Source: an uncultured Flavobacteriaceae bacterium (GTDB taxonomy: Bacteria > Bacteroidota > Bacteroidia > Flavobacteriales > Flavobacteriaceae). From it: a DNA stretch of 64,000 nt. Positions 1 to 64,000 of this stretch are shown piece by piece. The stretch lies in the NCBI GenBank assembly GCA_947500585.1, contig CANMSN010000002.1:124001-188000 (forward strand). Direction: 5' to 3'. Each line of letters starts with the position of its first letter. Position 1 is the stretch's first letter. The position numbers and the translations under genes are program-made. The notes below the pieces were generated by a model. It worked only from the letters and a program-made list of their open reading frames with translations, made no database searches and was not told the DNA's origin.

Positions 1-876
1 TGGTGGAAAAATGAACTTATTAGTCCAACCATCTATTTCATTTAATTTACCGTTAGATGATACGGCACTCTCAATAGCACGCATAGCCGTTGTACCAACA
101 GCACAAATTCGTCTTTTAGTTTTTAAACCTTCATTTACAATCTGAACAGCTTTTTCATCAATAGTTAACTCTTCGCTATCCATTTTATGTTTAGATAAGT
201 CTTCAACCTCAACTGGATTAAATGTTCCTAAACCTACATGCAAAGTTACTTCTGCAAAATTAACACCTTTAATTTCTAAACGTTTTAATAAGTGTTTAGA
301 AAAATGAAGCCCTGCGGTTGGAGCCGCAACGGCACCTTCATTTTTTGCATAAATAGTTTGGTAACGCTCTTCATCATCCGGCTCTACATCTCTTTTAATG
401 TATTTTGGAAGTGGTGTTTCACCTAGTTCATTTAATTTTATACGAAATTCTCTGTATGACCCATCATATAAAAAACGTAAAGTACGTCCTCTAGATGTCG
501 TATTATCTATTACCTCTGCAACCAATGTATCATCGTCTCCAAAGTACAATTTGTTACCTATTCTTATTTTACGAGCCGGATCTACTAAAACATCCCATAA
601 GCGTTGTTCTTCATTTAATTCTCTTAATAAAAATACTTCTATTCTAGCTCCAGTTTTTTCTTTATTTCCGTATAATCTAGCTGGAAATACTTTGGTATTA
701 TTAAGTATTAAAACGTCATCTTCATTAAAATAATCAATAATATCTTTAAACATTTTATGCTCAATGGTTTGCTCTTTTCTGTTTAAAACCATTAAACGAG
801 ATTCGTCTCTATTTTCTGCTGGATATTCTGCTAGTAATTCTTCTGGTAAATTGAAGCCGAAGTGTGATAATTTCAT
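1..876 (-). CDS. queA: tRNA preQ1 ribosyltransferase-isomerase QueA (C-terminus cut by window edge)
   Basis: QueA transfers and isomerises the ribosyl part of S-adenosylmethionine onto preQ1 at tRNA position 34, giving epoxyqueuosine. The reading frame is open from the ATG at 874-876 to base 1, giving 292 residues that begin [20 protein letters not shown]. Recognisable family motifs are the N-terminal [10 protein letters not shown], a [20 protein letters not shown] block, [13 protein letters not shown] in the middle and [10 protein letters not shown] followed by [12 protein letters not shown]. The family is usually about 350 residues, so roughly 55 residues lie beyond the window. It is the last visible gene of the minus-strand chain that starts at rsgA. 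Function is assigned from family similarity; the start is well supported. Confidence 0.95.
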
Positions 877-976
877 TTAAAAGTATTTAGAGTTTGTTTA
901 TTTAGTTATTTATAAATTATAAACGGTTGCAAATATACAATCCTGAGATAGCCTTTGTCAAGTAAATAGATGATTA

Positions 977-2221
977 TTATTTGGTTATTTGAAATCCTAT
1001 AGATTCTAAATCGTCCCAAAAGGTTGGATAAGACTTTGAAACCACCATAGCATCTTCAATAACTATTGGTGTTTTAAGTGCTAAAGGCGCAAATGCCATA
1101 GCCATTCTATGGTCGTGGTAAGTAGCTATTGACACAAATTCTTTTATTGAATTTGAAGCTGATAAGTGTAATGATTTATCTGTAATTTCAACGTTACCGC
1201 CTAACTTTTCAATTTCAGTTTTTAAAGCTACAAGCCTATCGGTTTCTTTAATTTTTAAAGTATGTAATCCTATTAAATCACATGAAATTCCTAATGCAAA
1301 ACAGGTAACTGCTATGGTTTGAGCGATGTCTGGCGCATTAACTAAATTATACTCAAAATGTGTTAACCCCTCACTTTCCTTTTTAAGGGTTATTGAATGC
1401 GCTTTAAAAGTACTAGTTACACCAAAATGTTTGTAAATATTTACCAAATCAGAATCACCTTGTAATGAGTTTTCTTTATATGATGACAATGTTATTTCAG
1501 TACCAACTTCGCTAATTGCCACTATACTAAAATAGTAGGATGCTGAGGACCAATCTGATTCTACTGTTAGTTGTTGGTTAAGTGTAGTTAGTTGCTGGTT
1601 ATTAGTTATTGGTTTTACAGAAATTATATTTCCTATAAATGAATTTTCTATACCTAATTCATCTAATAAACTTAAAGTCATTTTAATATATGGTACTGAA
1701 GTTATTTCTCCTTCCAGAGTTAATTCTAAACCATTTTCAAGTTTTGATGCTATTAATAATAAGGCAGAAATATATTGACTACTTACATTAGCTTTTAGTG
1801 ATACTTTATGTTTAGTGAGTTTCTGCCCTTTTATTTTTATTGGAGGAAACCCTTCATTTTCAATATAACTAATATCTGCACCTAAATGCTGAAGCGCTTC
1901 AACCAAAATTTTAATTGGGCGTTCTTTCATCCTTTTTGAGCCAGTAAGTGTTACTTGTCTTCCTTCTTGAATTGAAAAATAAGCTGTTAAAAATCGCATA
2001 GCTGTTCCTGCGTGATGGATATCTACAACATCTGACTGAGAACTTAAGGCATTGGTCATTAAATTACTATCATCAGAATTTGAAACATTTTCAAGCTTTA
2101 ACTCAGGATATAAAGCTTGTAATAATAACAGTCTATTTGATTCGCTTTTAGATCCTGTTATTTTTATTGAAGATTGCTTAGCAATTTTAGATTTTTGAAG
2201 TGTAATGTGCATCTGTAACAA
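977..2221 (-). CDS. aroA: 3-phosphoshikimate 1-carboxyvinyltransferase (EPSP synthase)
   Basis: AroA transfers enolpyruvate from PEP to shikimate-3-phosphate, the sixth step towards chorismate, in the cytoplasm. The 414-residue product has the family signatures GSKSESNR at residues 23-30, GTAMRFLTAYFS near residue 82 and DHRMAMAFAPLA near residue 369. M4 is an alternative start. Odd feature: residues about 203-219 (TNNQQLTTLNQQLT region) are encoded by a copy of a dispersed repeat (1563-1617) that also occurs around the four-helix-bundle gene and at the end of argD. It adds a low-complexity in-frame segment just before the conserved VESDWSSASYY. The neighbouring MazG-like gene ends 25 bp upstream. 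Chorismate from this step feeds the Phe/Tyr operon at 9070-12979. Confidence 0.95.
   Translation of the reverse strand: MLQMHITLQKSKIAKQSSIKITGSKSESNRLLLLQALYPELKLENVSNSDDSNLMTNALSSQSDVVDIHHAGTAMRFLTAYFSIQEGRQVTLTGSKRMKERPIKILVEALQHLGADISYIENEGFPPIKIKGQKLTKHKVSLKANVSSQYISALLLIASKLENGLELTLEGEITSVPYIKMTLSLLDELGIENSFIGNIISVKPITNNQQLTTLNQQLTVESDWSSASYYFSIVAISEVGTEITLSSYKENSLQGDSDLVNIYKHFGVTSTFKAHSITLKKESEGLTHFEYNLVNAPDIAQTIAVTCFALGISCDLIGLHTLKIKETDRLVALKTEIEKLGGNVEITDKSLHLSASNSIKEFVSIATYHDHRMAMAFAPLALKTPIVIEDAMVVSKSYPTFWDDLESIGFQITK
1563..1617. repeat. dispersed GGTTATTAGTT-type repeat inside aroA
   Basis: This is a degenerate array of roughly 10-base units of the kind TTGGTTA, TTAGTTG and CTGGTTATTAG. 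The same word family occurs at 25315-25353, 25715-25765 and 56684-56716, otherwise between genes. Here it lies wholly inside the aroA reading frame and stays in frame, encoding a Gln/Asn/Thr/Leu-rich insertion. Confidence 0.65.
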
Positions 2222-2246
2222 CTTTGTATGTAAACAAGCTGCAAAT

Positions 2247-2573
2247 TTACTTTAATTTTTCGTTATTATGATGCCTATCATGATCACGTTTTGCCTTTTT
2301 ATCCATACGCTTATCAAAAGCTTTTTGCAAATCTACTCCTGTTTGGTTTGCAAGACATAACACAACAAATAATACATCGGCGAGTTCCTCCCCTAAGTCT
2401 TTATCTTTATCACTTTCTTTTTCGCTTTGTTCACCATAGCGTCTGGCTATTATTCTAGCTACCTCACCCACTTCTTCGGTAAGTTGTGCCATGTTAGTGA
2501 GTTCGTTAAAATACCGTACTCCGTGTTCGTTTATCCAATTATCAACTATTGTTTGGGCGTTTTTAATATCCAT
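2247..2573 (-). CDS. MazG-like nucleotide pyrophosphohydrolase
   Basis: The 108-residue protein is a single all-alpha NTP pyrophosphohydrolase domain of the MazG type. These enzymes hydrolyse (d)NTPs to monophosphate and PPi using Mg2+ held by acidic residues. The metal motif is visible as EExxE at residues 33-37 (EEVGE) and ExxD at 63-66 (in GEELAD). The C-terminus is a basic and His-rich tail (HDRHHNNEKLK). Substrate cannot be told from sequence; a house-cleaning role for non-canonical nucleotides is the family norm. The ATG follows directly on the stop codon of the upstream DUF3857 gene, so the two are very likely translationally coupled. Confidence 0.88.
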   Translation of the reverse strand: MDIKNAQTIVDNWINEHGVRYFNELTNMAQLTEEVGEVARIIARRYGEQSEKESDKDKDLGEELADVLFVVLCLANQTGVDLQKAFDKRMDKKAKRDHDRHHNNEKLK

Positions 2574-4583
2574 TTATATTCTAGATAAAACTATTTGTTC
2601 GTTTTCTTTTTCTACGAGTTTACTAAAATACGCTTTTAAACTATCATAATATGATGGTATAATTATAGATTGATTTATCTCAGATTCAATAGAAAGCTGA
2701 ATCATTTTATTGTTTCCCGATATATTATATTTAAATAGTCCTAAGTTATCAGGCATCATGAAGGCTCCAGGCTCAGGCATACTATCAATTTTATAGCCTT
2801 CTGGCAATTTAATAATAATTCTAAAACTCACTGAAGATGGATAACCAAAATCTACTGGGAATTCACGTTTATCAAGTTTAAACGGATTTTCATCTGTACT
2901 CAAGAAAAACATTGGTGAAAAATAAAGTTTATCTCCAATAATATCAGCTTGACTTTCTTTTATAAATTTATATGATTCCTGAATAGGTTCTGATAAATCG
3001 TTTTCATTTTCAACCGCATAATCAGAAATTTCTAAGCCGCCATATTTATTCTCTAGCTTTTCTAAAAAATCATCCTCATCAACTCCAATATATTCCTCTC
3101 TAAATGAAAGTGCTCTATGATTTGTTTTTACACTTCTATAGCCACCTTCTAAGTTTCCATTTTCATCTAAAGTTGCCATCATGGAAATTTTATTCTCAGA
3201 TTTTTCGGCTGGATACAAATCTATCAAAGTTGAACCACCTTGTTCTGCAATAACTCTACCCTGCCAATTTAATGTTCTAAACGGCAATACATTTGGTACA
3301 CTATATTTATTTGTAGCATCTAACAAAATACTTCCTTCTGGAAATTTAACATAACTAATAACATAATTGTACCCCTCTCTAGTTGGAAATAACGGAACTC
3401 CATTATCTCTTGTACTTATTAATACAGGGTAAGCACTTAATCCAGCATAGCGTAACATAGATGTTAACATTAAATTAATTTCTGCGGTATTACCAACATG
3501 GTCTTTAAATGCTTTTTTAACACCATCATTAGCATATTTCCCATAATAACCATTCCATTTTACTTTCGATTTCACAAAATCAAAAATTAAAGCAGCACGC
3601 TTCATCGGGTTCGAAATATTACTAATAATCGCATCTACTTCATCTTCATAATATCCTGTTTTTTCTAATTCATCACCAAAATTTGAGCTATCATAAATTG
3701 CTTTAACAACATCTTCCCAAGTGGTAGAATAGAGTTTTAAAAGTGAATTTGGAAACTTTGTATAAGATAATTCATACTTAACAGATGATCTATAATTGTC
3801 TATATTATTTACATAAGGCTCCTCTTTTAAGGCAGAAATATTATTTAAATTATAGTTTGATATGTTTTTGTTAAATTCTACATCTGATGAATTATATGTT
3901 GTTTCTACCGGCCCAGTAAAACCATTTGATCTGGATTTATTTGTAAAAGTAATTTTATCCCGCTTAATTTCATTTTTAGAAGTTACAGCTAAAAATCCTT
4001 TCGTATTTACTTTAAATTTAAAATACTCAGGAGCTTCAAATTTTGCTTCAAGTTTTTTAATTGGAATATCATGTTGAAATATGTAGTCATTAACATTCCA
4101 ATAAAAAGGAGAATCTATTCTGTATTTATATTCAATAACAGACCCGGGCTTAATGTTAGGCATTGTGAATTTTATTTGATTTGAATACTTATGCATCTCA
4201 GATTCAAAAATACCTTCTTTACCTAGTTTATCTTCTTCAATTTTTTCATTAATAATATTGTACGTATACGCCTTAAGTCCAGTAAATTTTTCATTCACAC
4301 CACCGCTCTTATATAAATAAATTGATTTACTAGCATAATCAAACCCCTCTTGATTATAAATTTTTATACGTTCATGAACTTCTGTAACTTGATGAAAACC
4401 GTCTCCTTGGATATATTCAAAAGAAGTTTTTCGATTCTTATACAAATAAGTAGCATTTGCTGTAGAATCTAAAGGATTATATTTTTCTTGTAGTTCTTCT
4501 TTTGAAATTTTACCAAATTTATAATCTTGGGTATATGCTGATATTGAAAAACAAAAGCATATTAATAATACTATAATTCTCAT
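2574..4583 (-). CDS. exported DUF3857/transglutaminase-like protein, catalytic residues lost
   Basis: A 669-residue protein with a signal peptide (MRIIVLLICFCFSISAYTQ), an N-terminal DUF3857 beta-rich domain and a central transglutaminase-like domain followed by a C-terminal beta domain. In the transglutaminase core the usual GDCKDxA nucleophile segment reads VGNTAEIN, with Thr366 where Cys is expected. The usual NHV histidine segment reads YNYV, with Asn406. The acid segment LLDAT is kept. This predicts a non-catalytic relative of the neighbouring 635-residue paralogue, whose Cys329 is present. The two genes are 5 bp apart and probably act as a pair in the periplasm or at the envelope. The substrate or partner is unknown. 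Confidence 0.85.
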   Translation of the reverse strand: MRIIVLLICFCFSISAYTQDYKFGKISKEELQEKYNPLDSTANATYLYKNRKTSFEYIQGDGFHQVTEVHERIKIYNQEGFDYASKSIYLYKSGGVNEKFTGLKAYTYNIINEKIEEDKLGKEGIFESEMHKYSNQIKFTMPNIKPGSVIEYKYRIDSPFYWNVNDYIFQHDIPIKKLEAKFEAPEYFKFKVNTKGFLAVTSKNEIKRDKITFTNKSRSNGFTGPVETTYNSSDVEFNKNISNYNLNNISALKEEPYVNNIDNYRSSVKYELSYTKFPNSLLKLYSTTWEDVVKAIYDSSNFGDELEKTGYYEDEVDAIISNISNPMKRAALIFDFVKSKVKWNGYYGKYANDGVKKAFKDHVGNTAEINLMLTSMLRYAGLSAYPVLISTRDNGVPLFPTREGYNYVISYVKFPEGSILLDATNKYSVPNVLPFRTLNWQGRVIAEQGGSTLIDLYPAEKSENKISMMATLDENGNLEGGYRSVKTNHRALSFREEYIGVDEDDFLEKLENKYGGLEISDYAVENENDLSEPIQESYKFIKESQADIIGDKLYFSPMFFLSTDENPFKLDKREFPVDFGYPSSVSFRIIIKLPEGYKIDSMPEPGAFMMPDNLGLFKYNISGNNKMIQLSIESEINQSIIIPSYYDSLKAYFSKLVEKENEQIVLSRI

Positions 4584-4588
4584 TTACT

Positions 4589-6496
4589 TTACTGTTTAAT
4601 TAATGCTATTTTTGCGCTGTCTTGTCTTGAAACTTCTTTAAAAAAATCTCTAAATTTGTTATAATCTTCTTTGGGAAATTCACCATCATTTACAATAAAC
4701 TCTCTTTTGTAAATAATTATGTTTTCATCCTTTTTTATAGTTTCTGATTTATAACTTCCAAATTTTGTTTCAATTAGATTAACTTTTGGCAAAGCCTCAA
4801 CTATATAATCTGATGGTAATTTTATTTCAACTTCATCAACATCTTTAAAACCTCTTTCTATTTTTAAAGGTGCATTTCTATTTCTATATCGGTCTGGAAT
4901 ACTCGTTATTCTGTTTAAAGTATTTACCACAAAAAGCATTCTATTGCCTACAACTTTACTAAAATTATTAGCGCTAAAACTTATATCTTCAATAATTTCA
5001 ATGTTATTTTTATCATTATTTAAGTGCATTTCATTTATCGAAATATTATTTATGTAGTCCCATCTTTCTTTATAGTGTGAATCTAAATCTCTATGGTTTT
5101 CAGAATCTAACCTTAATTTATCTGAATATTGGAGCCCTTTGGAACTAATTGTTGTTTGTACTTGTATAGTTCCGTTTTCATCAATACTACAATTTCCTTT
5201 TATAGTTTGCGAACTTTCTTCTGGATTATACTTTTTGGTGTGAATAATATTTCCTCCATCTGGTGTAACTACCAAAACATCTCTATCATCAGTAAAATCA
5301 GCAATAAAACCAAACGGCACCTTCTGACTTGTACATTCTAACCAAATATTTTCCTCCCCATTGGGTATATTTAAAAACACATGATTCCCTTGCATTGAGG
5401 CAAAATCTGCCTCTAAACTCATAATATCATCGCCTCCATAAACTATACAGTAATTTGATTTTACACCTACTGCCTTTAAAAGCGACATGGTATAATTTGT
5501 TAAAGCCTTACAGTCCCCATATCCTAATTCATCAACTTCAGAAGCGTTAAACGGTTTCCATCCACCAATACCAACTTGCACGCTTATGTAGCGTGTTTTA
5601 TCCTGAACATACTGATATATTTTTTTAGCCTTTTCAATATCGTTCGATTCATCTTTTACAAGATTTTGAATCATACTAATTGTTGATTCTGGCAGATCAT
5701 TTGTATCTTTTATTAAATCATGATAGAGCCATTTACCAAAATCATTCCAATTCTCAACTATAGATGGCACGCCTTCATATGAGAATTCGTTTAACGCTAC
5801 TAATACCCGAGGCACCATATCTCTAAATAAAGGACTATAACTTTCAGGTTTTATAGCCTCTAAGTTTTCAACTTTATAAAATAGTTTACCCTGTTTTTCT
5901 TCCTTTTCAAACTTTAAACCTTCTAAATGCTTTTCTTTTTTTCTGATAGTTATATTTTCAGGATAAATAATATTATATGAGCTATTTTGAACGCTTACAT
6001 AATAATCATCAAGCGGCATAAAAGACTGTATAAATGCAGTATTACTACTACTAACAACTGAAGTAAACTCTATAGTATAAGGATAAGAAACAGGCGTATA
6101 GTCTAAATATTTAACTCTAGAATCAGAATATAACGTTCCCCCAGAAACGGCACTAACATCTTTAAAATCGTTTTTCTTTATTTTTTTAATTTCTTTACCA
6201 AAATTATCATACACTAAAACTTCTAACTCCTTAATTTTTGTGGTATTATCGTAACCAACAAAAGCATCAATGTTTCTATTTCCTTGTTTGTTTAATATTG
6301 TGATAATACGTTTTTCAGTTATCAACATATCATCTGAAGATTTCAATTCAATATCTACATTATTCAATCTAATTACAGCATTAGCATTTTCTTTTAGATT
6401 ACTTGGAATTGAAAAACTAGTGTATATATTTTCTTGTGAAGTAACTATTAAGGCAGTGAATAATATCAGAGCATTAACAATCTTTTTAAAGGTCAT
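4589..6496 (-). CDS. exported DUF3857/transglutaminase-like protein with intact Cys
   Basis: A 635-residue secreted protein: signal peptide in the first about 21 residues (hydrophobic ALILFTALIVTSQ), DUF3857 domain over about residues 30-230, and a transglutaminase-like core. In the core ELGYGDCKALTNY carries Cys329, and GNHVFLNI supplies the histidine. The third residue falls in IWLECTS, with Glu where family members usually have Asp. It is paralogous to the gene directly downstream, which lacks both Cys and His. The family is common in Bacteroidota and functionally uncharacterised; peptide cleavage or crosslinking in the periplasm is only an inference from the fold. A 269-bp gap separates it from dtd, so it may have its own promoter, but no clear one was seen. 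Confidence 0.85.
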   Translation of the reverse strand: MTFKKIVNALILFTALIVTSQENIYTSFSIPSNLKENANAVIRLNNVDIELKSSDDMLITEKRIITILNKQGNRNIDAFVGYDNTTKIKELEVLVYDNFGKEIKKIKKNDFKDVSAVSGGTLYSDSRVKYLDYTPVSYPYTIEFTSVVSSSNTAFIQSFMPLDDYYVSVQNSSYNIIYPENITIRKKEKHLEGLKFEKEEKQGKLFYKVENLEAIKPESYSPLFRDMVPRVLVALNEFSYEGVPSIVENWNDFGKWLYHDLIKDTNDLPESTISMIQNLVKDESNDIEKAKKIYQYVQDKTRYISVQVGIGGWKPFNASEVDELGYGDCKALTNYTMSLLKAVGVKSNYCIVYGGDDIMSLEADFASMQGNHVFLNIPNGEENIWLECTSQKVPFGFIADFTDDRDVLVVTPDGGNIIHTKKYNPEESSQTIKGNCSIDENGTIQVQTTISSKGLQYSDKLRLDSENHRDLDSHYKERWDYINNISINEMHLNNDKNNIEIIEDISFSANNFSKVVGNRMLFVVNTLNRITSIPDRYRNRNAPLKIERGFKDVDEVEIKLPSDYIVEALPKVNLIETKFGSYKSETIKKDENIIIYKREFIVNDGEFPKEDYNKFRDFFKEVSRQDSAKIALIKQ

Positions 6497-6765
6497 AAAG
6501 GCGTGTTTAAAAATTGAAGAGCAGAAAATTATGGTATTGTAACTTCTAATTTGATGGTAGTCATTATCTTTATTGTAAGCTCTTATTTAGGCTGTTAATT
6601 AAAAATCTTACAGCCAATATAAAAAAACATGTTAAAACTATATACTTAAATTCGCTAAAAAGCACTTTTAACCTACAACTGAAAAAAAATTCTATACCTA
6701 ACGTAGACACTTTAATATCTCTAAAATGAAAACCTACTGAGTGATATCCAAAAACAGATGCTATA

Positions 6766-7218
6766 TTATTCTTTATTTTTCGAATCGATGATTATAGTTA
6801 CTGGCCCGTCATTTAAAAGTTCAACTTTCATATCTGCTCCAAATTGTCCTGTTTGTACTTTTTTGCCTAAATCTTGTTCTATTTGTTTTACAAAAGCTTC
6901 ATAAAGCGGAATTGCTATATCTGGTTTTGCTGCTTTTATATAACTCGGGCGGTTCCCTTTTTTAGTAGATGCATGCAATGTAAATTGGCTAACAACAATA
7001 ATATCGCCTTTTATTTCCAATAGCGATTTATTCATAACTTCATTTTCATCAGAAAAAATACGAAGGTTAACTATTTTATTTGAAAGCCACTTAATATCCT
7101 CTTGTGTATCGTCATTTACAATCCCAAGTAGGATTAAAAGTCCTTTTTCAATATGCGCCACCTTTATATTATCAATAATAACACTTGCTTTCGTAACTCT
7201 TTGAATAACTACTTTCAT
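6766..7218 (-). CDS. dtd: D-aminoacyl-tRNA deacylase
   Basis: Dtd hydrolyses D-amino acids and glycine mischarged on tRNA, a proofreading step in translation. The 150 residues match the usual family length of about 145-150. Both active-site signatures are present: SQFTL at residues 77-81 and GPVT at 138-141, together with NRPSYIKAA at 89-97. The start codon is preceded immediately by a G-rich palindromic repeat (7219-7242) that is also found, base for base, before the metF start. It lies 90 bp downstream of rsgA on the same strand, so the two probably share a transcript. Confidence 0.95.
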   Translation of the reverse strand: MKVVIQRVTKASVIIDNIKVAHIEKGLLILLGIVNDDTQEDIKWLSNKIVNLRIFSDENEVMNKSLLEIKGDIIVVSQFTLHASTKKGNRPSYIKAAKPDIAIPLYEAFVKQIEQDLGKKVQTGQFGADMKVELLNDGPVTIIIDSKNKE

Positions 7219-7242
7219 TCCCCTAAATCCCCAAAGGGGACT
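7219..7242. repeat. CCCCTAAATCCCCAAAGGGG repeat abutting the dtd start codon
   Basis: A 24-bp G/C-rich element with a short internal palindrome (CCCCAAAGGGG). It is identical to 21961-21984, where it abuts the metF start codon in the same orientation. Identity extends a further nine bases into both genes (ATGAAAGTA on the minus strand). Confidence 0.8.
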
Positions 7243-7308
7243 CTACTTATTATTAAATTAAACTTTGCAGGAGCTTAAAAACTGAATACTGCGACTAAAT
7301 ATTGTTTA

Positions 7309-8256
7309 CTAATTATCCCAATTATCTGTTCTATAATGTTCATCTTCTCCTTCAATAATTTGCAAATAGCTTCTGTACCTTGAAAATGCGATATCGTTAT
7401 TATCCAACGCTTCTTTTACAGCACACTTTGGCTCTTTAAAATGCAAACAATTATTAAACTTACAATCTTGTTTTAGTTTAAAAATTTCAGGAAAATAATC
7501 TCCAACTTCTTCTTTATCCATATCAACTACTCCAAAACCCTTAATTCCTGGAGTATCTATAATTTTAGCATCAAAACTTAAATCGAACATTTCTGCAAAA
7601 GTTGTAGTATGCTGCCCTTGCATATGTTGTGTGGAAATTTCTTTAGTTTTTATATTTAATGATGGCTCAATAGCATTAACCAAAGTAGATTTTCCAACTC
7701 CAGAATGGCCTGAAAACATACTTACTTTACCTAACATTAAAGCTTTTACTTTATCAACATTTTTTCCTGTTTTAGCAGAAACTCCTATACATTCATACCC
7801 GATTTTTCTATAAACATGTGCTAAATACTTAACTTCATTTAGCGTTTCTTCATCATAGTCATCTATTTTATTAAAGAGCAATACTGTTTTTATAGAATAC
7901 GCATTAGCTGTTACCAAAAACCTGTCGATAAAACTAGTTAGTGTAGGTGGATTATTGATTGTTATCATTAAAAAAACCTGATCAATATTAGCCGAAATAA
8001 TATGGGTCTGCTTTGATAAATTAACAGACTTTCTAACAATGTAGTTCGTTCTATCGTGTATATTATGAATGATCCCAGATACTTGATTGTTATCTGTTTC
8101 TAATTCAAAATCAACAATATCTCCAACCGCTATAGGATTCGTACTTTTAATTCCTTTAATTCGAAATTTGCCTTTTATACGGCATTCGTAAGTTTCACCC
8201 AATTGGGTTTTAACCGTATACCAACTTCCTGTAGATTTATAAACGCGTCCTTTCAT
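7309..8256 (-). CDS. rsgA: ribosome small-subunit-dependent GTPase RsgA
   Basis: RsgA (YjeQ) is a circularly permuted GTPase that acts late in 30S ribosomal subunit maturation. Domain order in the 315 residues is an OB fold (about 1-65), a permuted G domain with the NKID motif at 129-132 ahead of the P-loop GHSGVGKST at 183-191 and DTPG at 234-237, then a zinc finger with Cys265, Cys270, His272 and Cys278. Length and motif order are typical. The gene heads the minus-strand run towards queA; the divergent gene at 8545 begins 288 bp away. Confidence 0.96.
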   Translation of the reverse strand: MKGRVYKSTGSWYTVKTQLGETYECRIKGKFRIKGIKSTNPIAVGDIVDFELETDNNQVSGIIHNIHDRTNYIVRKSVNLSKQTHIISANIDQVFLMITINNPPTLTSFIDRFLVTANAYSIKTVLLFNKIDDYDEETLNEVKYLAHVYRKIGYECIGVSAKTGKNVDKVKALMLGKVSMFSGHSGVGKSTLVNAIEPSLNIKTKEISTQHMQGQHTTTFAEMFDLSFDAKIIDTPGIKGFGVVDMDKEEVGDYFPEIFKLKQDCKFNNCLHFKEPKCAVKEALDNNDIAFSRYRSYLQIIEGEDEHYRTDNWDN

Positions 8257-8489
8257 TCATTTTATTATGTCACAAAATAACAATTTTTAAATTGAAATTT
8301 TCATTGAATAATTGCTTTTTTAGTTTAACTATTTATTAGCATTTAAAAAAATTATAATAGAACTATTTAGGCGAAAATAAAATTTAGAAACTAGAAATTA
8401 ATCAACACTGATATTACTTAAAAATATGGTACACATTACAAATGATAGCTAACATTCATAATAAATATACATTTAATCGTATTTAAAAG

Positions 8490-8518
8490 TTGTTTAGTCG
8501 ATTATTTTGTTATTTTAG
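8490..8518 (+). promoter_or_regulatory. candidate Bacteroidetes-type promoter of the 8545 gene
   Basis: TTG at 8490-8492, an 18-bp spacer and TATTTTAG at 8511-8518 (consensus TAnnTTTG, one mismatch), 26 bp before the ATG. The rest of the 8257-8544 gap is AT-rich and shows nothing else that can be named. Confidence 0.45.
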
Positions 8519-8544
8519 CTACTTAATATTAAAAAATCAACAAC

Positions 8545-8997
8545 ATGAAAAAATTATTATTTATTTTATCAATTGCATTATTTTCTTTTTTAGACTCTTC
8601 AGCACAAGTGGAGTATAAAGTTGTTACTAGTGTAGAATCAATTGTACCTAATGGCTTAGGACGTTCAAGAATTATTAGCGCTAATGAGACTAAAGATTAC
8701 AAAGAATTCACTTCTACACAAACTGAAGAAGATAATACACGCAACAAATCTAAACGTGATGAAATAAGAGTTAAAGGTTATGATGAAACTAAATTATTAA
8801 ACTTTTATAATATAGGTGGAATTCGTTTTCAAAATATTGCTGCTAATGATGCCATAATTGAATCAAAAATAAATACGATGATAGAAGAAGGCTGGGAACT
8901 TGCATTTGTAACCAGTGGCGTTGAAAGTGAAGGTGGTAAAGGTGACGGACAAGGTATATTTATTACTCGTTACTTATTTAAAAGAAACAAACAATAG
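8545..8997 (+). CDS. small exported protein of unknown function
   Basis: A 150-residue protein with a clear signal peptide (MKKLLFILSIALFSFLDSSAQ) and a mature part of about 129 residues. The rest is soluble, charged and mixed alpha/beta in appearance (VEYKVVTSVESIVPNG, then a GWELAFVTSG segment and the C-terminus GIFITRYLFKR). The GWELAFV pattern with a terminal YLFKR resembles DUF4177-like small domains, but this is weak. It is transcribed alone on the plus strand between two minus-strand operons and ends 26 bp before a strong terminator. I do not recognise a specific function. Confidence 0.75.
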   Translation: MKKLLFILSIALFSFLDSSAQVEYKVVTSVESIVPNGLGRSRIISANETKDYKEFTSTQTEEDNTRNKSKRDEIRVKGYDETKLLNFYNIGGIRFQNIAANDAIIESKINTMIEEGWELAFVTSGVESEGGKGDGQGIFITRYLFKRNKQ

Positions 8998-9023
8998 TAT
9001 ATTATATTATTATTGGAAAACAA

Positions 9024-9053
9024 AAAGGCTCGCAAATGCGAGCCTTTTTTTAT
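9024..9053. terminator. bidirectional rho-independent terminator
   Basis: Eight-base-pair stem GGCTCGCA/TGCGAGCC with a two-base loop, preceded by AAAAA and followed by TTTTTTT. It therefore serves both the plus-strand gene ending at 8997 and the minus-strand aromatic operon ending at 9070. Confidence 0.9.
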
Positions 9054-9069
9054 ACTAAAATTATATGGT

Positions 9070-10152
9070 TTAGCCATTAATAATCTTCTCTTGATGATTA
9101 ATTGATTCTTGATGAACCGCTTTAAACATTCTTAAAATAAACTCTTCGCTTAATCCGTGTTGCTCTCCTTCTAAAACCATTTTTCCTAAAATTTCGTTCC
9201 AACGTTTATTTTGTAATATGGCTACGTTTTTAGATTTCTTAAGAGCTCCAATACCATCAGCAGCTACCATACGCTTACCTAATAATTCAATAATTTGATT
9301 ATCAACTACATCAATTTGAGCTCTTAAAGTATTTAAAGCTTTGTTGTAATCTTCCTCACTATTGCTTTCTTTTCTAATTTTTAAATCTTTCATGATTTGA
9401 ATTAATGTAGCTGGAGTAACTTGTTGTGCCGCATCACTCCAAGCATTTTCTGGATCGTAATGTGTTTCAATCATTAAGCCATCAAAATTTAAATCTAAAG
9501 CTTCTTGAGACACTTCATGAATCATATCTCGCTTACCTGTAATATGCGACGGATCGTTAATTAAAGGAATATCAGGAAATCTATTTTGAAACTCAATAGC
9601 TAATTGCCATTCTGGAATATTACGGTATTTTGTTTTCTGGTATGTTGAAAACCCTCTATGAATCGCTCCAATATTTTTAACACCAGATTTATAAATTCTT
9701 TCTATACCTCCAAGCCACAAAGCTAAATCTGGATTTACAGGATTTTTTATTAAAACTGGTTTATCTGTGCCTTGTAAGGCATCTGCAATTTCTTGCATGA
9801 TAAATGGAGATACTGTTGAACGAGCTCCTATCCAAAGTAAATCAACATCATGCTCTAAAGCTAATTTTACATGCGCTGCATTAGCTACTTCGGTACAAAC
9901 TTTCATACCTGTTTCTGCTTTTACTTTTTGTAACCATTTTAAACCTAAAGCGCCAACACCTTCAAACATGCCTGGGCGTGTTCTTGGTTTCCAAATTCCT
10001 GCTCTAAAATAGCTTACATCTGTGTCTTTTAGCTCATGTGCAATTTTTAATACTTGCTCTTCCGTTTCTGCACTACAAGGACCTGCAATTACAAGTGGAT
10101 GACTCAAATTTAAATCATCTAACCAGGCTCTCATTTCTTTCTTGTTTTCCAT
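9070..10152 (-). CDS. bifunctional DAHP synthase / chorismate mutase (type II)
   Basis: This enzyme joins the first committed step of the shikimate pathway (PEP plus erythrose-4-phosphate to DAHP) to the branch step from chorismate to prephenate. Residues 1 to about 262 form the type I-beta DAHP synthase barrel (IAGPCSAET at about 22-30, FRAGIWKPRTRPGMFEG after it). Residues about 270-360 form an AroQ-type helical chorismate mutase (RAQIDVVDNQIIELLGKR). This fusion and its place as last gene after tyrA are usual in Flavobacteria. It starts 9 bp after the tyrA stop. Regulation would be through the Phe leader upstream of pheA, with possible allostery via the mutase domain. Confidence 0.95.
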   Translation of the reverse strand: MENKKEMRAWLDDLNLSHPLVIAGPCSAETEEQVLKIAHELKDTDVSYFRAGIWKPRTRPGMFEGVGALGLKWLQKVKAETGMKVCTEVANAAHVKLALEHDVDLLWIGARSTVSPFIMQEIADALQGTDKPVLIKNPVNPDLALWLGGIERIYKSGVKNIGAIHRGFSTYQKTKYRNIPEWQLAIEFQNRFPDIPLINDPSHITGKRDMIHEVSQEALDLNFDGLMIETHYDPENAWSDAAQQVTPATLIQIMKDLKIRKESNSEEDYNKALNTLRAQIDVVDNQIIELLGKRMVAADGIGALKKSKNVAILQNKRWNEILGKMVLEGEQHGLSEEFILRMFKAVHQESINHQEKIING

Positions 10153-10161
10153 AATTTCTAC

Positions 10162-11013
10162 TTAACTAATTCCGTTTAATATGTCTTTTATATGATTGGT
10201 GTTTTTCATCTCATTAAAAATTGATTCAAAATTATCATCTTTCATCAACTCTTTAAATTGGGTGAGATTATTTATATACTCTTCTAATGTTTCAATAACA
10301 TTAGTTTTATTTTGTTTAAAAATTGGTGTCCACATTTCTGGTGAACTTTTTGCTAAACGTACTGTTGAAGCAAAACCACTTCCTGCCATGTCAAAAATAT
10401 CACGTTCGTTTTTTTCTTTTTCAATCACTGTTTTACCCAGCATAAAGGCACTAATATGTGATAAATGTGACACGTATGCAATATGTTTATCATGATCAAC
10501 AGGATTCATATAACGAATACGCATACCAATATCTGTAAATAGCTTTAAAGCCTTTTCTTGAAGTTTAAACGTTGTTTTCTCAACCTCACAAACAATATTC
10601 GTTTTACCTTTAAACAACCCTTCAATTGCTGCGCTTGGACCTGAATGCTCTGTTCCAGCAATTGGATGCATTGCTAAAAAATTTCTGCGTTTAGGATGAT
10701 TTTCAACTACTTTACAAATGGCTTCTTTTGTTGATCCTGCATCCACTACTAAACCAGTATCTGGAATTAAATCTAAAACCGTTGGTAACAATTTTACTGT
10801 TGCATCAACTGGAATAGATATAATGACTAAATCGGCATATTTAATATCTTCTAAAGTTGCTTTTTTATCAATTAAATTAAGCGATAAAGCTTCTTCAAGC
10901 GTAGCATCTTTTCTACTAATACCATGAATAACAATATCTGGATTATTCTTCTTAATATCCAAAGCAAGACTTCCGCCTATTAAACCAACTCCTATTGCAT
11001 ATATATTTTTCAT
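10162..11013 (-). CDS. tyrA: prephenate dehydrogenase
   Basis: TyrA oxidatively decarboxylates prephenate to 4-hydroxyphenylpyruvate with NAD(P)+. I chose the start at 11011-11013 (283 residues, MKNIYAIGVGLIGGS). It gives the dinucleotide-binding GxGLIGGS at residues 8-15 near the N-terminus and forms an ATGA overlap with the stop of the aminotransferase gene. A longer frame from 11058 would add 15 basic residues and lie inside the upstream gene. Later motifs include MHPIAGTEHSGP and AYVSHLSHISAF, both family typical. No ACT domain is present. Confidence 0.93.
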   Translation of the reverse strand: MKNIYAIGVGLIGGSLALDIKKNNPDIVIHGISRKDATLEEALSLNLIDKKATLEDIKYADLVIISIPVDATVKLLPTVLDLIPDTGLVVDAGSTKEAICKVVENHPKRRNFLAMHPIAGTEHSGPSAAIEGLFKGKTNIVCEVEKTTFKLQEKALKLFTDIGMRIRYMNPVDHDKHIAYVSHLSHISAFMLGKTVIEKEKNERDIFDMAGSGFASTVRLAKSSPEMWTPIFKQNKTNVIETLEEYINNLTQFKELMKDDNFESIFNEMKNTNHIKDILNGIS

Positions 11014-12155
11014 CTTACTCTTGCAATTGCTTCTTCTAAATCTTCCGTTTGAGCACATAAAGAAAAACGAATATAACCTTCTCCTTTACTACCAAAAATA
11101 GTTCCTGGAGTTATGAATATATGATTCTCTTTTAATATTAAATCTATAAACTCTTCAGCTTTTAAATAGGCAGGTAATTTTGCCCATACAAATAGTCCAA
11201 TTGCATTTTCATCATAAGTACAATTTAAAGCCTCTGCTAACTTCCAAACTAAATCTCTACGTTGCTTATAAACACTATTTAATGTACTAAACCACATATT
11301 TGAACATTTTAAAGCTTCAATAGCTCCTTTTTGTATGCCATAAAACATCCCAGAATCCATATTACTTTTAACCTTCAAAATATTATTAATATGCTCGTTA
11401 TTACCCAGAACCATTCCTACGCGCCATCCAGCCATATTAAATGTTTTACTCAATGAGTTTAACTCCAAACAAACATCTTTTGATCCTTCTACACTTAAAA
11501 TACTTGTAGGGTTATCATTTAAAACAAAACTATAAGGATTATCGTTAACAACTAAAATATCATGTCGTTTTGCAAATGCTACTAACTCTTCAAATACATA
11601 TTTATTCGGTTTTGCTCCAGTAGGCATATGCGGATAATTAACCCACATTAACTTTACTTTAGTTAAATCTAATTGCTCTAAAGCTTTAAAATCGGGCAAC
11701 CAATTATTTGAAGCATCTAATTCGTAAAAAACGGGAGTCGCTTCTAATAATTTTGTAACCGATTGATAGGTTGGATAGCCCGGGTTTGGAATTAAAACGG
11801 CATCACCTTTGTTCAAATATGTCATTGAAATATGCATAATACCTTCTTTACTTCCCATTAAAGGAAGTACTTCGGTATTAGGGCTTAAATTAACAGCATA
11901 ATTAGCTTTATAAAAATTAGCAATAGCCTGTCTTAATTCTGGCAACCCTTGGTAGCTCTGGTATTTGTGGGCATTTTTATCTAACAATCCTGCAGTTAAA
12001 GCATCAATTACTTTTTGCGGCGGTTGCATGTCAGGACTACCAATACCTAAATTAATAACAGGTTTTCCATTAGCAGTAAGTAAGTTAACCTCTCTCAATT
12101 TTTTTGAGAAGTAGTATTCTTCAACACTATTTAATCTATCAGCTACTTCTATCAT
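11010..12155 (-). CDS. pyridoxal-phosphate aminotransferase, probable aromatic amino acid aminotransferase
   Basis: A 381-residue class I/II fold-type I aminotransferase. Visible motifs are GIGSPDMQPP near residue 38, NPGYPTYQ, the Asn and Tyr of VVNDNPYSF, the PLP lysine in SLSKTFNMAGWRVG (about residue 235), and RFSLCAQ near the end. By sequence it is close to LL-diaminopimelate and aspartate-type enzymes. Its position between pheA and tyrA, with ATGA overlaps on both sides, argues that it converts phenylpyruvate and 4-hydroxyphenylpyruvate to Phe and Tyr. Substrate is inferred from context only. Confidence 0.9.
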   Translation of the reverse strand: MIEVADRLNSVEEYYFSKKLREVNLLTANGKPVINLGIGSPDMQPPQKVIDALTAGLLDKNAHKYQSYQGLPELRQAIANFYKANYAVNLSPNTEVLPLMGSKEGIMHISMTYLNKGDAVLIPNPGYPTYQSVTKLLEATPVFYELDASNNWLPDFKALEQLDLTKVKLMWVNYPHMPTGAKPNKYVFEELVAFAKRHDILVVNDNPYSFVLNDNPTSILSVEGSKDVCLELNSLSKTFNMAGWRVGMVLGNNEHINNILKVKSNMDSGMFYGIQKGAIEALKCSNMWFSTLNSVYKQRRDLVWKLAEALNCTYDENAIGLFVWAKLPAYLKAEEFIDLILKENHIFITPGTIFGSKGEGYIRFSLCAQTEDLEEAIARVR

Positions 12156-12979
12156 AACTTCGCATTTTTATATTCACCCAAAACTTTAAAACCTTGTCCC
12201 ATAATTTCAATAATTGACTTTGCTTTTTTAAAATCTGCATACTCCTCAAAAGTAACATCCACAAAAAAGGCATATTTCCAAGGTGTTTCAACTATTGGCA
12301 ACGATTGAATTTTTGTTAAATTCAACTTACAATCGCTCATTACATTTAAAATAGTTGCTAAACTTCCACGTTTGTGGTCGGTTTCAAATTTTAATGAGGC
12401 TTTATTAATGTCTTGTTCTGGTACTTCAGAATTTGTACGTTTCACAATAACAAAACGTGTTTCATTGTGCTTTATCGTTTGAATACTATGTGCTAAAATA
12501 TCTAATTTAAAAATTTCAGCAGCCATAACACTAGCTATAGCACCAATACCCTTTAAATTATTTTTATGAATACGCTCTGCGACCTCAGCGGTATCCTTAT
12601 CTTCAACTAATTTAATGTGAGGATGTAACTTAAAAAAGTCCTTACATTGTAACAGTGCCATTGGGTGGGAATAGACTTCTTTAATATCTGAAATATTTTG
12701 ATTTGGTAAAGCCATTAGGTTGTGCTGAATATCTAAATAATGCTCTCCAACAACATGAAGATTATATTTATCAATCAAGGCATAATTAGGAATAATAGAC
12801 CCTGCAATAGAGTTCTCTAACGCCATAATAGCTGCATCAGATTCTTTCGTAATTAAAGAATCAACCACACCATCAAAAGTTAAACACTCGATAGTAGCTA
12901 CAGAATTATCAAAAAATTGTTGAGACACAATATGATGAAAAGATCCTTTTACGCCTTGTATGGCTACCGTTTTAATCAA
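12152..12979 (-). CDS. pheA: prephenate dehydratase with ACT domain
   Basis: PheA converts prephenate to phenylpyruvate. The 275 residues comprise a dehydratase domain (about 1-185; AIMALENSIAGSI and the ETRFVIV active-site Thr-Arg-Phe) and a C-terminal ACT domain (about 193-275; KASLKFETDHKRGSLATIL) that normally gives feedback inhibition by phenylalanine. It is the first structural gene of the aromatic operon. The transcript runs through a Phe-rich leader peptide and a terminator (13018-13046) just upstream, so expression is very likely attenuated by charged tRNA-Phe. Confidence 0.95.
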   Translation of the reverse strand: MIKTVAIQGVKGSFHHIVSQQFFDNSVATIECLTFDGVVDSLITKESDAAIMALENSIAGSIIPNYALIDKYNLHVVGEHYLDIQHNLMALPNQNISDIKEVYSHPMALLQCKDFFKLHPHIKLVEDKDTAEVAERIHKNNLKGIGAIASVMAAEIFKLDILAHSIQTIKHNETRFVIVKRTNSEVPEQDINKASLKFETDHKRGSLATILNVMSDCKLNLTKIQSLPIVETPWKYAFFVDVTFEEYADFKKAKSIIEIMGQGFKVLGEYKNAKL

Positions 12980-13017
12980 ATTTGTATTTTATTTAAGATT
13001 TGCAATCACTTGTTAAC

Positions 13018-13046
13018 AAAAAAAAGTCTCGATTTTCATCGAGACT
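13018..13046 (-). terminator. attenuator of the Phe/Tyr operon
   Basis: On the minus strand a perfect 9-bp stem AGTCTCGAT/ATCGAGACT with a four-base loop is followed by a run of eight T. It lies between the Phe leader peptide and pheA. An alternative pairing of CGAGGC (plus-strand 13084-13089, inside the leader just after its Phe codons) with GTCTCG in the 5' arm (13040-13045) would disrupt the stem and act as an antiterminator. Confidence 0.88.
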
Positions 13047-13070
13047 CATATTCTAATTTATGTTTATAAA

Positions 13071-13148
13071 TTACACATACAACGCCTCGTTCTTCTTGCT
13101 AAAAAAGAAATAAAACCAGTTGTTAAAGTATGTATAATGTGCTATCAT
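13071..13148 (-). CDS. Phe-rich leader peptide (attenuation sensor)
   Basis: A 25-codon frame starting MIAHYTYFNNWFYFFFSKK and ending in TAA. It contains five Phe codons, four of them within residues 12-16 (FYFFF), plus one Trp and four Tyr. Its ATG lies 16 bp after a good promoter, and its stop lies 25 bp before the terminator stem. This is the classical layout of a phenylalanine attenuator: a ribosome stalled on uncharged tRNA-Phe would cover the F run and free the downstream CGAGGC segment for antitermination. Too short for standard gene callers. Confidence 0.85.
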   Translation of the reverse strand: MIAHYTYFNNWFYFFFSKKNEALYV

Positions 13149-13164
13149 TGTCGTAATTAGGTCG

Positions 13165-13195
13165 CTAAAGTAATTAATATTTTAAGAAATCAAAA
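13165..13195 (-). promoter_or_regulatory. promoter of the pheA leader and aromatic operon
   Basis: On the minus strand TTTTG (13191-13195), an 18-bp spacer and TACTTTAG (13165-13172), matching the Bacteroidetes TTTG/TAnnTTTG pattern with one mismatch. The implied transcription start is only about ten bases before the leader ATG. Confidence 0.6.
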
Positions 13196-13276
13196 TACTA
13201 TAAAACCTTTTTTTATGTTTTTATTAAAAGTTTTAAAGATTTTATAGTAAATATCACATTACATTAGATAATCATT

Positions 13277-13284
13277 TATTTTTG
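13277..13284 (+). promoter_or_regulatory. candidate -7 element for gldA
   Basis: TATTTTTG, an exact match to TAnnTTTG, 17 bp before the gldA ATG. No good upstream TTTG partner was found at the usual distance. Confidence 0.35.
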
Positions 13285-13301
13285 AACAAATTATTTTAGA
13301 T

Positions 13302-14198
13302 ATGTCTATTGAAGTAGAAGGGATTTCAAAAGTTTACGGAAAGCAAAAAGCCTTAAATAATATATCGTTTAAAGTTGATAAACCTGAAATAGTTGGTTTT
13401 TTAGGACCAAATGGCGCTGGAAAATCTACTATGATGAAAATCTTAACGACTTACATTACCCCAAGTGAAGGTGCTACTAAAGTAAATGGATATGATATTA
13501 ATGAATCTCAAAAAAATGTAAAGCTAAGTGTTGGGTATCTACCAGAACACAACCCGTTGTATTTAGACTTGTTTGTAAAAGAGTATTTAAAATTCAATGC
13601 AAACATCTATAAAGTTTCAAAAAAACGCATTGATGATGTTATAGAACTTACAGGTTTAACTCCCGAAGCACATAAAAAGATAGGACAGCTATCAAAAGGA
13701 TACAGACAACGTGTAGGACTAGCAAATGCGTTATTACACGACCCTGACGTTTTAATTCTAGATGAGCCTACAACAGGTTTAGACCCAAATCAATTAGTAG
13801 ACATAAGAAACTTAATAAAAAGCATTGGCAAAACCAAAACCGTTTTTCTATCAACGCACATTATGCAGGAAGTTGAAGCCATGTGCGACCGCGTTATAAT
13901 AATTAATAAAGGTGAAATAGTTGCTGATAAAAAGCTAAAAGAACTACGAGAAGGTAAAGAACAAACCGTGATTGTTGAATTTGATTACCGCGTTGAAGAT
14001 ACTTTTCTATTAAAATTACCTAAAGTGCAAAACGTTGTTAACACTCACGATTTTGTTTACGAAATCACCTTTAAAACCTCTGAAGACATGCGTTCTTATG
14101 TTTTTGATTTTGCTCATGATAACGAATTGAAAATCCTTCAATTAAATCAAAAGAATGCAAGTTTAGAGAGTTTATTTAGAGAACTTACTCAAAATTAA
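13302..14198 (+). CDS. gldA: gliding motility ABC transporter ATP-binding subunit GldA
   Basis: GldA is the ATPase of the GldA-GldF-GldG ABC transporter linked to gliding motility in Flavobacteria. The 298-residue protein has Walker A GPNGAGKST at residues 35-43, the ABC signature LSKGYRQ at 130-136, Walker B LILDEP at 151-156 and the switch His186 (STHIM). The N-terminal half is a standard DrrA/CcmA-like NBD, and the C-terminal about 80 residues match the GldA-type extension. gldF and gldG are not in this window, which is usual since gldA is often encoded apart. A general ABC-2 exporter ATPase is the alternative. Confidence 0.88.
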   Translation: MSIEVEGISKVYGKQKALNNISFKVDKPEIVGFLGPNGAGKSTMMKILTTYITPSEGATKVNGYDINESQKNVKLSVGYLPEHNPLYLDLFVKEYLKFNANIYKVSKKRIDDVIELTGLTPEAHKKIGQLSKGYRQRVGLANALLHDPDVLILDEPTTGLDPNQLVDIRNLIKSIGKTKTVFLSTHIMQEVEAMCDRVIIINKGEIVADKKLKELREGKEQTVIVEFDYRVEDTFLLKLPKVQNVVNTHDFVYEITFKTSEDMRSYVFDFAHDNELKILQLNQKNASLESLFRELTQN

Positions 14199-14307
14199 AA
14201 ACACATAAATATTTCTTTACAGTTACAAGCATGACAAATATCATCTTTAACAAAGTTTTTAGTATGTAATTTTGTAGCATTAAACTAAATAAATTGGTGT
14301 TTATTCC

Positions 14308-14335
14308 TTGATGAAAAAGCAATAAACTACCTTTG
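14308..14335 (+). promoter_or_regulatory. promoter of pta-ackA
   Basis: TTG at 14308-14310, a 17-bp spacer and TACCTTTG at 14328-14335, an exact TAnnTTTG. It places the transcription start near 14342. It also rules out an earlier in-frame ATG at 14333, which overlaps the -7 element, and so fixes the pta start at 14357. Confidence 0.7.
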
Positions 14336-14356
14336 CAACTCTACAAAAAACCACTA

Positions 14357-16447
14357 ATGAGTAAAGGAATTTATGTAGCAACAATTGAACCTAACAGCGG
14401 TAAATCTGTTGTCGTACTGGGCTTAATGCGAATGTTACTGGGTAAAACCGCAAAAGTGGGCTACTTCAGACCCATTATTGAAGATACTAAAGTAGGAGAA
14501 ATGGATAATCACATAAACACTGTAGTATCTTATTTTGAAATTGACATTAACTATAAAAACACATTCGCATACACAAGAACTGAAGTTTTAGACTTATATA
14601 ACAAAGGTAAATCTGGTGATGTTATAGACGAAATTATAAGTAAGTACAAATATTTAGAAGAACGATTTGACTTCATTTTAGTTGAAGGTACCGATTTTTC
14701 ACATGAAAATTCCAGTCTAGAATTAGACATTAACATGTTAATCTCTAAAAATTTAGGCTTACCAGTTATTATTGTTTCGCAAGGGGATGGAAAAGCTTTG
14801 TCTGAAGTGGTAGATAATTTTCAATTAGCCCACGATACTTTTAAAGAGGAAGTAGATGTACTTTCTATAATGACCAACAAAATTAATCCTAATGATGTTT
14901 CAACGTTAAAATCGCTTTTAAAAGAGCGCATAAATTGTGGTACAGATATTACTGTAATTCCTAAAATTAAAAGTTTAGCAAGCCCAACAATTAAAGAGAT
15001 TACAAAAAAACTTGATGGACGTATTCTTTTTGGTGAAGACATGATTAACAACCTAACTGAAAACTTTAGTGTTGGTGCTATGCAATTGCGCAACTACCTA
15101 AACCATTTAAAAGAAAACGCTTTAGTCATTACACCTGGCGATAGAGCCGATATTATCTTGGGAGCCCTTCAGGCTAATATTTCTAAAAATTATCCGAAAA
15201 TCTCAGGTATTATTTTAACTGGTGGATTAATTCCAGAAGACACTATTTTAAAACTAATAGAAGGATTATCTAGTGTTGTGCCAATAATTAGTGTTAAAGA
15301 AGGTACGTTTTACGTTACTAATATAATTGGAAAAATACGCTCTAGAATTTATGCAGAAAATACCGAAAAAATTGAAACATCTATAGCAACGTTTGAAAAA
15401 TATGTAGAAACCGATAAGCTTGCTGAAGATTTAATAACCTTTCAATCAGATATTTTTACACCCAGAATGTTTCAGTATAACCTTTTACAACGTGCTTTAA
15501 AAAACAAAAAGCATATTGTTTTACCTGAAGGTTATGATGAACGCGTTTTAAGAGCTGCAGCCAGATTAATTGATGCACATGTTGTTGAATTAACACTTAT
15601 AGGCGAAAAAGAAAAAATTCAAGAACGTATAGCAAAGTATGACATTCCTCTTAATATTGATGACATTAATATTGTTTTTCCTCAAAAATCGCCTCACTTC
15701 AAAGATTATGTAAGCACCTTTTATGAACTTAGAAAACATAAAAATGTAAATTTAGATATGGCTAGAGATAGCATGTCAGACGTGTCATATTTTGCAACTA
15801 TGATGATTTATAAAGGACATGCAGATGGCATGGTTTCTGGTGCAATACACACCACAGCACATACATTACGCCCTGCACTACAATTTATAAAAACAAAACC
15901 GGGAGTTAATATTGTTTCATCTGTTTTCTTTATGTGTTTAGAAGATCGCGTTTCTATATTTGGAGATTGCGCTATAAATCCAAACCCAAATGCAGAACAG
16001 TTAGCTGAAATAGCCATTTCATCAGCTAAAACAGCTCAAGATTTTGGTATTGAACCAAAAGTTGCTATGTTATCTTATTCTTCTGGAGCATCTGGAAAAG
16101 GTGAAGATGTTGAACGTGTTAGAAAAGCAACTGAAATTGCTAAAGCAAAAGCTCCAAACTTAAAAATAGAAGGCCCCATTCAATATGATGCAGCGGTAGA
16201 TATGCGCATAGGCAAAAGTAAATTACCAGATTCTGAAGTTGCTGGACAAGCCAGTGTATTAATTTTTCCCGATTTAAATACTGGAAACAACACTTACAAA
16301 GCTGTACAACGTGAAACTGGTGCATTAGCTATTGGCCCAATGTTACAAGGACTGAATAAACCCGTAAATGATTTAAGTAGAGGTTGTACTGCAGACGATA
16401 TTTATAGTACGGTAATTATAACCGCTATTCAAGCACAAGATTTTTAA
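14357..16447 (+). CDS. pta: phosphate acetyltransferase
   Basis: Pta interconverts acetyl-CoA and acetyl phosphate; with AckA it forms the acetate overflow and ATP-yielding route. From the start at 14357 the protein has 696 residues. An N-terminal BioD-like P-loop domain begins GIYVATIEPNSGKSVVVLGL. A DRTGG-type domain follows, around 210-330 (ALVITPGDRADIILG). The catalytic PTA domain spans about 370-696 (HIVLPEGYDERVLRAA, then VAMLSYSSGASGKG and VAGQASVLIFPDLNTGN). This three-domain form is the long enterobacterial-like type. The ATG at 14333 is rejected because it lies in the promoter. One base separates its stop from the ackA ATG. Confidence 0.95.
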   Translation: MSKGIYVATIEPNSGKSVVVLGLMRMLLGKTAKVGYFRPIIEDTKVGEMDNHINTVVSYFEIDINYKNTFAYTRTEVLDLYNKGKSGDVIDEIISKYKYLEERFDFILVEGTDFSHENSSLELDINMLISKNLGLPVIIVSQGDGKALSEVVDNFQLAHDTFKEEVDVLSIMTNKINPNDVSTLKSLLKERINCGTDITVIPKIKSLASPTIKEITKKLDGRILFGEDMINNLTENFSVGAMQLRNYLNHLKENALVITPGDRADIILGALQANISKNYPKISGIILTGGLIPEDTILKLIEGLSSVVPIISVKEGTFYVTNIIGKIRSRIYAENTEKIETSIATFEKYVETDKLAEDLITFQSDIFTPRMFQYNLLQRALKNKKHIVLPEGYDERVLRAAARLIDAHVVELTLIGEKEKIQERIAKYDIPLNIDDINIVFPQKSPHFKDYVSTFYELRKHKNVNLDMARDSMSDVSYFATMMIYKGHADGMVSGAIHTTAHTLRPALQFIKTKPGVNIVSSVFFMCLEDRVSIFGDCAINPNPNAEQLAEIAISSAKTAQDFGIEPKVAMLSYSSGASGKGEDVERVRKATEIAKAKAPNLKIEGPIQYDAAVDMRIGKSKLPDSEVAGQASVLIFPDLNTGNNTYKAVQRETGALAIGPMLQGLNKPVNDLSRGCTADDIYSTVIITAIQAQDF

Positions 16448-16448
16448 A

Positions 16449-17636
16449 ATGCAAATACTAGTTTTAAACTCTGGAAGTTCTTCTCTAAAATTCCAATTAT
16501 TTTCTATGCCAGAAGAAACCATCATCTGTTCTGGCTTAATTGAACGTATTGGATTTGATGATGCTAAATTTAAATTTAAAACGAGTACAGAGGTTGTTGA
16601 ATTAATTACTCCAATTCTCAACCACAAAGTAGGTTTAGAGTTATTAGCGCAGCAATTATTAAATAGCGATACTGGTATTTTAAAATCTGCTGATGCTATC
16701 GATATTGTTGGGCATCGCGTTGTGCACGGTGGAAAAGATTTTAGCGATACTACCGAAATTACCAATGTAGTTAAAGAAAAAATTAAAGCACTTTCTAGTT
16801 TGGCACCTTTACATAACCCAGCAAATTTAGAAGGTATAGAAGTTGCCGAAGCCATTTTTCCTAATGCGAAACAGGTTGCTGTTTTTGATACCGCTTTTCA
16901 TCAGTCTATTCCAGAACATGCTTATAAATATGCCATTCCAAATGAGTTTTTAGATAAACATCATATTCGTTTATACGGGTTTCATGGTACTAGTCATAAA
17001 TATGTTTCAGAGAAAGCTATCGAGTTTTTAAAAAAAGAACATTCAAAAATTATTACAATTCATTTAGGTAATGGATGTAGTATGACTGCTATTAAAGATG
17101 GAAAAAGCATTGACCATTCTTTAGGTTTTTCTCCAGTTAATGGATTGATTATGGGTACTCGCTCAGGAGATATTGATCAATCTATAATATTTCATTTAGC
17201 TGAAAAATTTAATTTTAGTTTTGATGAAATCAATTCTATTTTACAAAAGAAAAGTGGCATGTTGGGCTTAACAGGTTTTAGCGATTTAAGAGATATTCAA
17301 GCTGAAGCTGAAAAAGGAAATAAAAATTGCCAACTTGCTTTACAAATGAATGCGTATCGCATAAAAAAATATATTGGAAGTTATGCAGCTATTTTAAATG
17401 GCTTGGATGCCATTGTTTTTACTGCTGGTATTGGAGAAAATTCAAGTTTTATGCGCCAAATAGTTTGTGAAGATTTAACCTTTTTAGGTATTGAATTAGA
17501 TGTAGAAGAAAACAAAAAACGATCTAACAATTTACATTGTGTTAGTACAAAAAACTCTAAAGTAAAAATTCTAGTAATTCCTACCAATGAAGAATTAGAA
17601 ATTGCGAAACAATCGGCAAAATTATTCGAAAATTAG
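16449..17636 (+). CDS. ackA: acetate kinase
   Basis: AckA transfers phosphate between acetyl phosphate and ADP. All signatures are present in the 395-residue sequence: LVLNSGSSSLKFQLF at the N-terminus, VGHRVVHGG, VAVFDTAFHQSIP, YGFHGTSHKYVS, IITIHLGNGCSM, GLIMGTRSGDID and VFTAGIGENS. It is translated directly after pta with almost no gap. The gene converges on the T9SS cargo gene and the two stop codons overlap by four bases; no terminator hairpin was seen at the junction. Confidence 0.97.
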   Translation: MQILVLNSGSSSLKFQLFSMPEETIICSGLIERIGFDDAKFKFKTSTEVVELITPILNHKVGLELLAQQLLNSDTGILKSADAIDIVGHRVVHGGKDFSDTTEITNVVKEKIKALSSLAPLHNPANLEGIEVAEAIFPNAKQVAVFDTAFHQSIPEHAYKYAIPNEFLDKHHIRLYGFHGTSHKYVSEKAIEFLKKEHSKIITIHLGNGCSMTAIKDGKSIDHSLGFSPVNGLIMGTRSGDIDQSIIFHLAEKFNFSFDEINSILQKKSGMLGLTGFSDLRDIQAEAEKGNKNCQLALQMNAYRIKKYIGSYAAILNGLDAIVFTAGIGENSSFMRQIVCEDLTFLGIELDVEENKKRSNNLHCVSTKNSKVKILVIPTNEELEIAKQSAKLFEN

Positions 17637-18964
17637 TGTTTTACAATTTTTTTGATTGACAAACCTTTGTTTGTGTAAAGCAATAAACTATAAATTGAGC
17701 TAGACAATTTTTCAATATTTATTTCTGGATTAGTGAAATCTGATAATTCTAAAACTATTCTTCCTTGATTATTTACTACTTGAACTTTATTAATCGATAG
17801 CTTATTAGGGTTTTTAATATATAAAATATCTTTTGCTGGCATTGGGTAAATTGATATTTCGTCCTTAATATGATTATCAATACTTAATAGTTCTACATAT
17901 TTTTTGACTGTTAGCTTTCTCGAAACACCCCAATCTTCCATAGCCACATAAAGCTCATTATTAAAAAAATTCAAACTAGTATTGAAAACTACAGAATCAG
18001 TTACTAATGAACCTCCTACATATTCCCAAGATATTCCATTAAACTTTTTTAATCTAGCAAAACTATCTCCTAAACCACCTGTTACGTATAAAACATACAA
18101 TTCATTATTATAAACTTTTAAGTCTGGTGTAGAAGCAAAATCATTTGTGAAATCCTGACTTGATAAATCTATCCAATCACTACCATCAAAAATCATTACT
18201 GCTAATCTTTCATTATTAGAGTGATCTCTAAATGCAAGACAAGGTTGCTCTTTGTAAAATGCTAAATTACAATATGTAATTTGCCCTGGTGAAAAACCTC
18301 TGTTTCCTACAACTTCCCAATTTACTCCATTAAACCTCATAACTGTAGCTTTATATCCGCCGTCAACACCATTATATCCCTCTTTAAATGCTACATAAGG
18401 CATATTATTATAAAACTTTAAATCTAACCAAAATGTTCCAACAGCAGAAAACCCTGGAATACCTACTATATCCCAAGTAATTCCATTAAACTTCTTAACA
18501 GTTATTTTAGTTTGTTCATTGAAATCTTTATAGGCAATATATAAATCCCCTCCATCTGAGGCCAAATTTATATCATAAGCTACATTAGATGAAGGAGAAG
18601 GTAGCAATTCCCAAGTAATTCCATTAAATTTCATTATTGAAGGAACCCTAGAGTTATCATTGTCGTCAAAGGCCACATAAGCTTCATTATTGTGAAAAAC
18701 AAAATCTAAAAAAGTTCCTACTGTGTTGGAAAACCCCGAAACACCAATATCATCCCATTCTGACCCGTTAAATTTCTTTACTGAAACACCATAATTATTA
18801 GACCAGTCCTTAAAAGCTACATAGGCTTCATTATTATGAAATTTAATACTATTGTATATAGCAACTCCATCAGAAAACCCTGGCTCCCCTAGATTTTCCC
18901 ACTGAGAATGAGATATTCCAACAGTTAATACCATTAATAATATTAATACTATTTTTTTATCCAT
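17633..18964 (-). CDS. T9SS cargo protein, repeated beta-propeller-like body with type A sorting domain
   Basis: About 443 residues from the ATG at 18962-18964 (MDKKIVLILLMVLTVGISHSQ, a good signal peptide; an ATG 12 bases earlier is possible). The body has six to seven repeats of about 50 residues with the pattern AYVAFKDxxNN..VKKFNGxxW..VGxxGFS followed by a NNE turn, which suggests a beta-propeller. The last about 75 residues (ISIYPMPAKDILYI to KGLSIKKIVKH) are a type A C-terminal domain recognised by the type IX secretion system. The protein is therefore predicted to be exported across the outer membrane or attached to the surface. Ligand or activity is unknown. Confidence 0.85.
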   Translation of the reverse strand: MDKKIVLILLMVLTVGISHSQWENLGEPGFSDGVAIYNSIKFHNNEAYVAFKDWSNNYGVSVKKFNGSEWDDIGVSGFSNTVGTFLDFVFHNNEAYVAFDDNDNSRVPSIMKFNGITWELLPSPSSNVAYDINLASDGGDLYIAYKDFNEQTKITVKKFNGITWDIVGIPGFSAVGTFWLDLKFYNNMPYVAFKEGYNGVDGGYKATVMRFNGVNWEVVGNRGFSPGQITYCNLAFYKEQPCLAFRDHSNNERLAVMIFDGSDWIDLSSQDFTNDFASTPDLKVYNNELYVLYVTGGLGDSFARLKKFNGISWEYVGGSLVTDSVVFNTSLNFFNNELYVAMEDWGVSRKLTVKKYVELLSIDNHIKDEISIYPMPAKDILYIKNPNKLSINKVQVVNNQGRIVLELSDFTNPEINIEKLSSSIYSLLLYTNKGLSIKKIVKH

Positions 18965-19032
18965 TTTTAATATCATTTGTAACTCAAAATTAGGAAATTA
19001 ATAAATAACATAAACAATAAAGCTTTTTGTCT

Positions 19033-19779
19033 CTATTCAAAGATTAGTTTCCCTCTATATTGCTGTTCCACATCAATTATTGGTGGTTCATTTACAGAAA
19101 TCACATCACCCGTTCCAGATATTTTACCTTTAATTGATTGTATAGGGTTTACAATCATATCATTAGAACTCCTATTCCAAATAACAACGTTTTGAGCTAC
19201 CAAATCTCGACCTTCAAAACGTGATGTTCCGGCAGCAAAAGTAATATTCATAGTATTGGTTTTCCCTGAAATAAAACAATTGGATAAGTTATTGAACACC
19301 AAATTAAAAGCACTATTATCAATTTTTAATCTAAAATTTCCATTTGTAAATGATTCTGGAGCACTAAAATCCTCAGCAAAAACTGTTAAATTAGGATAAG
19401 TTAAAACCCCATCAGAACTGATATCGTATTGAGTTGAGCTTCTTATTTCTGTAATATTTGGTGATGTAACATATACTTTAGTAATACCATAATTACGTAA
19501 ATAATTACAAGTATTATTATTGGTTAAAATTAGTCTTCCTTCAACAACAGAACCTTCAACATCGTTTAATAAATTCTTTCCAGTTTCAATTATCACTTTT
19601 TGTTCAGTCCCTAGTTTAATAATTAATTCAATATCACGATTAACCAGTATTTTATTAAAAGTCTCAACATCTACTTCTTGTTGAATGATATCACCTGTTT
19701 TCTGAAAACAATCTTCAGCATTTTCACTATCGCAGGAAACAATTAAGAACAAACCAAATATGTAAATTAAGTTTTTCAT
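19033..19779 (-). CDS. DUF2807 (head GIN domain) lipoprotein
   Basis: A 248-residue protein with a lipoprotein signal peptide; the lipobox LIVSC puts the lipidated Cys at residue 16. The mature part is a right-handed beta-structured DUF2807 domain, as seen in VDVETFNKILVNRDIELIIK and the repeated short strands later on. Such proteins are common in Bacteroidota and are called putative auto-transporter adhesin head GIN domains, but no activity is established. It is likely periplasm- or surface-facing. A pair of inverted palindromic repeats lies between this gene and the PagL-like gene upstream. Confidence 0.8.
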   Translation of the reverse strand: MKNLIYIFGLFLIVSCDSENAEDCFQKTGDIIQQEVDVETFNKILVNRDIELIIKLGTEQKVIIETGKNLLNDVEGSVVEGRLILTNNNTCNYLRNYGITKVYVTSPNITEIRSSTQYDISSDGVLTYPNLTVFAEDFSAPESFTNGNFRLKIDNSAFNLVFNNLSNCFISGKTNTMNITFAAGTSRFEGRDLVAQNVVIWNRSSNDMIVNPIQSIKGKISGTGDVISVNEPPIIDVEQQYRGKLIFE

Positions 19780-19784
19780 TTTTT

Positions 19785-19864
19785 GTTATTCCTGCGAAAG
19801 CAGGAATCCATTTATTTATAATACAGTTTCAATTTATAAGATTCCTGCCTTCGCAGGAATGACA
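19785..19864. repeat. inverted pair of ATTCCTGCGAAAGCAGGAAT palindromes
   Basis: Two copies (about 19786-19809 and 19840-19864) of the same palindromic unit face each other across about 30 bases. The unit has the general form GTCATTCCTGCnnnGCAGGAATC. Related units with CCCG arms occur at 40439, 48399, 48465 and 51609. Such pairs resemble REP/BIME elements. Confidence 0.75.
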
Positions 19865-19868
19865 AATT

Positions 19869-20966
19869 TTATAACCTTAATCCAACTCCAAATTCAATAG
19901 CTTCGGCTTTAGCCCCATGTGATTTAAGCGTTAGCGCACCAAACCACTTCTCACTAAAATAACGTTTTAAACCTATCCTGAAATAAGTTCGTCCTTCAAA
20001 ATCATAAGGGTAATAAACATAATAACCAACTTGAGTTACCAAAGATGTCTTATTAATAAACAACTCATGACCAGCAAAAATACCAACACGTTTATGATCT
20101 TCATTTCCAGATAAATCATCTTCTGGAAAAGACACACTTCTATAATAAATAAGTTCTTTTAAAAAATTTGAAAAGAAAACATCAGTTCCCAATTGAAAGG
20201 CACTTTTTCTGTTAATACGCTTATCAGCGTAAGCAGAAAAAATATAAAACGGAAATTGTCCGCTATCTACAATATCGCTTTCATTAATACCAGTTCTAAA
20301 TACAAAATTATATTTTATAGGTTCTGTAAATTTTCTATCATTGGCATCTAACGTATTTTGATACTCCAATTCCTCTTCATCTAAATTATAAGTAACACCT
20401 AAATTAAAAGTAATAGAATTAACACTTGCATTTGGTGCTTTTACATTACCATTAGAATAATGTAACAGAGAAAATCCTGTTTGTAATCCAAAATTATTAA
20501 AAATGCGTTCTTTTTTATAATTAAGCATTAAATATGTAGCACTCATAATATTGGTGCCAAATGCTATATTTCTAAAGTTATTTTCTTTATCGTAAGGATT
20601 GTTAGTATAGGCTAAACCTTGACCAATACGAAACATTAAATTTCGTTTTAAAAAGTAAAAATTATAATGCGCATAAACAGAAGTTACATTGCCTAAAACA
20701 TCATTTTTTAAATTTTGATATGCAAAAGAGACTCCATAATCAGGATAGTTAAAACGTTGTTCCCAATCATTAAAACCATAGGTTTTTTTATTCCAACTTA
20801 AAATAAAACCTTCTGGATGACCATCAATCAAATGAAGAATATCGTTATTGTGTAATGCTATATTCCCTTTAAAATAATTAACATCGAAAGAAGATCTATG
20901 CTGATTTTCTTGAGAAAAGGAAAAAGCATAAATTATACAAAAAGCAGATAAAAGGAATTGGCGCAT
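19869..20966 (-). CDS. acyloxyacyl hydrolase / PagL-like lipid A deacylase
   Basis: A predicted outer-membrane beta-barrel of 365 residues from the ATG at 20964-20966, where MRQFLLSAFCIIYAFSFSQ forms a proper signal peptide. The longer frame from 21023 adds 19 residues before the signal sequence and is rejected. The PagL-type active-site segment is visible as LLHYSNGN, with His169 and Ser171, followed by a NLGVTY strand. Alternating aromatic strands and a terminal FGVGLRL agree with a barrel. PagL enzymes remove the 3-O acyl chain of lipid A. The C-terminal about 170 residues extend beyond the classical PagL length. Its start lies 37 bp beyond the metF stop, so co-transcription with metF is possible though functionally unexplained. 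Confidence 0.78.
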   Translation of the reverse strand: MRQFLLSAFCIIYAFSFSQENQHRSSFDVNYFKGNIALHNNDILHLIDGHPEGFILSWNKKTYGFNDWEQRFNYPDYGVSFAYQNLKNDVLGNVTSVYAHYNFYFLKRNLMFRIGQGLAYTNNPYDKENNFRNIAFGTNIMSATYLMLNYKKERIFNNFGLQTGFSLLHYSNGNVKAPNASVNSITFNLGVTYNLDEEELEYQNTLDANDRKFTEPIKYNFVFRTGINESDIVDSGQFPFYIFSAYADKRINRKSAFQLGTDVFFSNFLKELIYYRSVSFPEDDLSGNEDHKRVGIFAGHELFINKTSLVTQVGYYVYYPYDFEGRTYFRIGLKRYFSEKWFGALTLKSHGAKAEAIEFGVGLRL

Positions 20967-21003
20967 GAATAGATTTGCTTGAACAGCAAAAATAACAGAA
21001 TAA

Positions 21004-21960
21004 TTAAAACAACTGCGATGCAATGGCTTTTATATTATCGCTCTTACCCATAGAATAATAGTGTAATACCGGCACGCCAAAATCTCTTAATTCTTTTGAT
21101 TGTTTGATAGCCCATTCAACACCTACTTGTCTTACCGCTTTATTGTCTTTGCAAGCCTCAACCGCATTAATTAAATCTTCAGGAATATCAATTTTAAAAA
21201 CCTGTGGTAATAATTGTAAATGTCGCTTAACGGCTATTGGCTTGATACCCGGAATGATAGGCACATTAATTCCAGCTTGTTTAGCAAGTTCAACAAACTC
21301 AAAATACTTTTGATTATCAAAAAACATTTGTGTAACCACATAATCTGCACCAGCATCAACCTTTTCTTTTAAGCGTTTTAAATCCGTATTTATTGAAGGT
21401 GCTTCCAAATGTTTTTCTGGATAGCCTGCAACACCAATACAAAAATCGGTTTTATTATCCGATTCTATAACATCATGTAAATACTTACCTCGATTTAAGT
21501 CACTCATTTGTTTTACCAAATCGCAAGCGTAATTATTTCCTCCAGCTACGGGTTCAAAATATTGTTCACCTTTCATAGCATCACCACGAAGCGCCATAAC
21601 ATTATCAATACCTAAATAATGACAATCTACCAACACATATTCGGTTTCCTCTTTGGTAAACCCACCACACAACACATGCGGTATAGTATCTACATTATAC
21701 TTATGCTTAATTGCAGCGCAAATCCCAACCGTTCCAGGTCGCATACGTGTAATTTTTCTATCTAAAAGTCCGTCACCTTTGTTAATATAAACATATTCCT
21801 CTCTAGATGTTGTTACATCAATAAAAGGCGGTTTAAACTCCATTAAAGGGTCTATATTGTTATATAATTCCTGAATGCTATTCCCTTTTTTGGGTGGAAT
21901 AATCTCAAACGAAAACAAAGTTTTCCCGTTGGCTTTTTTTATGTGGTCTGTTACTTTCAT
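21004..21960 (-). CDS. metF: methylenetetrahydrofolate reductase
   Basis: MetF reduces 5,10-methylene-THF to 5-methyl-THF using FAD, which supplies the methyl group for MetH. The 318-residue barrel has the usual N-terminal FSFEIIPPKKG with the catalytic Glu, then VLCGGFTKEETEYVL, ALRGD, VAGYPEKH and DYVVTQMFFDN. Length is typical of the bacterial enzyme. It follows metH in the same direction, but the 284-bp gap is filled with repeats, so its expression from the riboswitch-controlled transcript is uncertain. The start codon is abutted by the same G-rich repeat as dtd. Confidence 0.95.
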   Translation of the reverse strand: MKVTDHIKKANGKTLFSFEIIPPKKGNSIQELYNNIDPLMEFKPPFIDVTTSREEYVYINKGDGLLDRKITRMRPGTVGICAAIKHKYNVDTIPHVLCGGFTKEETEYVLVDCHYLGIDNVMALRGDAMKGEQYFEPVAGGNNYACDLVKQMSDLNRGKYLHDVIESDNKTDFCIGVAGYPEKHLEAPSINTDLKRLKEKVDAGADYVVTQMFFDNQKYFEFVELAKQAGINVPIIPGIKPIAVKRHLQLLPQVFKIDIPEDLINAVEACKDNKAVRQVGVEWAIKQSKELRDFGVPVLHYYSMGKSDNIKAIASQLF

Positions 21961-21984
21961 TCCCCTAAATCCCCAAAGGGGACT
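21961..21984. repeat. CCCCTAAATCCCCAAAGGGG repeat abutting the metF start codon
   Basis: Identical in sequence and orientation to 7219-7242 before dtd. The element occupies the place where a ribosome would bind. Confidence 0.8.
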
Positions 21985-22013
21985 TTCAATTAGTTAATAT
22001 TATTTTATTTTTT

Positions 22014-22243
22014 GGGCGTTACCACAAGAGTCGCGCTTTACTTTGCAAGTCCTCGCTCGTTCCTCGCTGTGGGCTTTCCTCTACAATCGCTAACGCACCA
22101 CTCTTGCTCTAAATCCTCCCCAACCCCTCCAAAGGAGGGGCTTTTTAATGGGCGTGTATTAAATTTTAATTTCTTTTATAAATTCTTAATTTCATTCTTT
22201 ACCTCATTTGTTCCTCCCCTTCGGGGAGGCTAGGTGGGGCTTT
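22014..22243. repeat. repeat cluster in the metF-metH gap
   Basis: Three repeat-like parts fill the gap. 22014-22120 is a GC-richer block starting GGGCGTTACCACAAGAG and containing CTACAATCGCTAACGC, of a type I recall as dispersed in many Bacteroidota genomes. 22125-22147 holds CCCCTCC AAA GGAGGGG followed by T. 22212-22243 holds CCTCCCC TTCG GGGAGG and a second GGTGGGG arm followed by T. The last two could also act as terminators on the plus strand. No gene is supported here; small frames through it are low-complexity. Confidence 0.55.
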
Positions 22244-22244
22244 T

Positions 22245-24917
22245 TTACTCTGCAAGCGTTGGATGCAACCACTTTCTGGCTTTCTCTTTTGTTATGCATT
22301 TTCTGGTGGCATAATCAGTCACTTGGTCGTCTGTAATCTTACCTAAACCAAAATACTTCGATTCTGGATTTCCAAAATAATACCCCGAAACTGCTGCTGC
22401 AGGCCACATCGCTAAACTTTCAGTTAACGTTACACCTATTAGTTTTTCAACTTCTAGTAATTCCCAAATCGTTTCCTTTTCTAAATGATCAGGACACGCA
22501 GGATACCCTGGTGCAGGACGAATACCTTTATAACTTTCTTTTATTAAATCTTGATTTGTTAAATCTTCATTAGCAGCATACCCCCAATGTTTAGTTCGTA
22601 TTTGCTTGTGCAAATATTCAGCAAAAGCTTCTGCAAATCGATCTGCAATAGCTTGTGCCATAATCGCATTATAATCATCTTCCTTTTTTCTGTAACTATC
22701 GGCTAATTCTTGTGCTCCAAAAATAGCCACACAAAATGCACCCATATAATCTGTTTTACCAGAATCTTTTGGTGCAATAAAATCTGCTAAAGCCATATTC
22801 GGGATTCCATCTCGCTTTTTTAATTGCTGACGCAAGGTTCTAAAAACAGCTATTTCCTCGCCTTTTTTCTGTACAGAAATATCATCTTCGTTTATCGTAT
22901 TTGCTTCAAACAAACCAAAAACTGCTTTAGGCTTCAATAATTGTTTTGCAATAATTTGCTGAACCATTTCTTGTGCATCTTCAAACAACTGGGTTGCCTG
23001 TTCTCCAACAACGTCATCAGTTAAAATATCTGGATATTTACCATGTAAATCCCAGCTTCTAAAAAACGGACTCCAATCTATAAATGGTAATAATTCTTTT
23101 AAGCTTAATTGTTTTAGAATTTGAACTCCTAATTCTTTAGGCTTCATGATTTCAGAAGTACTCCAATCAATTTTAAACTTTCTATCTCGTGCTTCATTAA
23201 TAGAAATATATGATTTCTCTTTCCCGCGTTTTAAAAACTTAGTCCGGAATTCATCATAATCCGCTTTCATCTTTGCAACATATTCGCGCGATGTTTTTTT
23301 ATTCAACAAATCACCAACAACAGTTACCGCTCTTGAGGCATCATTTACATGAACTACGGCACTTTTATACTGTGTATCAATCTTAACCGCTGTATGCGCT
23401 TTTGATGTTGTTGCGCCACCAATAAGTAATGGCACATCAAAGTTCTGACGTTGCATTTCTTTTGCCAAATACACCATTTCATCAAGTGATGGTGTAATTA
23501 AACCCGATAAACCAATGGCATCAACACGTTCTTTTATGGCTGTTTCAATAATTTTTTCTGGTGGCACCATAACGCCTAAATCAACTATTTCATAATTATT
23601 GCAGGCTAAAACTACACTCACTATATTTTTTCCAATATCGTGTACATCACCTTTTACAGTTGCCATTAATATTTTACCAACAGGTTCTTGTTTATCACCT
23701 TTTTCAGCTTCAATAAACGGATTTAAATAACCCACCGCTTTTTTCATGACACGAGCAGATTTCACTACTTGTGGCAAAAACATTTTTCCAGCGCCAAACA
23801 AATCCCCAACAACGTTCATCCCAATCATTAAATGACCTTCGATAACCTCGATTGGTTTTTCAGCTTCTTGTCTCGCTTGCTCAACATCTTCAATAATATA
23901 GGCATCAATACCTTTTACTAAAGCATGGGTAATTCTTTCTTGTAACGGATTCTCTCGCCATGATAAATCCAATCCTTTTTCAACTTTCGAGCCTTTTACA
24001 GTTTCAGCAAAATCTAATAATCGTTCTGTAGCATCATCTCTTCTGTCTAAAATAACATCTTCAACATGTTCTAATAAATCTTTCGGAATATCATCATAAA
24101 CCTCCAATAACGCAGGGTTTACAATACCCATATTCATACCTGCTTGAATGGCATGATATAAAAATACCGAGTGCATGGCTTCACGAACGCCATCATTTCC
24201 TCTAAATGAAAACGACACATTACTTACGCCCCCACTTACACTTACATTTTCCAAATTTTGACGCACCCAACGTGTCGCTTCAATGAAATCGATAGCGTTT
24301 CTGCGATGTTCTTCCATTCCTGTTGCCACAGGAAAAATATTTAAATCGAAAATGATATCCTCAGAAGGAAAACCTACTTTGTTAACCAAAATATCATACG
24401 ATCGTTTCGAAATTTCTAACCTTCGCTCATAATTATCAGCTTGTCCAACTTCATCAAAAGCCATGACTATGACTGCAGCTCCGTAACGTTTTATTTGTTT
24501 TGCTTCCCAAATAAATTTGTCTTCGCCTTCTTTTAACGAAATAGAATTTACTACACATTTTCCTTGCACCACTTGAAGTCCAGCTTCTATGATTTCCCAT
24601 TTAGAACTGTCAATCATGATTGGTACACGACAAATATCTGGTTCAGCTGCTATTAAATTCAAAAAACGAATCATCGCTTCTTTTCCATCAATCAAACCAT
24701 CATCAAAATTAATATCGATGATTTGCGCACCGCCGTCTACTTGATGACGCGCAATATCTAAAGCTTCATCAAATTTTTCTTCTTTAATTAAACGAAGAAA
24801 TTTTCTTGATCCTGCAACGTTTGTTCGCTCTCCTACATTTATAAAATTGCTGTTTTCGTTTAAAACCAAAGGTTCTAAACCAGACAATTTCATGTATTTA
24901 CTTTGTTTTACTTTCAT
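22245..24917 (-). CDS. metH: cobalamin-dependent methionine synthase, pterin/B12/activation part of a split MetH
   Basis: This is the C-terminal three quarters of MetH as a separate 890-residue protein. Domain order: methyl-THF-binding barrel (about 15-280, [29 protein letters not shown]), four-helix cap (about 330-410), B12 domain with the axial His426 in DVHDIGKN and the later SGLITPS, and SAM-dependent reactivation domain (about 570-890, [12 protein letters not shown]). The homocysteine-binding module is encoded separately at 25749-26744. All expected domains are present and start cleanly, so the split is functional rather than a frameshift. Expression is expected to fall with SAM through the riboswitch at 26795-26944. 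Confidence 0.95.
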
Positions 24918-24931
24918 TTTTTATTGCTCAT

Positions 24932-25025
24932 AGACCTACAAGGTTTTTAAAACCTCGTAGGTCTTACACTTATTATGATATTTATCTTTCTTAGACCTGT
25001 CAGGTTTTAAAAACCTGACAGGTCT
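24932..25025. repeat. two 33-bp AGACCT..AGGTCT palindromes
   Basis: 24932-24964 and 24993-25025 are two palindromes of the same length and layout (AGACCTnnnAGGTT core AACCTnnnAGGTCT). Their arms differ at several places, and in the second copy the differences are matched by compensating changes on the other arm. This shows that the fold, not only the sequence, is retained. A related unit lies at 54590-54623. Confidence 0.75.
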
Positions 25026-25030
25026 TCATG

Positions 25031-25312
25031 CTATACGTAATGTTCTACTGTTGGAAATGGATCATAAAAATGATGCAATAACGCTTTCCATTCTTGATAT
25101 TCCACTGATTTTCTAAAACCAATTTCATGATCTTCAATCGTTTCCCAATTCACTAATAATATATATTTATTGTCTTCCTCGATACACTTTTTTAATTGAT
25201 GTGAGATGTAACCATTCATTGAAGAAATGATAGTTTCTGCTTTTTGAAAACTGGTTTCAAAAGCTTTTGATAGTCCTTCTTTTATATTTAATATAGCTAC
25301 TTCTAGAATCAT
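25031..25312 (-). CDS. small ABM-fold (antibiotic biosynthesis monooxygenase-like) protein
   Basis: A 93-residue single-domain protein with the dimeric alpha/beta-barrel pattern of the ABM superfamily (MILEVAILNIKEGLSKAFE, then GYISHQLKKCIEEDNKYILLVNWETIEDH). Members include quinol monooxygenases, haem-degrading enzymes and many proteins with no known reaction. No specific catalytic residues can be assigned. It lies inside the metH operon between the four-helix-bundle gene and the C-terminal metH gene, so it is probably SAM-riboswitch regulated. Any link to methionine is inferred from position. Confidence 0.8.
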   Translation of the reverse strand: MILEVAILNIKEGLSKAFETSFQKAETIISSMNGYISHQLKKCIEEDNKYILLVNWETIEDHEIGFRKSVEYQEWKALLHHFYDPFPTVEHYV

Positions 25313-25314
25313 TT

Positions 25315-25353
25315 CTTAGTTAATAGTTTTTGGTTGCTGGTTATTGGTTTTAC
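25315..25353. repeat. GGTTGCTGGTTATTGG repeat downstream of the four-helix-bundle gene
   Basis: A copy of the aroA-type dispersed repeat fills the 43-bp gap between the four-helix-bundle stop and the ABM gene start. It is inverted relative to the copy at 25715-25765. Confidence 0.65.
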
Positions 25354-25355
25354 AT

Positions 25356-25709
25356 TCATAATTTCTTATAATAATTGATAAAACCGTTTAACAACTTCTT
25401 ACTTGAAATGACTTTTTCTAAAATACTTTTTAATTCTTCTTCTGATATATATTCTAAATCGAAAGATAAATACAATTGTGTTTCTACTTCTTGTAAAGAG
25501 CCTTTAGCAATATATAAAAAATGAATTGTTTCTTTATTTGATTGTCTTCCTATGCCTTCTGCAATATTTGAAGGTACAGAAACAACACATCTTCTTATTT
25601 GATTTGTCAACCCGTACATTTCTTCTTTAGGGAACAATTTTGTTAGTATATAGACCAACTTAACCAATTCTCTAGAATATTTCCAAACATCTAATTCTGT
25701 ATAATTCAT
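25356..25709 (-). CDS. four-helix-bundle protein of the 23S rRNA intervening-sequence (IVP) family
   Basis: A 117-residue all-alpha protein with the family signature (LDVWKYSRELVKLVY at the N-terminus, then YGLTNQIRRCVVSVPSNIAEGIGRQSNKE, then a third and fourth helix). Relatives are encoded within intervening sequences of 23S rRNA genes in some bacteria, and related proteins serve as accessory subunits of retroelements; free-standing copies have no known function. Here the gene sits between the two halves of metH and is flanked on both sides by inverted copies of the GGTTATTAGTT-type repeat. This makes it look like inserted cargo or a mobile unit rather than a methionine gene. Confidence 0.88.
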   Translation of the reverse strand: MNYTELDVWKYSRELVKLVYILTKLFPKEEMYGLTNQIRRCVVSVPSNIAEGIGRQSNKETIHFLYIAKGSLQEVETQLYLSFDLEYISEEELKSILEKVISSKKLLNGFINYYKKL

Positions 25710-25714
25710 TTTTT

Positions 25715-25765
25715 ATTCATTAATAACAAGACCACTAACTATAAACCATTAACCAACAACTAATC
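25715..25765. repeat. AACCATTAACCAACAACTAA repeat upstream of the four-helix-bundle gene
   Basis: An inverted partner of 25315-25353. It overlaps the end of the metH N-part gene, so that its last residues (RLVVG) are encoded by the repeat. Confidence 0.65.
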
Positions 25766-26744
25766 TCGGTTTATACTTTGCAGCAATATTTGCTATCACA
25801 CGAATATGCTCAGGACTTGTACCACAACAACCACCAATAATATTAATTAAATTCTTCTTTAAATACTCTTCTATTTGCTCGCCCATTTCTTCTGGAGTTT
25901 CATCATACTCACCAAAAGCATTTGGTAAGCCTGCATTAGGATGTGCAGAAATTGCAAAGTCTGTTTTATTTGCAATAGCCTCTAAATGTGGTTGCAATAA
26001 ATTGGCTCCTAAAGCACAATTAAACCCAACCGATAATAATGGAATATGCGATACTGAAATTAAAAAAGCCTCTGCTGTTTGTCCTGATAAAGTTCTTCCA
26101 GAAGCATCGGTAATCGTTCCGCTTAACATAATTGGAACATCTATATCACGTTCTTCTTTAACTTCTTCAATCGCAAACAAAGCTGCTTTCGCATTTAAGG
26201 TATCAAAAACTGTTTCGACCAATAATAAATCTACACCACCATCAACTAAAGCCTCAACTTGTTGTTTATATGCTATTCGTAACTCATCAAAAGTAACTGC
26301 TCTATAACCAGGATCGTTTACATCTGGCGACATGCTGGCGGTTCTATTTGTCGGTCCAATAGAACCTGCAACAAAACGCGGTTTATGAGGTTCTTTAGCC
26401 GTAAACTCATCTGCAACTTCTTTCGCTATTTTAGCCGACTGGTAATTGAGTTCATACACCAAATCTTCCATCTGGTAATCTGCCATAGCAATGGTTGTTC
26501 CTGAGAAGGTATTGGTTTCAACAATATCTGCACCTGCTTCAAAATATTTCCCATGAATGGTTTTTATAGCGTCAGACTGGGTAATAGACAACAAATCATT
26601 ATTACCCTGCAATGGTGTTGGATAATCTTTAAAGCGTTCGCCTCTAAAATCTTCTTCAGTAAATTTATAAGCTTGTAGCATGGTGCCCATGGCACCATCT
26701 AAAACTAAAATTCGCTCTTTTAATGCTTGTTGTATGTTTGACAT
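25749..26744 (-). CDS. metH: homocysteine S-methyltransferase module, N-terminal part of a split MetH
   Basis: A 331-residue homocysteine-binding barrel equivalent to the first domain of MetH. It binds homocysteine through Zn2+ held by three cysteines, visible as Cys243 ([11 protein letters not shown]) and Cys306-Cys307 ([10 protein letters not shown]). N-terminal [12 protein letters not shown] and VETNTFSG are typical. It must act with the cobalamin protein encoded at 22245-24917 to make methionine. It is the first gene after the SAM riboswitch. Splitting of MetH at this domain border is known in other Bacteroidota; here two unrelated genes lie between the halves. Confidence 0.94.
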
Positions 26745-26794
26745 TTGATATTTATTATCTGCATGTCATCAAGAAAAGTAGAAAAACACTTTTC

Positions 26795-26944
26795 GTTATC
26801 TTTCTGCTTTTTGATTAGTTCCTGAAACAAATTCAGGACAAGCAGTAGAATTTAGCACCTTCTTTACGATCCTGATAGTCATCAGGACATGTAAAGGGTT
26901 GCCAAGGCTTCAACGGGTCTAATCCCTCTACCTTTCTTGATAAC
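26795..26944 (-). promoter_or_regulatory. SAM-I (S-box) riboswitch of the metH operon
   Basis: The minus strand shows the S-box core: P1 GTTATC (26939-26944) paired with GATAAC (26795-26800), AAGAAAGGTAGAGGGA, the GCAACC loop motif after GAAGCCTTG, and AAGGTGCTAAATTC before a CTGCTT/AAGCAG stem. The P3 arm carries an additional CCTGATGACTATCAGG hairpin. No U-tract terminator follows. GAAAAGT/ACTTTTC is the only hairpin before the ATG, so control may act on translation. SAM binding would switch off metH. Confidence 0.9.
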
Positions 26945-26969
26945 ATTAGTACGTTAATGAACTAAGCCA

Positions 26970-26977
26970 CAAAAATA
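26970..26977 (-). promoter_or_regulatory. candidate -7 element upstream of the metH riboswitch
   Basis: TATTTTTG on the minus strand, an exact TAnnTTTG, placed so that transcription would begin shortly before the riboswitch P1 stem. No matching TTTG was found upstream, so confidence is limited. Confidence 0.35.
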
Positions 26978-27074
26978 AGAACTATATTTTTGTTATCCTT
27001 ATACTGCGGGGTGTTTTTTCGAACTTGTAGCTTTAATTATTAAAAACCTAAAAAAAATCTATTATAAGTATTAG

Positions 27075-27330
27075 TTTTCTTGATTTCTTTTCAAAAATCA
27101 AAATTTATTCCCATCGTTAAAAAAATATTTTCTATTCATTTTGCCTTGATGCAAAACGAACCAAAAAATCAAAACGATTTATAGGAAATTGCTAAAGCAC
27201 CATTCGCTGATTTATTTATATTTATAGTTCTCAATAATATCTATGCTTTTCAATACTAAATTTTGACTTCCAACTAACTTTACTGCTCATTATTTCGAAA
27301 ATCGTTGATTCCGACGATGTCGGAACTTCA
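27075..27330. other. gene-free stretch with repeat-like words
   Basis: The gap from 26978 to 27370 holds no supported gene. It contains a block around 27075-27175 with the words CAAAAATCAAAATTTATTCC and CCTTGATGCAAAACGAACC, which I recall as a recurrent intergenic sequence in Flavobacteria. It also has a small palindrome CCGACGATGTCGG at 27311-27323. The rest is AT-rich with no visible signal. Confidence 0.3.
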
Positions 27331-27370
27331 AGTACGATTAAAGTTTTAAAATGATTGAGATATAAATAGA

Positions 27371-28261
27371 CTATTCGAATAAAGACGACGACAAATATCT
27401 ATCACCTATATCGCAAATAATGGCTACGATAATACCTTCTTCAATTTGTTCTGCAATTTTTAAAGCACAAAATACAGAACCACCACTACTCATTCCTGCA
27501 AAAACACCTTCTTCTTTGGCTAAACGTTGCGTGGTTACTTTAGCATCTTCTTCAGTAACATCTATAACAATATCGACTTTTGAACGATCGAAAAACTTTG
27601 GAACATATTCGGGCGACCATTTTCTTATTCCAGGAATTCTTGCTCCATCTGCTGGTTGCGCTCCTACTATTGTAATATTTTTATTCTTTTCTTTTAAATA
27701 AGTTGATGTTCCTGTAATAGTTCCTGTTGTTCCCATAGTAGCCACGAAATGAGTAACCGCTCCGTTTGTTGCTTCCCAAACTTCTGGACCCGTAGTTTTA
27801 TAATGTGCTTTCCAATTATCATCGTTTTCAAACTGGTTTAGCAAGGTATAACCTTTTTCATCTCTTAATTTAAAAGCTAAATCTCTGGATCCTTCAATGC
27901 CAATATCAGCGGAAGTTAAAATAACCTCAGCGCCATAAGCACGCATGGTTTTTATACGTTCTTGTGTAGAATTCTCAGGCATTATCAATACCATATTAAA
28001 CCCTAATAATTTTGAAATAAAAGCTAGAGCAATACCTGTGTTTCCGCTTGTAGCTTCAACTAAAGTATCTCCTTTTTTAATATCGCCTCGTTTTAAGGCT
28101 TCATTAATCATATTAAAAGCAGGTCTGTCTTTTACACTGCCACCAGGGTTTTTACCTTCTAACTTTAAAAACAAACGCACACCATCTTTTTTTAAAAGAT
28201 GTGTTGCCTCTACTAAAGGCGTATTGCCAATTTGACCAATAATACTATTTTCGAATGCCAT
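27371..28261 (-). CDS. cysM: cysteine synthase (O-acetylserine sulfhydrylase, CysM type)
   Basis: This PLP enzyme makes cysteine from O-acetylserine and sulfide. The 296 residues show the PLP-lysine segment NPGGSVKDRPAFNMI (about 35-49), the substrate loop TSGNTGIAL and the phosphate loop GTTGTITGTSTYL. It is closer to CysM than CysK by length and by EYVPKFFDRSKVD, but substrate choice (sulfide or thiosulfate) cannot be told. It is the last gene of the sulfate/cysteine operon and overlaps the end of cysE by 17 bases. Confidence 0.93.
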   Translation of the reverse strand: MAFENSIIGQIGNTPLVEATHLLKKDGVRLFLKLEGKNPGGSVKDRPAFNMINEALKRGDIKKGDTLVEATSGNTGIALAFISKLLGFNMVLIMPENSTQERIKTMRAYGAEVILTSADIGIEGSRDLAFKLRDEKGYTLLNQFENDDNWKAHYKTTGPEVWEATNGAVTHFVATMGTTGTITGTSTYLKEKNKNITIVGAQPADGARIPGIRKWSPEYVPKFFDRSKVDIVIDVTEEDAKVTTQRLAKEEGVFAGMSSGGSVFCALKIAEQIEEGIIVAIICDIGDRYLSSSLFE

Positions 28262-28988
28262 TCTTTTTTGGTCTTATTTTAATTTCTGTTTGATAGGTAA
28301 CTAATGAATTTTCTGGGACAGATTCAGTAATCCAAACGTTTGCCCCAATAATACTGTTTGCTCCAATTACGATATCGCCTCCTAAAATAGTCGCATTAGC
28401 ATAAATAGTAACATTATCCTCTATAGTTGGGTGTCTTTTTGTTTTTGCTAAATCTTTAGAAACTTGAATACCACCTAACGTGACACCTTGATATATTTTA
28501 ACTTGATTTCCTAATATTGCAGTTTCGCCAATAACAATTCCTGTGCCGTGATCGATATAAAATGATTCGCCAATAGTTGCACCCGGATTAATATCAATTC
28601 CTGTTATACCGTGCACATATTCACTCATCATTCTGGGGAGTATTTGTACACCTAATTTATAAAGTTCATGACTTAATCTGTAAATTGAAATAGCATGAAA
28701 ACCTGGATAAGCCAAATAAATTTCTTCTAAAGAGTGTGAAGCTGGATCATTACATTCAAAAGCAATGGCATCTAAATCTAATTTTTTTCTAATAATTGGG
28801 AGTTCTTTTCGAAATGTTTCCCAAATATCTTTTGCATTTTCTATCTCTAAAGTTGAAAGTATTTTAAGAAATGTTTTTTCTAAATAACCGCTATGCACTT
28901 CCTCTTGTTCGCAATCGAACAATGAATAAAATAACCGTTTCGCAAATGTTTTAACGGTATCTTTTAAGCAAACATTATAGCTTTTCAT
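28245..28988 (-). CDS. cysE: serine O-acetyltransferase (EpsC/CysE type)
   Basis: CysE acetylates serine with acetyl-CoA to give O-acetylserine, the acceptor for sulfide. The 247-residue product has an N-terminal helical region (about 1-120) and a left-handed beta-helix of hexapeptide repeats (about 125-235) with the active-site IDHGTGIVIGETA and the later TLGGI and RHPTIEDNVTIYANATILGG. The C-terminus is short and basic. It starts two bases after the unknown 138-residue gene and overlaps cysM, so the three are clearly one transcript. Confidence 0.94.
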   Translation of the reverse strand: MKSYNVCLKDTVKTFAKRLFYSLFDCEQEEVHSGYLEKTFLKILSTLEIENAKDIWETFRKELPIIRKKLDLDAIAFECNDPASHSLEEIYLAYPGFHAISIYRLSHELYKLGVQILPRMMSEYVHGITGIDINPGATIGESFYIDHGTGIVIGETAILGNQVKIYQGVTLGGIQVSKDLAKTKRHPTIEDNVTIYANATILGGDIVIGANSIIGANVWITESVPENSLVTYQTEIKIRPKKNGIRK

Positions 28989-28990
28989 TC

Positions 28991-29407
28991 TTATTTTACT
29001 TTTCTAAGCAGAGTAATTTTTTTATTCAAAAATATAAGAAATTCTTTTATAGAAGATATACCCATTGCTGTCATTTCAGTACTATTAAAATATTTTCCTT
29101 CTCCATAATCTTCAATATTATTTATGGATAACAATTTATCTTCAAGACAAATCAATCTTTCCAGACGTTTTTTTGTTATGGAATTTAATTGATGTAATAA
29201 TGATAATGTCTCTTTAAATCTTACATAATGAATAATCTCTTGATCATCACATACAAGAATATAAAATTTATCATTCGTAACAAGATTTTTAGCTTCCAAA
29301 AGTTCTTTAAAAACTATTCCTGTATTTTTAATCTTCTCATAAAAACGAAACTTTACAATTTTTAATACTTCATTATATGTATCAATATTAAAATCGTAAA
29401 ACTTCAT
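28991..29407 (-). CDS. unknown 138-residue protein in the cysteine operon
   Basis: I do not recognise a family. The protein is mostly helical and charged (MKFYDFNIDTYNEVLKIVKF at the start, then LETLSLLHQLNSITKKRLERL-like helices), has no signal peptide, and contains two cysteines (one in ILVCDDQE and one in RLICLEDK). It is packed between the ferredoxin-NADP reductase gene and cysE with an 18-bp and a 2-bp gap, so it is co-expressed with cysteine synthesis. Codon use and base composition look like the neighbours. It may be a lineage-specific accessory or regulator, but nothing in the sequence proves this. Confidence 0.7.
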   Translation of the reverse strand: MKFYDFNIDTYNEVLKIVKFRFYEKIKNTGIVFKELLEAKNLVTNDKFYILVCDDQEIIHYVRFKETLSLLHQLNSITKKRLERLICLEDKLLSINNIEDYGEGKYFNSTEMTAMGISSIKEFLIFLNKKITLLRKVK

Positions 29408-29425
29408 TGTGAATAAAAATATTAT

Positions 29426-30481
29426 TTAATTAATAGCTTGAACTACTGCTTTTGGAGCTTCTTTTCGAGTTCCATCAAAACCATTTACACCAGAAACCGT
29501 AGTATATTTTAAAACATATTTTTTTCCTGGATTTATAATTTGGTATGCTGCTTGACACATTATAGTTGCTTCATGAAAACCACAAAGTATTAGTTTTAAT
29601 TTCCCAGGATAGTAATTACCATCTCCTATAGCAAATATTCCTGGAATATTAGTTTGATAATCTAATGCATTATTAACCTTTATAGCATTTTTTTCAATCT
29701 CTAAGCCCCAATTTGCTATTGGTCCTAATTTAGGTGATAATCCGAATAAAGGTATAAAATGATCTGTTTCTAAAATAACAGGATCTTCTCCTTTCTTTGT
29801 AATTTCTATAGCTTCAACCTTACCATCTCCTAAAATATTAGTGACTTCAGCTGGTGTTATAAGAATAATTTTTCCTTCATTTTTTAATTCTTGAACCTTC
29901 TCTACAGAATCTAAATGTCCTCTAAACTCGTTACGTCTGTGGATAAGTGTAACACTTTTTGCAATATCTGCTAAAAAGATACTCCAGTCTAAAGCAGAGT
30001 CACCTCCACCAGCAATTACAACATCTTTATTGCGATACATTTCTGGCTCTTTGATCATATACTCGACACCTTTATCTTCATATTGAGCAAGACTTTCAAG
30101 TTGCGGCTTTCGAGGTTCGAAACTTCCTAAACCACTAGCTATAGCTACAACAGGGGCATAATGCTTTGTGCCTTTATTAGTAGTAACTATAAATGTGCCA
30201 TCTTCTTGTTTTTCAACAGTCTCTGCACGTTCTCCTAAGGTAAAACCAGGTTCAAACTGTTTACCTTGTTCAAGTAAATTCTTTGTTAAATCTCCTGCTA
30301 AAATTTCTGGAAATCCTGGTATATCGTAAATAGGTTTTTTGGGATATAACTCTGAACATTGCCCACCAGGTTGTGGTAATGCATCAATTAAATGACATTT
30401 CAATTTTAATAATCCTGCTTCGAATACAGTAAATAATCCAGTAGGCCCCGCGCCAATTACAATTATGTCTGTTTTGATCAT
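29426..30481 (-). CDS. ferredoxin-NADP reductase, thioredoxin-reductase-like type
   Basis: A 351-residue NAD(P)/FAD flavoprotein. The FAD-binding GAGPTGLFTVFEAG at about 9-22, the GGGDSALDWSIFLA NADP loop near 158-171 and FAIGDGNYYPGKLKL near 285-299 are visible. The Cys pair of thioredoxin reductases is absent, which marks the ferredoxin-NADP reductase subfamily (YumC-like). Placed beside sulfite reductase and siroheme genes, it most likely supplies electrons from NADPH through ferredoxin to sulfite reductase; that role is inferred from context. Confidence 0.88.
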   Translation of the reverse strand: MIKTDIIVIGAGPTGLFTVFEAGLLKLKCHLIDALPQPGGQCSELYPKKPIYDIPGFPEILAGDLTKNLLEQGKQFEPGFTLGERAETVEKQEDGTFIVTTNKGTKHYAPVVAIASGLGSFEPRKPQLESLAQYEDKGVEYMIKEPEMYRNKDVVIAGGGDSALDWSIFLADIAKSVTLIHRRNEFRGHLDSVEKVQELKNEGKIILITPAEVTNILGDGKVEAIEITKKGEDPVILETDHFIPLFGLSPKLGPIANWGLEIEKNAIKVNNALDYQTNIPGIFAIGDGNYYPGKLKLILCGFHEATIMCQAAYQIINPGKKYVLKYTTVSGVNGFDGTRKEAPKAVVQAIN

Positions 30482-30513
30482 TTTATTTATATTTTTTAGA
30501 TCTTCTTTAAGTG

Positions 30514-31095
30514 TTACTTCTTCTTTTCTATTAATCCTTTGGTGAATTCGTTTAATGTTTCCACTTTTTCTTCGAAATCGCCTTTTATTGTTTTTCTGTA
30601 TTCGTTTAAATTCTTTACCAAATCATCTACGTTTTCAGGAATGACATCCTCGAAAAATTGACGCAATCTTTTGGCTGTTGTTGGCGATTTTCCGTTAGTT
30701 GATATAGCAACTTTCACATTGCCTTTTGTAACTATACCTCCCATGTAAAAATCGCAATACGGTGGGTTATCTGCAACATTAACTAATTTGGCTTCTGCTC
30801 TACAATCTTTCCAAACCTGAACATTTACCTCAGGAATATCTGTAGTCGCTACAACCATATGTTTTCCTTTTAAATAGCTTTTATTGTAAATATCTTCAAT
30901 CAAAGTTACGCATCCTTTTTTAGCTAGCTCCACAGTGCCTTTGCGAAACATTGGAGATACCATGGTAACATGGGCATCTGGACTCGATTTTAATAAGAAG
31001 GTTAATTTTTCTTCAGCTACATTTCCACCGCCAACTATAAGAACATTTAAGCTTTTTGACTTTAAGAAAATAGGATATAGATTGTTTCTTTCCAT
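30514..31095 (-). CDS. precorrin-2 dehydrogenase / sirohydrochlorin ferrochelatase
   Basis: A 193-residue Met8p/CysG-N-like protein that oxidises precorrin-2 and inserts iron to make siroheme, the cofactor of sulfite reductase. The N-terminal Rossmann motif LNVLIVGGGNVAEEKL lies at about 13-28, followed by DNPPYCDFYMGG and VAISTNGKSPTTAKRLRQFFE, which are typical of the family. It is separate from the methyltransferase, which is the next gene upstream and ends three bases before this start. Together the two genes replace a full-length CysG. Confidence 0.93.
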   Translation of the reverse strand: MERNNLYPIFLKSKSLNVLIVGGGNVAEEKLTFLLKSSPDAHVTMVSPMFRKGTVELAKKGCVTLIEDIYNKSYLKGKHMVVATTDIPEVNVQVWKDCRAEAKLVNVADNPPYCDFYMGGIVTKGNVKVAISTNGKSPTTAKRLRQFFEDVIPENVDDLVKNLNEYRKTIKGDFEEKVETLNEFTKGLIEKKK

Positions 31096-31098
31096 ATG

Positions 31099-31860
31099 CT
31101 ATTCTTTTACAACTTCACTACAAATAGTGCCTAAAATAGCACGCTCTTTTACAACTTCTCCAATTACAATAATAGCTGGAGATGCTAATTGTTTTTCTTT
31201 AACAACCTGTTGAATATTATCTATAGTGCCTATGCCAACATTTTCAGTTTCACGAGTGCCATTTTGAATAATAGCAACTGGTGTATTTTGTTTATTTTGA
31301 GCACAAAACACTTTTACAATCTCATCTAGTTTATGCATGCCCATTAAGATAACAATGGTTGCCGTAGATTTAGCTGCTAAAACCACATCATTTGATAAAG
31401 CATGATTTTTTGTTGTAGCAGTAACCACCCAAAAACTCTCTGAAGCCCCTCTTTTTGTTAACGGAATGCCTTGATAAGCGGGAACAGCTAATGCTGACGA
31501 AATACCAGGAACAACATAAGTTTCCAATCCAAATGGTCTTACATAATCTATCTCTTCTGCACCACGCCCAAAAATAAAAGGATCTCCACCTTTTAAGCGT
31601 ACCACGTGTCCTTTTTCTTTAGCTTTAGCAACAATAAGTTCGTTGATTTGTTCTTGCTGAAATGCATAACAACCTCTCCGTTTACCCACAAAAATACGCT
31701 CAGCTTCTACTGAAGCATATTCAAGTAACGCTTCGTTTATTAGTGCATCGTATAAAATAACGTCAGCAGATTTAATAGCTTTAATAGCTTTAAGCGTAAT
31801 TAAATCTACATCTCCAGGTCCTGCACCTACAACTGTTAATTTTGGGGTTTTAAAACTCAT
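31099..31860 (-). CDS. cobA: uroporphyrinogen-III C-methyltransferase
   Basis: This SAM-dependent enzyme methylates uroporphyrinogen III at C2 and C7 to give precorrin-2, the siroheme precursor. The 253 residues carry the family motifs VGAGPGDVDLITLKA at about 11-25, RLKGGDPFIFGRGAEE near 88-103 and VVPGISSALAVPAYQGIPLT. Size and motifs fit the single-domain SUMT. It sits nine bases after the sulfite reductase gene and just before the ferrochelatase gene in the same transcript. Confidence 0.95.
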   Translation of the reverse strand: MSFKTPKLTVVGAGPGDVDLITLKAIKAIKSADVILYDALINEALLEYASVEAERIFVGKRRGCYAFQQEQINELIVAKAKEKGHVVRLKGGDPFIFGRGAEEIDYVRPFGLETYVVPGISSALAVPAYQGIPLTKRGASESFWVVTATTKNHALSNDVVLAAKSTATIVILMGMHKLDEIVKVFCAQNKQNTPVAIIQNGTRETENVGIGTIDNIQQVVKEKQLASPAIIVIGEVVKERAILGTICSEVVKE

Positions 31861-31869
31861 TCCTCCTAA

Positions 31870-33975
31870 TTAAACGGCTTTTATTTCTAAAGTCGTTGTT
31901 TCTGATTCTCTAAAGGCTCTTACTTTCTGTAAAAAGGCGTTTGCATTTTCAATATACCTCGATGCAAAATCTTCAGTTGGTGCAAATTTATTAATTTGAT
32001 AGATTAAATCAGAGAAAGATACTCCTAAATCTATTCGCCCGCTTTCAACAAACAATTCATCAAATTGAGAAATGATTCCTGCATGTGTATTTGTTTTCTT
32101 GTTTTCAGCCAATAATAATGCTTTTGCAGAATTCACTAAAGAACTATATGCATAGTAAATAGCACTTGAAAACACTTTATTATCGAATGACGTTTTAGCA
32201 TTATCAATTTTTTCTTCACTTTCTAAAAACAAGGTTGCAATTAAATCGATAACTACGCCTGCACATTCACCAATACCAATTTCTTTTACATATTTTTCCT
32301 CTTCGCCCCAATCAATAAAATCGTCTTGGGTTAAATTAGTAACGTCTTGCAAATCGTTTAAGAAATCGTAAAAATACTTTTCACCTTTCTCTTTATAATA
32401 TTCTACAAATAATTTTCCGTTCGAATTGGCTTCATAATCATCCAAAATACGTCTTAATGCTTCTGGTCCTCTTTTACTTGGTACTTTCACAACTTTATCT
32501 GCAAACACACCATTTCCATCACCTAAATTTCCACCACCAAGTAATACCTGTAATGCTGGGGCTACTAATTTATCGGGAGTTCTTACTGTCATGCCTTGAA
32601 AACCAATATTTGCCATATTATGCTGTCCGCAAGCATTCATACAACCACTAATTTTGATAACTAAATCTTCATTATTTAGATATTGAGGATATTCTGCTTT
32701 TATAACACGCTCCAACTCATCTGCAATTCCAGTACTACTTGCAATTCCTAAATTACAAGTGTCTGTTCCTGGGCATGCTGTAATATCAACTGCTTTATTA
32801 TAACCAGCTTCTACAAAACCTAATTTTTCCAATTCCGTATAGAAAAAAGCGACTAATTCACGCTTCACAAATGGAATAACTATATTTTGACGTAATGACA
32901 AACGAATTTCTCCAGCAGCGTATTTCTCAACTAAATCGGCTAATAATCTAGCTTTATCAGTATAAAAATCTCCTAAAAGCACTTTAATACCGATGGCTAC
33001 ATAGCCTTCTTGTTTTTGAGGAATTAAGTTTGTCGATTTCCAAGTTTCAAAAGCTTGTAAATCTTTGATGTCGACTAAAGATGCTTCAACTTCAACAGGT
33101 TTTGAAGCCTTATAAGCATCTGCATCAATAGCAATAGATTTAAACTCGATTGCATCCTGTTCTGCATCAACCAGTTCTTTAAAAGCATCAAGACCTATAT
33201 CTTTAATTAAGAATTTCATTCTCGCTTTGGCGCGACTCTTACGCTCTCCATGACGATCAAAAATTCTTAAAACACCTTCCATTACGGGGATAATTTTATC
33301 TGTATCTAAGAAATCATATAACACATCTGCATGTCGGGGTTGTGAGCCTAAGCCACCGCCAATCAAAACTTTAAAACCACGAACTCCATCCTTAATTTTG
33401 GCAATAAAACCTAAATCGTGCATGTATGACAATCCTGTATCTTCATCAGATGATGAAAAAGATACTTTGAATTTACGTCCCATTTCTTGACAGATTGGGT
33501 TACGTAAAAAGAATTTGTACAATGCATCTGCATAAGGCGATACATCAAACGGTTCGTTTAAATCGATACCAGCAGTTTCACTTGCTGTTACGTTTCTTAC
33601 CGTATTACCACAAGCTTCACGTAAGGTTACATCATCACGTTCCAATTCTGCCCATAATTCTGGGGTTCTATTTAAATCGACGTAGTGAATTTGGATATCT
33701 TGACGCGTTGTAATGTGTAACCTTCCTCTTGAATATTCATCAGAAACATCAGAAATTCTTCGTAATTGATTACTTTTTACTTTTCCGTAAGGTAATTTAA
33801 TACGAATCATTTGTACGCCTTCTTGACGCTGACCGTAAACACCACGAGCTAAACGCAGACTTCTAAATTTCTCCTCATCTATTTTTCCATTGTGAAAAAG
33901 CTCAATTTTATTGGCTAATTCAATAATATCCTTTTCAACAATTGGGTTTTCTATTTCTGTTCTAAAACTTTGCAT
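31870..33975 (-). CDS. siroheme sulfite reductase with C-terminal HEPN-like helical domain
   Basis: A 701-residue protein that reduces sulfite to sulfide by six electrons. The first about 550 residues are a ferredoxin-type nitrite/sulfite reductase (RLPYG-type N-terminus, LHITTRQDIQIHYV substrate loop, RNVTASETAG). The siroheme/4Fe-4S cysteines lie in TACPGTDTC and ISGCMNACGQH. The last about 120 residues are an added helical bundle (KVFSSAIYYAYSSLVNSAKALLLAENKKTNTHAG) that resembles HEPN domains. Context (cysH, cysD, cysN, siroheme genes) favours sulfite over nitrite. The role of the HEPN-like tail is unknown; the RxxxxH motif of RNase HEPN domains is not evident. Confidence 0.88.
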   Translation of the reverse strand: MQSFRTEIENPIVEKDIIELANKIELFHNGKIDEEKFRSLRLARGVYGQRQEGVQMIRIKLPYGKVKSNQLRRISDVSDEYSRGRLHITTRQDIQIHYVDLNRTPELWAELERDDVTLREACGNTVRNVTASETAGIDLNEPFDVSPYADALYKFFLRNPICQEMGRKFKVSFSSSDEDTGLSYMHDLGFIAKIKDGVRGFKVLIGGGLGSQPRHADVLYDFLDTDKIIPVMEGVLRIFDRHGERKSRAKARMKFLIKDIGLDAFKELVDAEQDAIEFKSIAIDADAYKASKPVEVEASLVDIKDLQAFETWKSTNLIPQKQEGYVAIGIKVLLGDFYTDKARLLADLVEKYAAGEIRLSLRQNIVIPFVKRELVAFFYTELEKLGFVEAGYNKAVDITACPGTDTCNLGIASSTGIADELERVIKAEYPQYLNNEDLVIKISGCMNACGQHNMANIGFQGMTVRTPDKLVAPALQVLLGGGNLGDGNGVFADKVVKVPSKRGPEALRRILDDYEANSNGKLFVEYYKEKGEKYFYDFLNDLQDVTNLTQDDFIDWGEEEKYVKEIGIGECAGVVIDLIATLFLESEEKIDNAKTSFDNKVFSSAIYYAYSSLVNSAKALLLAENKKTNTHAGIISQFDELFVESGRIDLGVSFSDLIYQINKFAPTEDFASRYIENANAFLQKVRAFRESETTTLEIKAV

Positions 33976-33984
33976 TTTTCTTTT

Positions 33985-35232
33985 TTATTGAATAAAACCA
34001 GCACCAACAGTATTGTTATTTTGTGCATCTATTAAAATGAACGATCCGTTTGTTCTGTGATTTTCAAATTTATCGTAAAAAATAGGTTTATTTAATTTGA
34101 AAGTTACTGAAGCAATATCATTGATATTTAAACCCGTTACGTCTTTTTCGATTCCAGAATAATCTGGATTAATTTTATGATTAATTCTGTCTACTTTAGC
34201 TAAAACTTTATTAATTCCGTGTTGAACCACGTATTTTGTTCCAACGGTAAGTTGATCAGAATCCATCCAACATACGTTAGCCGTAAATTGCTTATCAATG
34301 GTTGGCAAATCGTCCTCTTTAACAATCATATCGCCACGACTTACATTGATATCATTTTCTAGGGTGATGGTTACCGAAGAACGCCTTGAAGCCGTTTCAT
34401 ACTTTTCATCATAGAAATAAATATCCTTTATTTTCGATTTTGTTTTTGATGGTAGTACCATAATATCATCACCAACACTTAAATCGCCACCATAAACTTT
34501 TCCTGCATAGCCTCTAAAATCATGAAAATCTTCTGTTTTTGGACGGATAACATATTGCACAGGGAAACGTGGTGTACCTACATTAAAAATATCCTTTTTA
34601 TCTAGTTGCTCTAAATGCTCCAATAAAGCTTCTCCTTTGTACCAAGGCATTTTATCAGATTTGTTTACCACATTATCACCTTTTAAAGCGCTTACAGGAA
34701 TGAATGATATTTTCTGGTCTTGGTAATCACGCTTACTCATTAATTCTGAAAAATCTACTTTAATTTTATTGTAAACTTCTTCAGAATAATCAACCAAATC
34801 CATCTTATTAATGGCAACTACAACATCTTTAATTCTTAATAAATTATTAATGAAGAAATGACGATTCGTTTGCTCAATGACACCTTTTCTAGCATCAATT
34901 AAAATGATAGACGCTTGTGAAGTTGAAGCTCCCGTTACCATGTTTCGTGTATATTCAACATGCCCAGGCGTATCTGCAATAATGTAACTTTTCTTTTTAG
35001 TTGAAAAATAAATATGCGCTACATCTATTGTGATGCCTTGTTCTCTTTCGGCAACTAAACCATCGGTTGCTAATGAAAAATCAAGGTAATCGTAACCACG
35101 TTGTTTACTTGTTTTTTCAATAGCTTCTAACTTATCTGTAGTTAATGATTTTGTATCGTAAAGAATACGTCCTATCAACGTACTTTTTCCATCATCTACA
35201 CTTCCTGCTGTTGCAATTTTTAATACTTCCAT
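33985..35232 (-). CDS. cysN: sulfate adenylyltransferase large subunit (GTPase)
   Basis: CysN is the EF-Tu-like GTPase that drives ATP sulfurylase (with CysD) to make APS. The G motifs are all present: GSVDDGKSTLIGRIL at about 10-24, DTPGHVEYTRNMVTGAS, NKMDLVD and the SALKG loop. At 415 residues it has the G domain and two beta-barrels but no fused APS kinase, unlike the CysNC type. The start at 35232 directly gives the P-loop near the N-terminus. It is separated from cysD by 123 bp that contain an imperfect inverted repeat. Confidence 0.95.
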   Translation of the reverse strand: MEVLKIATAGSVDDGKSTLIGRILYDTKSLTTDKLEAIEKTSKQRGYDYLDFSLATDGLVAEREQGITIDVAHIYFSTKKKSYIIADTPGHVEYTRNMVTGASTSQASIILIDARKGVIEQTNRHFFINNLLRIKDVVVAINKMDLVDYSEEVYNKIKVDFSELMSKRDYQDQKISFIPVSALKGDNVVNKSDKMPWYKGEALLEHLEQLDKKDIFNVGTPRFPVQYVIRPKTEDFHDFRGYAGKVYGGDLSVGDDIMVLPSKTKSKIKDIYFYDEKYETASRRSSVTITLENDINVSRGDMIVKEDDLPTIDKQFTANVCWMDSDQLTVGTKYVVQHGINKVLAKVDRINHKINPDYSGIEKDVTGLNINDIASVTFKLNKPIFYDKFENHRTNGSFILIDAQNNNTVGAGFIQ

Positions 35233-35240
35233 GCTTTTTA

Positions 35241-35335
35241 TAGCTATTAGCCTTTAGCTGTTGGCTATTGGCTTGTTTAATATTTTGTTTGTCTTTTCTT
35301 TTTCAGCTAATAGCTAAAAGCTAAAAGCCAATGGC
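35241..35335. repeat. imperfect inverted repeat, AGCTATTAGCCTTTAGC type
   Basis: Arms 35241-35273 and 35304-35335 are roughly reverse complements (TAGCTATTAGCCTTTAGC against GCTAATAGCTAAAAGC) separated by 30 bases. The stem-loop lies inside the operon between cysD and cysN and could influence their relative expression. Confidence 0.6.
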
Positions 35336-35355
35336 AAAATTTGCTTTCGCAAATT

Positions 35356-36261
35356 TTAAAAATACCCTTGTTGTTTACGTTTTTCCATAGCGGCTTCAGA
35401 ACGTTTATCATCTATTCTTGCGCCACGTTCTGAAATTGTAGAATCTCTAATTTCTTCCACAACTTTAGAAATAGATACCGCATCTGACAACACTGCTGCT
35501 GTACAGCTCATATCGCCTACGGTTCTAAAACGCACCATTTTTTCTAATACTTCTTCGTTATCATCTCTATAAACAATACCATCTTCAGCAGACCAAATCA
35601 TACCGTCTCTTAAAAAGACTTTACGTTTATGTGCGAAATAAATGGATGGAATTTCAATATTTTCTCTTTCTATATAAGACCAAACATCTAATTCCGTCCA
35701 ATTTGAAATTGGGAACACACGAACGTTTTGTCCTAATTCAATCTCGCCATTCAACATATCGAATAATTCTGGACGTTGGTTTTTTTCATCCCATTGACCA
35801 AAATCGTCACGAACAGAAAAAATACGTTCTTTAGCTCTTGCTTTTTCTTCATCACGACGCGCTCCTCCAATACAAGCATCAAATTTAAATTCTTCAATAG
35901 CATCTAAAAGCGTCGTAGTTTGCAACATATTTCTACTTGCATAACGTCCAGATTCCTCCTTAACTTTTCCTTCATCAATTGAATCTTGAACGTTTCTAAC
36001 TATTAATTCTAAACCCAATTCTTTACATAAACGGTCTCTAAATTCAATAGTTTCTGGGAAGTTGTGCCCCGTATCAATATGCATTAAAGGAAATGGCACT
36101 TTTGCAGGATAAAAAGCTTTAACAGCTAATCTTACCAAAGTAATGGAATCTTTTCCCCCTGAAAATAACAACACTGGCTTTTCAAACTGTGCTGCAACTT
36201 CTCGCATAATATAAATGGCTTCGTTTTCAAGCGAATTTATATGTGATGTATCTTTCTTCAT
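35356..36261 (-). CDS. cysD: sulfate adenylyltransferase small subunit
   Basis: CysD is the catalytic ATP-pyrophosphatase subunit of ATP sulfurylase: sulfate plus ATP gives APS. The 301-residue protein has the PP-loop LLFSGGKDSITLVRLA at about 31-46, MHIDTGHNFPETIEFRD, GGARRDEEKARAKERIFS and the C-terminal ERGARIDDKRSEAAMEKRKQQGYF that is nearly invariant in the family. It works with CysN encoded just downstream. Confidence 0.96.
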   Translation of the reverse strand: MKKDTSHINSLENEAIYIMREVAAQFEKPVLLFSGGKDSITLVRLAVKAFYPAKVPFPLMHIDTGHNFPETIEFRDRLCKELGLELIVRNVQDSIDEGKVKEESGRYASRNMLQTTTLLDAIEEFKFDACIGGARRDEEKARAKERIFSVRDDFGQWDEKNQRPELFDMLNGEIELGQNVRVFPISNWTELDVWSYIERENIEIPSIYFAHKRKVFLRDGMIWSAEDGIVYRDDNEEVLEKMVRFRTVGDMSCTAAVLSDAVSISKVVEEIRDSTISERGARIDDKRSEAAMEKRKQQGYF

Positions 36262-36285
36262 AATAAAAAGCCCTTCCTAACCTCC

Positions 36286-36326
36286 CTGTTTCGACTGCGC
36301 TCAACACAGGATCTGGGAGGGATTCT
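36286..36326. repeat. nested palindromic repeat between cysH and cysD
   Basis: Outer arms CCTCCCTG and CAGGATCTGGGAGG enclose a copy of the TTCGACTGCGCTCA unit. That unit also occurs at 51681, 53588, 55398 and, with changes, 59672, so one repeat appears to have entered another. Confidence 0.65.
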
Positions 36327-36400
36327 TACTCGGGCTGAGTAAAAAATTCATTATTCTATTTTATTTTTTCTGTTTATTGTAACCGCGACTGTAAACTTTT

Positions 36401-37021
36401 TTATGCGTGCAATCCGCACTCTCTGTTTTCTAAAGCTTTAGTTGGATCGAAATATTTAAACTCATTGGGTAAGTTATTTTCTTCTAGGTAAATGTCTAAT
36501 TTTTCGTCGGACCAATAATAAAACGGACTCACTTTTAAAACACCATCTTTACTTACACTAAAAATACCAATGCTATTTCTAAAAGCTGTTTGCCCTTGGC
36601 GTAAATTTGTAAACCATACGTTTGGTTTATGTTCGTCCATAGCACGCTTAAAAGGCTCTAACTTTACTTGTTCAGTAAACAAGGCGTGTTCAGGAGCGTC
36701 AATACTAGGAATTCCCATAACCACGTCGCGATGCGCCGATGTTTGTTTTGGCACATACAAGAAGATGTTTAAATCTAAATCTTTAATAACCTGTTCTGCG
36801 TGTTTATATGTTTGCGGTGTATTATAACCTGTATCGCACCAAACCACAGGGATTTTAGATTGTACTGAACTCACTGCATGTAAAATGGCGGCTTCATAAG
36901 GTCTAAAATTTGTAGTTACTACCGCATTGTCATTAAGCTCAAAAGCTTTTTTAATAATATCGGCAGGTAATGCATTTTTATATTCCGCATTTAATGCGTC
37001 AATTTTGTTTTGATCTATCAT
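36401..37021 (-). CDS. cysH: phosphoadenylyl-sulfate (PAPS) reductase
   Basis: CysH reduces activated sulfate to sulfite with thioredoxin. From the ATG at 37019-37021 the protein has 206 residues; this start overlaps the DUF2061 stop as TAATG. An ATG 12 bases earlier (MGKIMIDQ) is also possible. The catalytic C-terminal ENRECGLHA is present. The Cys-Cys/CxxC pairs that bind 4Fe-4S in APS reductases are missing, so the sequence is of the PAPS type, yet no APS kinase (cysC) lies in this operon. Whether APS or PAPS is used is therefore open. Confidence 0.93.
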   Translation of the reverse strand: MIDQNKIDALNAEYKNALPADIIKKAFELNDNAVVTTNFRPYEAAILHAVSSVQSKIPVVWCDTGYNTPQTYKHAEQVIKDLDLNIFLYVPKQTSAHRDVVMGIPSIDAPEHALFTEQVKLEPFKRAMDEHKPNVWFTNLRQGQTAFRNSIGIFSVSKDGVLKVSPFYYWSDEKLDIYLEENNLPNEFKYFDPTKALENRECGLHA

Positions 37022-37278
37022 TATTTTCCCCATTTAATTGAGTTCCATATACGTTCGTGGAAAAAGTAAAGTACCATTTTTGTTACTAATTCAATACCAC
37101 CAATAGAAAATGCTAAATCTAATTTTCCAGTAATTAGCCACGAAATTAGAATAGTATCTAGCGTACCAATGGTTCGCCAACTTAAAGATTTCACTACACT
37201 TCTTAATGGTTTTTCACCAATACTATCTTCCTTATAAGTTGTGTTTTCTTTGGTTTTCAATAACATTTGCCCAATCAT
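37021..37278 (-). CDS. DUF2061 membrane protein, first gene of the sulfate operon
   Basis: An 85-residue protein with a DUF2061 core (SLSWRTIGTLDTILISWLITGKLDLAFSIGGIELV-like, given here in part) forming two hydrophobic segments of about 20 residues, then HERIWNSIKWGK. The N-terminal 25 residues are polar. DUF2061 proteins are often found with cysH or cysC genes in Proteobacteria and Bacteroidota and are thought to sit in the inner membrane; their role is not established. It is translated with cysH through a TAATG overlap, and its ATG lies about 37 bp after the predicted transcription start. Confidence 0.85.
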   Translation of the reverse strand: MIGQMLLKTKENTTYKEDSIGEKPLRSVVKSLSWRTIGTLDTILISWLITGKLDLAFSIGGIELVTKMVLYFFHERIWNSIKWGK

Positions 37279-37295
37279 TTACTATTGTAGTATAT

Positions 37296-37321
37296 TAATC
37301 CTATCGATTTAATAGGAATTA
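37296..37321. promoter_or_regulatory. CymR-like palindromic operator at the sulfate operon start site
   Basis: The plus strand reads TAATCCTATCGATTTAATAGG and continues AATTA. This is an interrupted inverted repeat with TCCTAT/ATAGGA arms that carries ATAGGAATTA, an exact fit to the ATnGGAATTw half of the Firmicute CymR (Rrf2 family) box as I remember it. It overlaps the predicted transcription start directly after the -7 element, the place for a repressor. An Rrf2 gene lies 126 bp beyond it. Confidence 0.6.
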
Positions 37322-37351
37322 CAAATATAAAACTAATAATTAAACTACAAA
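37322..37351 (-). promoter_or_regulatory. promoter of the sulfate/cysteine operon
   Basis: On the minus strand TTTG (37348-37351), an 18-bp spacer and TATATTTG (37322-37329): both elements match the Bacteroidetes consensus exactly. Transcription would begin near 37315, inside the palindrome at 37296-37321. Confidence 0.8.
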
Positions 37352-37446
37352 TAGCTTTAACAACTTTTTATAATAATGAAAAAAAATTAAGATATACTGA
37401 AGAATATTAGCAAGAAACAGGAATTATTTTAAGAAATCCTCATGTA

Positions 37447-37860
37447 TTACACAGCCGACAAGTCTGCTAAGGTAGTATTTCTAAACACTTCAAGTGTATT
37501 ATCACGTACTTGAATCATGAGTTTATTTACGCTACATGTAGCTTCATCTATACAATCATCGCACTTTTCATAATAGTTTAAACTCACGCATGGCACCATA
37601 GCAATTGGACCTTCAAGAACTCGCATAACTTCTGTCATTAAAATTTCCGAAGGTTCTTTTCTAAGATAATAACCACCATGTTTTCCTTTTTTAGAACCTA
37701 GAATTCCAGACTTTCTTAAGGTTAACAAAATACTTTCTAAAAACTTTTGTGGTATTTGTTCGCTTTTAGCAATAACATTTACTTGTTGAGGAACATCGTC
37801 CTCACTTCTAGCAATATAGGTAAGTGCTTTTAAGCCGTATTTTGTTTTTTTAGATAGCAT
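37447..37860 (-). CDS. Rrf2-family transcriptional regulator with four cysteines
   Basis: A 137-residue Rrf2 protein: winged helix at about 1-65 (SKKTKYGLKALTYIA, then IPQKFLESILLTLRKSGILGSKKGKHGGYYL) and a dimerisation helix at the C-terminus. In the metal region it has Cys91, Cys100, Cys103 and Cys109 (C-x8-C-x2-C-x5-C), which could bind a 2Fe-2S cluster as in IscR or NsrR; CymR of Firmicutes lacks such a set. It is transcribed towards the cysteine operon and probably controls the palindrome at 37296-37321 in response to cysteine or Fe-S status. The target is inferred from position and motif. Confidence 0.9.
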   Translation of the reverse strand: MLSKKTKYGLKALTYIARSEDDVPQQVNVIAKSEQIPQKFLESILLTLRKSGILGSKKGKHGGYYLRKEPSEILMTEVMRVLEGPIAMVPCVSLNYYEKCDDCIDEATCSVNKLMIQVRDNTLEVFRNTTLADLSAV

Positions 37861-37895
37861 TGAGCTAATATAGCTATTTTAATAAAAGTATAACG

Positions 37896-39104
37896 CTAAT
37901 TTGTAGTATGGGATTTTTCAAGAGCATAAAAAGTGGCTTGTACATAATCATCATCATCTCCAGAATTATTCTGATTATAAACACCTGCTTTGAAATACAT
38001 GTATTGACCTCCTACATTATATCCGCTATTTGCCATATCAATGGTTTTAACAACATCTGCTTTACCTTCTCTGGTTATGGTAACCGTTAAACTATCTCCA
38101 ACAACTTTAATAGTGTAACTAAATTTTTCATTTAGTGCTATTCCATCTGTTGGATTAGAAGCACTACTACTACTTCTAGAACCAATCATTTCGTACCATT
38201 GTTCATCACCAAAACCATCTCTAGGTTCATGTGCAAAATAAATTGATCCTAATGTATTATTTACTAATTTTCTATAATACAAACGAATAGGCTCATCATC
38301 ATTAGCATGTATTTGACCAATTATAACTCGCCCAAGTTGACTACTACTTCCTGTTGTAGTGACATGATTAACAGCAACAGTCGCGTTCATTTCGCCATCG
38401 TAACCAAAAGCAGCATTTTTATCAGCAGTTGGTGCAGTACCAAAAACCCAATTATTTTTATTTACACCTTGTGTACTTATACTTGTATTGGTACCTCGCA
38501 ACATTTCACGAAGTTCAACTCTCGTATAACTTGTGTTGGCTGAAGTTTTAAAGCCAGCTATAGGGCATTTAAACACCATACCGCCATCATTCTCTGTATA
38601 GAAATACTTATCATTTTCATAATTGTTATTTAGTTGAGCTACAGTAATAGTCGTTGCAGTCCCATTACCATTATTATCAGGAATGCTTAAATTCCAAGTA
38701 GATAGATCGAAATTTTCTGAAGGTGCTTTATTTGGATCTAATTCTCCTGTATCTGGTTCTTTTCCCGCCTGAATAATGGTTAAATCTCTTGATATGCCAT
38801 CACCTAAAACACTAATTATTCCAGTACGTTTAGCTTCCGTTGGGTTAGCCGACACAGAAATATTTATAGTCCCATTATTGGTTCCGTTAGTGGGTGTAAG
38901 AGTAATCCAATCGTTGTTATTCTCAGTATACCAATATAAATTAGCTGTTAACGTGAGTAATTTTGTTTCTCCATTTGCAGAAAATTCAGAAATTGAAGAT
39001 ACACTCAATTCTGCAACCTGCTCTTCTTCATTTGAATCCGAAGAACTACAACAAATTAAAATCATAAATATTGGAAAGATCAATATGTCTCTAAGTAATT
39101 TCAT
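37896..39104 (-). CDS. PL7 alginate lyase lipoprotein with BACON-like domain
   Basis: From the ATG at 39102-39104 the product has 402 residues. It has an SPII signal (ILICC, lipidated Cys18 or 19), a BACON-like beta-sandwich at about 33-115 (NDWITLTPTNG, GIISVLGDGISRDLTIIQAG) and a PL7 alginate lyase jelly roll at about 130-400. The three PL7 signatures are visible: TRVELREM near residue 193, GQIHAN near 264 and YFKAGVYNQ near 367. QIH rather than QVH is associated with guluronate-containing blocks. Surface-exposed depolymerisation of brown-algal alginate is likely. It is a lone gene with its own operator-like palindrome, not part of a visible alginate locus. An ATG 39 bases upstream would precede the signal peptide and is rejected. 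Confidence 0.93.
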   Translation of the reverse strand: MKLLRDILIFPIFMILICCSSSDSNEEEQVAELSVSSISEFSANGETKLLTLTANLYWYTENNNDWITLTPTNGTNNGTINISVSANPTEAKRTGIISVLGDGISRDLTIIQAGKEPDTGELDPNKAPSENFDLSTWNLSIPDNNGNGTATTITVAQLNNNYENDKYFYTENDGGMVFKCPIAGFKTSANTSYTRVELREMLRGTNTSISTQGVNKNNWVFGTAPTADKNAAFGYDGEMNATVAVNHVTTTGSSSQLGRVIIGQIHANDDEPIRLYYRKLVNNTLGSIYFAHEPRDGFGDEQWYEMIGSRSSSSASNPTDGIALNEKFSYTIKVVGDSLTVTITREGKADVVKTIDMANSGYNVGGQYMYFKAGVYNQNNSGDDDDYVQATFYALEKSHTTN

Positions 39105-39120
39105 AACTATTCTTTTTTTA

Positions 39121-39128
39121 CAAAAATA
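39121..39128 (-). promoter_or_regulatory. -7 element of the alginate lyase gene
   Basis: TATTTTTG on the minus strand, an exact TAnnTTTG, 16 bp before the ATG. The upstream element is not clear because the region is taken up by the palindrome at 39142-39161. Confidence 0.5.
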
Positions 39129-39141
39129 GTAACTTAATAAC

Positions 39142-39161
39142 AAAATTGGTTAACCAATTTT
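39142..39161. promoter_or_regulatory. perfect 20-bp palindrome, probable operator
   Basis: AAAATTGGTTAACCAATTTT is fully self-complementary and lies just upstream of the -7 element, over the expected -20 to -40 region. The TTGGTTAACCAA core is like sites of FadR-type GntR regulators, a family known to control alginate loci in Flavobacteria; the regulator gene is not in this window. Confidence 0.7.
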
Positions 39162-39224
39162 AGAAATTCCTTATAAAACACTAAAAAAAGATTTTTTTGG
39201 TAGAAATATCTTAATAATTTTAAA

Positions 39225-40400
39225 TTAAATATTCTTTAAAGCCTGCTCCAAATCCGTAATAATATCATCTACATGTTCTAACCCAACAGAAACTCTGACT
39301 AAACCATCAGTAATATTAACTACTAATCTATCTTCTTCAGCTAAACTACTGTGTGTGGTTGATGCTGGATGAGTAACAATGGTTCTGGTATCTCCTAAAT
39401 TAGCTGAAAGCGAACACATTTTAATGGCATTTAAAAATTTCTGACCAGATTCAATACCACCTTTTATTTCAAAAGCTACAATGTTTCCACCTAATTTCAT
39501 TTGCTTTTTGGCAATATCATATTTTGGATGAGACTTTAAAAACGGGTATTTCACCCAATTTACTTGCGGATGTTCTTCTAAAAACTCAGCGACTTTCAGT
39601 GCATTTTCACAATGCTTATCAACTCTCACCGCTAAGGTTTCTAAACTTTTAGAAAGCGTCCACGCATTAAATGGTGATAAAGCTGGACCTGTATTTCTGG
39701 CAAATAAATAAATCTCTCTAATTAAGTCGGCACTTCCAACGGTTACACCGCCTAAAACTCGACCTTGTCCGTCAATTAATTTAGTAGCTGAATGAATAAC
39801 TAAATGTGCACCGTATTTTATAGGTTGTTGTAAATATGGTGTTGCAAAACAATTGTCAATAATTAGAATTAAATTATGCTTTTTAGCGATATCTCCCAAT
39901 AACTCTAAATCGATAATATCAATTGCTGGATTTGTTGGAGACTCAGCATATAATATCTTCGTTTTTGGCGTGATGAAACTTTCAATAGTTTCTGGTTTAT
40001 TGATATCAAAATAACTGGTTTCAATATTCCATTTTGGTAAATATTTGGTAAAAAGCGTGTGCGTAGATCCAAAAACAGAACGCGCCGACACAATATGATC
40101 GCCACTATTTAATAAAGCTGCAAAAGTTGAAAACACTGCTGCCATTCCTGTTGCAAAAGCATAACCTGTTTCCGCACCTTCCATTTTACAAACTTTTTCA
40201 ACAAACTCAGTTGTGTTAGGGTTTGAAAAACGACTGTAAATATTACGTTCCTTTTCTTCTGAAAATGAAGCACGCATATCTTCAGCATCTTCAAACACAA
40301 AACTGGATGTTAAGTATAACGGACTTGTATGTTCTAGAAATTCTGTACGGTTTAATTGTGTACGAATGGCTTCGGTTTCGAATTGTTTTTTATTACTCAT
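39225..40400 (-). CDS. metZ: O-succinyl/O-acetylhomoserine sulfhydrylase, trans-sulfuration PLP enzyme
   Basis: A 391-residue gamma-family PLP enzyme (Cys/Met metabolism). Visible motifs are YSRFSNPNTTEFVEKV near 55, the PLP lysine in HSATKLIDGQGRVLGG (about 206) and TIVTHPASTTHSSL near 340. Closest by eye to MetZ, which makes homocysteine directly from an acylhomoserine and sulfide. Cystathionine gamma-synthase cannot be excluded. Third gene of the SAM-riboswitch methionine operon, separated from the fusion gene by a 105-bp gap that holds a palindromic repeat. Both MetY- and MetZ-type enzymes are therefore made from one transcript. Confidence 0.88.
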   Translation of the reverse strand: MSNKKQFETEAIRTQLNRTEFLEHTSPLYLTSSFVFEDAEDMRASFSEEKERNIYSRFSNPNTTEFVEKVCKMEGAETGYAFATGMAAVFSTFAALLNSGDHIVSARSVFGSTHTLFTKYLPKWNIETSYFDINKPETIESFITPKTKILYAESPTNPAIDIIDLELLGDIAKKHNLILIIDNCFATPYLQQPIKYGAHLVIHSATKLIDGQGRVLGGVTVGSADLIREIYLFARNTGPALSPFNAWTLSKSLETLAVRVDKHCENALKVAEFLEEHPQVNWVKYPFLKSHPKYDIAKKQMKLGGNIVAFEIKGGIESGQKFLNAIKMCSLSANLGDTRTIVTHPASTTHSSLAEEDRLVVNITDGLVRVSVGLEHVDDIITDLEQALKNI

Positions 40401-40438
40401 TTTATATTTTAATAGACTATCAAGTCTTTATTTATTCA

Positions 40439-40462
40439 GATTCCCGTTTTCACGGGAATGAC
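40439..40462. repeat. GATTCCCGTTTTCACGGGAA palindrome
   Basis: A CCCG-arm member of the ATTCCCG family, between metZ and the metX-thrA fusion gene. It may act as an intra-operon stem-loop. Confidence 0.7.
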
Positions 40463-40505
40463 AATTTCAACTGAAATCTCAAAATAAATTTTGAGAAATC
40501 TTTTC

Positions 40506-43500
40506 TCAATTTATATGCTTAGACAATCTTAAAATATCTCCAAAAACGCCTCTTGCAGTAACTTCTGCTCCTGCGCCTGCGCCTTGAATTACTATAGGTT
40601 GTTCGCCATAACTTTCGGTAAATATTTCAAAAATAGCATCAGATCCTTTTACGTGACCTAGTGTGCTATCTTCAAGTATTGAAACTAATTTCACTTCTAA
40701 TTTTCCTTTATCTTGGGATAAATCTCCTGACAAATCGCCAACATAACGCAACACATGACCTTCTTTTTGGTCGTCTTTTATTTTTTGATATTGGTCGTCT
40801 AAAACATCTAACTGATTTAGAAATGATTCCACAGAAATATTTTGATACGCTTCTGGTATTAAATTCTGAACAGAAACATCATCAAATTCATTTTGCAAAT
40901 CTAACTCTCTTGCTAGAATTAACAATTTTCTAGCCACATCATTTCCTGAAAAATCTTCACGAGGATCTGGTTCGGTAAATCCTTTATCAATGGTCTCTTG
41001 AATAATTTCACTAAAGGGTTTATTTTGAACTGAAAAATTATTGAATAAGTAACTTAATGTTCCTGAAAATACACCTCGGATTCTCGTTATATTTTCACCC
41101 GATTCATGTAATAATTTAATAGTGTCTATCAATGGTAAACCTGCACCAACCGTAGTTTCGTATAAATACTGCTTGTTATTTGCTTTTAGCTGAACTCGTA
41201 AATCTTTATAGAAATCGTGAGAAACTGTATTAGCAACTTTGTTTGACGACACTAAATCGAAACCGGCTTCAACCAAAGGAATATAATTTTGATAAAAAGC
41301 TGAACTTGCTGTATTATCAACCGCAATTAAATTTTCTAAATGATTGGCTTTTGCAAAATCTACAATTTGCTGAATAGCGTTTTCTTTTGAAGTAGATTTT
41401 ATAGCGTCTTGCCAATTGGCATCTACACCTTTTTTACTTAAAAGCAATTGCTTTGAATTCGCAATAGCAAAAACATTTAGGTTGATTCCTTTTCGATTTT
41501 CAATATCATCTTTCGATTTTAAAATCTGATTAATCAAAGCGCCACCTACACCACCGTGACCGAAAATGGCAATATTTATTTTCTTTGAAATTCCGAAAAC
41601 CTCGCCATGAATTACGTTCATTGCTTTATGAAGTTGCGCCTTTTTAACCACTAAACTAACATTTCTACCTGTTACTGTATTATTAAAAAGTAAAGGTGTT
41701 ATTTGGTTTTTAATAAGCGCATTGAATGGCTTGTGAAACGAACTCAGCTCAATTCCAATAATAGAAATAACAGCGACATCATCAACAACCTCAATTTTAT
41801 TAACGTCTTGCGCATAAAAATCATTTTCAAATTCACGCTCCAATGCAATAACCGCTTGAGTTGCTTGGTCTGCGTCAATAATTAATCCAATGCCGCGCTC
41901 TGAAGAACCTTGCGAAATAATACTCACACTAATATCGCGATCGCTTAACGCTCTAAAAATTCTGGCATCTACACCAATTTTTCCTAGTAAACCACGTCCT
42001 TCTAAATTTAGTAACGCGACATTATCTAAAACTGATAATGATGTTACTTCTTTAGAACTTGGTTTTGCAGTAATTAACGTGCCCTCATCATCTGAATTAA
42101 ATGTATTTAGAATTCGTAAATTGATGTTCTTTTCAACCAACGGAATAATGGTTTTAGCATGTAAAACGGTTGTTCCGAAATTAGCCAACTCATTTGCTTC
42201 ACTAAATGATAATTCTCTAATTTTTTGAGCATCTTCAACAAAATCAGGATTAGCCGTATAAATACCACTAACATGTGTGTAATTTTGCAACTCTTCGGCA
42301 TCTAGATAATTAGCTAATAAAGCTGCTGTATAATTACTGCCGTTTCTTCCTAAAGTCGTGGTTTCGTTATTTGAATTTGAAGCAATAAAACCAGTTACAA
42401 CATTAACAACATCCTTATTACTTTCTTTAAAATACTTCTTAATATTATCTTTTGAAATTTGTGAAATAGGTTGCGCATTCCCAAACGTATTATCCGTTTT
42501 TATAAGCTGTCTTGCATCTGTTGCTTTAGCTTTTATTTGATTTTGATTCAATAATTCTGAAACCATTTTAACCGATAACAATTCGCCTTGAGCAAGAATT
42601 TCATCTTTCGTTTTTTTACTATAATCTCGCAGTAAACTAACGCCTTCAAACAGTTTTTCTAAAATTGAAAATTCTTCTGAAAAATCAACAGAATCAAGTG
42701 GCTCTTTTTGATACGCTTTAAAAGCTTCAAAATCTGCTTTATAATCTTGACCTTTATATGATTTATTAAGAATAGCTTCAAGTTCATCTGTAGAATTGCC
42801 TCGAGCAGAAACCACAACCGTAATTTTTTCTCCAGCATCTACTTTGTCTTTTATGATAGAAATTACTTTTTCTAACCCTTCTCCATTGGCTAAAGATTTT
42901 CCACCAAACTTTAATACTTTCATTTTTTTCTTTTTAGAATCTGGCACAAAAATGCCTTCTACAATTTTTTCCAATTGCTCATACTCCATTAAAAATGCAT
43001 CGTGCCCATGTACAGAATGTATTTCGTTGTAAGTTACATTTGCATGCGTTACAGCCAATTGCTTATGGGTTTGCCTATTTTCTTCGGCTGTAAAAAACAA
43101 ATCTGAATCCACTCCAATAATATGAATGTTGGCTTCAATATTCTCTAAAACATTTAAATCAGCCTTTCTTCCTTTTGTGACATCAATGGTTTTTAACAAC
43201 TGATTCATCAATTTATAAGCAGACAACTGAAAACGTTCTTGCAACTTTTTGCCGTGATGTAACAACCAACTTTCTACATTAAAAATCTCTAAATCTTCAT
43301 TTTTTGAACGCTGAAAACGCTCTTTAAAAGATTCAGGGGTTCTATAACATAACATAGCATGCATTCTGGCATCATGCACAGGGTTTCTGGAATTCAATAA
43401 AAATTGCTCTTGAATTTGGCAATTGGCAATAAGCCAATCGGTAGATTTCCAATCTGTTGCTACCGTAATTAAATGCTCAGTGAAATCTGGTTTTAAAACG

Positions 43501-43907
43501 GCCATTTCCCAAGCAATTCCGCCTCCTAAAGAACCTCCAATAGTTGCAAAAACGGTATCAATCTCCAATCTTTCTAAACCAATTAAAAAGATATTTGCTA
43601 CATCTCTTGCTACATAATCTTTGTAATTTTCAATTACAAATCCATCAAACCCATTTCCAGGAATATTAAAGGCTAAAACTGTGTAAAGATTAGTATCAAT
43701 AACTTTATCATTGCCAACTAAATCTTTCCACCAGCCATCTTTTCCTGCTACATCACTATTTCCAGTTAATGCATGATTTACCAAAACAATAGGTGCAGCA
43801 CCTAAATGCTGCCCAAAAACCTGATAACTCAATTTTATCTCGGAAATAGAGACTTGACTTTCGGTTGTGAAATTTTTAATTTCGATATGTTGCAAAGGGT
43901 GCTTCAA
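40506..43907 (-). CDS. MetX-aspartokinase-homoserine dehydrogenase fusion
   Basis: One 1133-residue chain holding three enzymes of methionine/threonine synthesis. Residues 1-325 are an alpha/beta-hydrolase of the homoserine O-acetyltransferase family (NHALTGNSD, nucleophile in GGSLGGG, Asp in GVDSDLFF, His in SVHGHDAF). Residues 329 to about 770 are aspartokinase with ACT domains (KVLKFGGKSLAN, VVSARGNSTDE, SSERGIGLIID). Residues about 775-1133 are homoserine dehydrogenase (INIAIFGHGGVGGAL, SSNKVANT, GAGAGAEVTARGVFGD). The junction is SKKKK then Met329, encoded by an A-rich stretch like a native start site. A separate AK-HSD product from internal initiation is therefore possible. It follows metY with no gap. 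Confidence 0.93.
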   Translation of the reverse strand: MKHPLQHIEIKNFTTESQVSISEIKLSYQVFGQHLGAAPIVLVNHALTGNSDVAGKDGWWKDLVGNDKVIDTNLYTVLAFNIPGNGFDGFVIENYKDYVARDVANIFLIGLERLEIDTVFATIGGSLGGGIAWEMAVLKPDFTEHLITVATDWKSTDWLIANCQIQEQFLLNSRNPVHDARMHAMLCYRTPESFKERFQRSKNEDLEIFNVESWLLHHGKKLQERFQLSAYKLMNQLLKTIDVTKGRKADLNVLENIEANIHIIGVDSDLFFTAEENRQTHKQLAVTHANVTYNEIHSVHGHDAFLMEYEQLEKIVEGIFVPDSKKKKMKVLKFGGKSLANGEGLEKVISIIKDKVDAGEKITVVVSARGNSTDELEAILNKSYKGQDYKADFEAFKAYQKEPLDSVDFSEEFSILEKLFEGVSLLRDYSKKTKDEILAQGELLSVKMVSELLNQNQIKAKATDARQLIKTDNTFGNAQPISQISKDNIKKYFKESNKDVVNVVTGFIASNSNNETTTLGRNGSNYTAALLANYLDAEELQNYTHVSGIYTANPDFVEDAQKIRELSFSEANELANFGTTVLHAKTIIPLVEKNINLRILNTFNSDDEGTLITAKPSSKEVTSLSVLDNVALLNLEGRGLLGKIGVDARIFRALSDRDISVSIISQGSSERGIGLIIDADQATQAVIALEREFENDFYAQDVNKIEVVDDVAVISIIGIELSSFHKPFNALIKNQITPLLFNNTVTGRNVSLVVKKAQLHKAMNVIHGEVFGISKKINIAIFGHGGVGGALINQILKSKDDIENRKGINLNVFAIANSKQLLLSKKGVDANWQDAIKSTSKENAIQQIVDFAKANHLENLIAVDNTASSAFYQNYIPLVEAGFDLVSSNKVANTVSHDFYKDLRVQLKANNKQYLYETTVGAGLPLIDTIKLLHESGENITRIRGVFSGTLSYLFNNFSVQNKPFSEIIQETIDKGFTEPDPREDFSGNDVARKLLILARELDLQNEFDDVSVQNLIPEAYQNISVESFLNQLDVLDDQYQKIKDDQKEGHVLRYVGDLSGDLSQDKGKLEVKLVSILEDSTLGHVKGSDAIFEIFTESYGEQPIVIQGAGAGAEVTARGVFGDILRLSKHIN

Positions 43908-45182
43908 CTATATAGTTTTGAATGCTTCTTTTAAATCAGCTTTTAAATCCTCGATATCTTCTATACCAACAGACAAACGAATTAAATCTCCAGACACACC
44001 TGCAGATGCTTGTTCTGCTTCGTCTAATTGTTGGTGCGTTGTACTTCCTGGGTGAATAATTAATGATTTTGTGTCGCCAATATTAGCTAACAGAGAAAAC
44101 AATTTGGTGTTATCTGCAATTGCTTTTGCAGCATCATAACCCCCTTTTGCTCCAAAAGTTACAATACCACTTTGCCCTTTTGGTAAGTATTTTTTAGCTA
44201 AGTTTTTATATTTACTACTTTCTAAACCTGGATAATTTACCCAAGCTACTTCATCTTGTTGCTCTAACCATTTTGCAATTTCTAAAGCATTTTCGCTATG
44301 TTGCTTTATTCTAACTGGTAACGTTTCTAAACCTTGAATAATATTGAATGCATTAGTAGGGCTTAAAGCACCTCCAAAATCACGTAACCCTTCTAAAATT
44401 AATTTAAAGGTGTAAGATGCAGCACCTAAAGTTTCATAATATTTTAATCCGTGGTATCCTGCTGATGGCTCTGTAAACTCTGGGAATTTTCCGTTAGACC
44501 AATCAAAATTACCACCATCAATAATGGCTCCTCCAAGTGAGTTTCCTTGTCCGCCAATATACTTTGTAAGTGAATGAATTACAATATTTGCCCCGTGTTT
44601 AATAGGGTTTAAAAGTGCTGGTGTTGCCACTGTATTATCTACTATAAATGGTACGCCTGCTGCTTTTGAATGTTCCGCAATAGCTTCAATATCTAAAACA
44701 TCTAATTTCGGATTTCCTAAAGACTCTACAAAAAATGCTCGTGTGTTATCCTGCACTGCTGCTGCAAAATTATCTGGGTTATCTGCATCAACAAAAGTTG
44801 TAGTAATACCTAATCGTGGTAATGTTACTTTTAGTAAGTTATAAGTACCGCCATATAAACTACTTGATGCTACAATATGGTCTCCAGCTTTAAGCAACGT
44901 TAATAAACCTGTTGAAATAGCTGCTGTTCCAGATGCAAAAACAACTGCTCCAACACCGCCTTCTAAAGCCGCTAAACGCTCTTGTAAAATTTGATTGGTT
45001 GGATTATTTAATCGGGTGTAAATAAACCCTAATTCTTGTAACGAAAACAAGTTTGCAGCATGGTCTGAATTATTAAAAACATAAGATGTTGTTTGATAAA
45101 TTGGAACTGCTCTGGTTCCTCCGTTTGCTGAAACATCGTGTCCTGCGTGTAATGCGTTTGTTGCTAATTTTAATGTACTCAT
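43908..45182 (-). CDS. metY: O-acetylhomoserine sulfhydrylase (aminocarboxypropyltransferase)
   Basis: MetY makes homocysteine from O-acetylhomoserine and sulfide, using PLP. The 424 residues show FIYTRLNNPTNQILQERLAALEGG near 53-76, the PLP lysine in HSLTKYIGGQGNSLGG (about 208), and SLIIHPGSTTHQQL near 385. Length above 420 and these motifs separate MetY from the shorter MetZ/MetB types. It is the first gene behind the second SAM riboswitch. The partner acetyltransferase is the N-terminal domain of the next gene, which begins at the base after the stop. Confidence 0.94.
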   Translation of the reverse strand: MSTLKLATNALHAGHDVSANGGTRAVPIYQTTSYVFNNSDHAANLFSLQELGFIYTRLNNPTNQILQERLAALEGGVGAVVFASGTAAISTGLLTLLKAGDHIVASSSLYGGTYNLLKVTLPRLGITTTFVDADNPDNFAAAVQDNTRAFFVESLGNPKLDVLDIEAIAEHSKAAGVPFIVDNTVATPALLNPIKHGANIVIHSLTKYIGGQGNSLGGAIIDGGNFDWSNGKFPEFTEPSAGYHGLKYYETLGAASYTFKLILEGLRDFGGALSPTNAFNIIQGLETLPVRIKQHSENALEIAKWLEQQDEVAWVNYPGLESSKYKNLAKKYLPKGQSGIVTFGAKGGYDAAKAIADNTKLFSLLANIGDTKSLIIHPGSTTHQQLDEAEQASAGVSGDLIRLSVGIEDIEDLKADLKEAFKTI

Positions 45183-45300
45183 TTTTCTAGTTTTTTAGTT
45201 AATGTTAAATGAACCAAAAGTCAAAATGCACTTTAAAAAAGTGTACTTATTAGAAAAATGTTATAAAGAATATCGAATTTACAGACGGTAATTTCGTTTG

Positions 45301-45417
45301 GTTATCTATCTAAAACACTAAATAAATTAGTAGTTTAAGTAGAATTTAGCACCTTCTTTACGAGTAAAGGGTTGCTAAGGTTTCACAGGGTCTAATCCCT
45401 CCGCCTTTCTTGATAAC
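45301..45417 (-). promoter_or_regulatory. SAM-I (S-box) riboswitch of the metY operon
   Basis: The minus strand has P1 GTTATC (45412-45417) with GATAAC (45301-45306), AAGAAAGGCGGAGGGA, the GAAACCTTAGCAACC core, a short CTTTAC/GTAAAG P3 arm and AAGGTGCTAAATTC, then a P4 stem CTTAAACTACTA/TAGTGTTTTAG. The core is nearly identical to the metH copy but lacks its extra P3 hairpin. It lies 119 bp before the metY ATG. Confidence 0.92.
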
Positions 45418-45447
45418 ATTTCAGTAAGTGTTTGAACTTTGTGAATG

Positions 45448-45480
45448 CAAATATTCGTTCAGAAAAAGTTAATATCCAAA
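45448..45480 (-). promoter_or_regulatory. promoter upstream of the metY riboswitch
   Basis: TTTG (45477-45480), a 21-bp spacer and AATATTTG (45448-45455; one mismatch to TAnnTTTG) on the minus strand, placing the start about 25 bp before the riboswitch P1. Confidence 0.5.
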
Positions 45481-45518
45481 TTTTTTAGAAGATTTTTTAT
45501 TTTAAAATAAGAAAATCA

Positions 45519-47066
45519 TCAATTATATCGCATATCGTTGAACTTATTTCGAATTACTAAATCTATAGGCCGGTTTTGTATTTTAGATTCTAACCAAGAA
45601 ATAATATCTAAATACAAAAAGGCGCGACTTTGGTACGGATCATCTTCAAATTCCTTTAATTTTTTGTGAAGTTTTATAAATTCTTGTCGCACTTCATTCG
45701 GATAAATATCACCCAAACCTCTTAAAAATTTAATGAATTCTTTTTGAACTTCATGTAAATCTTCCATTTTAATTAAAAACTTGTATGTGCTTCTTATTAA
45801 AACATCTAAGTTGTAATCTAATCCCGCTTCATAATGTGCCACCAAATTCAAAATTCTTGAAAAACATAGCAAATCTTCACGCATTTGGAGCGACTTATTA
45901 CTAATAATTTTCTCTAAATATTGAATACATTTTCTGTTCTCACCAGCACCAAAATACATACTTGCAATCTTGTAATAAAACACCATAATATGATGTTCGT
46001 CAATACGGTCTTTATAACTTTTTAAACGCTCTAAAACCTCATCAATAAGTGGTAAACCTTCTTTAAAACTGCCTTCCATAAAGTGAAGATTAAATTTATT
46101 GTTGTAAATATATAAGAAGGCTAAACCATCTACATTATCGTCCATATGAAACCATTTTTCTTTGGTAACATCTTCTAATCGAACTAAGGTATTTTTGAAC
46201 TTTTTATATTGCCTTAAATAGAAAAGTGCTTCTAATAAATAGTGATTGCCTTTTAAGAAAAATACCGGATTTAAAGCTATCATATTCTTATTCTTATAAA
46301 ATAAATCTACCCATTTAGAGGCATATTTATAAGAAGACAAAAAATCTACAGTTAAAAAACTGTACCATAAATATGATTTATACAGCCAAAGTTTTTCTCG
46401 AAATCCTAATTTTTTGATATCATGTTTAGGAAGTCTATCATTAAAATACTTTGTTATAATTTGATGCTCTTCATCGTTTTTTATATATCCTGTTTTTAAA
46501 AATAGCCCATACAGTTGAAGCGACAAATTAGAGAGTTTACTTGCCAATACGTTTTGTAAACTTAACTCTTTTGCTTGTATAGAAAGTTCATCGGCTCTGT
46601 TGTTAAGGCTCCGCGTAATATACTGAGATTCAATAACTTTTTCGAGCTCTACAATTTCATACGCTACATTTTTTTCCTCATTTGTAATAGCTAAATTTTT
46701 AGCCTTATCTAATATTTTTAAGCTTTGTTTATAAAGCCCTTTGTGGTATAAAATAGTGGCGAAATCTAATTGTTCTCTGATTTGAATACGAATATTTTGA
46801 TGCGATGGGTTTAATCGTAAACTAATTAAAATCTGTTTATAAAGGTGTGCTTTTAAGTTTGAGAGTTGCTGTTTTTTTACAATGCCTTTTTTAAGAATTG
46901 TAGCTTCATCATAAACCGAAAGTTTGTCAAGAATATTAAAAAGCATTAAAAATTTTGAGTCTTCATTTACCCCTAATCTTCCTACATAAAGCTTAAATTG
47001 TCTTTTTTCTGATTTAGACAGCGACTTTACCAACACAAACAAATTATCTTTTTGCTCTCTTGTCAT
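45519..47066 (-). CDS. large helical protein of unknown function
   Basis: A 515-residue soluble protein without signal peptide, rich in Leu, Lys, Tyr and Phe and predicted to be almost entirely alpha-helical, in a pattern suggestive of tetratricopeptide-like helix pairs (for example ILYHKGLYKQSLKILDKAKNLA near residue 110, FYYKIASMYFGAGENRKCIQYLEKIIS near 370). The first 60 residues (KDNLFVLVKSLSKSEKRQFKLYV) form a separate charged helical head. I recall close-length homologues as hypothetical proteins across Flavobacteria. A scaffold or regulator role is possible but unproven. It stands alone between the methionine operon and the divergent leuA. Confidence 0.75.
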   Translation of the reverse strand: MTREQKDNLFVLVKSLSKSEKRQFKLYVGRLGVNEDSKFLMLFNILDKLSVYDEATILKKGIVKKQQLSNLKAHLYKQILISLRLNPSHQNIRIQIREQLDFATILYHKGLYKQSLKILDKAKNLAITNEEKNVAYEIVELEKVIESQYITRSLNNRADELSIQAKELSLQNVLASKLSNLSLQLYGLFLKTGYIKNDEEHQIITKYFNDRLPKHDIKKLGFREKLWLYKSYLWYSFLTVDFLSSYKYASKWVDLFYKNKNMIALNPVFFLKGNHYLLEALFYLRQYKKFKNTLVRLEDVTKEKWFHMDDNVDGLAFLYIYNNKFNLHFMEGSFKEGLPLIDEVLERLKSYKDRIDEHHIMVFYYKIASMYFGAGENRKCIQYLEKIISNKSLQMREDLLCFSRILNLVAHYEAGLDYNLDVLIRSTYKFLIKMEDLHEVQKEFIKFLRGLGDIYPNEVRQEFIKLHKKLKEFEDDPYQSRAFLYLDIISWLESKIQNRPIDLVIRNKFNDMRYN

Positions 47067-47119
47067 AGTTACAAAAACAATATTAAAATATTGATTTTCA
47101 GTTATTTAAATAAATTATA

Positions 47120-47152
47120 ATGAAGTTAAACATCGTAATAATAATACGTTGA
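47120..47152 (+). CDS. possible branched-chain leader peptide MKLNIVIIIR
   Basis: A ten-codon frame (MKLNIVIIIR, stop TGA) 62 bp before the leuA ATG; six of ten codons are Leu, Ile or Val. The segment ATGAAGTTA at its start can pair with TAACTTCGT at 47178-47186. No U-tract terminator follows, and AT-rich DNA gives Ile codons easily, so this is a candidate only. Confidence 0.4.
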   Translation: MKLNIVIIIR

Positions 47153-47214
47153 ATTCTCATTTTAGTAAACCAAAATATAACTTCGTAGAACAATAAGAAA
47201 ATATATTTTAATAA

Positions 47215-48390
47215 ATGTCTGATAATAAAGTCCAAATTTTTGATACAACGCTAAGAGATGGTGAGCAAGTTCCTGGTTGTAAGCTAAATACTGAACAGAA
47301 ATTAATTATTGCTGAGCAACTTGATAATTTAGGCGTAGATATTATTGAGGCTGGTTTTCCTGTATCGAGTCCAGGCGATTTTAAATCGGTCGAAGCCATT
47401 TCTAAAATTGTAAAACATGCTACAGTTTGCGGTTTAACACGCTCGGTAGAAAATGATATAAAAGTAGCTGCAGAAGCTTTAAAATATGCTAAAATTCCGA
47501 GAATTCATACAGGCATTGGAACGTCTGATTCTCATATAAAACATAAATTCAAATCTACACAAGATGCTATTATTGAACGCGCTGTTAAAGCCGTAAGTTA
47601 TGCAAAATCGTTTGTAGAAGATGTTGAATTTTATGCTGAAGATGCTGGTAGAACAGACAACGAATATTTAGCACGTGTTTGCGAAGCAGTTATTAAAGCT
47701 GGTGCAACGGTTTTAAATATCCCAGATACAACAGGTTATTGTTTACCGAGTGAATACGGTGCAAAAATTAAATATTTAAAAGAAAATGTAAAAGGCATTG
47801 ATAAGGCCATTTTGTCTTGCCATTGCCATAACGATTTAGGTTTAGCTACTGCTAATTCTATTGAAGGCGTTATTAATGGCGCACGCCAAATAGAATGTAC
47901 CATAAACGGTATTGGCGAGCGTGCTGGAAATACGGCTTTAGAAGAAGTTGTTATGATTTTGAAACAACACCCTTACTTGAATTTAGATACTGGAATTCAA
48001 ACCGAAATGCTTTATGGTATTAGTCAATTAGTATCAGATAGTATGGGTATTTACACGCAACCAAATAAAGCTATTGTTGGTGCTAATGCTTTTGCCCACA
48101 GTTCTGGAATTCATCAAGATGGTGTGATTAAAAATCGTGAAACATACGAAATTATTGATCCTAAGGATGTTGGCGTTACCGAATCTGCTATTGTATTAAC
48201 AGCAAGAAGCGGAAGAGCAGCTTTAGCATATAGAGCTAAAAATGTGGGTTACGAATTAACAAAACTTCAGTTAGATGAAATCTATACTAACTTTTTAGAT
48301 TTTGCCGATAAGAAAAAAGAAGTTGATGATAATGATATTCATCAAATTATAGAAAATAGTAAAGTGTATAAAGAAATCACTTCTGCTTAA
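47215..48390 (+). CDS. leuA: 2-isopropylmalate synthase, short form without allosteric domain
   Basis: LeuA condenses 2-oxoisovalerate with acetyl-CoA, the first leucine step. The 391-residue barrel shows [16 protein letters not shown] at 4-19, [43 protein letters not shown] and [16 protein letters not shown]. The C-terminal Leu-binding regulatory domain found in the 510-residue enzymes is missing; only the linker subdomain is left. Homocitrate synthase is a possible alternative for this size, but adjacency to leuB supports leucine. leuC and leuD are not in the window. Confidence 0.9.
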
Positions 48391-48398
48391 TTAAAATA

Positions 48399-48490
48399 GA
48401 TTCCCGCCATAGTTTATCTTGAGCGATAGTCGAAAGGCGGGAATGACAAAAAGTTAAATTGATGAGATTCCCGTCTTCACGGGAATGACA
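48399..48490. repeat. two palindromic repeats between leuA and leuB
   Basis: 48399-48448 has GATTCCCGCC and GGCGGGAATGAC arms enclosing the word ATCTTGAGCGATAGTCG; the same word, inverted and with changes, occurs at 60915-60958. 48465-48490 is GATTCCCGTCTTCACGGGAA followed by TGAC. The two sit in tandem in the leuA-leuB gap. Confidence 0.7.
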
Positions 48491-48503
48491 AAATAAATAT
48501 TAA

Positions 48504-49622
48504 ATGAAACTAAATATTGCCGTTTTACCAGGCGATGGTATTGGTCCGGAAGTTACAGCTCAAGCAGTAAAAACTTTGAAAGCTATAGCTATGGAGTTTA
48601 ACCACATATTTACTTTCGATTACGGATTAATAGGCGCCAGTGCGATAGACAAAACTGGCAACCCATTACCCGAAGAAACTATTGGCATTTGCGAAAAAGC
48701 AGATGCTATTTTATTTGGCGCCATCGGAAAAACCTCTTATGATCTTGACCCTAACGCAAAAATAAGACCCGAACAAGGCCTTTTAGGACTTCGTAAGACA
48801 TTAGATTTATATGCCAACATAAGACCCGTGATAGCTTATGACGATTTATTAAACAAGTCTTCTTTAAAGAAAAATCAAATAAAGGACACTAATATTCTTA
48901 TTTACAGAGAACTTACCAGTGGTATTTATTTTGGCGAAAAAACATTAAGTGATGATGGTAACACAGCTTCAGATATTTGCACATACACACGTGCCGAAAT
49001 TGAGCGTATTACACATTTAGCCTTTAAAGCTGCTCAGTCTAGAAAACACAAACTCACTTTAGTCGATAAAGCAAATGTTTTAGAAAGCTCAAGACTTTGG
49101 CGTAGAGTCGTGCAAGAATTAGCACCTCAATATCCAGATGTAAAATTGAATTACATGTATATTGATAATGCTGCTATGGCACTTATTATTAACCCAAAAC
49201 AATTTGATGTTATTTTAACTGAAAACATGTTTGGAGATATACTCTCTGAAGAAGCAAGCGTTATTGTAGGTTCTATCGGGTTATTAGCCTCAGCATCTAT
49301 TGGTGAAAACCATGCTATGTTTGAGCCTATTCACGGTGCATATACCAAGGCAGCTAATAAAGGTATTGCAAACCCTATTGCTTCTATTTTATCGGCAGCT
49401 ATGTTATTAGACCATTTTGGATTAGACGACGAAGCCGCTTTAATACGTGAAGCGGTTGATAAATCATTAAAACTACACATTACCACGCCAGATTTAAATA
49501 CTAAATACGATAACATAAGTACCACCAAAGTTGGGGATTTTATTGAAGATTTTATTCAAAATCCAGACGAAACCAACTTAAACTTTACCAACATCCATTT
49601 GGGACAATCCACCATTATTTAA
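48504..49622 (+). CDS. leuB: 3-isopropylmalate dehydrogenase
   Basis: LeuB oxidatively decarboxylates 3-isopropylmalate with NAD+. The 372 residues contain VLPGDGIGPEVTAQ at about 7-20, GAIGKTSYDLDP, the substrate arginines in GLLGLRKTLDLYANIRPV, YRELTSGIYFGEK, TLVDKANVLESSRLWRR, YIDNAAMALI and FGDILSEEASVIVGSIGLL, then FEPIHGAY. These are typical of IPMDH rather than isocitrate dehydrogenase. The 113-bp gap after leuA holds palindromic repeats. A terminator follows 54 bp downstream. Confidence 0.95.
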   Translation: MKLNIAVLPGDGIGPEVTAQAVKTLKAIAMEFNHIFTFDYGLIGASAIDKTGNPLPEETIGICEKADAILFGAIGKTSYDLDPNAKIRPEQGLLGLRKTLDLYANIRPVIAYDDLLNKSSLKKNQIKDTNILIYRELTSGIYFGEKTLSDDGNTASDICTYTRAEIERITHLAFKAAQSRKHKLTLVDKANVLESSRLWRRVVQELAPQYPDVKLNYMYIDNAAMALIINPKQFDVILTENMFGDILSEEASVIVGSIGLLASASIGENHAMFEPIHGAYTKAANKGIANPIASILSAAMLLDHFGLDDEAALIREAVDKSLKLHITTPDLNTKYDNISTTKVGDFIEDFIQNPDETNLNFTNIHLGQSTII

Positions 49623-49675
49623 TTATTTGAGTTAGTCAACAAACCTATTATAATATAAAATTTTGGAGAGTCCTT

Positions 49676-49706
49676 AAAAGCGCATTATAATTAGTGCGCT
49701 TTTTTA
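49676..49706 (+). terminator. rho-independent terminator of leuAB
   Basis: Nine-base arms AAAAGCGCA/TGCGCTTTT with a ten-base loop, followed by TTATTATTT; the A-rich 5' arm makes it usable in both directions. Confidence 0.85.
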
Positions 49707-49745
49707 TTATTTATATTTTTTAATCCAATAAAGAATTAATAAGAG

Positions 49746-50159
49746 CTAATCTACAATTTTAAGCTCTCCAGACATTAGCTTATGGTATTGACAAACATAA
49801 TAAAGTAAATCTAGTGCATCTTTAGGGACTGAAAACAAAAGTGTATCTTCATTAGCTCCATTATTAGTTACACCTTCATCGTAAGTGCTGACTTTTCCCG
49901 TTACTTTTTCTGTTTTAATAAAGAATGGATGTCCTGAAGCTTTTACAACAAATTTATAAGTTTCTCCTCGTTTTAAAGTTAAGGTTGGATTCTCTGTTTT
50001 AACAAGATTAGTTCCTTCAATTTCATAATCTTTGTTTGTGACTGCATCAACAGTATATGTTGCTATAGGTTCTTTGCTTTTTTTATCGTCACAACATACT
50101 ATTGTTAAGGCTAAAGAGAGAAAAGATATTAATGCAAATAGTTTAAAATTTGTTTTCAT
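49746..50159 (-). CDS. cupredoxin-like lipoprotein
   Basis: A 137-residue protein with a lipoprotein signal (LALTIVCC, lipidated Cys22 or 23). The mature domain has a plastocyanin/azurin-like layout with a complete type 1 copper ligand set: His77 (SGHPFF), Cys123, His126 and Met129 in YYVCQYHKLMSG, spaced C-x2-H-x2-M. A single-electron carrier in the periplasm is the likely role, but the partner is unknown and no copper or respiratory genes are near. It stands alone, convergent with leuB. Confidence 0.82.
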   Translation of the reverse strand: MKTNFKLFALISFLSLALTIVCCDDKKSKEPIATYTVDAVTNKDYEIEGTNLVKTENPTLTLKRGETYKFVVKASGHPFFIKTEKVTGKVSTYDEGVTNNGANEDTLLFSVPKDALDLLYYVCQYHKLMSGELKIVD

Positions 50160-50320
50160 ATCATTTAATTTCCAATTAAATTAATGATTTATTCTCAACA
50201 AATTATTTCTTCACTAATTATTTTTAGTTTCATTTTTTTGAATATATAATTTTACCAAATAGTTAAAATTTGAACTCAATTCTGTGCAATTTGATAAGCT
50301 CGAATTCTTAAAAATGAATT

Positions 50321-51595
50321 TTATCTTGGAAACTTCTCTTTAATCTTATCCAAACTCAAATTATGAATACTACCAATATGGGTATGCTTTTTTGAGGTAT
50401 CGGGAACGTAAGTACCATCTTGTACTTGTCCACCAATTTTCTGGTAAGCTTCTCTAAAACTTTGCCCCTCGACAACCAAAGTATTTATATTATCCACAGT
50501 AAATAAGTATTTATACAAATCGCTATTTACATCAATATCTTTAACAATAATTTGCTGAATGGAATAATTAAAAATATCTAGAATATCTTTTATTTCTTCA
50601 AAAGCAGCTATAATATTTTCTTTTAATAACTGAAAATCTCTATGGTAACCACTTGGTAAATTATTGGTTATTAAAATCATTTCACTTTGTAAAGCTTGAA
50701 TTTTATTACACTTCCCTCGAATAAGTTCGAATACATCAGGATTCTTTTTATGTGGCATAATGCTACTTCCTGTGGTTAATTCATCTGGAAAAGAAATGAA
50801 TCCAAAATTCTGACTCATATATAAACACACATCCATTGCAAAACGCGCCAAAGTATTACTTAAACCGCCTAAAGCTGCAGCAATAGTCCTTTCATTTTTA
50901 CCTCTTCCCATTTGTGCTGCAACTACATTATATTTTAGAGTTGCAAAACCTATTTCTTTGGTGGTTAACTCTCTATCAATAGGAAAGGAACTACCATAAC
51001 CAGCAGCAGAACCTAACGGATTTTGGTCTACTGTTTTTATGGCAGCATTAAGTAAATATACATCGTCAATCATTAATTCTGCATAGGCCGAAAACCACAA
51101 TCCAAATGATGATGGCATAGCGACTTGCAAATGTGTGTAACCTGGTAACACCTTATTTTTATAGGTTTTTGCTAAATCAAGCAATGTGTTAAAAAGCGTT
51201 TGTGTTTTTTCTTTTACAACACCTAAATGGTCTTTATAATATAAATTAAGAGCTACTAAAACCTGATCATTTCTTGAGCGTGCCGTGTGGATTTTTTTTC
51301 CAACTTCGCCTAAAGACTTTGTTAGTTCAAACTCAATTTTAGAATGTACATCTTCAAACTGTTCTTCAATTACAAAGGTTCCATTATCAATTTGCTCTTC
51401 TAAGACTTTTAAACCACTAAGTAAATCCACCAGCTCTTCAATAGAAATAATGCCAATTTTCTGAAGCATTTTTGCATGCGCGCGTGATGCAATGACATCA
51501 TACTTTGCTATGTGAATATCAATCTCTCTGTCGTTTCCAACTGTAAATTGTTCTATTTTTTTATCTATTGATATGCCTTTGTCCCAGAGTTTCAT
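50321..51595 (-). CDS. argH: argininosuccinate lyase
   Basis: ArgH cleaves argininosuccinate to arginine and fumarate, the last step of arginine synthesis. The 424-residue protein has IEFELTKSLGEVGKKIHTARSRNDQV near 88-113, LPGYTHLQVAMPSSFGLW and the fumarase/aspartase-type signature GSSIMPHKKNPD near 282. Length is somewhat shorter than the 455-460 common elsewhere, as is usual in Bacteroidota. It is the last gene of the arginine/proline operon. The gap to argE holds two palindromic elements. Confidence 0.95.
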   Translation of the reverse strand: MKLWDKGISIDKKIEQFTVGNDREIDIHIAKYDVIASRAHAKMLQKIGIISIEELVDLLSGLKVLEEQIDNGTFVIEEQFEDVHSKIEFELTKSLGEVGKKIHTARSRNDQVLVALNLYYKDHLGVVKEKTQTLFNTLLDLAKTYKNKVLPGYTHLQVAMPSSFGLWFSAYAELMIDDVYLLNAAIKTVDQNPLGSAAGYGSSFPIDRELTTKEIGFATLKYNVVAAQMGRGKNERTIAAALGGLSNTLARFAMDVCLYMSQNFGFISFPDELTTGSSIMPHKKNPDVFELIRGKCNKIQALQSEMILITNNLPSGYHRDFQLLKENIIAAFEEIKDILDIFNYSIQQIIVKDIDVNSDLYKYLFTVDNINTLVVEGQSFREAYQKIGGQVQDGTYVPDTSKKHTHIGSIHNLSLDKIKEKFPR

Positions 51596-51608
51596 TATTT
51601 TCTATTTT

Positions 51609-51704
51609 GTTATTCCCGCGAAGGCGGGAATCTTTTTAATCTTAACTAATATTTAATATGTTTTATTTCATTTGAGACCCTTCGACTGCGCTCAGGGTGA
51701 CATT
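51609..51704. repeat. palindromic repeats between argE and argH
   Basis: 51609-51633 is TTATTCCCGCGAAGGCGGGA followed by ATC, a member of the ATTCCCG family. 51675-51704 is GACCC TTCGACTGCGCTCA GGGTGAC, the TTCGACTGCGCTCAG unit with GACCC/GGGT arms. Confidence 0.75.
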
Positions 51705-51718
51705 ACGTTTCTATTTGT

Positions 51719-52783
51719 TTAAACAATTACCCGATTCAACAATTCAATATATATTTTAATACCTTCTTCTATTTCGTTTATATAAATAAATTCGTCCGCC
51801 GAATGCGAACGTGTACTATCTCCAGGTCCTAATTTTAAACTCGGACAAGTTAATACTGCTTGATCTGATAATGTTGGCGATCCGTAGGTTGTTCTTCCCA
51901 TAGCTATTCCAGCTTTAACTAAATCGTGTTCCATTGGAATTGATGACGAATTTAATCTTAAACTACGCGGTATAATACTAGTAACTGGAGCATTTTCTTG
52001 TAAAATATCGGCGACTTCTTTATTGCTATAGGCATCATTTACACGAACATCAATCACTAAATCTACATGTGCAGGCACCACATTATGTTGCGAACCTGCA
52101 TTAATTTGAGTCACTGTTAACTTTACATCACCTAAAGCATCTGAGCCTTTTTCAAATTTAAAATCTTTAAACCATTTTAAAGCTTCAATTGCATTATAAA
52201 TGGCATTATTATCGTTGGGATGTGCTGCGTGACTTGGTGTGCCTTCAATAACAGCATCAAAAACCACTAAGCCTTTTTCGGCAACTGCTAAATTCATTAA
52301 TGTTGGTTCTCCAACAATAGCCACATCGACTTTAGGGATTATTGGAAGCATACTATTTAATCCGTTTGGACCGCTGCTTTCTTCTTCCGCGGAAGCGACA
52401 ATAATTAAGTTATATTTTAAATCTTTATGATTATAAAAATATGTGAAAGTCGTTATTAATGACACCAAACAACCTCCTGCATCGTTACTACCTAAACCGA
52501 ATAATTTACCATCTTCTACAATAGCTTTAAACGGATCTTTAGTATATGCAGAGTTTGGTTTTACGGTATCATGATGTGAGTTTAACAACAAAGTTGGTTT
52601 ACCCTCCTCAAAATATTTATTAACTGCCCAAACGTTATTTTTAGTTCGTTTATATTCAATCTTATGATTCTTAAACCAAGTCTCAATATGAAGCGCAGTT
52701 TGATCTTCTTCTGATGAGAAAGATTGTGTTTCAATGAGTTTTTTGAGCAACTCAATGGCTTCATTTGTTAATTGTTGAATCAT
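51719..52783 (-). CDS. argE: M20 deacetylase, probable N-acetylcitrulline/N-acetylornithine deacetylase
   Basis: A 354-residue M20 zinc peptidase-fold enzyme. The metal His and Asp segments are LLLNSHHDTVKPN (about 80-92) and GLGSNDAGGCLVSL; the catalytic Glu lies in VASAEEESSGPNG; a dimerisation domain occupies about 180-290. It resembles ArgE and LysK/DapE relatives. In this operon, with a transcarbamylase of the acetylornithine type and no argJ, the likely substrate is N-acetylcitrulline, giving citrulline. It overlaps argB by ATGA, so translation is coupled. Confidence 0.88.
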   Translation of the reverse strand: MIQQLTNEAIELLKKLIETQSFSSEEDQTALHIETWFKNHKIEYKRTKNNVWAVNKYFEEGKPTLLLNSHHDTVKPNSAYTKDPFKAIVEDGKLFGLGSNDAGGCLVSLITTFTYFYNHKDLKYNLIIVASAEEESSGPNGLNSMLPIIPKVDVAIVGEPTLMNLAVAEKGLVVFDAVIEGTPSHAAHPNDNNAIYNAIEALKWFKDFKFEKGSDALGDVKLTVTQINAGSQHNVVPAHVDLVIDVRVNDAYSNKEVADILQENAPVTSIIPRSLRLNSSSIPMEHDLVKAGIAMGRTTYGSPTLSDQAVLTCPSLKLGPGDSTRSHSADEFIYINEIEEGIKIYIELLNRVIV

Positions 52784-53556
52784 AAAAACAGGGTTGTAAA
52801 TTTCTGATTTTGATTACTAATAACGGTTGAATTACCAATAATTACTTTAGACACACCTTCTTCTAAGGCATAATAACAATTCTCTAGTTTAGGAAGCATG
52901 CCATCTGCAAAGGTATTTCTAATTTTTAAGGTTTCATAAGTTCCTGTATCCATAAAATCGATAACAGAATCTTCATCATCAACTGAAAGTAAAACACCAT
53001 TTTTTTCAAAACAATATATCAATTCAGTCTTGTAATATTTTGAAAGTGCTATAGCTAATTCTGATGCAATGGTATCGGCGTTAGTATTTAAAAGTTGGCC
53101 GTTTTTGTCATGAGTTATGGCACAAAAAACAGGTGTTATGTTATTTTGTAACAACACATCTAATACCTTTATATTTACTTTTTCAACATCGCCTACAAAA
53201 CCATAATCTATTTTTTTAACAGGTCGCTTTATAGATACTATCGTATTTCCATCTGCTCCTGTAAAACCTATAGCATTACAGTTATTTGCTTGTAATTTAG
53301 CAACAACATTTTTATTTATTTTACCAGCGTAAACCATAGTAATGATATCTAAAGTGTCCACATCTGTAATACGACGCCCATTTACCATATTAACAGGCAC
53401 ATCCATATCTTTTGCCATTTTGGTTGCTAATTTACCACCGCCATGTACTAAAATTTTTGGACCTTTTACTGCTGAAAATTGTGAAAGAAACTTTTCTAAA
53501 GCCGCCTCGTTATCTATAATATTTCCACCTACTTTTATTATTTTTAAAGTTTCCAT
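52780..53556 (-). CDS. argB: acetylglutamate kinase
   Basis: ArgB phosphorylates N-acetylglutamate. The 258-residue amino-acid kinase has IIKVGGNIIDNE at the N-terminus, KILVHGGGKLATKMAKDM near 33-50, VNGRRITD, GFTGADGNTI and LNTNADTIASELAIALS. It is of the short type lacking the N-terminal helix that forms the arginine-sensitive hexamer, so feedback inhibition may be weak and control may lie at expression. The 72-bp gap to the upstream transcarbamylase gene contains a TTCGACTGCGCTCAG element. Confidence 0.94.
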   Translation of the reverse strand: METLKIIKVGGNIIDNEAALEKFLSQFSAVKGPKILVHGGGKLATKMAKDMDVPVNMVNGRRITDVDTLDIITMVYAGKINKNVVAKLQANNCNAIGFTGADGNTIVSIKRPVKKIDYGFVGDVEKVNIKVLDVLLQNNITPVFCAITHDKNGQLLNTNADTIASELAIALSKYYKTELIYCFEKNGVLLSVDDEDSVIDFMDTGTYETLKIRNTFADGMLPKLENCYYALEEGVSKVIIGNSTVISNQNQKFTTLFL

Positions 53557-53579
53557 TTTACTTTCAAGTTTTTAATAGG

Positions 53580-53612
53580 TTTCGCACTTCGACTGCGCTC
53601 AGTATGACACGC
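53580..53612. repeat. TTCGACTGCGCTCAG element between argF' and argB
   Basis: GCACTTCGACTGCGCTCAGT unit followed by ATGACACGCTCAA; same family as 51675-51704 and 55394-55460. Confidence 0.65.
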
Positions 53613-53628
53613 TCAACCTGACAATATT

Positions 53629-54567
53629 TTATAATTTTTCTAATATTTTTTTAAGTACTAATTGCGCTGCGTAAGTTCTGTTATTGGCTTGTTCTATGAC
53701 AAGTGAACTATCGCTATCTAAAACGGCATCTTCAACAACTACATTTCGTCGTACGGGCAAACAATGCATAAATTTTGCAGCTCCTATTTTTTCTTTGGTA
53801 ATCATCCAATTAGGGTCTGTATTAATGACATTTCCATAGTCTTCATAACTACTCCAATTTTTAGTATAGACAAAATCGGCATCTTTAAAAGCGGCTTCTT
53901 GATTGTGATATATTGGTGTAGCACCAGTAATTTCAGAATCTAAATTATAACCTTCGGGATTTGCAATAACAAACTCGACATCCATTTTTTGCATCGCCTG
54001 AACAAAACTATTCGCCACCGCATGTGGTAACGCTTTAACATGTGGCGCCCAACTTAAAACGACTTTAGGTCTCACTTTCTTTGAATATTCAGAAATAGTG
54101 ATAGCATCCGTCAAGCCCTGTAAAGGATGACCAGTAGCACTTTCCATATTTACAATAGGAACTGAAGCATACTTTTTAAATGATGATAGAACGTGTTCGC
54201 TTTCATCTTTAGCTTTGTCTTTTAGTGTTGGAAATGCGCGAACCGCAATAATATCGCAATATTGAGATACCACTGCTGCTGCTTCTTTAATGTGTTCTGC
54301 AGTGTTGCCGTTCATTATGGTTCCATCGCCAAACTCAATACCCCAAGCATCGCCTGAAACATTCATAACTATAGGATTCATCCCTAAATTTAAAGCTGCT
54401 TTTTGTGTGCTTAATCGCGTTCGCAAGCTTGAGTTAAAAAATAAGAGCCCTAAGGTTTTATTTTTCCCTAATTCAATATCTTTTAACGGATTTGCTTTTA
54501 GTTCTTTAGCATCAGCTATCCAAGAATTGATGTTATCTATATCGTGTATGGATGTGTAATGTTTCAT
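53629..54567 (-). CDS. argF': N-acetylornithine carbamoyltransferase
   Basis: This transcarbamylase acts on N-acylornithine rather than ornithine. From the ATG at 54565-54567 the protein has 312 residues; an upstream in-frame ATG adds only IKIKQSK-like residues. Visible motifs: FFNSSLRTRLSTQKA (carbamoyl phosphate loop), the knot-containing middle, ATGHPLQGLTDAITI and FMHCLPVRRNVVV. Glu91 in NTAEHIKEA lines up with the Glu92 that marks acetylornithine-specific enzymes, where succinylornithine enzymes of Bacteroides have Pro. Acetyl specificity is an inference from that single position. Confidence 0.9.
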   Translation of the reverse strand: MKHYTSIHDIDNINSWIADAKELKANPLKDIELGKNKTLGLLFFNSSLRTRLSTQKAALNLGMNPIVMNVSGDAWGIEFGDGTIMNGNTAEHIKEAAAVVSQYCDIIAVRAFPTLKDKAKDESEHVLSSFKKYASVPIVNMESATGHPLQGLTDAITISEYSKKVRPKVVLSWAPHVKALPHAVANSFVQAMQKMDVEFVIANPEGYNLDSEITGATPIYHNQEAAFKDADFVYTKNWSSYEDYGNVINTDPNWMITKEKIGAAKFMHCLPVRRNVVVEDAVLDSDSSLVIEQANNRTYAAQLVLKKILEKL

Positions 54568-54589
54568 TTTACTCTGTTTTATTTTTATC

Positions 54590-54623
54590 AAACCTACAAG
54601 GTTATTAAAACCTTGCAGGTTAT
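54590..54623. repeat. AACCTACAAGGTTATTAAAACC palindrome between proB and argF'
   Basis: A shortened relative of the two 33-bp palindromes at 24932-25025, with AACCTnCAAGGTT and AACCTTGCAGGTT arms. It occupies the whole short gap and touches the proB stop. Confidence 0.65.
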
Positions 54624-55378
54624 TTTATTTTGGTAAACGGTACTTTGTTTTCAAACGCATTGATTATAAAATTATCTTCCAGTCCGTTAACAATCCATGT
54701 TTCTATATTTGCTGTTTTAGCAACCGAAGCTGCTTCTATTTTTGATGACATGCCTCCACTACCATGAGACGATTTTGAACTTACAACTTCATCTTCCAAA
54801 TCTTCAAAACTTGTAACTTCCTCAATGGTTTTTGGCGCACCATTTTTAATAGATGTCTTGGTGTAAATACCATTCGTATTGGTTGCTATAATGAATAAAT
54901 CTACTTCTAAAAGTGATGCTGTTAAAGCACCTAATTTATCGTTATCTCCAAACTTAATCTCGTCCGTGGCAACCGTATCATTTTCATTAATAATTGGAAT
55001 GTAATTATTATTCACTAACACATTAATAGTGTTCATGATATTGGTTCTACTTTCCTTTTTTTCAAAATCGGAATACGACAATAAACACTGTGAGCTTAAT
55101 AAGCCATATTCTCTGAAAATTTCCTGATAAATACGAATTAAATGTGGCTGACCAATAGAAGCCAAAGCTTGTTTTACAAAAAGCTCTTCACGCTGACTTT
55201 CCAATTTTACAAACTGTTTTGCCACAGCAATAGCACCCGAACTCACAATAATAAACTCGCAAGTATCTTGAAGTTTCTCAATCTGACTAGCAATATCTTC
55301 AATCTTACCTCTAGAAATGTTATCGGTTTCCTTGGTAAGCGTGTTTGATCCTATTTTTAGTAATATGCGTTTTTTCAT
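54620..55378 (-). CDS. proB: glutamate 5-kinase, short form without PUA domain
   Basis: ProB phosphorylates glutamate to start proline synthesis. The 252 residues form one amino-acid kinase domain: RILLKIGSNTLTKE at the N-terminus, IIVSSGAIAVAKQ, NENDTVATDEIKFGDNDKLGALTA and SSHGSGGMSSKIEAA. The C-terminal PUA domain of the about 370-residue enterobacterial enzyme is absent, as in several other bacteria. It lies in the arginine operon next to proA. Confidence 0.93.
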   Translation of the reverse strand: MKKRILLKIGSNTLTKETDNISRGKIEDIASQIEKLQDTCEFIIVSSGAIAVAKQFVKLESQREELFVKQALASIGQPHLIRIYQEIFREYGLLSSQCLLSYSDFEKKESRTNIMNTINVLVNNNYIPIINENDTVATDEIKFGDNDKLGALTASLLEVDLFIIATNTNGIYTKTSIKNGAPKTIEEVTSFEDLEDEVVSSKSSHGSGGMSSKIEAASVAKTANIETWIVNGLEDNFIINAFENKVPFTKIK

Positions 55379-55393
55379 ACTCTTTTAAATACT

Positions 55394-55460
55394 AGTGACT
55401 TCGACTGCGCTCAGACACCAATTCTTGAAACTTTTGGCTACTGACCAGAGTCGAAGTGGC
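55394..55460. repeat. ACTTCGACT/AGTCGAAGT inverted repeat between proA and proB
   Basis: Arms ACTTCGACT (about 55397) and AGTCGAAGT (about 55449) enclose about 40 bases. The left arm is part of a TTCGACTGCGCTCAG unit. Confidence 0.65.
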
Positions 55461-55481
55461 AAAAAGTTTGACAACTAAACT

Positions 55482-56675
55482 CTAACGTATTTGTCCATTT
55501 CCATGAACGTACCATTTATTTGTTACTAAATGCTGTAATCCAATTGGTCCGCGTTGGTGTAATTTATCGGTACTTATGGCTAACTCACCACCTAATCCTA
55601 ACTGTCCACCATCTGTAAAACGTGTTGAAGCATTATGATACACTGCTGCGGTATCTATATTTTCCATGAAAATTTTCGCCTCAGCTTCATTGCTTGTTAC
55701 AATTACTGATGAATGCCCACCAGAGTATTTATTAATCATGGCGATAGTATCTGTATTTGAAGCAATTTCTCCAATAAGGATTTTATAATCTAAAAATTCT
55801 TCATACCAGATTTCATCAGATTTTATAGCTTCAAGTCCATTTGCTTTTGATATTGCGGCATCCCCTAAAACTTCAATTTTAAAGTCTTTCAATTTTGAAA
55901 TTAATGACGCTACAAATTCTTGTTTATTAGGTAGATTTTGATCAATTAACACCTTGTCTACAGCATTACAAGCCGATATTTTTGACTTCCCATTCATTAT
56001 AACATCAACAGCAATATCTAAATCAGCTTCTTTGTGCACATACACAAAGTTATTACCCCGACCGCTTATTATTACAGGACACGTGGCATGTTGCTTTACA
56101 AAAGCAATTAAACGTTCGCCTCCTCGAGGTACAATTAAATCGACTTTTTGAGTTGGCTTTTCTAAAAAGGCTTGCGTTTCTGTTCTGTTGAATTGTAAAT
56201 ACTCCACCCAATCGGTTGACGTATGCTCTTCTTTCAAAGCTTGGTGCCACAATTCAACAATTTTTAAATTAGAATTTAAAGATTCTTTTCCACCTTTTAA
56301 TAATATTTTATTACCCGATTTAAAGGCAATACCAGCAGCTTCAACGGTGACATCTGGACGCGATTCATAAATAATTAAAACGGTTCCAAAAGAAGCTGTT
56401 TTATTATAAACTTGCATGCCATTATCATGTTTAAAACTAAAACGTTCTACACCAACAGGATCGTCTTGCGATGCTAAATGCGTTACCGCTTTAATCATTT
56501 CATCTACTTTAGCATCATCTACTTTTAAACGATCGAACATTGAGATATCATCACCTTTATATGCTTCCAAATCGGTTTTATTTATAGCAATTATCGCTTG
56601 TCGTTCTTGTTCCAAAAGCGCTGCCATTTTTAATAAAACGGAATTTCTTTTTTCTATGGATAGTAGAGTGTTCAT
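55482..56675 (-). CDS. proA: glutamate-5-semialdehyde dehydrogenase (gamma-glutamyl phosphate reductase)
   Basis: ProA reduces gamma-glutamyl phosphate to glutamate semialdehyde with NADPH. The 397-residue aldehyde dehydrogenase-fold protein has GTVLIIYESRPDVTVEAAGIAFKSGN near 96-121, ILLKGGKES, VDLIVPRGGERLI, the catalytic Cys in SKISACNAVDKVL and ADGGQLGLGGELAISTDKLH near the end. The annotated ATG gives the expected N-terminal helix. It follows argD by nine bases. Confidence 0.95.
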   Translation of the reverse strand: MNTLLSIEKRNSVLLKMAALLEQERQAIIAINKTDLEAYKGDDISMFDRLKVDDAKVDEMIKAVTHLASQDDPVGVERFSFKHDNGMQVYNKTASFGTVLIIYESRPDVTVEAAGIAFKSGNKILLKGGKESLNSNLKIVELWHQALKEEHTSTDWVEYLQFNRTETQAFLEKPTQKVDLIVPRGGERLIAFVKQHATCPVIISGRGNNFVYVHKEADLDIAVDVIMNGKSKISACNAVDKVLIDQNLPNKQEFVASLISKLKDFKIEVLGDAAISKANGLEAIKSDEIWYEEFLDYKILIGEIASNTDTIAMINKYSGGHSSVIVTSNEAEAKIFMENIDTAAVYHNASTRFTDGGQLGLGGELAISTDKLHQRGPIGLQHLVTNKWYVHGNGQIR

Positions 56676-56683
56676 TCTTGTTG

Positions 56684-56716
56684 GTTACTGGTTATTAGTT
56701 GCTAGTTGTTGGTTCG
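56684..56716. repeat. GGTTATTAGTTGCTAG repeat at the argD-proA junction
   Basis: A copy of the dispersed repeat seen in aroA and around the four-helix-bundle gene. It encodes the last about ten residues of ArgD (ANQQLATNNQ) and the short intergenic gap. Confidence 0.65.
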
Positions 56717-57845
56717 CTTTTACTAAAGCCTTTTTTAAAGCCTCAAAAAACTGATCGATATGTTTCTTTTCAATATTTAAAGGCGGTAATATTCTTAATA
56801 GCTTTTTATTGGCTGCACCACCAGTAAATATGTGTTGATTGTAAATTAATTCTTTGCGTAAATCGCCCACTTCAAAATCAAACTCTAAACCTAGCATCAA
56901 CCCTCTTCCTTTTATCTTTTTTATCTGCGGAATGGTTTTCGCGACTGAAATAAAATATGCAGACATTGCATTTACATTGTCCATTAAATTCTCATCTTCG
57001 ATGGTATTTAATACTGCTAAACCAGCTGCACATGCTAAATGATTTCCGCCAAACGTAGTGCCTAACATACCGTGTTTCGATTCAATATCTGGATGAATTA
57101 AAATGCCTCCAATTGGAAAACCATTCCCCATGCCTTTGGCTATTGGTATAATATCTGGTGTAACGTTATAATACTGAAATGCAAAGAATTTACCTGAACG
57201 CCCATAACCCGATTGAACCTCATCGGCTATAAACATCGTATTGTTTGCTTTACAAAGTTTATCAATGGCCTCGAAGAATTCTGCTGAACCTTGATCTAAA
57301 CCGCCAACACCCTGAATAAACTCAACAATAACAGCACAAACATCACCTTTTTCTAATTCAGCTTTTACACCAATAATATCATTTAAGGATAAAATAGTTA
57401 CTTCCTGTTGTGCGTTAATTGGCGCAATGATATTCTTATTATCAGTTGCTGCAACTGCAGCAGATGTTCGCCCATGAAAACCATTGCTAAAAGCTACAAC
57501 ACGTTTCTTTCCAGTTTTGAAAGAGGCTAATTTTAAAGCATTTTCATTAGCTTCTGCCCCAGAATTACATAAAAATAATTCATAATCTTTACAACCAGAT
57601 AAATCTTCAATTTTATCAGCTAATTGTTTCTGTAACGGATTCTGAATGGCATTAGAATAAAATCCTAAAGTCTCAACTTGATGCGTCACAGCCTTCACAT
57701 AGTTTGGATGTGCATGACCAATAGAAATTACCGCATGTCCGCCGTAAAGGTCTAAATATTCGGTACCCTTGTCATCATAAACATGAATACCTTTCCCCGA
57801 AACTGGGGTTACATTATATAATGGATAAACGTCAAATAATGGCAT
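56685..57845 (-). CDS. argD: acetylornithine aminotransferase
   Basis: ArgD transaminates N-acetylglutamate semialdehyde to N-acetylornithine (PLP, class III). From the ATG at 57843-57845 the protein has 386 residues (MPLFDVYPLYNVTPVSGKG). The longer frame would add a Lys-rich stretch overlapping the proC end and is rejected. Motifs: YLDLYGGHAVISIGHAHP, LCNSGAEANENALKLA, FIADEVQSGYGRSG, the PLP lysine in IAKGMGNGFPIGG and TFGGNHLACAAGLAVL. The C-terminal NQQLATNNQ tail is derived from a dispersed repeat. Confidence 0.94.
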   Translation of the reverse strand: MPLFDVYPLYNVTPVSGKGIHVYDDKGTEYLDLYGGHAVISIGHAHPNYVKAVTHQVETLGFYSNAIQNPLQKQLADKIEDLSGCKDYELFLCNSGAEANENALKLASFKTGKKRVVAFSNGFHGRTSAAVAATDNKNIIAPINAQQEVTILSLNDIIGVKAELEKGDVCAVIVEFIQGVGGLDQGSAEFFEAIDKLCKANNTMFIADEVQSGYGRSGKFFAFQYYNVTPDIIPIAKGMGNGFPIGGILIHPDIESKHGMLGTTFGGNHLACAAGLAVLNTIEDENLMDNVNAMSAYFISVAKTIPQIKKIKGRGLMLGLEFDFEVGDLRKELIYNQHIFTGGAANKKLLRILPPLNIEKKHIDQFFEALKKALVKANQQLATNNQ

Positions 57846-57846
57846 T

Positions 57847-58641
57847 TTAAGTTTTTTTAATTTGATTAATTTTCTCAAAAGATGCTACAATACCTTGTAT
57901 TAAAGCTGAACTTAAACCTTGGTGTTCCATAGCATTTAAACCTTCAATGGTACAACCGCTTGGTGTGGTTACACGGTCTATTTCTTGCTCTGGGTGTCTT
58001 CCAGATTCTATCAATAAACTAGCTGAACCAAAGCAAGTTTGTGTAGCTAATTCATGTGCTTCATGAGCCTCAAAACCTAACTGAATGGCACCTTGAGTTG
58101 TAGCACGAACCAAACGCATCCAAAATGCAATACCGCTAGCACAAATTACAGTTGCAGCTTGTATTTGCTCTTCTGGAATAACCATTGTTGTTCCTAGTTG
58201 ATTGAATATTTTTTTAGCCAAATCCATTTTACTTTGCCCTTTATCGTTTGCGGCCAAACACGTCATAGACTTACCAATAGAAATAGCTGTATTCGGCATA
58301 ACGCGAATTATATTTTTATCGCTTCCTATAATACTTTCTATTTTAGAAATTTCGAAACCTGCAGCTACCGACATAATTACATGATCTTCAGTAATGCTTG
58401 AAGAAACACTTTCTAAAACCTTATCAATATGCCGCGGTTGTAATGCAAAAATTATGACATCTGATTCTTGTACTGCTATTAGATTATCGCTAGTTATGGT
58501 AACATAATCTTCATCTTCAAAAACTTTAACTGCAGACGTGTTTTTGTCGCTTAAATACAAAGATGTAAACGATTTATTATTGATTAGTCCTTTTGCTATT
58601 GAACTTCCTAAATTCCCTGTTCCTATTATGGCTATTTTCAT
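57847..58641 (-). CDS. proC: pyrroline-5-carboxylate reductase
   Basis: ProC reduces pyrroline-5-carboxylate to proline with NAD(P)H. The 264-residue protein has the N-terminal dinucleotide fold IAIIGTGNLGSSIAKGL at 3-19, VIFALQPRHIDKVL, VMSVAAGFEISKIE, IRVMPNTAISIGKSMT and the C-terminal signature VTTPSGCTIEGLNAMEHQGLSSA. Its stop is one base away from the argD start. With proA and proB it makes the operon able to supply proline as well as arginine. Confidence 0.95.
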   Translation of the reverse strand: MKIAIIGTGNLGSSIAKGLINNKSFTSLYLSDKNTSAVKVFEDEDYVTITSDNLIAVQESDVIIFALQPRHIDKVLESVSSSITEDHVIMSVAAGFEISKIESIIGSDKNIIRVMPNTAISIGKSMTCLAANDKGQSKMDLAKKIFNQLGTTMVIPEEQIQAATVICASGIAFWMRLVRATTQGAIQLGFEAHEAHELATQTCFGSASLLIESGRHPEQEIDRVTTPSGCTIEGLNAMEHQGLSSALIQGIVASFEKINQIKKT

Positions 58642-58653
58642 GGTTTCTATATT

Positions 58654-59637
58654 TTAAAAATAGGTTGCTTTTAAGTTTAATCCTGTTGTTTCTTCCAAAC
58701 CAAACATTAAATTCATGTTTTGAATGGCTTGACCAGAAGCACCTTTTAATAAATTATCAATCGTACTTGTAATTAATAATTTACCATTGTATTTATGCAA
58801 ATGCACCAAACACTTGTTGGTGTTTACTACTTGTTTCATATGTAAAAAATCGTCTGATACAAATGTAAATTTGGCATCCTTATAAAAGGATTTGTAAATA
58901 TCTTTAGCCTCTTCAACGGTGCCTTCAAAGTCCGTATAAATCGTTGCAAAAATACCTCTAGAAAAATTACCTCTATTTGGCATAAAAATAATTTCTGAAG
59001 AAAAATTATCTTGTAATTGATTAACCGACTGATTGATCTCTCCTAAATGTTGATGCGTAAACGGTTTGTAATATGAAAAGTTATTATCTCGCCAAGTATA
59101 ATGTGTTGTTGCAGATAATGATGTTCCTGCACCTGTAGCACCAGTAACTGCATTAATATGCACATCTTTGTTTAACAAACCTTTATCTGCTAATGGTAAT
59201 AAACCTAATTGAATTGCTGTAGCAAAACATCCTGGATTAGCAATATATTTTGCTTTTTTGATGTCTTCTTTTTGTAATTCTGGTAAACCGTAAACAAATG
59301 TTTTTCCATTAAAAACTTTATCGGCTTCCAATCTAAAATCGTTTCCTAAATCGATAATTTTTGTATTATCTGAAAACGTATTCGCTGATAAAAACTTAAC
59401 CGAATTACCATGACCAAGACATAAAAACAAAACATCAACATTTGGGTTTACCGTATCGGTAAACTCTAAATCTAAACTTCCCACTAAATCTTGGTGTACC
59501 TTACTAATTTTGTTTCCTGCATTACTTGTACTGAATACAAAATCAATTTCAGTTTCTGGATGGTTAATCAGTAATCTAATTAATTCCCCAGCTGTATAAC
59601 CTGCGCCACCTATAACTCCTACTTTTATTTTTTTCAT
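58654..59637 (-). CDS. argC: N-acetyl-gamma-glutamyl-phosphate reductase
   Basis: ArgC reduces N-acetylglutamyl phosphate to the semialdehyde. From the ATG at 59635-59637 the product has 327 residues, starting MKKIKVGVIGGAGYTAGELIRLL. The longer frame from 59679 adds 14 basic residues that run into a repeat and is rejected. The catalytic Cys lies in ANPGCFATAIQLGLLP, and the conserved His in LFLCLGHGNS and HQHLGEIN segments is present. It lies 12 bp before proC. Confidence 0.95.
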   Translation of the reverse strand: MKKIKVGVIGGAGYTAGELIRLLINHPETEIDFVFSTSNAGNKISKVHQDLVGSLDLEFTDTVNPNVDVLFLCLGHGNSVKFLSANTFSDNTKIIDLGNDFRLEADKVFNGKTFVYGLPELQKEDIKKAKYIANPGCFATAIQLGLLPLADKGLLNKDVHINAVTGATGAGTSLSATTHYTWRDNNFSYYKPFTHQHLGEINQSVNQLQDNFSSEIIFMPNRGNFSRGIFATIYTDFEGTVEEAKDIYKSFYKDAKFTFVSDDFLHMKQVVNTNKCLVHLHKYNGKLLITSTIDNLLKGASGQAIQNMNLMFGLEETTGLNLKATYF

Positions 59638-59654
59638 TTTAAAATTTCTTTTTT

Positions 59655-59705
59655 TAGATCTATAAGATTTTGACTTCAACTACGCTCAGTCACCAAAAAT
59701 CTCGC
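59655..59705. repeat. nested repeat between argG and argC
   Basis: Outer arms ATAAGATTTTG and CAAAAATCTCGCAGGTT enclose ACTTCAACTACGCTCAGTC, a degenerate TTCGACTGCGCTCAG unit. The arrangement suggests insertion of one repeat into another, as at 36286-36326. Confidence 0.6.
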
Positions 59706-59721
59706 AGGTTCTAAGTACGTA

Positions 59722-60897
59722 TTAAGAGTTTACTTGTTGATATATTTTATTCTGATTTCCTAAGATTTTAATAAACCCTTTCGCATCATCTGCGGTCCAA
59801 GCTCTATTTTCTTCACCATAACTTCCAAACTTCGCACTCATTAAATCGTGTTTAGAAACAATGCCGTCCAATGAAAAATGATAAGGTTTTAGCGACACCG
59901 TAACATCACCCGAAACTTTATCTTGACTACTTTGTAAAAAAGCTTCCATATCTCGCATTACCGGATCTAAATATTGCCCTTCATGTAAATGCATTCCGTA
60001 AAAACTAGAGATATAATCCTTGTGCTGTAATTGCCATTTCGTTAGCGTATGTTTCTCTAATAAATGGTGCGCTTTCAACGTAATTAAAGCTGCTGCTGCT
60101 TCAAAACCAACACGTCCTTTAATACCAACAATAGTATCTCCAACGTGAATATCTCTACCAATAGCATACGCCGAAGCCATATCATTTAACTTTTCAATAT
60201 TAACTTCTGGTGTGTTTTCTTCGCCATTAAAAGCCACAAATTCACCGTGTTTAAAAGTTAATATTACTTTAGTTTCATCCCCTTTTTCTAATTGAGAAGG
60301 ATAGGCTTCACTTGGCAATGGTTTTTTTGAAGTTAATGTTTCTTCACCTCCCACACTTGTTCCCCAAAGTCCTTTATTAACAGAGTATTTTGATTTTTCC
60401 CAAGACGCCTCAATACCGTTTTCTTTTAGATAATCAATCTCTTGTTGTCTGGTTAATTTTTCATCTCTAATTGGCGTAATAATTTTAATATTTGGTGCCA
60501 GGGTTTGAAAAATCATATCGAAACGCACTTGGTCGTTTCCAGCTCCGGTACTACCATGAGCAATATATTCCGCACCAATACTTTTAGCATATTCAATAAT
60601 TTCAATGGCTTGAATAATACGTTCTGCACTTACAGATAATGGATACGTATTGTTTTTTAATACATTTCCAAATATTAAATACTTCACTACTTTTTGGTAA
60701 AATGTAGCTACTGCATCAATATTTTTATATGTTGAAACACCCATTTTATAAGCATTACTCTCTATATGCTTAATTTCTTCATCTGTGAATCCACCAGTAT
60801 TTACGCTAACTGCATGAACATCATACGCTTTTGATAAACTTACTGCGCAGTACGAAGTGTCTAAACCACCACTATATGCTATTACTAATTTTTTCAT
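59722..60897 (-). CDS. argG: argininosuccinate synthase
   Basis: ArgG joins citrulline and aspartate with ATP. From the ATG at 60895-60897 the protein has 391 residues and begins MKKLVIAYSGGLDTSYCAV with the PP-loop. Additional residues from an ATG at 60939 would derive from a repeat and are rejected. Further motifs are YIAHGSTGAGNDQVRF, SKYSVNKGLWGTSVGG and DAKGFIKILGNQ at the end. Second gene of the operon after the GNAT gene. Confidence 0.95.
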   Translation of the reverse strand: MKKLVIAYSGGLDTSYCAVSLSKAYDVHAVSVNTGGFTDEEIKHIESNAYKMGVSTYKNIDAVATFYQKVVKYLIFGNVLKNNTYPLSVSAERIIQAIEIIEYAKSIGAEYIAHGSTGAGNDQVRFDMIFQTLAPNIKIITPIRDEKLTRQQEIDYLKENGIEASWEKSKYSVNKGLWGTSVGGEETLTSKKPLPSEAYPSQLEKGDETKVILTFKHGEFVAFNGEENTPEVNIEKLNDMASAYAIGRDIHVGDTIVGIKGRVGFEAAAALITLKAHHLLEKHTLTKWQLQHKDYISSFYGMHLHEGQYLDPVMRDMEAFLQSSQDKVSGDVTVSLKPYHFSLDGIVSKHDLMSAKFGSYGEENRAWTADDAKGFIKILGNQNKIYQQVNS

Positions 60898-60914
60898 TGA
60901 TTTATTATTTTTAA

Positions 60915-60958
60915 TTTCCGCCTTAAGACTATCGCTCAAGATAAGCTACAGCGGTAAT
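60915..60958. repeat. CCGCC..GCGG element with ACTATCGCTCAAGATAA word
   Basis: Shares ACTATCGCTCAAGATAA with the inverted element at 48399-48448. It fills the gap between the GNAT gene and argG. Confidence 0.55.
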
Positions 60959-61573
60959 CTACTTTTTATCTTTTTTAAGAAACAACGCTTCCTTAATTTT
61001 TTTTAACCTTTTAAAGGTACTTTCCTTTATAGGTTTTATATCGCTTTTCTTTACATTTGGATCATATAACATGCCTGTACATAAACACATTTTTCTATTG
61101 GTGCGCGTTAACACATCATAGTTTTTACAAGTCTGACAACCATCCCAAAAAGTTTGATCGTCTGTTAATTCTGAAAATACAACAGGCTTATAACCTAAAT
61201 CGCTATTCATTTTCATCACAGCTGATCCTGTTGTGATACTAAAAATCTTTGCATCTGGAAATTTATCTCTAGAATGCTGAAACACTTTATGCTTAATCTT
61301 TTTAGCCAACCCAACACCCCTATAGTCTGGATGAACAATTAATCCAGAATTAGCTACAAATTTTCCATGACCCCACTTTTCAATATAACAGAATCCTGCA
61401 AATTTATCGCCATCTAGGGCAATAACTGCATTACCATTTTCCATTTTTGTTGAAATATATTCTGGGGTACGTCTAGCAATACCTGTTCCTCTTACCGCAG
61501 CAGATTCCGCAATGGTCTCACAGATAATTTCTGCGTATTTTATATGTGATTTATCGGCTATTACAACCTTCAT
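60959..61573 (-). CDS. GNAT acetyltransferase, candidate N-acetylglutamate synthase, with four-Cys C-terminal region
   Basis: A 204-residue protein. Residues about 1-140 are a GNAT domain: the acetyl-CoA loop RGVGLA at 85-90, strand SGLIVHPDYRG before it, and SITTGSAVMKMNSDLGY after it. Residues 146-165 add Cys146, Cys149, Cys163 and Cys165 (C-x2-C-x13-C-x-C), a possible zinc or Fe-S site, and a basic C-terminus. As first gene of an arginine operon that has no argA or argJ, it is the best candidate for acetylating glutamate; this is inferred from context. Its start codon region (61570-61579) is perfectly complementary to a segment of the upstream Arg leader peptide frame. Confidence 0.82.
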   Translation of the reverse strand: MKVVIADKSHIKYAEIICETIAESAAVRGTGIARRTPEYISTKMENGNAVIALDGDKFAGFCYIEKWGHGKFVANSGLIVHPDYRGVGLAKKIKHKVFQHSRDKFPDAKIFSITTGSAVMKMNSDLGYKPVVFSELTDDQTFWDGCQTCKNYDVLTRTNRKMCLCTGMLYDPNVKKSDIKPIKESTFKRLKKIKEALFLKKDKK

Positions 61574-61683
61574 TTTCCTAACTTGTGTTTGTATTAAATC
61601 CTAATTTTTTTCTTGAATGCTGAACTGGACTCACCTAGTTCAATAAAATTGATACATACCCTTACGGGCGACGAGGAAAATGA
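61570..61683 (-). promoter_or_regulatory. candidate translational attenuator of the arginine operon
   Basis: On the minus strand TCATTTTCCT (61674-61683, His-Phe-Pro codons of the leader) pairs over ten bases with AGGAAAATGA (61570-61579), which contains the start codon of the GNAT gene. Between them lies a local TGAACT/AGTTCA hairpin. No U-tract terminator is present, so the arrangement favours control of translation initiation or of Rho access rather than intrinsic termination. Confidence 0.5.
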
Positions 61684-61691
61684 CGACGCAT
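61662..61691 (-). CDS. Arg-rich leader peptide MRRHFPRRP
   Basis: A nine-codon frame ending in TAA, 88 bp before the first arginine gene. Four of nine codons are Arg (CGT, CGT, CGT, CGC), in two pairs flanking His-Phe-Pro. Random DNA of this AT content would rarely give this in front of an arginine operon. A ribosome waiting at Arg2 or Arg3 would cover the segment that can otherwise mask the downstream start codon. Confidence 0.7.
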   Translation of the reverse strand: MRRHFPRRP

Positions 61692-61753
61692 AATAGAACT
61701 GTTGTTAATTATTAAATTAACTTGATTTTGAACTGCTATGATAAAAAAATTGG

Positions 61754-61881
61754 ACACTATGAAAAAATTAAATTACGTACTGGTTTTGCTTTAAACGAAG
61801 ATTAAAAGCGACGGCGGGGATTGCTTGCGGGCAACCTGCGAAACACATAACGTATTCTATTTTTTAAATTTTCCATAGTGT
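61754..61881. repeat. 128-bp imperfect inverted-repeat element upstream of the arginine leader
   Basis: Terminal 8-bp arms ACACTATG (61754-61761) and CATAGTGT (61874-61881) extend as an imperfect stem (AAAAATT..AATTTT, TACGT..ACGTA). The centre is distinctly GC-richer than its surroundings (GCGACGGCGGGGATTGC to GGGCAACCTGCG) and can itself fold. It resembles a small non-autonomous element or an integron attC-like hairpin, but no matching core site could be confirmed. The remaining parts of the 61574-62056 gap (61885-62056) are AT-rich and show nothing. Confidence 0.5.
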
Positions 61882-62056
61882 AAAACTAAGATTTTATTTT
61901 TATAATCGTCTAAAAATGATTTAGTTTTTAATAAAAATTGCGTATATCTCTTTTTTTATAAGATTTTGTTTTAAAAAATTTAAAAATTATAGGTTTTGAT
62001 GGAAAAAATGTATGATTGAAGTGGCGCGTTTTATAAAACTCTATATGATTTTGGTA

Positions 62057-62809
62057 CTATTCCAACTCTCTAACCCATATATTTCTATAACTTACCCTAC
62101 TGTTATCTCTGTGATCTTGCAACTTAAGTGACGCTTTTCCGTGTTTTTCATACTCAGGGTATCCAATAAAAGATGTTGTTCCTTGTATTGTAAAATGATC
62201 TTGTACTAATACGCCATTGTGCAGAACTGTAATAGTAGCTTTTTTAATAACATGCCCATTTTCATCAAACTCTGGTTGGTGAAAAATAATATCATAAGTA
62301 TTCCAATCTCCAGTAGAAACGGACGCATTAACCAAAGGAATAGACTGCTTATAGACCGAGGCTACTTGCCCATTAACATAAGTATCGTTATTGTTATTAT
62401 CTAAAACCTGTATTTCATATCTACTTTGTAAAAGCACACCACTATTAGCTCTACTTTGGCTTTTTCCTTGAACTTCTTCAGGCGACTTCCATTCTATATG
62501 TAATTGTACATTTCCAAATTTTTGCTTGGTTTTAATATCACCTGCCTTATCTTTCACTGTCATACTACCATCTGCATTTAAGTGCCAATTAGCAGGTGTT
62601 TCATCTTTTGCATTGACCCATTGATCTAGGTTAGTCCCATCAAAAAGTATTATGGCATCACTTGGTGCTGTATTATTTTTCCCAGGAACTACAACTGGTA
62701 CTTTCGGTTGCCAAAGTTCTGTTTCCGATGGTTTCATTTTTTTTGCATTTTCTTGAGCAAAAGAAAAAAATGAACTAGCAATTAAAATGAATACAATTAT
62801 TTTCTTCAT
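62057..62809 (-). CDS. exported DUF1080 protein (3-keto-disaccharide hydrolase family)
   Basis: A 250-residue protein with a signal peptide (MKKIIVFILIASSFFSFAQ) and one DUF1080 jelly-roll domain: DAIILFDGTNLDQWVNA near 52-68, GDIKTKQKFGNVQLHIEWKSP, NSGVLLQSRYEIQVLDN and WNTYDIIFHQPEFDENG, ending SRVSYRNIWVREL. Family members include enzymes hydrolysing 3-keto-glycosides, and many uncharacterised ones. The next two genes upstream encode a sugar isomerase/epimerase and a Gfo/Idh/MocA oxidoreductase, the usual companions of this pathway, so a periplasmic 3-keto-glycoside hydrolase is plausible. Confidence 0.87.
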   Translation of the reverse strand: MKKIIVFILIASSFFSFAQENAKKMKPSETELWQPKVPVVVPGKNNTAPSDAIILFDGTNLDQWVNAKDETPANWHLNADGSMTVKDKAGDIKTKQKFGNVQLHIEWKSPEEVQGKSQSRANSGVLLQSRYEIQVLDNNNNDTYVNGQVASVYKQSIPLVNASVSTGDWNTYDIIFHQPEFDENGHVIKKATITVLHNGVLVQDHFTIQGTTSFIGYPEYEKHGKASLKLQDHRDNSRVSYRNIWVRELE

Positions 62810-62820
62810 TTTATTTCTTT

Positions 62821-63873
62821 TTAAATACCCAAAACACGCTTCAAATAATCTTCATCAATATCGCCTCCAGCAAAATCATCAAAACTACGTTCTGCGGCTT
62901 CAATAATATGTTTTTGAATAAATGGTGCACCTTCTCTTGCACCTTGTTCAGAAGACTTTATACAACACTCCCATTCCATAACCGCCCATACATCACATTC
63001 GTATTTGGTGAGTTTTGAAAAAATGCCTTTAAAATCTACTTGTCCGTCTCCTAAAGATCTAAAACGTCCAGCACGATCTTTCCAATCAGAATAACCACCG
63101 TAAACACCCTGTTTTCCTGTCGGATTAAACTCTGCATCTTTTACATGAAACGCTTTAATGCGTTCGTGATAAATATCTATAAACGACAAATAATCTAATT
63201 GCTGAAGCACAAAATGGCTAGGATCGTACAATATATTAGCACGCTTATGGTTTCCTGTGGCTTCTAAAAATCGTTCATAAGAAATGCCATCATGCAAATC
63301 TTCACCTGGATGAATTTCATAACACACATCTACTCCATGTTCATCAAAATGATTTAAAATCGGTTTCCAACGTTTTGCTAACTCTTCAAACCCCATTTCT
63401 ACCAATCCGTTTGGTCGCTGCGGCCACGGATAAACAGTATGCCACATCAACGCTCCTGAAAATGTGGCATGAGATTTTAAACCTAATCGCCCACTGGCTG
63501 TTCCAGATTTCTTAACAAAATCTATTGCCCATTCTGTTCTAGCTTTCGGGTTATTTCTAACTTGCTCTGGCGCAAAACCATCAAACATGGTATCGTACGC
63601 TGGATTTACAGCCACTAATTGCCCTTGCAAATGGGTAGATAATTCTGTGATTTCTAAACCATAAGAATTGACTTTACCTTTTAAGTCATCGCAATACATT
63701 TGACTTTCAGCAGCCTTTTCAACGTCAATCAAATTCGGTTCCCATGTTGGAATTTGTATGCCTTTGTATCCTAAATCAGCAGCCCATTTACACATGCCAT
63801 CTAACGAATTAAATGGTACTTCGCTTCCTGCAAATTGTGCCAAAAATACCGCTGGCCCTTTTAATGTTTTCAT
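62821..63873 (-). CDS. sugar phosphate isomerase/epimerase (xylose isomerase-like TIM barrel)
   Basis: A 350-residue TIM-barrel protein of the AP endonuclease 2/xylose isomerase-like family. Metal-binding acidic and His residues appear in VCYEIHPGEDLHDG, LYDPSHFVLQQLD, AFHVKDAEFNPTG and VMEWECCIKSSEQGA. No signal peptide, so cytoplasmic. The substrate is unknown; in clusters with DUF1080 and Gfo/Idh/MocA proteins such enzymes are thought to process oxidised sugars. It is 11 bp from the DUF1080 gene. Confidence 0.9.
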   Translation of the reverse strand: MKTLKGPAVFLAQFAGSEVPFNSLDGMCKWAADLGYKGIQIPTWEPNLIDVEKAAESQMYCDDLKGKVNSYGLEITELSTHLQGQLVAVNPAYDTMFDGFAPEQVRNNPKARTEWAIDFVKKSGTASGRLGLKSHATFSGALMWHTVYPWPQRPNGLVEMGFEELAKRWKPILNHFDEHGVDVCYEIHPGEDLHDGISYERFLEATGNHKRANILYDPSHFVLQQLDYLSFIDIYHERIKAFHVKDAEFNPTGKQGVYGGYSDWKDRAGRFRSLGDGQVDFKGIFSKLTKYECDVWAVMEWECCIKSSEQGAREGAPFIQKHIIEAAERSFDDFAGGDIDEDYLKRVLGI

Positions 63874-63897
63874 TTATAAGTTCTTATTTTTTAATCT

Positions 63898-64000
63898 CTA
63901 AATTTTCGTCCAAGCTGAATTATTCTTATCACTTTCAACCGCAGCATAAATAAACTTCATACCTCTAATACCATCTTTAACTGTAGGGTAATCTGGTTTT
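63898..64000 (-). CDS. Gfo/Idh/MocA family oxidoreductase, C-terminal end only
   Basis: The last 33 codons of a gene that continues beyond the window. The visible tail PDYPTVKDGIRGMKFIYAA then SDKNNSAWTKI and a TAG stop is typical of Gfo/Idh/MocA dehydrogenases of Bacteroidota, NAD(P)-dependent sugar or inositol oxidoreductases. The assignment rests on this short tail and on the neighbouring sugar isomerase. Confidence 0.7.
   Translation of the reverse strand, partial: KPDYPTVKDGIRGMKFIYAAVESDKNNSAWTKI

What the first reader, a model, noticed from the sequence alone, without database searches (positions are those of the whole stretch)
61570..61691. Arginine leader peptide whose coding sequence can mask the start codon of the first arginine gene
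A nine-codon frame MRRHFPRRP precedes the 11-gene arginine/proline operon. Ten bases of that frame (TCATTTTCCT, codons 3-6) are perfectly complementary to AGGAAAATGA, which contains the ATG of the GNAT gene. If arginyl-tRNA is scarce, a ribosome stalled at Arg2/Arg3 would cover this segment and leave the GNAT start open; if arginine is plentiful, the leader is finished and the pairing can form. That is a simple arginine-sensing translational attenuator without an intrinsic terminator, different from the Phe operon in the same window. The peptide and the complementarity are seen directly; the mechanism is inference.
Basis: partly seen in the sequence, partly recalled or inferred. Interest (0 to 1): 0.8.

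Follow-up and report, generated by a model that had tools for sequence, protein, structure and literature searches.

The report
Tandem arginine leader peptides before arg operon
The stretch just ahead of the arginine-making genes in this marine bacterium carries two short arginine-rich reading frames and several conserved RNA folds, which look like a built-in switch that turns the genes on when arginine runs short; the same switch occurs in most members of its family that were searched, and the usual arginine repressor was not found in 40 relatives.

Summary
MRRHFPRRP is the C-terminal end of a 31-codon leader ORF (ORF2; GTG start at 61757). Upstream lies a second arginine leader ORF, ORF1 (MENLKNRIRYVFRRLPASNPRRRF, 61876-61802), whose ATG sits 4 nt after a sigma-A -7 box, so its mRNA is probably nearly leaderless. 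Supporting RNA structures are a long-range helix from ORF1 codons 1-13 to the U-rich segment just before ORF2; hairpin A, whose loop holds the ORF2 stop codon; and hairpin B, with nearly invariant loop UGNGU and a covarying stem. The element was found in 183 of 299 Flavobacteriaceae genomes, almost always once, in front of the arg operon, including two cases where the first gene had been replaced. Rfam has no match, and ArgR was absent from 40 of 40 relatives. The Arg-rich 3' end of ORF2 shows protein-level selection; its N-terminus does not, so codon stalling fits better than a nascent-peptide sensor. Best reading: a tandem ribosome-mediated arginine attenuator. No expression data were available; all regulatory steps are inferred.

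The parts
61881..61888 (-). Predicted sigma-A -7 box TAGTTTTA (consensus TAnnTTTG), ending 4 nt before the ORF1 ATG
   Evidence: TAnnTTT[GA] followed after 2-9 nt by the start of an Arg-rich leader ORF in 115 of 139 relatives (4-5 nt in nearly all ORF1-bearing ones, mostly 5-8 nt where the single leader ORF comes first). Consensus from F. psychrophilum TSS mapping, PMC9723704. No TSS data for this genome.
61802..61876 (-). Leader ORF1, MENLKNRIRYVFRRLPASNPRRRF-stop
   Evidence: Conserved Arg-rich end in relatives (mean 5.1 Arg per peptide); synonymous excess in codons 11-end: 45/50 in frame vs 31/79 and 28/95 out of frame
61836..61881 (-). 5' arm of the long-range helix (ORF1 codons 1-13)
   Evidence: Own-species partner better than swapped partners, 0 of 5000 permutations as good, 34 non-redundant leaders; window duplex -27.2 kcal/mol
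61788..61809 (-). Hairpin C around the ORF1 stop: GCTTTTAATCTTCGTTTAAAGC
   Evidence: Arms pair better with own partner: 25 of 5000 permutations as good
61753..61790 (-). 3' arm of the long-range helix, U-rich, ending over the ORF2 GTG
   Evidence: at least 6 T in 8 nt just before the ORF2 start in 87 of 88 relatives, although the region is T-rich anyway
61662..61757 (-).
   Evidence: Start codon 30-31 codons before the stop in 82 of 88 relatives; synonymous excess only in codons 23-31
61658..61670 (-). Hairpin A, CGCCC-GUAA-GGGU(G), stop codon in the loop
   Evidence: 92% of pair cells paired; C-G to A-U compensatory change in L202/L204/L211 (CGCAC/GUGCG)
61621..61642 (-). Hairpin B, UGAACU-A-GG-UGAGU-CC-AGUUCA
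   Evidence: Six outer pairs all show changes on both sides; loop AGG-UGNGU-CC almost invariant; 0 of 500 shuffles reach the covariation score of hairpins A+B together. Inner G-C to A-U change in L152
61674..61683 (-).
   Evidence: moderate support in ORF1-bearing lineages only
61570..61579 (-). 3' strand of the masking helix, AGGAAAATGA, holding the GNAT start codon
   Evidence: In the predicted minimum-energy fold of the window leader; not conserved family-wide
60959..61573 (-). First operon gene, GNAT-fold N-acetyltransferase
   Evidence: Pfam PF00583
50321..60897 (-). Rest of the operon: argG, argC, proC, argD, proA, proB, acetylornithine carbamoyltransferase, argB, argE-like, argH-like
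   Evidence: NCBIfam/Pfam

Best explanation
The 5' leader (about 61878-61574, minus strand) is a tandem, ribosome-mediated arginine attenuator of the arg operon. Shown by sequence comparison: two Arg-codon leader ORFs in series, a predicted near-leaderless first ORF, a covarying long-range helix between ORF1 and the U-rich segment just before ORF2, hairpins A and B, and linkage to the arg operon. Inferred: with plentiful arginyl-tRNA the ribosome completes ORF1, the long-range helix forms, and the transcript either stops at its U-rich 3' arm or has its ORF2 start occluded; any ribosome that completes ORF2 lets the leader refold with hairpins A and B and, in this clade, mask the GNAT start. With scarce arginyl-tRNA, ribosomes stall on the Arg codons (R7, R9, R13/14 and R21-23 of ORF1; R24/25 and R29/30 of ORF2), which keeps the helix and the mask from forming, and the operon is made. 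The two checks in series would make the response steep.
For: Element in 183 of 299 Flavobacteriaceae genomes, almost always one copy. 130 of 139 leaders read directly upstream of GNAT homologues carry the hairpin B motif. It is kept in front of argG-argC where the first gene is a different acetyltransferase (L217, L218). Arg codons at the ORF ends with coding-type selection. Long-range helix 0/5000, hairpin B 0/5000, hairpin C 25/5000 in swap tests; hairpins A and B 0/500 in shuffles. ArgR absent in 40 of 40 relatives while control genomes, including a Bacteroides, ring. Leader-peptide attenuation was proposed for amino-acid operons in F. psychrophilum (PMC9723704).
Against: No expression, TSS, 3'-end or ribosome data. 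The 3' output step is not settled: no canonical terminator was found, and the masking helix lacks support in lineages without ORF1. About a third of sampled Flavobacteriaceae lack the element. Swap and shuffle tests do not correct for shared ancestry. The role of hairpin B's invariant loop is unexplained by this model.
Confidence: 0.72

Rival explanations
1. Pure translational attenuator: only ORF2 matters, and a stalled ribosome uncovers the GNAT start by covering the masking segment.
For: Perfect 10-bp complementarity in the window; better own-partner than swapped-partner pairing in ORF1-bearing lineages (4/4000; controls 367 or more); the masking helix, with hairpins A and B inside it, is in the predicted minimum-energy fold.
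Against: Ignores ORF1 and the long-range helix, which are better supported; no support in the 29 leaders grouped as 'other' (1385/4000); hairpins A and B are conserved where the mask is not.
Confidence: 0.15
2. Purely transcriptional attenuator: the long-range helix and its U-rich 3' arm form the terminator, and ORF2 with hairpins A/B is a second transcriptional checkpoint (pause or Rho).
For: At least 6 T in 8 nt before the ORF2 start in 87 of 88 relatives; helix 5' arm contains Arg codons, so stalling there blocks it.
Against: The terminator scan found none; the region is T-rich anyway, so U-runs are partly expected; hairpin B has no consistent U-tract after it.
Confidence: 0.2
3. Nascent-peptide sensor: the RRP-stop peptide binds arginine or another ligand in the exit tunnel and arrests, as TnaC or SpeFL do.
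For: RRP-stop is nearly invariant and Pro-stop is a slow termination context (established knowledge of arrest peptides; sequences).
Against: ORF2 codons 2-22 show no protein-level selection (40/120 in frame vs 44/118 and 38/126 out of frame); the Pro follows hairpin A, for in L204 and L211 the CCG codon becomes ACG and the peptide reads RRT.
Confidence: 0.07
4. Hairpin B is a ligand- or protein-binding RNA (riboswitch-like or protein-operated) and the leader ORFs only modulate it.
For: Loop almost invariant across the family while the stem is replaced; specific to arg operons, about one copy per genome.
Against: Small for an aptamer; no Rfam relative; degenerate in several genera that keep the ORFs.
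Confidence: 0.1

Closest known systems
orf34-speF leader of Salmonella (SpeFL), PMC6386406
   Same: Short leader ORF with consecutive Arg codons; ribosome progress decides the fold of the mRNA downstream; arginine high means low expression
   Different: Controls ornithine decarboxylase, not arginine synthesis; single ORF; Rho and RNase G take part; no direct sequence or fold comparison with this element was run
rbfL of Staphylococcus aureus, PMC13009471
   Same: GUG-started leader peptide whose Arg codons sense arginine limitation and act on translation of the next gene
   Different: Stalling blocks the next gene by covering its ribosome-binding site: opposite sign; 8 codons; no conserved RNA folds in the passages read
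trp/his-type leader-peptide attenuators
   Same: Run of codons for the end product of the operon at the end of a short leader ORF, alternative folds
   Different: Two leader ORFs in series; no canonical terminator found; conserved hairpin B
Bacteroid-trp RNA (RF01692), PMC2864571
   Same: Listed as a probable cis-regulatory RNA in Bacteroidetes; by its name and from memory, of a tryptophan operon
   Different: Other operon; no Rfam match in the window leader

Membership tests
Ribosome-mediated attenuator (leader-peptide type) | Short ORF ahead of the operon with codons for the pathway's end product | tested here: met
   ORF1 and ORF2, conserved Arg codons with coding-type selection
Ribosome-mediated attenuator (leader-peptide type) | RNA structures whose formation depends on where the ribosome stands | tested here: inconclusive
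   The structures are supported and overlap the ORFs: long-range helix includes ORF1 Arg codons, hairpin A overlaps the ORF2 end. Dependence on the ribosome is inferred
Ribosome-mediated attenuator (leader-peptide type) | Response to charging of the cognate tRNA | not testable with these tools
   Needs reporters or ribosome profiling
Transcriptional attenuator (trp/his type) | Intrinsic terminator alternative to an antiterminator | tested here: inconclusive
   No terminator by consensus scan; long-range helix ends in a U-rich arm
Translational attenuator | Start of the first gene sequestered unless the leader ribosome stalls | tested here: inconclusive
   Supported in ORF1-bearing lineages (4/4000), not in others (1385/4000)
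Nascent-peptide arrest (TnaC/SpeFL type) | Conserved residues along the peptide that contact the exit tunnel | tested here: not met
   No protein-level constraint in ORF2 codons 2-22
Known Rfam cis-regulatory families (T-box, riboswitches, Bacteroid-trp, others) | Match to the family's covariance model | tested here: not met
   No match at gathering score in the leader; only a chance-level hit at E 1.9
ArgR regulon | ArgR repressor in the genome | tested here: not met
   PF01316 in 0 of 40 genomes incl. the window's own; 9 of 14 control genomes ring

The most novel reading that the evidence does not exclude
A two-checkpoint arginine attenuator serves in place of ArgR across much of the Flavobacteriaceae: a near-leaderless first leader ORF gates the second, and hairpin B, with its nearly invariant A-GG-UGNGU-CC cap, is a dedicated docking site for a protein, the ribosome or arginine itself.
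Probability: 0.3. Interest if true: 0.78.

Novelty: new variant of a known kind. Interest (0 to 1): 0.62.

Why it matters
The usual arginine repressor is missing from the relatives searched, and no control of arginine synthesis in them turned up in the papers searched. A family-wide element of about one copy per genome, tied to the arg operon, gives a testable answer. Two leader ORFs in series, the first nearly leaderless, is an arrangement I know of in no described amino-acid attenuator (own knowledge, not a systematic search), and hairpin B's invariant loop has no known partner.

Tried and rejected
(1) Rfam at gathering score and at E up to 10: nothing in the leader. (2) Hairpin B loop as a complement of the 16S 3' tail: with the E. 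coli-type tail GGAUCACCU the fit looked perfect with the variable N bulged, but the only near match to the tail in this genome reads GGAACACCTCCTTTCT (not confirmed as 16S), which leaves 5+3 pairs, and L152 keeps the fold with AGAUG: dropped. (3) Hairpin B as an intrinsic terminator: no consistent U-tract. (4) Matches of the model outside Flavobacteriaceae (L153, L155-L157) and the weak ones L154 and L158 lie in unrelated genes or repeats: false. (5) My first GAAYTN pattern for hairpin B in the own genome was badly written and missed the window copy; the covariance model replaced it. (7) GUCCY-hairpin (PMC2864571) is named for Bacteroidetes, but its sequence is not in the text; here GUCC is followed mostly by a purine, so probably different. 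(8) Literature: no arginine leader of a Bacteroidetes arg operon found. (9) The -33 promoter element was looked for; no clear position emerged.

Full report
What was claimed.

Observation. The frame is at 61691-61662 on the minus strand, and TCATTTTCCT (61683-61674) is the exact complement of AGGAAAATGA (61579-61570). The operon is as described. In shuffles, nine or more contiguous pairs between segments of this size are expected about 0.2 times in 88 leaders; two were seen, one of them the window.

The frame is part of a longer ORF. The frame ending in RRP-stop is open far upstream in nearly all, and a start codon stands exactly 30 or 31 codons before the stop in 82 of 88 ORF1-bearing leaders, at other positions almost never. 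It is TTG (39), GTG (36) or ATG (13). In the window it is GTG at 61757: MSNFFIIAVQNQVNLIINNSSIMRRHFPRRP.

A second leader ORF. About 120 nt upstream of the ORF2 start is the start of ORF1, 18-24 codons in relatives, ending in a run of Arg codons: MENLKNRIRYVFRRLPASNPRRRF in the window (61876-61802). In nearly all ORF1-bearing relatives a TAnnTTT[GA] box, the sigma-A -7 element mapped in F. psychrophilum (PMC9723704), ends 4-5 nt before the ORF1 start, so the transcript should start within a few nt of the start codon (inference; no TSS data). Other genera have a single ATG-started leader ORF, often ending in RRRP or RRRRP, in many of them with the box 5-8 nt before it.

Selection on the peptides. 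In 31 close pairs, ORF2 codons 23-31 have 37 synonymous to 16 non-synonymous changes in frame against 6/51 and 5/49 in the other frames; codons 2-22 show none of this (40/120 against 44/118 and 38/126). ORF1 from codon 11 on has 45/50 against 31/79 and 28/95. Only the Arg-rich ends are kept as protein. That speaks for codon-dependent stalling and against a nascent-peptide sensor. Leader Arg codons are mostly CGC and CGT, while the window's genes prefer AGA; CG-rich hairpins may explain this.

RNA structure. Hairpin B (61642-61621) has six outer pairs that all change on both sides somewhere in 93 sequences, and a cap AGG-UGNGU-CC that hardly varies; hairpin A (61670-61658) encloses the ORF2 stop and has C-G to A-U changes in three sequences; together 0 of 500 shuffles reach the observed covariation. 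The alignment for that count was fitted to the model's structure, which leans towards it. A deviant copy, L152, has AGA-UGUGU-UC, which keeps the inner pairs. A long-range helix joins ORF1 codons 1-13 to the U-rich segment ending over the ORF2 start. With 34 non-redundant leaders, own-species arms pair better than swapped arms in all of 5000 permutations (-14.99 against -11.21 kcal/mol); for example CAAATAATATTA/TAATATTATTTG in L204 and TATAAAATAGTG/CACTATTTTATA in L177. A small hairpin around the ORF1 stop is weaker but above chance (25/5000). These tests do not correct for shared ancestry.

The masking helix. The same swap test on the ORF2 3' end against the GNAT start gave 26/5000; of nine other segment pairs, eight gave 1396/5000 or more, and the ninth (ORF2 3' end against the A-B spacer, 30/5000) contains part of hairpin A. 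With more sequences: 9/4000 overall, 4/4000 in ORF1-bearing leaders, 1385/4000 in the rest; matched controls 214/4000 or more. The register changes between genera (window TTTTCCT/AGGAAAA; Hyunsoonleella L017 TCGTCGTTT/AAACGACGA).

Distribution. A covariance model of the ORF2 end with hairpins A and B finds the element in 183 of 299 Flavobacteriaceae genomes, almost always once, and nowhere convincing outside the family: weak distant matches lie in unrelated DNA. In G084 and G152 the first gene is a different acetyltransferase, 26% identical over part of its length in the one compared, yet the element still precedes argG and argC. The element thus goes with the operon, not with the GNAT gene. 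ArgR is absent from 40 of 40 genomes, while nine of 14 control genomes, among them a Bacteroides, show it.

Mechanism. Best reading: two arginine checks in series. Stalling on ORF1 Arg codons, several of which lie in the long-range helix, prevents that helix; stalling on ORF2 Arg codons covers hairpin A and the masking segment. Whether the long-range helix acts as a terminator (its 3' arm is U-rich) or hides the ORF2 start cannot be told from sequence. Hairpin B's invariant cap suggests a partner that remains unknown. All regulatory steps are inference.

Comparison. It works like leader-peptide attenuators. Closest in sensing are orf34-speF of Salmonella (PMC6386406) and rbfL of S. aureus (PMC13009471), neither for arginine synthesis and the latter with opposite sign. 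No Rfam family matches. I file it as a new variant of a known kind.

Noticed in passing
window 26793-26946 (-) and 45299-45419 (-): Two SAM riboswitches (RF00162) in the same 64-kb window
   Followed up: no
L217 (G084) and L218 (G152): The first gene of the arg operon is replaced by a different acetyltransferase (the two are 48% identical to each other) while the leader element stays
   Followed up: partly
L023, L028, L035, L043, L049, L055: Confluentibacter, Mariniflexile and Flaviramulus relatives without the exact hairpin B motif but with ORF1 kept; a natural test of what hairpin B does
   Followed up: no
L017, L007, L033 upstream of GNAT: In Hyunsoonleella the bases before the GNAT start (ACGACG/GACGAC) are complementary to the tandem Arg codons of ORF2
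   Followed up: partly
ORF2 of ORF1-bearing leaders: Length fixed at 30-31 codons although codons 2-22 are free to vary; unexplained (queue length or RNA geometry?)
   Followed up: no
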